From: Phycicoccus elongatus Lp2
GTDB lineage: Bacteria; Actinomycetota; Actinomycetes; Actinomycetales; Dermatophilaceae
Assembly (NCBI RefSeq): GCF_000367525.1
Contig: NZ_HF570956.1
Coordinates: 999,775 to 1,034,884 of the forward strand
Length of the DNA: 35,110 nt
Direction of reading: 5' to 3'
Shown: piece by piece, positions 1-35,110 of the stretch
How the letters are laid out: the number at the start of each line of letters is the position of its first letter
Position numbering within the stretch: position 1 is the first letter of the stretch
Made by a program: the position numbers and the translations under genes
Notes under the pieces: generated by a model
Databases searched by the model: none
Told to the model about the DNA's origin: nothing
Seen by the model: the letters and a program-made list of their open reading frames with translations, nothing else

Positions 1-9
1 GAGTTGAGT

Positions 10-27
10 CCGTAGCGTTGGTGTACG
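10..27 (+). repeat. IS256-family left terminal inverted repeat (core)
   Basis: CCGTAGCGTTGGTGTACG here matches the reverse complement of 1415-1432 at 16 of 18 positions. Confidence 0.75.
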
Positions 28-122
28 TCGACACCGGTGGCGTGTCCCTGCTGGATGCAGGTGCGGTCACCGCGTGATCCTTCGAGTGAACCTCTCACAG
101 CACTCTCGAATGGAGCATCGCG

Positions 123-1391
123 ATGACCGCGAACCTCAGTATCGACCCTGACGTGTTCTTGCACGAGCAGCTCGCGCAGGCCAGCCCGGACTTGATGCGT
201 GACCTGCTCTCCACCTTCGTCAACGCCTTGTTGTCGGCGCAGGCCGACAGTGTGTGCGGCGCCGACTATGGGACCCGGTCAACCGAGCGGACGAACCGGC
301 GCAACGGGTACCGGCATCGGGACCTGGACACTCGCACCGGCACTCTCGACATCGCGATCCCCAAGCTGCGTGAAGGCAGCTTCTTCCCGGAGTGGCTGCT
401 GGAACGGCACCGCCGCGCTGAAGCCGCCCTGACCACCGTCGTGGCCACCTGCTACCTGCTTGGGGTCTCCACCCGCCGGATGGACAAACTGGTGCGCACG
501 CTGGGCATCACCGGCTTGTCGAAGTCAAAGGTCTCCGAGATGGCCAAGGACCTGGACGCCCAGGTCGAGGCGTTCCGGACCCGACCCTTGGACGAGGGGC
601 CGTACACGTTCGTGGCCGCCGACGCGCTCACGATGAAGGTGCGTGAGAACGGGCGGGTGGTCAAGGTCGCGGTCATGGTCGCCACCGGCGTCAACGCCGA
701 CGGCTACCGCGAAATCCTCGGTATCCAGTGCGCGACAACCGAATCCGGTGCGGGCTGGCTGGGGTTCTTCCGCGACCTCGTCGCCCGCGGCCTGACCAAA
801 GAAGGCCCGGTCGGCCTGGTCACCAGTGACGCCCACACCGGCTTGGTCGAGGCCATCGGCGCGACCCTGCCAGCTGCGTCCTGGCAACGCTGCCGCACCC
901 ACTACGCCGCGAACCTCATGGCCGCGACCCCCAAATCGCAGTGGGGTTGGGTCAAAGCCCTCCTGCACTCGGTGTACGACCAACCCGACGCCCAAGCCGT
1001 CCACGCCCAGTTCGACCGCGTCCTCGAGGGGCTGCACGACAAGCTCCCCGCAGTAGCCGAGCACCTCGAGGACGCCCGCGCCGACATCCTCGCCTTCACG
1101 ATCTTCCCGAAAGTGTTGTGGCGACAGATCTGGTCCAACAACCCCAACGAACGGTTGAACCGCGAGATCCGCCGGCGCACTGATGTCGTGGGCATCTTCC
1201 CCAACCGCGAAGCGATCATCCGCCTCGTCGGTGCCGTCCTGGCCGAGCAACACGACGAATGGGCCGAACAACGCCGCTACCTCGGACTCGAGGCCCTCAA
1301 ACAAGCCCGCGCAGCCCTCGCCGACCGCGAGACAGTCCTCCTGACCGAGGAGGTGAACCCCGACCTGATCGCCCGCGCCATCAGCGCCTGA
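123..1391 (+). CDS. IS256-family (Mutator-type) DDE transposase
   Basis: A 422-residue protein of full family length. It catalyses cut-and-paste or copy-out transposition of its own element. The family DDE triad is visible: D167 in the AADALTMK segment, D236 in VTSDAHTGL, and E343 in NPNERLNREIRRR, with the C-x2-H (CRTHY) motif between the second D and E. The N-terminal part carries the usual RNGYRHR and 'FFPEWLLERHRR' segments. The start is ATG at 123, with a weak purine-rich stretch (tggagc) just upstream. The reading frame is intact, so the element may be active. GC content and codon use resemble the chromosomal flanks, so it is not obviously recent on composition alone. Confidence 0.95.
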   Translation: MTANLSIDPDVFLHEQLAQASPDLMRDLLSTFVNALLSAQADSVCGADYGTRSTERTNRRNGYRHRDLDTRTGTLDIAIPKLREGSFFPEWLLERHRRAEAALTTVVATCYLLGVSTRRMDKLVRTLGITGLSKSKVSEMAKDLDAQVEAFRTRPLDEGPYTFVAADALTMKVRENGRVVKVAVMVATGVNADGYREILGIQCATTESGAGWLGFFRDLVARGLTKEGPVGLVTSDAHTGLVEAIGATLPAASWQRCRTHYAANLMAATPKSQWGWVKALLHSVYDQPDAQAVHAQFDRVLEGLHDKLPAVAEHLEDARADILAFTIFPKVLWRQIWSNNPNERLNREIRRRTDVVGIFPNREAIIRLVGAVLAEQHDEWAEQRRYLGLEALKQARAALADRETVLLTEEVNPDLIARAISA

Positions 1392-1414
1392 ACATCACCA
1401 TCGAACGATCACCT

Positions 1415-1432
1415 CGTACACCACCGCTCCGG
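1415..1432 (-). repeat. IS256-family right terminal inverted repeat (core)
   Basis: Reverse complement of this stretch matches 10-27 at 16 of 18 bases; it starts 23 bp after the transposase stop codon. Confidence 0.75.
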
Positions 1433-1441
1433 GCTTGACCT

Positions 1442-1646
1442 GGTGGGGCGTCTGGTTGTGGACGAGGGCTTCCACCGCACGCTGTCTGACGGCTGGGCCG
1501 ACGCCCGCTGCTACACCTCAGAGTCTGAGCGCCGAGGTGAGCTGGAGGAGTGGTTGCGCTACTACAACGAGCACCGGCCCCACACGGCCTGCGGCAACCA
1601 GCCGCCCTACTCACGATTGATCAACGTTCCCGGTCAGGACAGCTAG
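1442..1646 (+). pseudogene. IS481-family transposase, C-terminal remnant
   Basis: About 65 codons of open frame read EGFHRTL, then ERRGELEEWLRYYNEHRPHTA, then QPPYSRLINVPGQ and a stop at 1646. This is the conserved end of the rve integrase core of IS481-type transposases; the glutamate of the DDE triad normally sits just upstream of 'RFHRTL'. No N-terminal part precedes it, because the IS256-family element ends at about 1441. The missing 5' part would lie left of the window if the IS256 insertion split it. Non-functional alone. Confidence 0.85.
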
Positions 1647-1752
1647 CTGTCGGTTCCTCAGTGCCTGGGCCCGCAGAAACCCGCACTCAGCGGGGAGAGG
1701 GAGGCACTTGGGGGCGGGAGGCGCTGCGGGGAAGAGGCGGGAGGGTAGGTCG
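1647..1752. other. Intergenic, G-rich purine tract
   Basis: No gene seen. Bases 1691-1750 are strikingly purine-rich on the plus strand with repeated runs of three to five G. The spacer separates the IS remnant from the 3' end of the methyltransferase gene. Confidence 0.5.
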
Positions 1753-2490
1753 TCAGGTCGGCTTGTGGGCGGCGACGAAGACCGATGAACCGAACGGCAG
1801 GTCGCGCCGCCGAAGGATCCGCTCGTCCAGGCGGCACAGGTGGCGCAACACCGTGTTGAGCACGGGCGGCACGCTGGGGATCTCCGCGATGTCCTGCGCC
1901 TCGGTGCGGTCGCCGCGCACCCGGCGGACGAGTCGTTCGGCGGCGAAGAAGGGGAAGACGGCCGCGAAGGCATGGGTGGTGCGGTCGACCGTGAAGCCGG
2001 CCGCGGTCACGGCTGCGGCGGCGCGCTTGCGTGTGTAGCGGCGATGGTGACCATTGGCGACGTCGTGGTCGCTCCACGCCCACTGATAGGCAGGCACGGC
2101 CATGAGGAAGGCCCCACCGGGGCGGATCACCCGCGCCACCTCGGCGAGCGCGACTGACTCGGGCTCACAGTGCTCGATGACGTCGAAAGCGCTGACCACA
2201 TCGAAGGTCTCGTCGCCGAAGGGGAGAGCCATGGCCGAGCCGCAGACACCTTCGGACCCCAGACCGCGAGGGTCGATGTCGAGGGATGCCACATGGGCAG
2301 CCCCTTGTCGTATCCATTGCGCGCTGGGTCCATCGGCCGAGCCGAGATCGAGCGTCAGTCGTGAGCTGGCGGCATACGACGAGAGCGCGGTCTCGAGAAG
2401 ACGGGATCGGGCAACGTACCACCAGTAGTCCTCGACCGAGTGTGATGGGGATCCGCCGTGACCGATCAGCTGATGGCGATCAGGACGCAT
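1753..2490 (-). CDS. Class I SAM-dependent methyltransferase
   Basis: A 245-residue protein when started at ATG 2490. It shows Rossmann methyltransferase motif I (DLGSADGPSAQW, residues 48-59), an acidic residue ending strand 2 (SLDIDP, near 70-73), the post-I region ALPFGDETFDVV and the motif FDVIEHC (102-108), then a CRVIRPGG-like segment 'ARVIRPGGAFLMAVP'. This is the Methyltransf_11 pattern; the substrate is not predictable. The open frame continues upstream to 2790, but that extension overlaps the small membrane protein gene and is arginine/proline-rich low-complexity translation, so ATG 2490 (preceded by AGAGAG) is preferred. It overlaps the upstream gene's 3' end by 11 bp, suggesting coupling. 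Confidence 0.85.
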   Translation of the reverse strand: MRPDRHQLIGHGGSPSHSVEDYWWYVARSRLLETALSSYAASSRLTLDLGSADGPSAQWIRQGAAHVASLDIDPRGLGSEGVCGSAMALPFGDETFDVVSAFDVIEHCEPESVALAEVARVIRPGGAFLMAVPAYQWAWSDHDVANGHHRRYTRKRAAAAVTAAGFTVDRTTHAFAAVFPFFAAERLVRRVRGDRTEAQDIAEIPSVPPVLNTVLRHLCRLDERILRRRDLPFGSSVFVAAHKPT

Positions 2491-2836
2491 GCGACGGACT
2501 CTCTGGTGAGCCAGCACCCGCAGCCCTCCTTCCTTGCTGATGACCCGTGACTCTGTCCACCGCTGCACGTTCGGCCACTTGGCGCCTCGCCTCCAGCTCC
2601 GGCTCGACCCGAGCGCGGTAGCCGAGAATCCCCACAGCCAGGACCAGCGCGGCAGTGTTGGTGGCGAAGACCTCGCCCAGGCGCGTGGCACGGACGGGGG
2701 AGCCGAGATCGCGCGTCGGCGGCCGAGTTGTGGCGAGCAGCAGGGCCACTGCGAGAGCGGCGGTGCTCCCCTCGGGGGTCTGCAGGGCACGTTCGGCGAT
2801 GTCGCTCCACCCAGATGGCGCGCGTCGCTGGCTCAT
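2480..2836 (-). CDS. Small membrane protein, two predicted TM segments
   Basis: A 118-residue product starting MSQRRAPSGW. Two hydrophobic segments are visible at residues about 24-36 (STAALAVALLLAT) and 57-72 (VFATNTAALVLAVGILGY), followed by a charged tail rich in Arg/Glu. No family is recognised. An AGGAGG sits three bases before ATG 2836, which is close; an in-frame ATG at 2848 gives four more residues. It is read with the downstream methyltransferase gene, overlapping it by 11 bp, so the two may be co-translated; membrane anchoring of a shared process is possible but unproven. Confidence 0.6.
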   Translation of the reverse strand: MSQRRAPSGWSDIAERALQTPEGSTAALAVALLLATTRPPTRDLGSPVRATRLGEVFATNTAALVLAVGILGYRARVEPELEARRQVAERAAVDRVTGHQQGRRAAGAGSPESPSHAS

Positions 2837-2913
2837 CTGCCTCCTCATGCGGCACGGCCCCTGTCGGCGCACCATGATAGGCGTAAGGACGGGGTCCCTG
2901 CGCCGCGGCTGCT

Positions 2914-3159
2914 GTGGACTTGCCTGTCCTGGCGAGGGTCGGCAGGGATTCATTGCCCACCTTGGAGACCCACAAGTTCGTCGTGGTCGTGGTGCAGGTG
3001 TTGGCTATCCGTGTTGGTTTGGCCAACCATGGCAACGAGTCCGTGACGGTGGTGCTCTTGGGCATCCTGGTCGTCTGTGTGTGCATGCTCATCCGCCCGT
3101 GGATCCAGGTCATCTGGCCCCGTTCCATCGGTCGCGTGCACCGCGCGGGCCCACGTTGA
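2914..3159 (+). CDS. Possible small hydrophobic protein
   Basis: Low-confidence open frame of 81 codons (GTG start) in an otherwise gene-free stretch of about 330 bp. It encodes one or two hydrophobic segments (KFVVVVVQVLAIRVGL and VTVVLLGILVVCVCMLI) separated by LANHGNESV, then a basic end. Third-position GC is high, as expected for a real gene here, but there is no clear ribosome site and no recognised family. The opposite strand gives a His/Asp-rich frame, which is what a hydrophobic GTG/GTC-rich frame produces antisense. Apart from this candidate I see nothing in 2849-3181. Confidence 0.25.
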   Translation: MDLPVLARVGRDSLPTLETHKFVVVVVQVLAIRVGLANHGNESVTVVLLGILVVCVCMLIRPWIQVIWPRSIGRVHRAGPR

Positions 3160-3181
3160 ACCCGAGGGACTGACAGCGACG

Positions 3182-3937
3182 TCAGTCGAGCGGTCCACCG
3201 GCAACATAGATGACCTGCCCACTGACGAAGCCGGCCTCCTCGGAGCAGAGGAAGGCGATGGTGGCCGCGATGTCCTCGGGTTGGCCGACCCGCTGCACGG
3301 GGATCTGCGAGGCCGAGTGCTTGATGAAGTCGTCGAAGGGCACGCCGATGCGCTCGGCCGTGGCCGCGGTCATCTCGGTCTGGATGAAACCGGGGGCCAC
3401 CGCGTTGGCGGTCACGCCGAACTTGCCGAGTTCGATGGCCAAGGTCTTGGTGAAGCCCTGGAGGCCGGCCTTGGCGGCGGAGTAGTTCGCCTGGCCGCGG
3501 TTGCCCTGCGCCGACGAGGAGGACAGGTTGACGATTCGGCCGAACTTCTCGGCCGTCATGTGCGCCTGGCACGCCTTGGTCATGAGAAAGGCGCCCTTGA
3601 GGTGCACGTTCATCACCGCATCCCAGTCGGACTCGGTCATCTTGAAGATGAGGTTGTCGCGGATGATGCCGGCGTTGTTCACCAGGATCGTGGGGGCACC
3701 CAACTCCTCGGCGATCCGTGCCACGGCCGCGTCGACCTGATCGGCGGACGACACATCGCAGCCCACGCCGATCGCCCGGCCGCCATCGGCCGTGATCCGG
3801 TCGGCAACGGCGACACAGGCCGCCTCGTCGAGGTCGAGAATGGCGACGGCGTGGCCGTCCTTGGCCAGGCGGGCGGCGGTGGCGGCGCCGATGCCGCGGG
3901 CGGCGCCGGTGACGACGGCGACACGAGAGGTGCTCAT
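3182..3937 (-). CDS. fabG: 3-oxoacyl-ACP reductase (FabG-type SDR)
   Basis: A 251-residue classical short-chain dehydrogenase. The NADP-binding TGAARGIG is at residues 10-17, the acidic LDLD after strand 2, NNAG at 87-90, structural N110, and the catalytic S139, Y152 and K156 in the YSAAK motif. Sequence segments such as NLSSSSAQGNRGQANYSAAKAG and GFIQTEMT, with a C-terminal YVAGG, are typical of FabG, which reduces 3-ketoacyl-ACP in fatty acid elongation. FabG-like SDRs also act on acetoacetyl-CoA (PhaB) or other ketones, and no other fatty acid genes flank it, so the exact substrate is uncertain. ATG 3937 is preceded by AAGGA at 11 bases. It is transcribed divergently from glgX. Confidence 0.85.
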   Translation of the reverse strand: MSTSRVAVVTGAARGIGAATAARLAKDGHAVAILDLDEAACVAVADRITADGGRAIGVGCDVSSADQVDAAVARIAEELGAPTILVNNAGIIRDNLIFKMTESDWDAVMNVHLKGAFLMTKACQAHMTAEKFGRIVNLSSSSAQGNRGQANYSAAKAGLQGFTKTLAIELGKFGVTANAVAPGFIQTEMTAATAERIGVPFDDFIKHSASQIPVQRVGQPEDIAATIAFLCSEEAGFVSGQVIYVAGGPLD

Positions 3938-4043
3938 CTGCTTTGGAGTCCTTCGGGGCAGGCGGTAACTTAAGTGGTCGCGTCCGACCCTACCCAGCGC
4001 CGAGTGAGGCGTCTTCGACGCATGTCACATCGGAGGGAACGCA
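3938..4043. promoter_or_regulatory. Divergent intergenic region fabG / glgX
   Basis: About 106 bp separate the divergent starts. The glgX side has an excellent ribosome site, GGAGGG six bases before GTG 4044. I could not assign convincing -35/-10 boxes; promoters for both genes should lie here by position only. Confidence 0.45.
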
Positions 4044-6203
<2,160 letters not shown>

Positions 6204-6205
6204 CC

Positions 6206-8618
6206 GTGGCCGACGTCACGCACCTCACGCACCGCCCCGGGCCGGGGCGGGTCGTGCCGGTGTCGACCTACCGCCTCCAGATCCACGCGGGCTTCGGTTA
6301 CGACGACGCCGCCGCGCGCGCGGCATACCTCGCCGACCTCGGGGTGACCCATCTGTATCTCTCGCCGGTCCTCCAGCCGGCACCGGGGTCCACCCACGGC
6401 TACGACGTGCTGGACCACACGCGCATCCATGAGGAGGCCGGTGGGCGAGAGGCCTTCGACCGGCTCGTCGCCGCGGCACGCGAGCACGGCCTGGGTGTGA
6501 TCGTCGACGTCGTCCCCAACCACATGACGGTGCCGCGCCCCACCCATCTCAATGCGCCCTTCTGGTCGCTGCTGCGCGAGGGACGCGAGAGTCCGTATGC
6601 CGCGTGGTTCGACGTCGATTGGGACGTCGAGGACGACCGGATCCTCATGCCCGTGCTCGGTGGGACGATCGGCGAGGCCGTCGAGCGGGGTGACGTGGTG
6701 CTCGCCCAGGACGGTGGGCCCAGCGGTCGCGAATGGGTGCTCTGGCACCACGGCGACGAGTTCCCGGTCCGGCCCGGCACCGAGACGTTGCCGCTGCCCG
6801 AACTCGTCGAGGCGCAGGCCTATCGCCTGTCGAGTTGGCGCGAGGCGGGGGAGGCCCTGAACTACCGACGCTTCTTCGACGTGACCTCCTTGGTGGCGGT
6901 GCGCGTCGAGGACCCGGTCGTCTTCGCGGCGACCCATGCGCTGCTCGTGTCGCTCTTCGGGCACGGCGCCGTCGACGGCTTCCGGATCGACCACCCTGAC
7001 GGCCTTGCCGACCCGCGCGGCTACCTCGCGATGCTCGCCGACGCGACGGGCGACGGCTGGGTCGTCGTCGAGAAGATCCTCGAGGGCGACGAGCCGCTGC
7101 CGGACGACTGGCGGTGCATGGGCACGACGGGCTATGACGCCCTGCTGCGCGTGCAACAGGTCCTGACGTCGCCCGCCGGCGAGGACGTCCTCGACCGGCT
7201 CTGGGATGAACATGCCTCTGGCACATCGCTTTCGGGGACCCTCGAATCCGTCATTGTCGACGCCAAGCGGCTCGTCGTCGACGACGTGCAGGCGGCCGAG
7301 GTCGACCGGCTCATGCGGTTGCTGCGGCGGGTGCTGCCCACCGAGGACCCGCGGCCATTGCGCAGTGCCCTCGAGGCGATGCTCGTGGCGATGGACCGCT
7401 ATCGGGCCTACTTCACGCCCGGCGAGGAGGCCGACGTCGCGCAGTATGCCGTCGTCGACGAGGTCGAGGCTCGCGCCCGCTCGCTCGTCGCGCCCGAGGA
7501 CGCCGACGCGGTGGCCGTGGTCGCCCAGTTGGTCCGGGGAGGCCGGCTGCCCCAGGCTGCGCTGGGCGAGGTGCCAGCGCAGGCGGAGTTCCGTACCCGC
7601 TTCCAGCAGACCTGTGGCCCCGTCATGGCCAAGGGCATCGAGGACACCGCCTTCTACCGCTGGTTCAGGCTGGTCGGCGCGAACGAGGTCGGTGGGCACC
7701 CGGAAACCCTCTCGATCCCCACCACCGCCTTCCACTCGTATGCCGCGGGGAGGCTCGAGCGTTGGCCCGTCACGATGACGGCTCTCACCACGCACGACAC
7801 CAAGCGGTCCGAGGACGTGCGCGCCCGGCTCATGGTGTTGGCTTCGGACGCGGCGGGCTGGGAGCAGTGGGTGCGGGCTGCCTCCGCCCTGGGCGCCGTC
7901 CACCGGTCGGCGCTCGTCGATGCACCAACCGAGTACCTCGTCTGGCAGACCCTCGTCGGCACCTGGCCGATCACGGCCGCGCGGCTCGAGGAGTATGTCC
8001 TGAAGGCCGTGCGCGAGGCCAAGCTGCACACCGCCTGGGTTGACGGCGACGATGCCTATGAGCAGGCCGTCGTCGACTTCGCGACGGGGGTGTTGCGTGT
8101 CGACGCTGTGCGCGCACACCTCGATGAATGGGTTGTGGCACAGGCGGACTCGATGCGCGCCAACGTGCTCGGCCAGAAGGTCGTCCAACTCCTCATGCCG
8201 GGCGTCGCCGACGTCTACCAGGGCACCGAACTGATGACCCTGACACTCGTCGACCCGGACAACCCGCCGACCGGTGCAGTACGACGACCGCGCCGTCCGC
8301 CTCGCCCGCCTCGACGAGGGTGAGCCGGCTCTCGACCTCGACGACGAGAAACTCCTCGTCGTGTCCCGCGCGCTGAGGCTGCGACGAGACCACCCCGAGT
8401 GGTTCGTCGGGGCTGGAGCAACCTATGCCGCGTGGCCGGCCCCCGAGGGCGTCCTCGCCTTCACCCGAGGCGACGACTCCGGGGCTCATGTGCTCGTCGC
8501 CGTGCCGATCAAGGGCCGGACCTCCCTCGACGCCGGCGACATCGACCTGCCCGAGGGCGACTGGGAGCCGCTGTGGCCGGACAGGCTGCCCGTCCAGGTC
8601 TGGGTGAGCCACGCGTGA
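6206..8618 (+). pseudogene. treY: Maltooligosyl trehalose synthase TreY, one frameshift
   Basis: TreY isomerises the reducing-end alpha-1,4 bond of maltooligosaccharides to an alpha,alpha-1,1 bond. Family markers: N-terminal STYRLQ (20-25), DVVPNHM (101-107), nucleophile D262 in GFRIDHPDGLADP and acid/base E289 in VVEKIL. The frame set by GTG 6206 is good to about codon 686 (VDPDN), then becomes Arg/Pro nonsense. The plus-one-shifted frame resumes as RRPVQYDDRAVRLARLD and runs to TGA 8618. Removing one C from the CCC at 8263-8265 restores an 803-residue protein of normal size. Everything on both sides is well conserved, so a sequencing indel is at least as likely as a real mutation. It is coupled to glgX (2-nt gap) and treZ (GTGA overlap). 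Confidence 0.9.
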
Positions 8619-10423
8619 TCTCGGTGTGGGCGCCGGTTGCCGTTGCTGTCGAGATCGAGTGGAGTGGCGACGGTGCGCCCGTCGCGCGGGAGGCGATGTC
8701 TCGCGACGACGACGGGTGGTGGCACTGGGACGGTGACCCCGCGGCATACCAAACCTTTGACTATGCCTTCGTCCTCGACGGCGCCGAGCCGTCGCTGCCT
8801 GACCCGCGCAGCGCTTGGCAGCCTCACGGTGTGCACTCGCCGAGTCGATTCTTCGACGCCTCACGGTTCGTCTGGAGCGACCAGCAGTGGCGCGGAACCC
8901 GCTGTGGCGCAGGCGTCCTCGGAGGTCTCGTCTACGAGCTGCATGTCGGCACCTTCACACCCGAAGGCACCCTGGACGCGGCGATCGAGAGACTCGACGC
9001 GCTCGTGGCGATCGGCGTGGACCTCGTCGAACTCATGCCGCTCGCGGCCTTCCCGGGTGACTGGGGCTGGGGCTATGACGGGGTGGCCCTCTACGCGGTC
9101 CATGACCGCTATGGAGGCCCGGCGGCGTTGCAGCGGTTCGTCGACGCCGCCCACGCGCGCGGGATCGGCGTCTGCCTGGACCTGGTCCACAACCACCTCG
9201 GGCCGAGCGGCAACTACCTCTCGCGTTTCGGTCCCTATTTCACCGACACCCACCACACGCCGTGGGGGTCCGCAGTCAATCTCGATGCCCCCGGGGCCGA
9301 CGGCGTCCGATCGTTCCTCGTCGATCAGGTGTTGCGGTGGTTCCGGGACTTCCACGTCGATGCCCTGCGCCTCGACGCCGTGCACGAACTCGCCGACGAC
9401 TCCCCGCATCACCTCCTCGCCGAGTTGTCCGACGCGACGGCAACCCTCGCGACAGAGCTCGGGCGGCCCCTGGACCTGATCGCCGAGAGCGACCTCAACG
9501 ACGTGACGATGGTCGAGCCGACGGCACTCGGCGGGCGGGGGATGACCGCCCAATGGGCCGATGACGTGCACCACGCGTTGCACGTCGTGCTCAGCGGGGA
9601 GAGCCAGGGCTACTACGCCGACTTCGCCGGCGGCGGCGAGCGTGAGGAAGCCGGCCCACTCGCCGTGCTCGCGAAGGTCTTCACCCGCGGCTTCCTCCAC
9701 GACGGCAGCTTTTCCAGTTTCCGAGGGGCACTGTGGGGTCGAGCCGTGGACGTCGACACCTTCGACGCGCGGCGGCTGCTCGCCTATCTGCAGACCCACG
9801 ACCAGGTCGGCAATCGGGCACTGGGGGATCGCCTGCACGCGACGCTCTCGCCCGGGCGGCACGCGATCGGGGCCGCGCTCGTGCTGCTCGGACCCTTCAC
9901 CCCGATGCTCTTCATGGGTGAGGAGTGGGCGGCCGCCACTCCGTGGCAGTTCTTCACATCCTTCGACGATCTCGCCCTCGGCGAAGCGGTCAGCCGTGGT
10001 CGGCGCGAGGAATTCGGCAGTCATGGCTGGAGCGTGGACGAGGTGCCCGACCCGCAGGCCGTGAGCACCCGGGACGCGTCCGTCCTCGACTGGTCCGAGC
10101 CGGGTCGCGAGCCGCACGCCCACATGCTCAGTTGGTATGCCGCGTGCTCGGCGCTGCGCCACCGCCTCCTCCCCATCGGGTCACCGCTGCGACTGGCCGA
10201 CGTCCTGGTCAGCTTCGACGAGGCCGCGCGGTGGGTCGTCGTGAGTCATCACGGACTGGCCATCGCGGCCAACCTCGCCGACCATCCGCAGACCGTGCCG
10301 GTGCCGGACGGCGCCGTGCCCCTGCTGAGGTGGGCCGACCACGGGAGCGAGCTGCGCGGCATATCGGGGGAGGGGTTGGTCCTCGACCCCGACGACTGCG
10401 CCGTGCTGCGCCTCACTCCTTGA
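8615..10423 (+). CDS. treZ: Maltooligosyl trehalose trehalohydrolase TreZ
   Basis: A 602-residue GH13 (subfamily 10-like) enzyme releasing trehalose from maltooligosyltrehalose, the second step after TreY. The start is GTG 8615, overlapping the treY TGA in a GTGA junction; the protein begins ISVWAPVAVAVEIEW, the N-terminal CBM48-like domain typical of TreZ. An in-frame extension upstream to 8399 is antisense-like Arg/Pro sequence within treY and is rejected. Catalytic region: nucleophile D254 in DALRLDAVHELADDS, acid/base E291 in LIAESDLND, and THDQVGNR further on; FMGEEW is also a TreZ signature. The 3' end overlaps convergent tesB by 11 bp. With glgX and treY it forms a complete TreXYZ route. 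Confidence 0.95.
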   Translation: MISVWAPVAVAVEIEWSGDGAPVAREAMSRDDDGWWHWDGDPAAYQTFDYAFVLDGAEPSLPDPRSAWQPHGVHSPSRFFDASRFVWSDQQWRGTRCGAGVLGGLVYELHVGTFTPEGTLDAAIERLDALVAIGVDLVELMPLAAFPGDWGWGYDGVALYAVHDRYGGPAALQRFVDAAHARGIGVCLDLVHNHLGPSGNYLSRFGPYFTDTHHTPWGSAVNLDAPGADGVRSFLVDQVLRWFRDFHVDALRLDAVHELADDSPHHLLAELSDATATLATELGRPLDLIAESDLNDVTMVEPTALGGRGMTAQWADDVHHALHVVLSGESQGYYADFAGGGEREEAGPLAVLAKVFTRGFLHDGSFSSFRGALWGRAVDVDTFDARRLLAYLQTHDQVGNRALGDRLHATLSPGRHAIGAALVLLGPFTPMLFMGEEWAAATPWQFFTSFDDLALGEAVSRGRREEFGSHGWSVDEVPDPQAVSTRDASVLDWSEPGREPHAHMLSWYAACSALRHRLLPIGSPLRLADVLVSFDEAARWVVVSHHGLAIAANLADHPQTVPVPDGAVPLLRWADHGSELRGISGEGLVLDPDDCAVLRLTP

Positions 10424-11351
10424 CGCGGATCATGCCCTCCTGGGCCACGGTCGCGATCATCGTGCCGTCGCGGCCGAACATCCGCCCGATGGCCAGGCCT
10501 CGGCCGCTCTGGGCGGACGGCGACTGCTGCGCGTAGAGCACCCAATCGTCGGCGCGCGCCTGGCGGTGGAACCACATGGCGTGATCGAGGCTCGCGATCC
10601 GCAGGCGGGCATCGGGCCAGACGAGGCCGTGCCGACGCAGGACGGGCTCGAGGAGGGAGTAGTCCGAGCTGTAGGCCAGCACGGCAGCATGGATCAGCGG
10701 GTCATCCGGGAGGGCTCCCTTGGTGCGCATCCAGACGCTCTGCTCTGCTGTGCGCTCCTCGGCGGGCGCGAAGAAGAGGTGACCGTCGTTGTGCCGCATG
10801 TCAATTGGTCGCCGATTGGCCAGGTCCTGGGCGCGCGGCTCGTTGATCCCGCCGAAGAGGTCGGTCATCGAGGGCAGGTCCTCGGGCGCGGGCACCGTCG
10901 GCATCTCGTCCTGGTGGTCGAGGCCGCCGGCGACCTCCTGGAAGGACGCGCTCATCGCGAGGATCGGCTTGCCGTGCTGGATGGCGTGCATTCGGCGGGT
11001 CGAGAAGGAGGCGCCGTCACGCATCCGCTCGACGGCGAAGTGGATCGGTGCCTCGTCGTCACCCGGTCGCATGAAGTAGGCGTGAAGGCTGTGGATCGGG
11101 CGCGGCGGCGCGCCGGGTTCGAGGGTGATCGTCCGCCCGCAGGCGATGACTCCCTGGGCGAGGACCTGGCCACCGAACACGCGGTGGTGCGGCATCCGCT
11201 CGCTCTGGCCGAGGAAGACGGTGACGTCCTCGTTGACCAGGGCCGGGAGCTCGGCCGGGGTCTGGTCGGTCGGACGGAGGTTGACCTCGACGGCGCCGAC
11301 CTCCTGCAGGTCGAGGGTCGCGAGGAGGCGGTCGACGGGGGACTCGGTCAC
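10413..11351 (-). CDS. tesB: Acyl-CoA thioesterase II (TesB)
   Basis: A 312-residue double hot-dog thioesterase hydrolysing acyl-CoA to free fatty acid and CoA. The N-terminal half has HRVFGGQVLAQGVIAC and SLHAYFMRPGD; the C-terminal half has ASLDHAMWFHR and SGRGLAIGRMF, all hallmarks of TesB. The length is normal for the family. The start ATG 11351 (MTESPVDRLL) fits the usual TesB N-terminus. The gene is convergent with treZ, sharing 11 bp at the stop codons, and there is no room for a dedicated terminator between them. No other lipid genes are adjacent. Confidence 0.93.
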   Translation of the reverse strand: MTESPVDRLLATLDLQEVGAVEVNLRPTDQTPAELPALVNEDVTVFLGQSERMPHHRVFGGQVLAQGVIACGRTITLEPGAPPRPIHSLHAYFMRPGDDEAPIHFAVERMRDGASFSTRRMHAIQHGKPILAMSASFQEVAGGLDHQDEMPTVPAPEDLPSMTDLFGGINEPRAQDLANRRPIDMRHNDGHLFFAPAEERTAEQSVWMRTKGALPDDPLIHAAVLAYSSDYSLLEPVLRRHGLVWPDARLRIASLDHAMWFHRQARADDWVLYAQQSPSAQSGRGLAIGRMFGRDGTMIATVAQEGMIRVKE

Positions 11352-11377
11352 CCCGGCAGCCTAGTGCGCGCGGCGCA

Positions 11378-12823
11378 TCAGGCCACCAGCGGACGAGTGG
11401 TGCGCTTCCCCGGTCGGTATGCCGTGTGCCCGGCGATCGTGACCGCACGGGCCAGGCGCTGGACCGCCTCGTCGAGTTGCCCCGGCGAGAGCACATAGGG
11501 GAGACGGAGCCGGCGATCGAGGGTGCCTGTCGCTGCGAAGCGGTTGCCGCCCGCGAGGAGCAGGCCCTCGCGCTCGGCAGCGTCGACGACCCGGGCCGAT
11601 GAGGTGGCTTCGGGCAGGCGCAGCCACAGGCTGAGACCCCCCGCTGGCATGGTGAAGTCGACCTGGGGCAGGTGGGTGCGCAGGGCGGTGATGGCGGCAC
11701 CACGGGCGCGGACGAGGTCCTCGCGGCGGTCGGCCGGCATGCCGGGTGACTGGCGGAGCAGGTGGAGCAGGACCAATTGCTCGAGGACAGGGGCGCCGAG
11801 GTCAATGGTGACGCGGGCGTCGACGAGTCGGGTGAGCAGGTCCGCGCGGGCGCGGATCCAGCCCAGGCGCAGGCCACCCCAATGGGACTTGCTCGACGAG
11901 CCGACGGTGATGGCACCGGGGTGGTGGGCGGCGAAGGGCAGGGCGGCCTCGCCGTCGTCGAGCCGGACCTCGGTGATCGTCTCGTCGATGAAGGTGAGGG
12001 TGTCCTGACGGGCGAGCGCACGACCCACCAGGGCGCGCTGGGTGTCGGGCATGTAGGCGCCGGTCGGGTTGTGGAAGTCGGGCACGAGCACGGCGGCCCG
12101 AGGACGGGACGTGGCGATGGTGGAGGTCACGGTCGTGGTGTCCCAGCCGGTGTCGTCGACGGGGACGGGCACGAGGCGGGCTCCGGTGCGCCGCAGCGAT
12201 TCTGCGGCGTTGGGGTAGGCAGGGTTCTCGATCAGGACCCGGTCCCCGGCCGAGAGGAAGGCCCGCTCGAGGATGGCCATGCCGGCCACGGCACCACTGG
12301 TCACGAGGATCTCGTCGGCGCTCGTCGGCAGGCCGCGGGCGGTGAACCGTGCGGCAATCGCCTCGCGCACCTCCGGCACGCCGAGGGTGAAGTAGCCGGC
12401 GCCGGCCAGGTAGGCCGGCAACTCGTCGACCGCTGCGGCGTACGCCTCGGCCACTCCGCTCGGCGCGCGGGTGGCAGCACAGGTGAGATCGAGGACGTCA
12501 TGGCCCGGCTCGGCGGGATAGAGGGAGGCGCCGGTGCCGCGGCGGATCTCGCCGGTGGGAATGGCGACCGTCGTGCCGGAGCCCTGCCGCGCCACGGCAT
12601 ACCCACTGTCGCGGAGCACGGCATAGGCGCGAGTGACCGTCGTGCGGCTCACACCCAGCGCGGTCGTGAGGTCGCGCTCGCTCGGGAGGCGGGTGCCGAC
12701 GACGACGCGCCCGTCGGCGATGAGTAGGCGGATCCGGTCGGCCAGCGCTCGATAGGCGGGACGAGCATCGGCGAGGTCACCGACGAGGGTGGCCAGGCGG
12801 GGTGCGGCGACGGTGGGCGACAT
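11378..12823 (-). CDS. MocR-type regulator (GntR HTH + aminotransferase fold), YczR-like
   Basis: A 481-residue fusion. The GntR winged helix is at about residues 20-88 (YRALADRIRLLI, LPSERDLTTALGVSRTTV, RDSGYAVARQGSGT), followed by a class I aminotransferase-like domain with PDFHNPTGAYMP (249-260) and the PLP lysine K312 in SSSKSHWGGLRLGW. MocR proteins sense PLP-linked ligands and usually regulate the divergent neighbour. Here the neighbour is a YczE-like membrane protein, the arrangement described for YczR regulators. ATG 12823 (MSPTVAAPRL) is chosen because the domain starts soon after; the frame stays open to 12910 but that would run into the divergent promoter region and yczE. Confidence 0.9.
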   Translation of the reverse strand: MSPTVAAPRLATLVGDLADARPAYRALADRIRLLIADGRVVVGTRLPSERDLTTALGVSRTTVTRAYAVLRDSGYAVARQGSGTTVAIPTGEIRRGTGASLYPAEPGHDVLDLTCAATRAPSGVAEAYAAAVDELPAYLAGAGYFTLGVPEVREAIAARFTARGLPTSADEILVTSGAVAGMAILERAFLSAGDRVLIENPAYPNAAESLRRTGARLVPVPVDDTGWDTTTVTSTIATSRPRAAVLVPDFHNPTGAYMPDTQRALVGRALARQDTLTFIDETITEVRLDDGEAALPFAAHHPGAITVGSSSKSHWGGLRLGWIRARADLLTRLVDARVTIDLGAPVLEQLVLLHLLRQSPGMPADRREDLVRARGAAITALRTHLPQVDFTMPAGGLSLWLRLPEATSSARVVDAAEREGLLLAGGNRFAATGTLDRRLRLPYVLSPGQLDEAVQRLARAVTIAGHTAYRPGKRTTRPLVA

Positions 12824-12886
12824 GCAGGCCACTGTCTCACAATTGGCTATCGAAGGTGTGGCCACTTTGGCCGCACACTGGTGGAC
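12824..12886. promoter_or_regulatory. Divergent operator region, MocR gene / yczE
   Basis: The 63-bp spacer has a direct repeat GGCCACT at 12828-12834 and 12860-12866, 32 bp apart (about three helical turns), and an imperfect inverted repeat GTGTGGCC (12856-12863) / GGCCGCACAC (12869-12878). MocR dimers are known to bind direct repeats near divergent promoters, so these are plausible regulator sites; that is inference. Confidence 0.5.
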
Positions 12887-13642
12887 ATGGCGCCGATCCA
12901 ACTCCTGCATCGCGGAGTCCGCCGCCGCGTCGAGCTCGTGCCGATGACCTCAGTGGAGCAACTGCGGGCGGGGCGCTTCACGCGGCGCTTCGTCCAGCTC
13001 GTCATCGGGCTGTGGCTCTATGGCGTGTCGATGGCGATGTTCATCCGGGCCGGGCTTGGTCTCGATCCGTGGGATGTCTTCCACTTCGGCGTCCAGACGC
13101 ACTGGGATGTCAGTTTCGGCACGGTCGTCATCGTCGTGAGCTTTGCGGTCCTGCTGCTCTGGATCCCGCTGCGCCAGTGGCCCGGTCTGGGCACGATCCT
13201 CAACTCGGTCCTCATCGGCATTGCCACCGATGTGACGCTGGGGATGTTCGGCGCCCCGACGTCGCTGGGGTGGCGCTGGGCGCTCCTGCTCGGCGCGATC
13301 CTCGTCAACGGCATCGCGGGGGCGCTCTACATCGGAAGCCAGTTCGGCCCCGGGCCTCGTGACGGCCTGATGGTGGGCATCTCGCGCAAGTACGGCTGGT
13401 CTCTGCGCTTGGTCCGCACGACGATCGAGGTCACCGTGCTCGCCGTCGGGTGGCTGCTCGGTGGCGTCGTCGGTGTCGGGACCGTTCTCTATGCGTTGCT
13501 CATCGGGCCGATCGTGCAGTTCTTCCTGCCGCTGCTGACCGTCCGGGTCGACCCGCCGTCACGCTCGGTCGGGGCCGGTGTTGCCGAGGAGACTGATGCT
13601 GATCGGCTCGCCGACGAGTCGGGCCAGTGCGAGGCCCACTGA
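12887..13642 (+). CDS. yczE: YczE/YitT-family membrane protein
   Basis: About 251 residues with five hydrophobic stretches, for example FVQLVIGLWLYGVSMAMFI, GTVVIVVSFAVLLLWIPL, WALLLGAILVNGIAGALYI, and TIEVTVLAVGWLLGGVVGVG. Family signatures include RAGLGLDPWDVFHFG and GPGPRDGLMVGISRK. The transport or sensing role of YczE proteins is not settled. The start is uncertain: ATG 12887 gives a 19-residue basic extension (MAPIQLLHRGVRRR); ATG 12944 (MTSVEQLRAGR) fits many shorter homologues. It is divergent from the MocR gene and probably its target. Its stop is the last core feature before the low-GC island begins. Confidence 0.85.
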   Translation: MAPIQLLHRGVRRRVELVPMTSVEQLRAGRFTRRFVQLVIGLWLYGVSMAMFIRAGLGLDPWDVFHFGVQTHWDVSFGTVVIVVSFAVLLLWIPLRQWPGLGTILNSVLIGIATDVTLGMFGAPTSLGWRWALLLGAILVNGIAGALYIGSQFGPGPRDGLMVGISRKYGWSLRLVRTTIEVTVLAVGWLLGGVVGVGTVLYALLIGPIVQFFLPLLTVRVDPPSRSVGAGVAEETDADRLADESGQCEAH

Positions 13643-13675
13643 GCGAGGTCGCTCGGCCACGTGCACAGTATGCGT

Positions 13676-13683
13676 CGTTATGG
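13676..13683. repeat. Target site duplication, left copy (ISL3 no. 1)
   Basis: CGTTATGG, identical to 15104-15111. Confidence 0.9.
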
Positions 13684-15103
13684 GGCTCTTCGACTTTGAG
13701 CGGGGCGGGGTGGTGGTCATGCTGCGTCTCGTCGTGCTCGGGTGAGCGCGATGGTTGAGAGTATCCGGCGCTGGTAGTTCTTGAGGTTGCGGAAGCCGCA
13801 GGCGACGCGTTTGGTGTTCTTGATGATCCGGTTGAAGCCTTCAGTGCGGGCGTTGGTGACCTTCATCGTCAACGCGACGTGGATGGCCGGCCACCAGGTC
13901 TCGATGGTGGTGGCCAGGCGGGTGGTCTCGGGCATATCCGCTTGCGCGGCGTCCCGATAGAACTCGTACAGCCGGTGCCGGATCCGGTGCTCATCGGTCT
14001 CGGCGAGCAGCAGTCGGAGGCGTTCTTTGACGCCCCAGGCGGCGCCGATCTTGTTGGTGGGGTCCTCGGCAGCCAGGGTGGCCTTGAACCGGGCACGCTC
14101 CTTGACGGACAGGTGCTCGTACCCGGTGAGCAGCAGCTGCCGGTTGACCCACACCCGCTCCTTGGTGGTGCCGCGCCGACCGTACCGTTCGCGGGTGACC
14201 CGCTGCCGGACCTCGGTGACCATGGTGTTGGCCAGGGCGACCAGGTGCCACTTGTCGACCGCGATCCGCGCGTGCGGCAGGGGCCCGGATCCCGGACGCG
14301 TACGGGGCGGAGGTGTCGATGACGACCACCTCGATCGCGGCCCGGAACCCGGGGCTCTGCTCGCTCAGCCAGTCCTTCACACACGCACCGGACCGTCCCG
14401 GCGCCAACCCGAGCATCCAACCGGGGCCGGTGGTGTCCGCGTCGACGAAGCTGGTCAGCCACGGGTCGGTCCGGCGCCAGCCAGCCCCGGCCAGGACCCA
14501 CCGCACCGAGCGGGCCCGGGTCTCATCGATCCCGAGCACCCTGGTGGACTCGGGGGCCGGGAGCCACCTGGCGGCCGCGGCGACCAACGCTCGGTGCGCC
14601 GTCGGCCACGACACCCCATGGGTACGGGCGACCTCCTCGACAGCCCGGTTCCCCGAAGCGATCTCGGTCGCGATCACCTCGCGCAGCCGGCTGGTCAGCC
14701 GCGCCCGTGTCGGAATCGCCTCCGACTGCTGCGTGAACGAGCCCGTACCGCACAGCGCTTCGGCGCAGGCCAAGCGCCGCTTGCGCCACCACAGCTCGAT
14801 CACCTGCCCGCACGCGGCCAAGTCCTTGACCCGCACCAGCGGACGCTCCTTCACCCTGGAGGTGAAGACTCCGCAGGCCGGGCAGGGCGCCTCCCGGTCC
14901 CGCTGCTCAATCACGACCCTCACGTCGTTCTCGCTGAGCCGCTCGAGACTGATGACGACGAAATCGTCTTCCAGCCCGAACAGCACTGACGTACTGTCGA
15001 TCATGCTCGTGGCCTCGTTGCTGCTGACGGAGTAGAGACCAACAGCATGACTGGGGCCACGAGCCCCCTCAGGTCAGGGCACCCCGCTCAAAGTCGAAGA
15101 GCG
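13684..15103 (-). mobile_element. ISL3-family insertion sequence no. 1
   Basis: A 1,420-bp element. Terminal inverted repeats GCTCTTCGACTTTGAGCGGGG (21 bases) are at 13685-13705 and, inverted, at 15082-15102. The flanks carry a perfect 8-bp direct repeat CGTTATGG (13676-13683 and 15104-15111), the target-duplication length of this family. It carries one transposase gene on the minus strand, frameshifted. It disrupts the small HTH gene. Confidence 0.93.
13717..15004 (-). pseudogene. ISL3-family transposase, one frameshift
   Basis: Two overlapping frames together make one ISL3 transposase of about 428 residues. The N-terminal part (from ATG 15004) has the zinc-binding CPACG and the C-terminal half of the finger CAEALC, an HTH (VEEVARTHGVSWPTAHRAL) and the first two acidic residues in LGIDETRARSVRW and VVVIDTSAPYASGI. 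The frame breaks at 14280-14284 inside GGGG/CCC runs; the other frame carries on with KWHL, ANTMVTEVRQR and the third acidic residue in NARTEGFNRIIKNTKR. The total length is one base over a multiple of three, matching a single insertion or a 2-base loss. ISL3 elements do not use programmed frameshifting, so this is decay or an assembly error. Confidence 0.88.
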
Positions 15104-15111
15104 CGTTATGG
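15104..15111. repeat. Target site duplication, right copy (ISL3 no. 1)
   Basis: CGTTATGG, identical to 13676-13683; keeping one copy restores an open frame across the insertion. Confidence 0.9.
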
Positions 15112-15387
15112 GAGGCAGGGTCACCTGGGGGCGACACTGCAGTGGCTCATGAAGAAGTACTCATTGAGCAGTTACTCGGTCCGCCTGATCCTTGCTGAGA
15201 GTGGGTTAGAAGTCCATGGCAAGTCCTTGGACAGCGACACCCTTCTTCGTATTGGCGGATTAGTTGCGGCCAACTACTCTGTCATGGAGATATCTCGCAT
15301 CGTTCACATGCCCCAAGCTACAGTCGGGTTGATTGCAGCCCAATGCCGGTCTAGCGAACCGCCCGCGAGTCGAGACGGACAGTAATT

Positions 15388-15987
15388 TCAACTCTTCTTG
15401 AGGCCCTGAATGGTCCCTGCGCGGGGTCTACTGTTGTAGTACCGACCGTTGAAACGCCCATCCGCGTAAATGCGCAATTCCGCTGTGCCGCCATGATCGC
15501 CCATATCCGAGTCTGCCAAGGCGGGATTGACCCGGTTTGCATAAACATAGGTGAGGCAGGTCGCTGAGCCGTCGGATTGAACTGACCCCAGCGCGGACGT
15601 GGATACAGACGTACTCGTTCCACTTGCAACCTCCATCTCGACCTTCATATGAGTCCACGTTTGCCGAACACGTAGCACAACGTCCCTTTGAACTGATTGT
15701 CCTGCAATGTCCCTGAAGGTGCTTGACAGTTTTCCCTCGTAGGTTCCAGACGAATCTGGGATGCCGACAACTCCCATTCGAGAGAGCACCGGCCACCGCC
15801 ACAAATAGCGATCAAATACGTGAAAGAGCAGTGTGAATACTGCAGCGAGGGAGGGAGCGCTGACTAGCCATTCGGGCCACGAGTACCTCGATGTAAGCGT
15901 GGTGATAGACCAAGCGCACACAACTGCGATGATCGCCATTGTCGAGTATATGCCGACGCGTGATTCATTGGTTGAGTATGGGTGCAT
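15388..15987 (-). CDS. cap15: Cap15-like CBASS effector: two TM segments plus beta-barrel sensor
   Basis: 199 residues. Two hydrophobic segments at about 12-31 (IYSTMAIIAVVCAWSITTL) and 41-59 (LVSAPSLAAVFTLLFHVFD) precede a soluble all-beta domain (about 75-195) with SSGTYEGKLSSTF, RVRQTWTHMKVEMEV, CLTYVYANRVNP, the signature HGGTAELRIY and FNGRYYNSRPRAGTI. This matches Cap15, which binds a cyclic nucleotide through the barrel, oligomerises and disrupts the inner membrane to abort phage infection. The neighbouring CD-NTase ends three bases upstream. AGGAG lies directly against ATG 15987 with no spacer, so initiation probably depends on termination of the upstream gene. GC is near 54% by eye, well below the flanks. 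Confidence 0.85.
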   Translation of the reverse strand: MHPYSTNESRVGIYSTMAIIAVVCAWSITTLTSRYSWPEWLVSAPSLAAVFTLLFHVFDRYLWRWPVLSRMGVVGIPDSSGTYEGKLSSTFRDIAGQSVQRDVVLRVRQTWTHMKVEMEVASGTSTSVSTSALGSVQSDGSATCLTYVYANRVNPALADSDMGDHGGTAELRIYADGRFNGRYYNSRPRAGTIQGLKKS

Positions 15988-15990
15988 CTC

Positions 15991-16860
15991 CTAGTAGGCC
16001 TCCCACAATGCGTCGAGAATCTCTTGCGCCACAGACACACTGAAGCCACCAGGATCCGTAGCGAAGAGGTCATGTATTCCATCGCACGACTTAAACGACG
16101 CCTTGGACGAAACTCTCAACCAGGAAAGCACTTCTAAGAGTCGACGAGAATCATCCGCAATGAATCTACTGCTTGGAACGTTGTAAACCATGCACTCGAG
16201 CAAGTAACCCGGGGCTATTCCGTCGCGCAGCATTCCATTCCGCACCGCACGATTGCGTAGGCGCTTGACTTGGCGAACGGTCGCTTTGTATGTCTTGCTG
16301 CATTCAGCGTTTTTCGCTTGGCCATTCTTGATATGCTCCTTGGGGAAGTTGACGATCTGTCCACCGCGAAGCGGATGGATTGCTATGCCCTCGACAAAGC
16401 CAGCTGATATATCGCTGTTAGGGCCTGGGTAGTGCCGGTATTGCAGACACGGCACGACATCTGCATCGACATACCCTGGGGCAGCATCAACAGTGATGCA
16501 TTTGTTGCGGGAGTGCACCCGCGATTGCCCGTAGTACTGAGACAGGGCACTCAAGACTTCCGCCCGCAGGTCCGACTCGGTGAAGGTTGCAGCTGGAAGA
16601 GCATCCCACCTTGCCTGCTGGGAAGAACTTAGTCGACTACGAGAGCCTTGGAAAGTCCTCTTCGTCATCACTACAATGTCAACGTCCGAGTCAGCTCGGA
16701 TGTTTGTCGCATTAGCATATGAACCCTGCAAGAAAATCTCGACGTTGTAAGCGCTCTCCAAGATTGCAAGTGCCCTCTTAATTGAGGAGTACGTGTTCTT
16801 TGCCGTGACGTCTGAACCGGCAGCGGTCCAGTCGCGGCGCTCTTGAGGCGTGGAAGCCAC
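15991..16860 (-). CDS. CD-NTase (cGAS/DncV-like nucleotidyltransferase) of a CBASS system
   Basis: 289 residues, starting at GTG 16860 (GGGGG seven bases upstream). The nucleotidyltransferase core is plain: FLQGSYANATNIRADSDVDI (residues 43-62) with G46-S47 and metal-binding D59 and D61, and the third acidic residue D134 in VDADVVPCLQY. The rest is helical, as in CD-NTases. Such enzymes make cyclic di- or trinucleotides on sensing phage. Being followed by a Cap15-like effector at a 3-base spacing, with no Cap2/Cap3 or HORMA genes, makes a minimal type I (short) CBASS. The clade and product cannot be fixed by eye. It lies 76 bp downstream of hsdR on the same strand and has an intermediate, lower GC than the RM genes. 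Confidence 0.88.
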   Translation of the reverse strand: MASTPQERRDWTAAGSDVTAKNTYSSIKRALAILESAYNVEIFLQGSYANATNIRADSDVDIVVMTKRTFQGSRSRLSSSQQARWDALPAATFTESDLRAEVLSALSQYYGQSRVHSRNKCITVDAAPGYVDADVVPCLQYRHYPGPNSDISAGFVEGIAIHPLRGGQIVNFPKEHIKNGQAKNAECSKTYKATVRQVKRLRNRAVRNGMLRDGIAPGYLLECMVYNVPSSRFIADDSRRLLEVLSWLRVSSKASFKSCDGIHDLFATDPGGFSVSVAQEILDALWEAY

Positions 16861-16936
16861 TAGATAACCCCCTTCTGTTCGACCGTGTGTTGGAACAGCG
16901 CAGTCATCGCTGATATTGACGGAATGACATCCCTCA

Positions 16937-19900
16937 CTATGAACCTCCTCCTGCGCCGAGGCCGAAGAATCGTTCGAAGAACTCTGTCAGTCGGCTCAGC
17001 ACGCGCTGCTTCTTCTCGGTGCGGCTCCCGTCACGTGAGAAGCGTGACACTGGCGGCAACACCTTGGTGATCGCAGTACCTGTTGTCTGGACACCACCGT
17101 CGCGGAAGGCTGAGTCGATGAAGTGACGCGTTTCAGAGGGCTTGAGGTCCTCATCGTCGATGATGGCGGCAAGTTCGGCTTCTTTACGTGCAGCGATGAA
17201 GGCTTGCCACTCGTCGTCAACGCTGCCACTGGGGGAGACGCTGTCGACGAAGTCTTCGATAAGGTCGCGCTTGTTGCGGAGGCTCGGGCTGGCGTCGACG
17301 GCGCGCCTGATCTCGGCGCGAATCTCCTTATCGTCACCGTCGCCGTGTTCGGCGCGGTACTTCTGGACGAGCATGAGGATGTAGTCGACGTTGATCTCGA
17401 CTTGCTTGATGAGCTCGATCTCGAAGACGACGTCGTCGACGATCGACTCCTTCTCGGGCATCGTGTCTTTGCGGAACTCCGCGTAGAGGTCCAGGTAGAC
17501 GCTGCGGTAGTCCTGGTTCTGACGTTCGGTGAGCATCTCGTTACCCTCGAACTCGTCGAACGAGGTCAGGATGTTCTGTAGCCGAAGGATGGCCCCGAAG
17601 AGCTTGATGAACTCCTTCTGCGCCGCTTCGCTCTCGATGACCTGCCCGAGCGGGAACTGAGCCAATAGCTTGTCGACGGTCTCGGTGTACTCCTGGTAGT
17701 AGTCGCCGTAGGGCTTGAGGACAACGATGCCTTTGGCGTCCTTGTTGCCAAACAGGGCGATGGCATCGTTGGTCTCCTCCTCGAGATCACGGAAGGTCAC
17801 GATGTTGCCTGCCACCTTGACCGAGTTGAGGATTCGGTTGGTGCGGGAGAACGCTTGGATCAGGCCGTGTGACCGCAGGTTCTTATCGACGAAGAGGGTG
17901 TTCAGCGTGGTCGCGTCGAAGCCAGTGAGGAACATATTCACTACGATGACCAGGTCGATCTCGCGGTTCTTCATCCGCAGCGACAGGTCTTTGTAGTAGT
18001 TCTGGAAGCGATCGGCTGATGTGTCGTAGCTCGTGCCGAACATGTCGTTGTAGTCCTGGATCGCGTCCTCAAGGAAGGCGCGTGCATCGCCTGACATCTC
18101 CGAGGTGTCGAAGTCTTCTTCGTCGAGCGCCCCATCCTCCACCTCGGCGTTGGCGGCGTAGGAGTAGATCAATCCCACCTTTAGCTGGCGATCCGGCGGC
18201 AAGTCCTCCTGCTGGAGCTGGAACTGGTTGTAGTACATCCTGGCCGCATCGATGGATGCTGTTGCGAACAGTGCGTTGAAGCCCTTGACCCGCTTCGCTT
18301 GCTTGAGCTCGTCGATCGCACCTCGACGCTGGCCCGCCATCTCGGCCACATTAGTGATGATCGAGTGGGTGTAGCCGCTGGCCCGCTTCGTCTTCTGGTC
18401 GAAGTGCTTCAACGTGTAGGCGACGACTTCCTTGATGCGTTTGGTGGACAGCAGTGCCCGCTCGCGATCGATAGCAGAGACCTGCTTGTCTTCGAACGTG
18501 CCGACCTTGACAGTGCTGATGTAGTCAATCTTGAACGGGAGCACGTTTTTATCGGTGATGGCATCCTTGATGGTGTAGGTGTGCAGCTTCTCGCCGAACG
18601 CCTGTTCAGTGGTGCGCAGGTTGACGTTGCCGCCGGTTCCAGCATTGGCCGAGAAGATGGGGGTCCCGGTGAAGCCGAACAAGTTGTACTTCTTGAACGC
18701 CTTGGTGATCGCGGTGTGCATATCGCCGAACTGCGAGCGATGGCACTCGTCGAAGATGATCACGACATGACCGTCGAAAATCGAGTGGCCCTTGTTGGCG
18801 TTGATGAGCGTAGCGAGCTTCTGGATGGTCGTGATGATAATTCGCGCGCTCGGGTCTTCGAGCTGCTTCTTCAGTACGCGCGTCGACGTGTTTGAGTTGG
18901 CAGCGCCCTTCTCGAAGCGGTCGTACTCTCGCATCGTCTGATAGTCGAGATCCTTGCGATCGACGACGAAGAGCACCTTATCGACCGGCGCGAGCTTGCT
19001 CGCCAGCTGCGCAGTCTTGAAGCTCGTCAAGGTCTTGCCCGACCCTGTGGTGTGCCAGACGTAGCCGCCAGCCGCCACGGTGCCAAGCTGCTTGTAGTTG
19101 GTAGACACGTCGATCTTCTGCAGGATCCGCTCGGTGGCGACGATCTGATACGGCCGCATGGCCAGCAGCATCCGGTCGCTGGTCAGGACGCAGTATCGGG
19201 TGAGGATGCTCAGGATGGTGTGCCTCGCAAAGAATGTCTTGGCAAAGGCGCTCAGATCCCGAATCGGCTTGTTAGTCGCGTCGGCCCACCAGGAGGTGAA
19301 CTCAAACGAGTTGGAGGTCTGCCTGCCGCGCCTCTTGCTACTGGACGCGTCGCTGATGTGCTGACGACGTGTCGTGTTCGAGTAGTACTTTGTGAGCGTG
19401 CCGTTGCTGATCACGAACAGCTGGACATACTCAAAGAGCCCAGAGCCGGCCCAGAACGAGTCCCGCTGGTAGCGGTTGATCTGGTTGAATCCTTCGCGGA
19501 TGTCGACACCCCGGCGTTTGAGCTCGACGTGGACCATAGGAAGCCCGTTGACCAGGATGGTTACGTCGTAGCGATTTGCGAATTGGCCGCCCGCGTCGCC
19601 GCCCCTCGTCACCTCGTACTGGTTGAGCACCTGCAGTCGGTTGTTGTGGATGTTCTTCTTGTCGAGTAGCGAAATGTTCTTCGTCGAGCCGTCGTCCCGC
19701 AGCAGCAGTTGGACGTGGTCCTCTTGAATGCGCACGGTCTTCTCGACGATGCCGTCTTTCTTGCCCGCGATCCGCTCGTTGAAGAAGCGGTCCCACTCAG
19801 CGTCCGAGAACGTGACGTGGTTGAGGGTCTCGAGCTGGGTGCGCAGGTTCGCCACAAGATCCGCCTCAGAGGTGATCGTCAGGCGTTCGTAGGCCTGCGA

Positions 19901-20047
19901 CTCAAGGAGGGCGATGAACTGATTCTCTAGTTGGGCTTCCGACTGGTAGCCGGTACTGTCACTGGGCTCAGGGACGTACTCAGCGACGACAGTGCTCTCG
20001 GCGCTGAGCGCGATGGGGTCGTACTTACGTGCAGATGCATCACTCAT
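16937..20047 (-). CDS. hsdR: Type I restriction endonuclease subunit HsdR
   Basis: 1,036 residues, normal for the motor/nuclease subunit, which translocates DNA and cuts unmodified DNA at a distance. The N-terminal PD-(D/E)xK nuclease shows D161 in NRYDVTILVNG and E175-x-K177 in HVELKRRG, followed by the Q-x3-Y helix (INRYQ). The superfamily 2 helicase core has P-loop TTGSGKT (about 333-339), DECH (433-436) in IIFDECHRSQFG and FGFTGTPIF. The start ATG 20047 overlaps the hsdS stop by four bases (ATGA). It is the last RM gene before the CBASS pair. No defects seen. Confidence 0.95.
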   Translation of the reverse strand: MSDASARKYDPIALSAESTVVAEYVPEPSDSTGYQSEAQLENQFIALLESQAYERLTITSEADLVANLRTQLETLNHVTFSDAEWDRFFNERIAGKKDGIVEKTVRIQEDHVQLLLRDDGSTKNISLLDKKNIHNNRLQVLNQYEVTRGGDAGGQFANRYDVTILVNGLPMVHVELKRRGVDIREGFNQINRYQRDSFWAGSGLFEYVQLFVISNGTLTKYYSNTTRRQHISDASSSKRRGRQTSNSFEFTSWWADATNKPIRDLSAFAKTFFARHTILSILTRYCVLTSDRMLLAMRPYQIVATERILQKIDVSTNYKQLGTVAAGGYVWHTTGSGKTLTSFKTAQLASKLAPVDKVLFVVDRKDLDYQTMREYDRFEKGAANSNTSTRVLKKQLEDPSARIIITTIQKLATLINANKGHSIFDGHVVIIFDECHRSQFGDMHTAITKAFKKYNLFGFTGTPIFSANAGTGGNVNLRTTEQAFGEKLHTYTIKDAITDKNVLPFKIDYISTVKVGTFEDKQVSAIDRERALLSTKRIKEVVAYTLKHFDQKTKRASGYTHSIITNVAEMAGQRRGAIDELKQAKRVKGFNALFATASIDAARMYYNQFQLQQEDLPPDRQLKVGLIYSYAANAEVEDGALDEEDFDTSEMSGDARAFLEDAIQDYNDMFGTSYDTSADRFQNYYKDLSLRMKNREIDLVIVVNMFLTGFDATTLNTLFVDKNLRSHGLIQAFSRTNRILNSVKVAGNIVTFRDLEEETNDAIALFGNKDAKGIVVLKPYGDYYQEYTETVDKLLAQFPLGQVIESEAAQKEFIKLFGAILRLQNILTSFDEFEGNEMLTERQNQDYRSVYLDLYAEFRKDTMPEKESIVDDVVFEIELIKQVEINVDYILMLVQKYRAEHGDGDDKEIRAEIRRAVDASPSLRNKRDLIEDFVDSVSPSGSVDDEWQAFIAARKEAELAAIIDDEDLKPSETRHFIDSAFRDGGVQTTGTAITKVLPPVSRFSRDGSRTEKKQRVLSRLTEFFERFFGLGAGGGS

Positions 20048-21216
20048 GCGGGGAGCTCCTCGAAGGTGAGGAGCTTGTCACGAAAGTGCTCATACTGCTT
20101 GCGTCGAGCCGAGATCTCGGCCGGAAGCCCGATGCTCAGATCGGTCGATAGAGCATCGAACTTGTCGAGGATTGACGAGATGCGACGCTGCTCCTCAAAG
20201 CTCGGCAACGCCACCGGATATCTGAGAAACATCGGCCGTCGCAGTGATGTCACGGAGGCATGCACCGACGTTCGCTCAAGGTAGCGGGTAAAATCAGCCA
20301 CAAGGTAGTGGTAGAGGTATCGAGCGTCAATCTGTTCCCCGGGAACAATTCGGTAAGCGCGTTGGTGAAGCGCATATCGCCCGGACGCGAAGTGGAAAAC
20401 CTTTCCAACTCCGACGCCATCGCCTGCTGTTATGATCGCCGTCTCGTCGAAGTCGAAGGAGTCGAGCCGGAAAGGCTCGCGGCCACGCGCATAGAAGACA
20501 TACTCTCCGTCAGCGACGGCGTCCTTCGTGTCATGACTGCCGGTCCCAATGGTCGCGACATCACCAAGGAAGACTCGTTCGACGTCGTCATCGAAGGTCA
20601 GGATGTTGGACCGATAGTAATCATACTGACGTCGTCGCGCTTCCAGTTCCGCTTCCAGTTGCGCTTCCATTTCCGCTTTCAGCTGACTGAATTTATCCAA
20701 TATGCCCGCGATCTCTCGCTGCACTTCGAGAGGCGGCACTGGGAGTCGATAAGCTCGTACGCGACCGTCAGGGATCGCGGGGTAATTGCCTTCGACCTGA
20801 TTAGCTTCGACGTAACGACGGAAATCGTCGGATCCAAGCATGTGAGCCAGGAACCCAGTCAGCATGACGGAGGTGTCGGGGCGAAGGACACAATATCCCG
20901 TACTCGCGATCTGGTGGCTATATTGATCTGGAATGACTGCCCAACGCATTTGTGCAGGTCGAGTCGTCGCGAAGATCACGTCGCCAGCCTCCACGATCTG
21001 TTGAGCCCGACTCGGCGCGTTACCCTCGGCGATGGTTGTAGTCACGCCAATCCTGTGAGTATTACGATCGACGGACGACAGGTCAATGTACTGGAAAGGG
21101 GCCCCGGCCGTGCTAGGCCACTTTACCTTCGACGCTTTCGATGTAACATCACCGACTGTCCTAAATGCAACACCATCCGGGCACTTATCCGCGATCAATT
21201 CATCAATTCGGCTCAT
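20044..21216 (-). CDS. hsdS: Type I restriction specificity subunit HsdS
   Basis: 390 residues with the usual two target-recognition domains (about 1-175 and 210-350), each followed by a conserved helix: ILDKFSQLKAEM ... RRRQYDYYRSNILTF and ILDKFDALSTDL ... ARRKQYEHFRDKLLTF. Each TRD reads half of a bipartite DNA site; the helices set the spacer. The central helix contains four tetrapeptide repeats, KAEM-EAQL-EAEL-EARR (residues 180-195), coded by 12-bp DNA repeats. It overlaps both neighbours by four bases (the Mrr gene upstream, hsdR downstream), so its dosage is tied to theirs. Confidence 0.94.
   Translation of the reverse strand: MSRIDELIADKCPDGVAFRTVGDVTSKASKVKWPSTAGAPFQYIDLSSVDRNTHRIGVTTTIAEGNAPSRAQQIVEAGDVIFATTRPAQMRWAVIPDQYSHQIASTGYCVLRPDTSVMLTGFLAHMLGSDDFRRYVEANQVEGNYPAIPDGRVRAYRLPVPPLEVQREIAGILDKFSQLKAEMEAQLEAELEARRRQYDYYRSNILTFDDDVERVFLGDVATIGTGSHDTKDAVADGEYVFYARGREPFRLDSFDFDETAIITAGDGVGVGKVFHFASGRYALHQRAYRIVPGEQIDARYLYHYLVADFTRYLERTSVHASVTSLRRPMFLRYPVALPSFEEQRRISSILDKFDALSTDLSIGLPAEISARRKQYEHFRDKLLTFEELPA
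20637..20684. repeat. Four imperfect 12-bp tandem repeats inside hsdS
   Basis: Units on the plus strand: GCGCTTCCAGTT, CCGCTTCCAGTT, GCGCTTCCATTT, CCGCTTTCAGCT. They keep the reading frame and encode four-residue helical repeats in the central spacer of HsdS. Confidence 0.9.
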
Positions 21217-22130
21217 GCGAAGAAGTCCTCATCAATCTCCACGATCGTGTAGGTCTCACTGGCCTGGACTCCGACGCCAAACTGGATCATGAGATCCGTG
21301 AGGCGTTTGCCGTCGATCAGCACAATCCGCGTTGGCGAAGAGGCAACGTAGTCACGAGCGCCCTGCGAGAAGTAGCTCGTTGTCATGAACACGCCGCTGT
21401 CAGCTCGGCCGTGCAACGCGCCCACGAAGCCTTGGACATCGGGACGACCGACACCGTTGTCGCGGGCGTAGCGTTTCGCCTGAATGTAGACCCGGCTCAG
21501 TCCGAGGATGTCTTGGTCGATAACACCGTCGATCCCACCATCATTCGTCAGCTGAGTGACTGAACCACTCCCGTTCGCTCCGCCGTAGCCCATTGCCACC
21601 AGTAGCTCGACGACCGCCTCCTCGAAGAAGGCGGGATCTTTGTCTTGCAGGCGTTGTAGCAGCTCATGAGCGACCTCAGCATGGATTCGTTCGACGCCGT
21701 TCTGCACCTGCTCGATCGGAGTCAACGCTGATGTCTCGGCGGGCGCCTCCGCAGGGCCCGGCTTCCTCGTGGCCGTCGCTACGTATGGGCGTATAGGCGC
21801 GGACGGATCTTCCCCAAGTGCCCTGATGTCACGCTCGAGGACGCCGTCCGGGAACTTCTCCAAGAGGTGCCGGCCAGCGTCGGTGATGGTGTAGTTGCCC
21901 CGCGTCGGCCGTGCGAGCGCACCGACGTTCGTGAGGAACGACAGTCCCCAGCCAATGCGGTTTTCGTAGGTCGGCTGCCCGGAAGCCAACGTCTCTTTCA
22001 TCTGCGCCTCCGTCAGTCCGCATTCTCGTCCCACTAGTGGTCGAAGATCGCGCCGCGTGCGCACGACGCCGTCGCTGAGGACGCGAAGTGTCGGCGTCAT
22101 GAACGCCTCCCATGTGGGCATGTCGCTCAT
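21213..22130 (-). CDS. mrr: Mrr-type restriction endonuclease embedded in the hsd operon
   Basis: 305 residues. The N-terminal third resembles the Mrr_N winged helix (MPTWEAFMTPTLRVL, YTITDAGRHLL near 80-90). The C-terminal Mrr_cat nuclease domain starts with FFEEAVVELLVAMGYGG and shows the PD-(D/E)xK variant: D197-G-G-I-D201 and Q217-A-K219. Mrr proteins cut methylated DNA (type IV restriction). Here the gene overlaps hsdM (upstream) and hsdS (downstream) by four bases each, so it is translated as part of the type I operon. It might protect against DNA carrying foreign methylation; an additional or regulated role with HsdMS is possible but untested. Length is normal and motifs are intact. 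Confidence 0.88.
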   Translation of the reverse strand: MSDMPTWEAFMTPTLRVLSDGVVRTRRDLRPLVGRECGLTEAQMKETLASGQPTYENRIGWGLSFLTNVGALARPTRGNYTITDAGRHLLEKFPDGVLERDIRALGEDPSAPIRPYVATATRKPGPAEAPAETSALTPIEQVQNGVERIHAEVAHELLQRLQDKDPAFFEEAVVELLVAMGYGGANGSGSVTQLTNDGGIDGVIDQDILGLSRVYIQAKRYARDNGVGRPDVQGFVGALHGRADSGVFMTTSYFSQGARDYVASSPTRIVLIDGKRLTDLMIQFGVGVQASETYTIVEIDEDFFA

Positions 22131-23698
22131 TGGTTGGTGCCCTCCAAAACGGCCACGATCTCATCGATCGAGGCGCGAAGTTGCTGTTGACGGACGACAA
22201 TCCGAGCAATCTCGGCGTTGAGCTCAGCTATGTCGACAACCTCGCGCAGATCCTCTTGCTCAACATAGGAGGAGACGGCGATGTTGTAGTCGTTGGCCGC
22301 GATGTCTTCGTTCGAGACGAGCTTGGTGAAGTGGTCAATGTCCTCGCGACCCATGAAGCGGTCGAGGATCTTGTCTTGATTTGCGGGTGTCAACTTGTTC
22401 TTATTGCCTTGACGAGTGAACTCGGAGCTGGCGTCGATGAACAGAACCGCACTGTCTCTCTTTGACTTCTTCAGGACGATGATGCAGGTAGCGATGGTGG
22501 TGCCGAAGAACAGATCGGGTGGCAGTTGAATGACGGCGTCGATGTAGTTGTTGTCGATCAGGTACTGGCGGATCTTGCGTTCTGCGCCACCACGGTAGAG
22601 CACCCCCGGAAACTCGACGATTGCCGCAGTGCCATTGACGGCCAGCCAGCTGAGGATGTGCATCGTAAAGGCGAGATCGGCCTTGGACTTCGGCGCCAGC
22701 ACGCCAGCCGGAGCGTAGCGCGGATCGTTGATCAGCAGCGGGTTGCTGTCTCCGTCCCACTTGATCGAGTACGGAGGATTGGACACGATCGCCTCGAAGG
22801 GCTCGTCGTCCCAGTGCTGCGGATCGGTCAGTGTGTCGCCGTGACGGATCTCGAAGTTCTCGAAGTTCACGTCATGCAGGAACATGTTGATGCGCGCCAG
22901 GTTGTATGTGGTCAGGTTGATCTCCTGACCGTAGAAGCCGTTGCGGACGTTGTTCTTGCCGAGCACCTTTGCGAACTTCAGAAGCAGCGACCCCGAGCCA
23001 CAGGCAGGGTCATACACCTTGTTCACCGTCTTCTTGCCGACGACAGTGATCCGCGCTAGCAACTCGGAGACCTCTTGAGGTGTGTAGTACTCACCACCGG
23101 ACTTGCCGGCCTGTGAGGCGTACATCTGCATCAGGTACTCGTAGGCATCGCCGAAGAGATCGATCGTCTGGTCGGTAAAGTTGCCGAGCGGCAGATCGCC
23201 GATGGCGTCGAGCAGCTTGACTAGCTTCTCGTTGCGCTTCGCAACTGTGTTGCCGAGTTTTGTGCTGTTGACGTCAAGGTCGTCGAACAGACCTTTTAGG
23301 TCATCTTCGCTGTCAGTGCCGAGAGCCGAGCCTTCGATGTTCTTGAACACCTTTTGGAGCGTCTCGTTCAAGTCCGGGTTGGCCGCTGCGTGCTTGCGGA
23401 CATTAGCGAACAGTTCCGAGGGCAGGATGTAGAAGCCCTTCTCGTTGACTGTGTCCTTGCGGCCGAACTCGGCGTCCTCGTCATCCAGCGCCGCGTAGTC
23501 GAAGGTCGCATCCCCGGCCGCACGCTCCTCCTCGTTGACGAACGCTGTCAGGTTCTCGGAAATGAAACGGTAGAAGAGCATCCCGAGCACGTAGCTCTTG
23601 AAGTCCCAACCATCCACGCTGCCTCGCAGGTCGTTCGCGATCCGCCAGATCGTCTTGTGCAGCTCGGCTCGTTGAGCTTCTTTAGTACTCGGGGTCAT
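22127..23698 (-). CDS. hsdM: Type I restriction DNA methyltransferase subunit HsdM
   Basis: 523 residues. HsdM_N helical domain (HKTIWRIANDLRGSVDGWDF, residues 14-33), then the N6-adenine methyltransferase core with motif I DPACGSGSLLLKF (230-242) and catalytic NPPY (307-310). SGGEYYTPQEVSELL (200-214) is an HsdM hallmark. It modifies the host's recognition site together with HsdS. It is first in the operon: ATG 23698 follows AAGAGGAG seven bases upstream, and a consensus -10 box precedes it. The 3' end overlaps the Mrr gene by four bases. Confidence 0.96.
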   Translation of the reverse strand: MTPSTKEAQRAELHKTIWRIANDLRGSVDGWDFKSYVLGMLFYRFISENLTAFVNEEERAAGDATFDYAALDDEDAEFGRKDTVNEKGFYILPSELFANVRKHAAANPDLNETLQKVFKNIEGSALGTDSEDDLKGLFDDLDVNSTKLGNTVAKRNEKLVKLLDAIGDLPLGNFTDQTIDLFGDAYEYLMQMYASQAGKSGGEYYTPQEVSELLARITVVGKKTVNKVYDPACGSGSLLLKFAKVLGKNNVRNGFYGQEINLTTYNLARINMFLHDVNFENFEIRHGDTLTDPQHWDDEPFEAIVSNPPYSIKWDGDSNPLLINDPRYAPAGVLAPKSKADLAFTMHILSWLAVNGTAAIVEFPGVLYRGGAERKIRQYLIDNNYIDAVIQLPPDLFFGTTIATCIIVLKKSKRDSAVLFIDASSEFTRQGNKNKLTPANQDKILDRFMGREDIDHFTKLVSNEDIAANDYNIAVSSYVEQEDLREVVDIAELNAEIARIVVRQQQLRASIDEIVAVLEGTNQ

Positions 23699-23724
23699 TC
23701 AATTCTCCTCTTTTTTCGTATATG

Positions 23725-23760
23725 AGGCTCATTATAACAAAGATGCTCATTTAAGTGTTC
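23725..23760 (-). promoter_or_regulatory. hsdM promoter with flanking direct repeats
   Basis: On the minus strand a perfect TATAAT lies at 23736-23731, giving a leader of about 25 bases before ATG 23698. The -35 region is poor (no TTGACA at 16-18 bases). Two direct copies of ATGAGCAT / ATGAGCCT (23750-23743 and 23732-23725) bracket the -10 box and could be an operator. Confidence 0.6.
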
Positions 23761-24074
23761 GCGACCGAAGATGACTCGGGCAGCTTGGCTATCGTAATGA
23801 CCAAGCTGTTCCCTAGGGTTTGCGAACTCACCGTCGTTTCCTTACTCAAAGCGCCGATAGTTGTGACCGTAAAGCATGGCCACAACTCTCCAGGCCACTG
23901 CATCCGCCAAGTGCGCTGCTTGTCCCCGTGAGGTGCTTTCAACATAAACAGCTTCTTGAGTGTCTTGACGACGCGTTCAACGGTGAACTCCTGCTCGCCC
24001 GATGGCTTTCGCTCCTCGTTCACCTCGAGCGGGACAGGTTTCTGTTCACTATCGACACCAACAAGCGAGAAACT
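23751..24074 (-). pseudogene. Unknown gene truncated at its 5' end by ISL3 no. 2
   Basis: An open frame on the minus strand enters from the IS boundary and runs to TAA at 23751 (about 107 codons): FSLVGVDSEQKPVPLEVNEE, then FTVERVVKTLKKLFML, then WRMQWPGELWPCFTV, ending ESSSVANT. Upstream of 24074 the frame meets a stop inside the IS inverted repeat, so the 5' part is lost. An internal GTG at 24023 could start a 90-residue remnant. The composition is coding-like and unlike the G+C-rich flanks. No family is recognised. It is read toward hsdM, with the hsdM promoter after its stop, so it was the gene before the RM operon. Confidence 0.55.
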
Positions 24075-25497
24075 GGCTCATCACAGATGAGGGTGTAGGC
24101 CTGGTCGGCGCGTCGGTGGCGAGGTAGGGGTCGAGGTCTCCCGAGGATGGAAGTTCTCACACTGTCCATCCGGGAGACCTCGACGTGCCCGACGCTACCT
24201 TCGCTCGCCCCGACCTGGCCACGTTCACGCGCCTTGACGAGCTCGGGCTGGTCGTGACCGGGCAACGCCTGGAGCCCAACAGGGCGGTGCTGGCCTGCCG
24301 CGTCATCGACGACGACCGATGGTGCCGACACTGTGGCTGCGAGGGTGCTCCTCGCGACAGTGTGGTCCGGGAGCTGGCGCACGAGCCGTTCGGGTGGCGT
24401 CCGACGACGCTGGCGGTCACCATCCGCCGGTACCGGTGCACTGGCTGCGGGCGGGTATGGCGGCAGGACACGACCAAGGCTGCGCAGCCGCGGGCCAGGT
24501 TGTCCCGGGCGGCGCTGCGGTGGGCGCTCACCGCGCTGGTTGTCCAGCACCTGACCGTCGCCCGGGTCGCCGAGGCCTTGACCGTCGCCTGGAACACCGC
24601 CAACGACGCGGTCCTGGCCGAGGGCAAGCGGGTCCTGATCAGCGACCCGGCCCGGTTCGACGGGGTCGCGGTGGTCGGGGTCGACGAGCACGTGTGGCGG
24701 CACACCCGCAAGGGTGACAAGTACGTCACCGTGATCATCGACCTGACCCCGATCCGCGACGGTCCTGGCCCGGCCCGGCTGCTGGACATGGTCGAAGGCC
24801 GCTCCAAGGCGGCGTTCAAGACCTGGCTGGCCGACCGTCCCCAGGCCTGGCGGGATGCCGTCGAGGTGGTCGCGATGGACGGGTTCACCGGGTTCAAGAC
24901 CGCGGCGGCCGAGGAGCTGCCCGACGCGGTCGCGGTCATGGATTCCTTCCACTTCGTCCGCCTGGGAGGGGACGCTCTGGACCGGTGCCGGCGCCGGGTC
25001 CAGCAGGACTGCACGGCCACCGCGGCCTGGCCAGCGACCCGTTGTACCGGGCCAGGCGGACCCTGCACACCGGGGACGACCTCCTCACCGACCGGCAACG
25101 AGAGCGCCTGGTCCTGCTGTTCAGCACCGACGACCACGTCGAGGTCGAAGCGACCTGGGGCCTCTACCAGCGGATGATCGCGGCCTACCGCGACCCCGAC
25201 CGGACCAGAGCCCGGGAGGCGATGCGCGCGCTCATCGGCTGCCTGCGCGACGGCGTCCCGGCCCCGCTGACCGAGCTGCGCCGCCTGGGCCGGACCCTGA
25301 CCCAACGGGCCGCGGACGTACTGGCCTACTTCGACCGGCCCGGCACCTCCAACGGCCCGACCGAGGCCCTCAACGGACGCCTGGAACACCTGCGCGGCTC
25401 CGCCCTGGGCTTCCGCAACCTGACCAACTACATCGCCAGATCCCTGCTCGAGACCGGTGGCTTCAGGTCCCGCCTACACCCTGGATTGTGATGAGCC
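24075..25497 (+). mobile_element. ISL3-family insertion sequence no. 2
   Basis: A 1,423-bp element with 26-bp terminal inverted repeats at 24075-24100 and 25472-25497 (22 of 26 match; both start GGCTCATCACA and end AGGGTGTAGGC). One transposase on the plus strand, frameshifted. The 8 bases outside each end (GAGAAACT and ATATTGCC) do not match, so there is no target duplication. Both flanks are truncated genes, which suggests a deletion next to the element after insertion. Confidence 0.9.
24185..25491 (+). pseudogene. ISL3-family transposase, one frameshift
   Basis: Reconstructed length is 435 residues. The zinc ribbon is CRHCGCEG ... RYRCTGCGRVWRQDT; acidic residues appear in VVGVDEHVWRH, EVVAMDGFTGFK and, after the break, GPTEALNGRLEHLRG, the ISL3 triad. 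GTG 24185 follows GGGAG. The frame breaks at 25009-25010: GAC followed by TGCACGG must be read as GAC-CTG-CAC, so one C is missing. The second frame then gives HGHRGLASDPLYRARR and continues to TGA 25491. It differs clearly from the first ISL3 transposase in the window, so these are two distinct elements, not copies. Confidence 0.88.
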
Positions 25498-25954
25498 ATA
25501 TTGCCTCGCATTCGCATCGAGTACGACGAGCTACCTACCTCGGGTTTGAGCTACTGGAATGGCATTTGAGTGGATGCTTGTCATCAACAAGGTCGAGAGT
25601 CCGGCTCGGCAGCGCTTCAGCATGCTGCACGAGTACAAGCACGTCATCGACCATGTCGACCGCGTCGTCCTCTATGCGAGCGAGGAAGACGCTGAGCGTG
25701 CCGCTGACTTCTCCGCAGGATGCGTGCTCATGCCGATGCGTGAGAGGAAACGGCTCTTCGGTGGCGGAATGCAGCGCGTTGAGGACCTTGCCGAGCACTT
25801 CGGTACCAGCACTGCAGCCGTCCGAGTTCGGCTCGACCAGGTCGGGCTGATCGATCCCACGACGTTCACGCGCAACCTAAGGTGCGCGAGGCCTGTCCAG
25901 ACAACCCCATGGCGCTCTCAGCGCTTCCGCCCCGTCAAGAGGAGCTTCAAATGA
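25498..25954 (+). pseudogene. ImmA/IrrE-family metalloprotease, 5'-truncated and frameshifted
   Basis: The segment after the IS reads ILPRIRIEYDELPTSGLSYW, NGI, then a TGA; deleting one T from TTT at 25565-25567 continues as EWMLVINKVESPARQRFSML, HEYKHVIDH, AAEDF-like 'ERAADFSAGCVLMPM' and VEDLAEHFGTSTAAVRVRL. HEYKH is the HExxH zinc motif and the pattern is that of ImmA/IrrE (COG2856) proteins, which cleave a partner repressor in phages and integrative elements. The N-terminal part (often an XRE HTH) is missing, cut by ISL3 no. 2. The TGA stop (25952-25954) overlaps the recombinase ATG, so the two were co-expressed. Confidence 0.82.
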
Positions 25955-27741
25955 GCACACAGGCAAGCAGCCAGAAGATCGCCATCTCCTATCTGCGGGT
26001 GTCGACCACTCGCCAGATGAATACCGGCTCGGATGTCGTTGCTGACGGCAACTGCATCGCGACCCAGCGCATCGCCAACCAGGCGAAGGCTGACGAGATG
26101 GGCGCGGTGATCCAGAAGGAGTTCATCGAACCTGGCGCATCGGCGCAGTCGATAGACAAACGGCCCGTGTTCAAGCGCGCGCTGGCGTACCTCGCGTCTC
26201 ACCCCGAAGTGGACTACGTGATCATCTACATGCGATCACGAGCCTTCAGAAATCTGGCAGACGCTGTCATGACCAAGCGCAGACTCGAAGCGGAGGGTGT
26301 GCGGCTGATATCGGCCAAGGAGGACTTCGGCGAGGGCATCATGGCCGACGCCATGGAGGCTGTGACCGACATCATAAACGAGGTCCAGGTCCGCATGTCT
26401 GGCGAGGACATCAAGGTCAAGATGCAGCACAAGGCGGAGCGCGGCGGCACCAATGGCCGCGCGCGACTTGGCTACAAGAACGTTCGCATCGAACACGAGG
26501 GACGCCAAGTCAACAGCATCGAGCTGGATCCAGAGCGCGCGCACCTGATCCGCAAAGCGTTCGAACTCTTCGCCACTGGCGACTACACCGTCGACCGCGT
26601 GCTAGCCACTGTCACCGACATGGGTCTGACCACGCGTCCGACGCGTCGCTACAAGGGTGGGCCCATCTCTCGCTCGGCGATGCATCGCATCCTGATCGAG
26701 CCGTACTACAAGGGCGTCGTGGTCTACAAGGGTGAGCAGTATCCGGGAAGACACACGAGCCCATCGTTGATGTGGACGTGTGGGACGAGGTGCAGCGCGT
26801 CATGGAGCATCGCTCAAAGGGCGGACAGCGTGATCGCGTGCACTACCACTACCTCAAGGGACTGATGTACTGCGATCGCTGCACTCAGAACGGCCGGGCC
26901 AGCCGCATGATCTTCACCAAGGCCGAGGGGCGTCGTGGTGACTACTACGACTACTTCGCCTGTCGTGTCCGACTGGAGGGCAAAGGTCAATGCGACCTGC
27001 CGTATCTGCCGGCTGCGCAGGTCGAGTGGCACGTCGCCGATCACTACGTACGTCTCGGGCTGCCGCACGACTTCCGTGAGGCCATCACCGAGGCCGTCGG
27101 AGCGACTCTGGACAATGAGCAAGCCAACCTGCGTGAGATCCACGCTGGATACCGGAAGCAACTCGACCGGCTCGCCGTTCGCGAGGAGAAGCTGCTCGAC
27201 CTCGCTGAAGACTCGGCACTGCCGCGCGAGAAGATCAATGCTCGACTCAGGCAGATACAGATCGAGCGCGTGGCGGCTGAAGAAGGAATGCAGGAGACCG
27301 GCGACAAAATCAGTGTCGGTGCGACAGTGCTTGACCGGCACCTGCGACTTCTCGACGACCCGCACCCTACATACGCCACGGCACCGGACGCCGTCCGCCG
27401 AGACTGAACATCGCCAGCTTCACTCGACTCTGGATCGATGAGGACGGCATCAAGCGCGACAGAAGACGCCGATCGTGCAGGAACTGCACGACGCTGCTGT
27501 CGCCTACGAGGAGGCTGACAAGCCCGCGCTCGGCTCGGCTATCGCAAAAGGAATCGCCCCCGACCTGATGGCCGAGGGCGAAGATCCCGAGACGTGCACA
27601 CTGGCTGATCTGTTTTGTGCAGGTTCCAATATGAACGTCTACGTGCGCGAGGCGGGACTTGAACCCGCACACCCGAGGGCACCAGAACCTAAATCTGGCG
27701 CGTCTGCCAATTCCGCCACTCGCGCGCGTGGCCCACTGTAG
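25951..27741 (+). pseudogene. Large serine recombinase, several frameshifts
   Basis: ATG 25951 follows AAGAGGAG. The resolvase domain begins ISYLRVSTTRQ with nucleophile S18; a Recombinase domain follows (ARLGYKNVRIEHEGRQV, SRSAMHRILIEPYYKGVVVY), then a zinc ribbon (MYCDRCTQNGRAS ... CQCDL-like 'GKGQCDLPYLP') and a coiled coil. Breaks: ACACAC 26751-26756 (+2 or -1), GAC|TGA at 27404-27405 (one C missing restores LNIASFTRLWIDEDG) and 27458-27460 (one C missing restores QKTPIVQELHDAA). With all three corrected the product is about 597 residues, normal for a large serine integrase. Its last codons run over the antisense strand of tRNA-Leu to TAG 27741. It probably mobilised the island. Confidence 0.8.
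27644..27725 (-). tRNA. tRNA-Leu (anticodon UAG)
   Basis: 82 bases on the minus strand. The acceptor arms GCGCGAG and CTCGCGC pair fully; the anticodon stem CCAGA / TCTGG closes the loop TTTAGGT (anticodon TAG). A long variable arm precedes the T-arm GCGGG-TTCAAGT-CCCGC. The discriminator is A; CCA is not encoded. It lies 20 bp downstream of recQ and marks the island's right edge. Confidence 0.93.
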
Positions 27742-27745
27742 GCGC

Positions 27746-29869
27746 TCAGCCGTCGACGGCGAGGGTGAGGGGCAGCACCGCCCGAGCCCCGGCCGACCGC
27801 AGCGCCCGGGTGGCCACGGTCAACGTCCACCGTGACGACACGAGGTCGTCGACGAGCAGGACCGGCCCCGGGTGCGTTGCCAGGGCCACGCCGAGGTCCG
27901 TCCCGACGACCAGGCGATCCCAGACGCCCGCGAGCCGGAAGGCGCTGTTTCCTCCGGGCTCACCGGTTGGGCCCCCGTGCGCGAGGTCGAGTGTCCCGAG
28001 CAGCGGCAGCCGACCGATCTCGGCCAGCCCCGCGGCCAGGGAGGCGACGAGCGTGGGGTGGCTGCGCGACGGCATACCGACGACACCGACGGGGCGCTCG
28101 GACCATCCCCACTCGGCGAGGACCGGCACGACGGCACGCAGCAACTCCGCCGAAGCTGGTGCGTCCTCGCGCAGGACCTCGCGCAACCGCTGGCCCCACC
28201 CGAGGTCCGACAGCCGCCCCAGGGCCCGACCGGGCTCCATCGCCTCGTCAGCCGCGATCCGACCCTTGACCGGCACGCCGAGGCGTTCCATCCCGGTCGG
28301 CCACTGGGCCCGCGGCTCGATCGGGACCCCCACCTTCGCCAGCCGAGCCCGTGCCGCAGCACGCACCTCGTCGCCGACCTCGGTCGGGAACCAGGCACCG
28401 GCGCAGTTGTCGCACCGGCCACAATCGGCAGCAGTCCCGTCGTCGAGACTCTCCTGCAGGAACCGCATGCGGCAGGTCGTCGTCGCCTCGTAATCGAGCA
28501 TGAGCTGCTGCTCGTCACGCCGTGCCCTGTCCACGCGTGCGTAGCGCTCGGCGTCATAGGTCCACGGCACGCCGGTGCTGATCCACCCGCCGGTCACCCG
28601 CTGCACAGCACCGTCGACGTCGAGCACCTTGAGGAGCAGTTCCAGCCGGGTGCGGCGGACGTCCACGATCGTCTCCAGGGCGGCCGTCGACAGCGCTCGG
28701 CCGGCTTGCGTCAAAGCGGTCAGGACGGCACCGGCCTGGTCCTCGCGCGGCATGGACACCGATGCGAAGTAGGTCCAGATGTCGCGGTCCTCCACCCCCG
28801 GCATGAGCAGCACGTCGGCCCGCTCGGTCGCTCGGCCGGCTCGCCCCACCTGCTGGTAGTAGGCCACCGGCGAACTCGGTGCACCCAGGTGCACGACGAA
28901 TCCCAGGTCGGGCTTGTCGAAGCCCATCCCCAACGCGGAGGTCGCCACGAGCGCCTTGACCTCGTTGTGCCGCAACGCCTCCTCGAGGCGCTCACGATCG
29001 GCGGGGTCCGTGCGGCCGGTGTAGGACGCAACCGTCAGCCCCGCCTCGGACAGCGCTGTCGCGACATCCTCGGCTGCCGCGACGGTCAAGGTGTAGATGA
29101 TGCCGCTGCCGGGCAGTGAGGGCAGGTGTGTCACCAGCCAGGCGAGACGGCTCTCGGGTGACATCGACCGCAGCACACCCAGCCGGAGCGACGCGCGCGC
29201 CAGGCCGCCGCGGATCGTTTCCACGTGCACCCGCGAGCCGTCACCGGCGCGCCCGAGCTGCTCCTCGACGTCCGCGACGACTCGCGCGTTCGCGGTCGCC
29301 GTCGTCGCCAGGACCGGCGTGCCCTCCGGCAGCGCCGTCAGCAGATCGGCGATCCGGCGATAGTCGGGGCGGAAGTCGTGCCCCCAGTCCGAGATGCAGT
29401 GCGCCTCGTCGACCACGACGAGCCCGCATCGTCGCGCCAGATCGGGCAATTGCTCCTCGCGGAAGCGAGGATTGTTGAGCCGCTCCGGACTGACGAGCAG
29501 CACGTCGACCTCGTCGCGCGAGAGGGCGTCGCGGACCTCGTCCCAGTCCTGGGCATTGGCCGAGTTCATCGTCACGGCGCGGATGCCCGCCCGATGGGCC
29601 GCCGCGATCTGGTCGCGCATGAGCGCGAGCAGCGGCGACACGATGAGCGTCGGGCCCGACCCCTGGGACCGCCGCAGCGCTGTCGCCACGAAGTAGACGG
29701 CCGACTTGCCCCATCCGGTGCGCTGCACGACGAGCACCCGTGCACGGTCGGCCACGAGGGCGCGCACGGCCTCGAGTTGGCCGTCGCGGAAGTCCGCGTC
29801 GTCGCGGCCCACCAAGCGGCGCAGGGCGGCCGTTGCCGCTGCGGTCAGGTCTGTCGTCGAGTTCACCAT
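27746..29869 (-). CDS. recQ: RecQ-family ATP-dependent DNA helicase with C-terminal PRTase-like domain
   Basis: 707 residues. Helicase motifs: FRDGQLEAVRALV (Q/0 motif), Walker A TGWGKS (51-56), DEAH (154-157) in VVVDEAHCISDWGHDFR, LATTATA, and the motif VI region YQQVGRAGRATERA. The RecQ zinc module CRMRFLQE ... CGRCDNC follows. The last 110 or so residues are extra: GPVLLVDDLVSSRWTLTVAT resembles the PRPP-binding loop of phosphoribosyltransferases, but the usual TG of 'VDDvvTTGaT' is replaced by SSRW, so it is probably not catalytic. It unwinds 3'-5' for recombination or repair. ATG 29869 (or GTG 29866) follows GGGGAG. Confidence 0.9.
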   Translation of the reverse strand: MVNSTTDLTAAATAALRRLVGRDDADFRDGQLEAVRALVADRARVLVVQRTGWGKSAVYFVATALRRSQGSGPTLIVSPLLALMRDQIAAAHRAGIRAVTMNSANAQDWDEVRDALSRDEVDVLLVSPERLNNPRFREEQLPDLARRCGLVVVDEAHCISDWGHDFRPDYRRIADLLTALPEGTPVLATTATANARVVADVEEQLGRAGDGSRVHVETIRGGLARASLRLGVLRSMSPESRLAWLVTHLPSLPGSGIIYTLTVAAAEDVATALSEAGLTVASYTGRTDPADRERLEEALRHNEVKALVATSALGMGFDKPDLGFVVHLGAPSSPVAYYQQVGRAGRATERADVLLMPGVEDRDIWTYFASVSMPREDQAGAVLTALTQAGRALSTAALETIVDVRRTRLELLLKVLDVDGAVQRVTGGWISTGVPWTYDAERYARVDRARRDEQQLMLDYEATTTCRMRFLQESLDDGTAADCGRCDNCAGAWFPTEVGDEVRAAARARLAKVGVPIEPRAQWPTGMERLGVPVKGRIAADEAMEPGRALGRLSDLGWGQRLREVLREDAPASAELLRAVVPVLAEWGWSERPVGVVGMPSRSHPTLVASLAAGLAEIGRLPLLGTLDLAHGGPTGEPGGNSAFRLAGVWDRLVVGTDLGVALATHPGPVLLVDDLVSSRWTLTVATRALRSAGARAVLPLTLAVDG

Positions 29870-29928
29870 GGTCTCCCCACCGTATGCCGCGGGGCCGACA
29901 CCGCGGGCAACCGCGCCTTCCCCTTCGC

Positions 29929-29974
29929 TCGGGGCGGGTTCTCCCGTGCCCTGGCACGGATGAACCCGCCCCGA
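29929..29974 (-). terminator. Nested hairpin after the serine hydrolase gene
   Basis: A perfect 13-bp inverted repeat (29929-29941 TCGGGGCGGGTTC with 29962-29974) encloses a second 7-bp stem (CCGTGCC 29944-29950 with GGCACGG 29953-29959). It begins 13 bases past the stop of the upstream minus-strand gene. There is no T-tract, as is common for terminators of high-GC actinobacteria. Confidence 0.7.
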
Positions 29975-29986
29975 ACGCGACGTCGG

Positions 29987-31330
29987 TCAGTGCCAGCCGG
30001 CCTCGTCGACGCCACCGGGGATGTCGCGGGCCGGGTCGTAGGGCTCCCGAGTGAAGCGGAAGGACGCCAGGTCGAGGTGGCTCACGGCACCATGGGCGTC
30101 CCGGACCACCCGCAGCGGCTCCCCGGTGTAATAGCCATCGAGCCCGATCCATTCATCAGGGCCGACCGGGTCGAAGCGCGATCCGCGCCGTTCGCCGGGC
30201 TCCCCGAGCACCAGGCGCCCCTGGCGAAGGCTGGCCACTACCGGTGCTGGCCCCCAGTGCCATTGCCCGACGAGGTCGAGCCCGACCGCCTCACCCTGGC
30301 CCACCCACGGTGTCGGTGCGTTCGGTGCGGCCTCGAGCAGTGTGGCGTGCAGGTCGGTCATGAGAGAGCGGCCGACGGGCGTGGAGGTCGTGTTGAGCAG
30401 GGTGACGACGCCGTCGCCGGTGGCGAGGTTGACCCGCAGGCCGGCGAGGAAGCCCGGCATGGAGCCGCCGTGACCGGCATACCTGACGCCGTCGACGTTC
30501 CAGACCTCCCAACCCAGTCCGTGGGCGCCGGTCCACGGCGCCCCAACCTCCTCGTGCACCATGTGCGGTTCGAGCATCTCGGCCACCGTGTCGGCGGACA
30601 GCACACCCTCGGTGCGTCCGGCGAGGAAGGCCGCCCAACGACCGAGGTCGGCGACGGTCGACCACAGCTGACCAGCCGGCGCCATTGCCCCGGCGTCGTG
30701 CTCGGGCTCACGAAGCACGAGGTCGGCCACTGGGTGCACCGCCCAGCCCTGAGCAGCACGGCCGCTGGGGCGCAACGTCGTTCGCATCATGCCGAGCGGC
30801 ACGAGCAGGTCGTCGCGCACCACCTCGAACCACGGTCGATGCTCCACGACCTCGAGGAGGTGACCGAGCGCGGCATACCCGACATTCGTGTAGTGGAAGC
30901 GCCGGCCGGCGCGGAAGCGTTGCTCGACGCCCGCGGCGACGAGTTCGTCCCAGGTGCCACCGGGGGTGCGTTCCCACCACGGTCCCGGTGTCTCGGCCTG
31001 CAGCCCGGCGGTGTGGGTCAGCAACTGCTCGATGGTCACCGACCCGAAGGGCGTCCCCGCAACGTGCTCCTCGAACCGGTCGGCGAGGTCGAGTCGCCCG
31101 GCATCCCGCAGGCGCAGGATCGTCACGGCGACAAAGGTTTTCGTGATCGAACCCATCCTGAACTGCGTGTCATCATCGGGCGCCGAGGCGCCCACGCTGC
31201 CAGCAGCGCCGGACCAGACCAACGCTCCGTCACGCACGACGCCGGCGACCAGAGCAGGCACGCGCCCCTCGACCTGGGCGGTCGCCACGAGGTGGTCGAG
31301 GCGGAGGACGGCAGCGTCAGGAAGGCCCAT
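29987..31330 (-). CDS. Serine hydrolase of the beta-lactamase / class C fold
   Basis: 447 residues. The SxxK motif is S61-I-T-K64 (FRMGSITKTFVAV), YxN is Y147-T-N149 (FHYTNVGYAALGHLL), and the third motif is HGG in YAGHGGSMPGF. These define the Beta-lactamase (PF00144) family, which includes class C enzymes, D-aminopeptidases and carboxylesterases; the substrate cannot be told from sequence. There is no signal peptide or TM segment, so it is probably cytoplasmic and less likely a resistance enzyme. It has a C-terminal beta domain (about 340-447, DLVGQWHWGPAP). ATG 31330 lies 24 bp after lutC on the same strand, so it may be the last gene of the lut transcript, which would end at the following hairpin. 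Confidence 0.85.
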   Translation of the reverse strand: MGLPDAAVLRLDHLVATAQVEGRVPALVAGVVRDGALVWSGAAGSVGASAPDDDTQFRMGSITKTFVAVTILRLRDAGRLDLADRFEEHVAGTPFGSVTIEQLLTHTAGLQAETPGPWWERTPGGTWDELVAAGVEQRFRAGRRFHYTNVGYAALGHLLEVVEHRPWFEVVRDDLLVPLGMMRTTLRPSGRAAQGWAVHPVADLVLREPEHDAGAMAPAGQLWSTVADLGRWAAFLAGRTEGVLSADTVAEMLEPHMVHEEVGAPWTGAHGLGWEVWNVDGVRYAGHGGSMPGFLAGLRVNLATGDGVVTLLNTTSTPVGRSLMTDLHATLLEAAPNAPTPWVGQGEAVGLDLVGQWHWGPAPVVASLRQGRLVLGEPGERRGSRFDPVGPDEWIGLDGYYTGEPLRVVRDAHGAVSHLDLASFRFTREPYDPARDIPGGVDEAGWH

Positions 31331-31354
31331 GCCCCACGCTATGCCGTGGGCACG

Positions 31355-31996
31355 TCAGTCGTCGTCGACGACGATGACGACCAGCGTGCGTGGGCCGTGG
31401 ACACCCTCGACCCGGTCGAGCTCGATGTCACTGGTCGCGCTCGGACCACTGATCCAGGTGAGCGGCCGCTGCTCGACGCCCAGGGCGGCCAGGCGAGCAA
31501 CCGCATCGGGCACATCGTCGACGACCGTTCTGGCGGCCACCACGCAGATGTGGCGGTCGGGCACGAGCGTCAGCTCCCGCCGGCCCTGACCTGCGCTGTG
31601 GTCGAGGATGATCGTGCCGGTGCGCGCGACCGACACGCTGGACGAGGTCAGCGTGGCGCCGACCGCACCGAGCTCGTCATAGCTGATGGCGGTGCCGTCA
31701 TCGACCTGCAGCACGGAGACCTCCGGGCCCAGGGCGGTCGTCCAGTCAGGGTCTGCGCCGGCCGGCACGAGGAGAGAGCCGATCCCCAGGTCGCCGACGA
31801 CGCGGCCGATGGCCCCGGCGACCTCGCCCTCGCGGGTTCTGACCACCGTTGCCCGATAGTCGGCGACGTTCTCGCAGAAGAGGTCCACGTCCCCGTGCTG
31901 CACCTCGACGGGCGGCACCAACCTGCCCGTGGGACCAGCCCCTGCCGCGGCGTTGGCGGTGCGAATGCGGGCCAGCATCTCGTCGCGCGCACTCAT
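31355..31996 (-). CDS. lutC: LutC: LUD-domain lactate utilisation protein
   Basis: 213 residues; LUD domain (PF02589) visible as ATVVRTREGEVAGAIGRVV, DDGTAISYDELGAVGATLTS, SVARTGTIILDHSAGQGRR and TLVPDRHICVVAARTVVDDV. LutC is required with LutA and LutB for oxidation of L-lactate to pyruvate. ATG 31996 overlaps the lutB stop by four bases (ATGA), which fits operon order lctP-lutA-lutB-lutC. The length is typical and the frame is intact. Confidence 0.93.
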   Translation of the reverse strand: MSARDEMLARIRTANAAAGAGPTGRLVPPVEVQHGDVDLFCENVADYRATVVRTREGEVAGAIGRVVGDLGIGSLLVPAGADPDWTTALGPEVSVLQVDDGTAISYDELGAVGATLTSSSVSVARTGTIILDHSAGQGRRELTLVPDRHICVVAARTVVDDVPDAVARLAALGVEQRPLTWISGPSATSDIELDRVEGVHGPRTLVVIVVDDD

Positions 31997-33484
31997 CGGT
32001 CGCTCCCGTCGCGCCGGGTGCCATCGGCGTCATGGGTGCGCATCCACCAGTCGCGGAAGGTCTCCGGTGGGGGTGCGGGTAGGTCGCGCGCATTGGTCCA
32101 GCCGGACAGTGGCCCCGGGAGGTTGCGGGGCATCCGACCCCGGCTGAGTCGCCCCGCGAGGGTCGCCGCGCGCTGCGCCAGGCCCAGTCGACCGGCCGAG
32201 CCGAAGAGCCAGCCCATCGCTCCCATGCCCACGCCCTCCGCCGAGGCGCCCTTGGCCTCGACGACCTTGGTGCGCAGGTCGACGAGGACCTCGGGAATGT
32301 CGATGCGCACGGGGCACGCCTCGAAGCAGGCACCACACAGCGAGGAGGCGTAGGGGAGGGAGGCATCGACCTCCGAGCCGACCCCACGCAGTTGCGGATT
32401 GAGGATGGCCCCGATCGGCCCCGGGTAGACCGAACCGTAGGCGTGTCCCCCGGTGCGCTCGTAGACCGGGCACACGTTGAGGCACGCCGAGCAGCGGATG
32501 CATCGAAGTGCCTGTCGCCCCACGGGATCCGCGAGCACATGCGTCCGGCCGTTGTCCACGAGCACGACGTGCACGTCCTGCGGTCCGTCTCCGGGCGTGA
32601 CGCCCGTCCACATCGAGGTGTAGGGGTTCATCCGCTCCCCGGTCGAGCTGCGGGGGAGCAGCGTCAGGAGCGGCCCGAGGTCGGCGAAGCGCGGCACGAC
32701 CTTCTCGATCCCGACGACCGAGATGAGCGTCTCCGGCAGGGTCAGGCACATCCGGCCGTTGCCCTCGGATTCCACGACGACGAGCGTTCCCGTCTCTGCG
32801 ACAGCGAAATTCGCGCCGCTGACCGCCACCTTTGCCCGCAGGAACTTCTCCCGCAGGTGCAATCGCGCCGCCTCCGCCAAGCGCGCCGGCTCATCGGTGA
32901 GGTCGTCGGGTGCGGGCGGGCCGCCCCACCGCGCCCATCTCGCGCCGGAAGATCTCACGCACCTCACTGCGGTTGCGGTGGATCGCCGGCACGAGGATGT
33001 GGCTGGGCCGGTCATGGCCGAGTTGCACGATGAGCTCGGCGAGGTCGGTCTCCCAGGCGTGGATACCCGCTGCCTCCAGGGCCTCGTTGAGCTCGATCTC
33101 CTGGGTGGCCATCGACTTGACCTTGACCACCTCGTCGGCACCGCGCGCTCGCACCAGGTCGACGACGATCCGGTTGGCCTCGGCCGCATCGCGCGCCCAG
33201 TGCACTTTCGCGCCCTGCTCGGTCAGTCGGGTCTCCAACTCCTCGAGGTATACCGCGAGGTCACCGAGCGCGTCGTCCTTGGCGGACGCTCCCGCGAGGC
33301 GCACGTCCTCCCAGTCCGCGACCTCGGCGACGACTGCGGCGCGCTTGGCCCGGATCGTCGACGTGGCGTGGGCCAGATTGCGCCGTTGCTGAGTGTTGTC
33401 CAGGGCCACGCGAGCGGCCACGGGGAAGGACGGCATACCGACATAGATCGGTGAGGTCCGCTGCAACGGAGGCGAATCGGTCAT
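31993..33484 (-). pseudogene. lutB: LutB: iron-sulfur lactate oxidation subunit, one frameshift
   Basis: From ATG 33484 the first 185 or so residues (IYVGMPSFPVAARVAL, VYLEELETRL, SATQEIEL-like 'KVKSMATQEIELNEAL', EIFRREMGAVGRPA) are good LutB; the second frame resumes APDDLTDEPARLAEAARLHL and holds the ferredoxin-like clusters CIRCSACLNVCP and CGACFEACP plus a C-terminal LutB region. One extra G in the run at 32914-32916 explains the shift; removing it gives 496 residues, the normal size. LutB is the LUD plus [4Fe-4S] electron-transfer subunit. The start overlaps the lutA stop (TGATG). As both halves are conserved, a sequencing error is a strong alternative to a real null mutation. Confidence 0.9.
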
Positions 33485-34221
33485 CACGCGCCCCCCTCCG
33501 TCGCGGCCAGCACCTCGGCCAGATGCATCGTGCGCACCCCGGCTCGCTGTCTCTCCAGGATCCCGCCGATGTGGGCCAGGCACGAGTTGTCGCCGGCCAC
33601 CAGAACCTCGGCGCCGGTCTCGCGCACGTGGCGGGCCTTGTCGGAACCCATCGCGATCGAGACATCGGCATTCTTCAGCGCGAAGGTGCCGCCGAAACCG
33701 CAGCACTCGCGCGCCCCTGGCAACTCGACAAGCGTCAGCCCCTTGACCGCGCGCAGCAGGCGTTCCGGTCGGTCACCGACCTTGAGCATTCGCAACGAAT
33801 GGCAGGTCGGGTGATAGGTCACCCGGTGAGGGAAGTAGGCGCCGACGTCGACCACGCCGAGTGCGTCGACGAGAAACTCGCTCAACTCGTGCACGCGGGG
33901 GGTGAGAGCCTCCACCGCTGCCGCCAACCCGGAGTCCCCGCCGTGCCGGGCCACCATCGCGTGCTGCTCCCGCACCGACCCCACGCACGACCCCGACGGT
34001 GCGACGACGGCGTCGTAGGAGCCGAAGACGTCGACGAACGAGCGGACCAGCGGCAGGCTGCGCGCGGCATACCCCGTGTTCGTGAACATCTGCCCGCAGC
34101 ACGTCTGCGCGAGCGGGAACTCCACCCGGCAGCCGAGGCGTTCGAGGAGGCGCACCGTCGCCTTGGGTGCCTCGGGAAACATGGTGTCGTTGAAGCAGGT
34201 CGCGAAGAGTGCCACCCGCAA
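33484..34221 (-). CDS. lutA: LutA: CCG-domain lactate utilisation protein
   Basis: 245 residues. Two cysteine-rich CCG (DUF224) domains: the first with FATCFNDTMFPE and TCCGQMFTNTGY, the second with TYHPTCHSLRML and ECCGFGGTFALKN. These bind Fe-S or heterodisulfide-type clusters; LutA works with LutB and LutC in L-lactate oxidation. The start is TTG 34221 (LRVALFATC), with GGAGGG six bases upstream; GTG 34245, overlapping the permease stop, is an alternative eight codons earlier. The frame stays open much further upstream, but that is overlap with the permease gene on the same strand and is rejected. Confidence 0.93.
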   Translation of the reverse strand: MRVALFATCFNDTMFPEAPKATVRLLERLGCRVEFPLAQTCCGQMFTNTGYAARSLPLVRSFVDVFGSYDAVVAPSGSCVGSVREQHAMVARHGGDSGLAAAVEALTPRVHELSEFLVDALGVVDVGAYFPHRVTYHPTCHSLRMLKVGDRPERLLRAVKGLTLVELPGARECCGFGGTFALKNADVSIAMGSDKARHVRETGAEVLVAGDNSCLAHIGGILERQRAGVRTMHLAEVLAATEGGA

Positions 34222-34241
34222 CGACGTCCCTCCCCCCGCGG

Positions 34242-35110
34242 TCACGGCAGCATCCAGGCCAGGACGCTCGACTGCAGGCCCACGAGCAGGCACATGAGGA
34301 CGATGAGCCCGATCGACCAGGGGAGCACCTTGCGCAGGATCGCCGCCTCGCGGCCGACCAGACCAACCGCCGTTGCGGCGATGGTGAGGTTCTGCGGCGA
34401 GATCATCTTGCCGACCACGCCGCCGCTGGTGTTGGCGGCCACCAGCAGGGTGGGGTCGAGCCCGGCCTTCTGGGCGGCGGTCTGCTGGAGGGTGGCGAAG
34501 AGGGCGTTGGCGGAGGTGTCGGACCCGGTGACCGCGGTGCCGAGCCAGCCCAGGAGCGGGGAGAGGTAGGCGAAGGCGGCGCCCGCGCCGGCGATCCACA
34601 CGCCGATGGTGATCGTCTGGCCGGAGAGGTTCATGACGTAGGCGAGAGCCAGCACCGAGGCCACGGTGAGGAAGGCGAAGCGCATCTTGTGCGCCGTCGC
34701 GCCGGCCTCGCGGGCCCAGGTGGACATCGACACACGGTAGACCGCGGCGACGACGAGCGAGCAGAGCAGCAGCAGCGTGCCCGGTGAGGAGAGCCACGGC
34801 AGCGTGTAGACCGTGGAGGTGCTCACCTTGCCGGCGACGGTGAGGACGTGGCCGTCCAGCCCGGGCCAGGGGATCTTGCGGTCGGTGCCGGTGAGGAAGT
34901 CCTTGACGGCCGGCACGAGCTTGGCGACCGAGAAGACGGCGATGACGAGCAGGTAGGGGAAGAGCGCCATCACGATCCGGGCGGGGGTGAGCGCACGTGC
35001 CCGCCTCGCCAGCTCCTCGGCCGAGACTCCGTATGGCGAGTCGTCGCGCTCGGAGGTGACCGTCGGCTCGGTGCCCATCGGCCCGGTGGGGGCGCTCGGG
35101 CCGCCCGCCG
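34242..35110 (-). CDS. lctP: L-lactate permease, C-terminal part (cut by window edge)
   Basis: About 290 residues visible, roughly the C-terminal half of a permease usually of 500-560 residues. Conserved LctP segments: FPYLLVIAVFSVAKL, WPGLDGHVLTV, LSPLLGWLGTAVTGSDTSAN, LFATLQQTAA, AANTSGGVVGKMISPQN and LPWSIGLIVLMCLLVGLQ. At least six hydrophobic segments are seen. The frame has no stop between ATG 35078 and the window edge, so the gene begins outside. It imports L- or D-lactate/glycolate with protons and is the logical partner of LutABC, whose first gene starts at its stop codon. Confidence 0.92.
   Translation of the reverse strand, partial: AGGPSAPTGPMGTEPTVTSERDDSPYGVSAEELARRARALTPARIVMALFPYLLVIAVFSVAKLVPAVKDFLTGTDRKIPWPGLDGHVLTVAGKVSTSTVYTLPWLSSPGTLLLLCSLVVAAVYRVSMSTWAREAGATAHKMRFAFLTVASVLALAYVMNLSGQTITIGVWIAGAGAAFAYLSPLLGWLGTAVTGSDTSANALFATLQQTAAQKAGLDPTLLVAANTSGGVVGKMISPQNLTIAATAVGLVGREAAILRKVLPWSIGLIVLMCLLVGLQSSVLAWMLP

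Follow-up and report, generated by a model that had tools for sequence, protein, structure and literature searches.

Tetrapeptide repeats in the specificity subunit HsdS have been called characteristic of type IC restriction-modification systems (PMC10030836), and the number of their units alters the gap within the recognized site in EcoR124, in EcoDXXI hybrids and in NgoAV (PMC3874165, PMC6789123). According to PMC3874165, EcoR124I has two units and an N6 gap, EcoR124II three units and an N7 gap, and the type IC enzyme EcoprrI, whose site is CCA N7 RTGC with the adenines 8 bp apart, three units as well. NgoAV strains with one LEAT unit methylate GAC N6 TGC, those with two units GAC N7 TGC (PMC6789123). 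In PMC3874165, three units are said to appear to be the optimum; how the zipper accommodates a change of number is described there as unclear, with the suggestion to try altering the partner helix in compensation.

Here, we describe such an array in Phycicoccus elongatus Lp2, located in a stretch of 35,110 nt (NZ_HF570956.1, positions 999,775 to 1,034,884; in the following called the window). It is an ordinary member of the known repeat class, and the spacer ruler itself is textbook knowledge. The window HsdS resembles that of EcoprrI in its register, in its three units and in a clearly related TRD2, but its TRD1 is different, and the TAEL units of EcoprrI (L007) are perfect at the DNA level. 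In EcoR124I/II, too, the tetrapeptide number in helix D1 sets the gap. The HsdS profile matches the EcoR124 S chain 7bst_A over its full length (9.3e-68), leaving a gap of four residues where the units lie; in the same register this chain has two units, whereas the window has three, which have diverged. The depositors named 7bst_A EcoR124II; its two TAEL units correspond to the number stated for EcoR124I in PMC3874165. In NgoAV, the repeat number in the middle of HsdS likewise tracks the gap in methylomes, but the unit is LEAT, its number varies among strains of one species, and truncation also changes the specificity (PMC6789123). The nearest relative is the HsdS of Microbacterium sp. USTB-Y (L003), which is 74% identical, shares both TRDs and also has three units; unlike the window, its units are perfect at the DNA level and its hsdM and hsdS are not separated by an Mrr gene. 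A literature search, which left subscription journals mostly uncovered and is therefore weak evidence of absence, yielded no survey of actinobacterial unit number, of the constancy of helix D2 or of single E. coli alleles occurring with both two and three units.

The Hsd operon and its setting

Four genes follow each other on the minus strand with a four-base overlap at each junction: hsdM (22127..23698; 523 aa; Pfam N6_Mtase 3.2e-114, HsdM_N 1.8e-20), a gene for an Mrr-like type IV endonuclease (21213..22130; Mrr_cat 2.6e-31, Mrr_N 1.7e-21; PADLOC mREase_IV 1.3e-67), hsdS (20044..21216; 390 aa; Pfam Methylase_S 5.5e-28, PADLOC Specificity_I 3.3e-92) and hsdR (16937..20047; 1036 aa; EcoR124_C (PF12008) 3e-77, HSDR_N 1.7e-45, SWI2_SNF2 2.3e-55). 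With the type I domains of hsdM, hsdS and hsdR all present together (Pfam, PADLOC), the system is, judged by sequence, type IC-like, because HsdR carries an EcoR124_C domain and HsdS contains tetrapeptide units. Its HsdM is 56% identical to the HsdM of the EcoprrI plasmid, a high value, yet below one published rule of thumb, by which HsdM proteins are ~70% or more alike within a type I family (PMC10030836).

EcoprrI is known for its embedded prrC (PMC3874165), whereas the window has the Mrr-like gene between hsdM and hsdS, overlapping both by four bases. At least nine other loci have a relative of this gene adjoining hsdS (L012, L013, L023, L028, L040, L084, L088, L101, L104), and in four loci for which longer stretches were available (L064, L065, L075, L077) hsdM comes next. 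This arrangement raises the question whether the Mrr-like product may watch methylation by its own operon. Directly downstream of hsdR lies a CBASS-like pair consisting of a CD-NTase gene and a Cap15 effector gene (15388-16860).

A search for a second hsdS in the 3.17-Mb genome gave one full match and one weak partial match elsewhere, and the longest inverted pair between 15300 and 23800 is 33 nt long at 73%. An invertible, phase-variable locus with several hsdS genes (TRD inversion, second cassette) was thus rejected, with neither a second full hsdS nor long inverted repeats.

The repeat array in helix D1

Within hsdS, the approximate limits of TRD1 are 20710..21150 on the minus strand, with 72% identity to the TRD1 of L003 over 153 aa and a weaker match to 5ybb/3okg; TRD2 extends approximately over 20212..20577 (minus strand) and is EcoprrI-like. 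Between window residues 75-385 and the EcoprrI HsdS the identity is 49%, and residues 215-331 contain long stretches that are almost the same in both. The central conserved helix D1 (LDKFSQL...RRRQY; 20623..20700, minus strand) and the C-terminal conserved helix D2 (LDKFDAL...RRKQY; 20092..20169, minus strand) are the two conserved segments, and the length of D2 equals that of a D1 with three units.

We aligned the translated array with EcoprrI and five actinobacterial HsdS and found a common register, LDxFxxL followed by n units of xxxL and then xxRxxQY; in EcoprrI this segment reads LDKFTAL-TAEL-TAEL-TAEL-NMRKKQY. In the window n is three, with the units KAEM, EAQL and EAEL of 12 bp each (20644..20679, minus strand). 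The following EARR (20632..20643, minus strand) aligns with NMRK of EcoprrI and is part of the constant post-repeat segment. The original prediction of four in-frame 12-bp units, KAEM/EAQL/EAEL/EARR, at 20637-20684 is thereby corrected in two respects: the array with its 12-bp period does lie in hsdS and the four peptides are in frame, but EARR is not a unit, and the span is 5 bp off, so that its translation leaves the frame and runs into a stop, the in-frame stretch being 20632-20679. Its assignment to the EcoR124 type of central-helix repeat holds, as the register is shared with EcoprrI and 7bst_A.

The repeat is conspicuous in the window at large. Tandem Repeats Finder (TRF) assigned its highest scores to this array (78 at period 24 and 69 at period 12; the next best elsewhere is 52), and the self-match at lag 12 reaches 29/36 at 20637 and 30/36 at 20634, the latter being the window maximum, compared with at most 23 in 30 first-order Markov windows of equal length. 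An AlphaFold model of HsdS computed from a three-row alignment had a mean pLDDT of 40 and was unusable.

The copies have diverged, as had been noted originally: neighbouring units agree at 9/12 and 11/12 bases. The longest exact run at lag 12 measures 11 bp, compared with 33 in the median three-unit array. Among 30 three-unit arrays, that of the window is the fourth most decayed. In the window hsdS, the length of the array was kept while its DNA units wore. With a worn DNA repeat a change of number should be rarer, and we infer that the rate of change in the window hsdS should be lower, a view that fits the slower rate originally proposed for diverged copies.

Unit number among relatives and constancy of D2

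HsdS proteins were collected by a scan of named genomes, from plasmids and by profile searches of the window's order (matches in 58/396 genomes), its phylum (21/396) and four families (16/199, 4/60, 32/200 and 4/65). A family search with a single protein instead of a profile gave matches in 3/186 genomes, and no HsdS relative was found in a search of viral contigs. The profile matched 99 distinct ORFs, of which 74 were anchored automatically and seven by a relaxed anchor, giving 81 HsdS. The 18 left out are L043 (two units by eye, without the LDxF anchor), L115, two pieces of L117, the second piece of L097 and 13 distant or partial HsdS.

Among these 81 HsdS, the window included, 5 have one unit, 45 two, 30 three and 1 four. 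Unit number is thus far from constant among relatives, in agreement with the original proposal of an array class able to change. The exceptional four-unit case is L047 (G917:C5), the longest array seen, with four perfect EAEL units, for which the published rule would give a 9-bp interval. All 74 automatically anchored HsdS have D1 lengths of whole four-residue units (16, 20, 24 or 28 residues). D2, however, shows one fixed spacing of 24 residues in all 74, the length of a D1 with three units. This constancy fits the remark in PMC3874165 on three units as an apparent optimum, and the compensating change in D2 suggested there was not seen in this sample of 74 HsdS.

The number is equal in 45 and different in 49 of the pairs that share TRD1 at ≥60%, and equal in 43 and different in 31 of those that share TRD2 at ≥60%. 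To a quick HsdM tree 72 of the 81 rows could be assigned (nine had no good enough HsdM match in their stretch). It requires at least 22 changes of number, a parsimony figure from a tree with some rows on long branches, compared with a mean of 25.7 for shuffled labels, and values as low occurred in 17/200 shufflings; unit number is therefore poorly predicted by descent. Well-supported branches force fewer changes, 7 for the two-unit and 6 for the three-unit label.

Homogenisation of arrays at the DNA level

Arrays whose peptide units are all identical were perfect at the DNA level in 52/56 cases, compared with 0.86 expected from the codon use of the same genes and never more than 8 in simulations. 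Neighbouring EAEL units were identical at the DNA level in 74/82 comparisons, compared with a fraction of 0.231 for units of different arrays. Shared ancestry accounts for part of this homogeneity; one unit sequence is common to 21 arrays, and 14 different perfect unit sequences were seen. That a single change recurs throughout all units of an array is, however, a sign of turnover, be it through slippage or through unequal exchange.

Change of unit number together with domain exchange

Several pairs of loci combine a shared recognition domain with different unit numbers. Downstream, L012 (three units) and L013 (one unit) have 98.4% identity over 4.6 kb; their TRD2 is fully shared and their TRD1 different. 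Their near-identity suggests a recent transfer of the operon, as judged from these loci; the host genomes are coded to different families. TRD1 is shared at 98.7% between L006 (two units) and L034 (three units) and at 94% between L003 (three units) and L086 (two units), and in both pairs the homology is lost about 30 bp past the units. Pairs sharing one TRD at ≥80%, with the other unlike, differ in number in 6/14 cases, pairs sharing both at ≥80% in 0/2 and pairs sharing both at ≥50% in 5/15. Because the homology ends where the TRDs begin, these pairs are no evidence of a crossover inside the repeats.

Change of unit number within alleles of E. coli

To follow single alleles, we searched 5,426 E. 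coli genomes with 436-bp stretches that span the array and reach into TRD-specific sequence at either end. Three alleles (L122, L126, L127) were searched at a limit of 1e-85. As a control, a copy of L003 one unit shorter gave 97.248% identity with one 12-base gap; it was reported at a limit of 1e-90 and missed at 1e-170. Stricter searches (1e-165 to 1e-170, matches of ≥99%), which are blind to the loss of a unit, returned 3 records for L123, 24 for L125 and 145 for plasmids. Of the five E. coli query arrays, four are perfect and one contains a single mismatch.

All three re-searched alleles include records one unit longer or shorter. L126 gave 62 records covering ≥80%, and among the 60 matches listed, 34 have three units (≥99.5%) and 26 two (424 bases, 97.2%). 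The 49 records of L127 comprise 43 with two units, 4 with three (448 bases) and 2 with one (424 bases). For L122, 324 records were obtained, of which 174 have three units according to the stricter search; among the 14 matches listed of the 150 others, 13 have two units and one is an 88.8% match.

We fetched 13 loci and compared their flanks over the 2060 bp that precede the array and the 3900 bp that follow it. In the L122 allele, the two-unit loci L134-L136 and the three-unit loci L138 and L139 agree without mismatch in both flanks, with the three-unit L141 differing from them by one base. A second L122 background, four bases different, again occurs with two units (L137) and with three (L140), and these two loci agree without mismatch; recombination may have moved one form between the two backgrounds. 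In the L127 allele, the two-unit L142 and the three-unit L143 and L144 agree without mismatch, and the one-unit L145 has two mismatches. L146 of the same allele has a different junction, at which a loss of 12 bp joins imperfect copies; an IS3 lies in its hsdM and would explain the mismatches seen upstream. Altogether, ten of the fetched loci are, within their background, free of any other mismatch over 6 kb. Unit number thus changes without any other change, and does so on more than one background. The sources of L134-L141 and L142-L146 are several countries and hosts.

Discussion

We consider it highly probable that the window array is a type IC spacer ruler in which a change of length is possible, but rarer after wear. 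Helix D1 with its three tetrapeptide units would, together with the antiparallel D2, set how far apart the two recognition domains lie, and with it the interval between the two methylated adenines, for which we predict 8 bp, the value of EcoprrI and EcoDXXI. Slippage or unequal exchange would alter the unit number in steps of 12 bp, and the gap would move by 1 bp with each step. In nature, perfect arrays change number within one allele; the units of the window have drifted apart at constant length, leaving change possible yet presumably rarer. By analogy with EcoprrI, we predict a target with the right half RTGC and an m6A interval of 8 bp (N7), since TRD2 is EcoprrI-like and there are three units under the published N6/N7 rule. 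That unit number would affect the target of the window enzyme in the first place is likewise inferred.

A chance similarity of low complexity, which the divergence of the copies might suggest, is refuted: all 30 Markov windows lie below the array, and its register is common to 81 HsdS. Nearly as improbable is a purely structural coiled-coil repeat, whose unit number would have no effect on specificity. In its favour, one tetrapeptide unit corresponds to about one helical turn, and A, E and L favour helix, but D1 varies whereas D2 never does, the DNA is homogenised beyond what the peptide needs, and the number alters the site in EcoR124I/II and in NgoAV (PMC3874165, PMC6789123). The loci that share one TRD and differ in number, with homology ending ~30 to 60 bp from the array, would fit a third explanation, in which the number changes mainly by crossover in D1 when recognition domains are exchanged and not by slippage; at 80%, the contrast between one-TRD and both-TRD pairs points the same way. 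At ≥50%, however, some both-TRD pairs differ as well, the end of homology does not locate a crossover within the repeats, and in the E. coli alleles the number varies although both TRDs and the 6 kb of flank are unaltered. With these variants within alleles the crossover explanation lost weight and a slippage switch gained, and we now regard it as quite unlikely that crossover is the main route.

Such a switch might also operate frequently in the window strain itself, where gain and loss of units would produce mixed N6, N7 and N8 methylation. The 11-bp exact match at 12-bp spacing and the common change within alleles of E. coli would be in line with this, and L146, in which imperfect copies were joined, indicates that wear may not stop change and speaks against a low rate. 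Set against this are the worn copies of the window, as opposed to the perfect or nearly perfect E. coli query arrays, and the equal number in the nearest relative, L003. We therefore consider frequent switching unlikely, and favour the spacer ruler with rare change for the window.

For the actinobacterial relatives, the survey adds that unit number ranges from one to four, that descent is a poor predictor of it and that the partner helix D2 is untouched. Tentatively, type IC arrays might represent a graded form of contingency, in which lineages with perfect units circulate one-, two- and three-unit forms and lineages with worn units lock one gap, D2 staying at the three-unit length throughout; we hold this possible, but doubtful. 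If true, a single hsdS gene would provide for two or three different gaps in the target. The E. coli records do contain the same allele with two and with three units, and a methylome or defence range given to an hsdS allele may therefore fit only some of its carriers.
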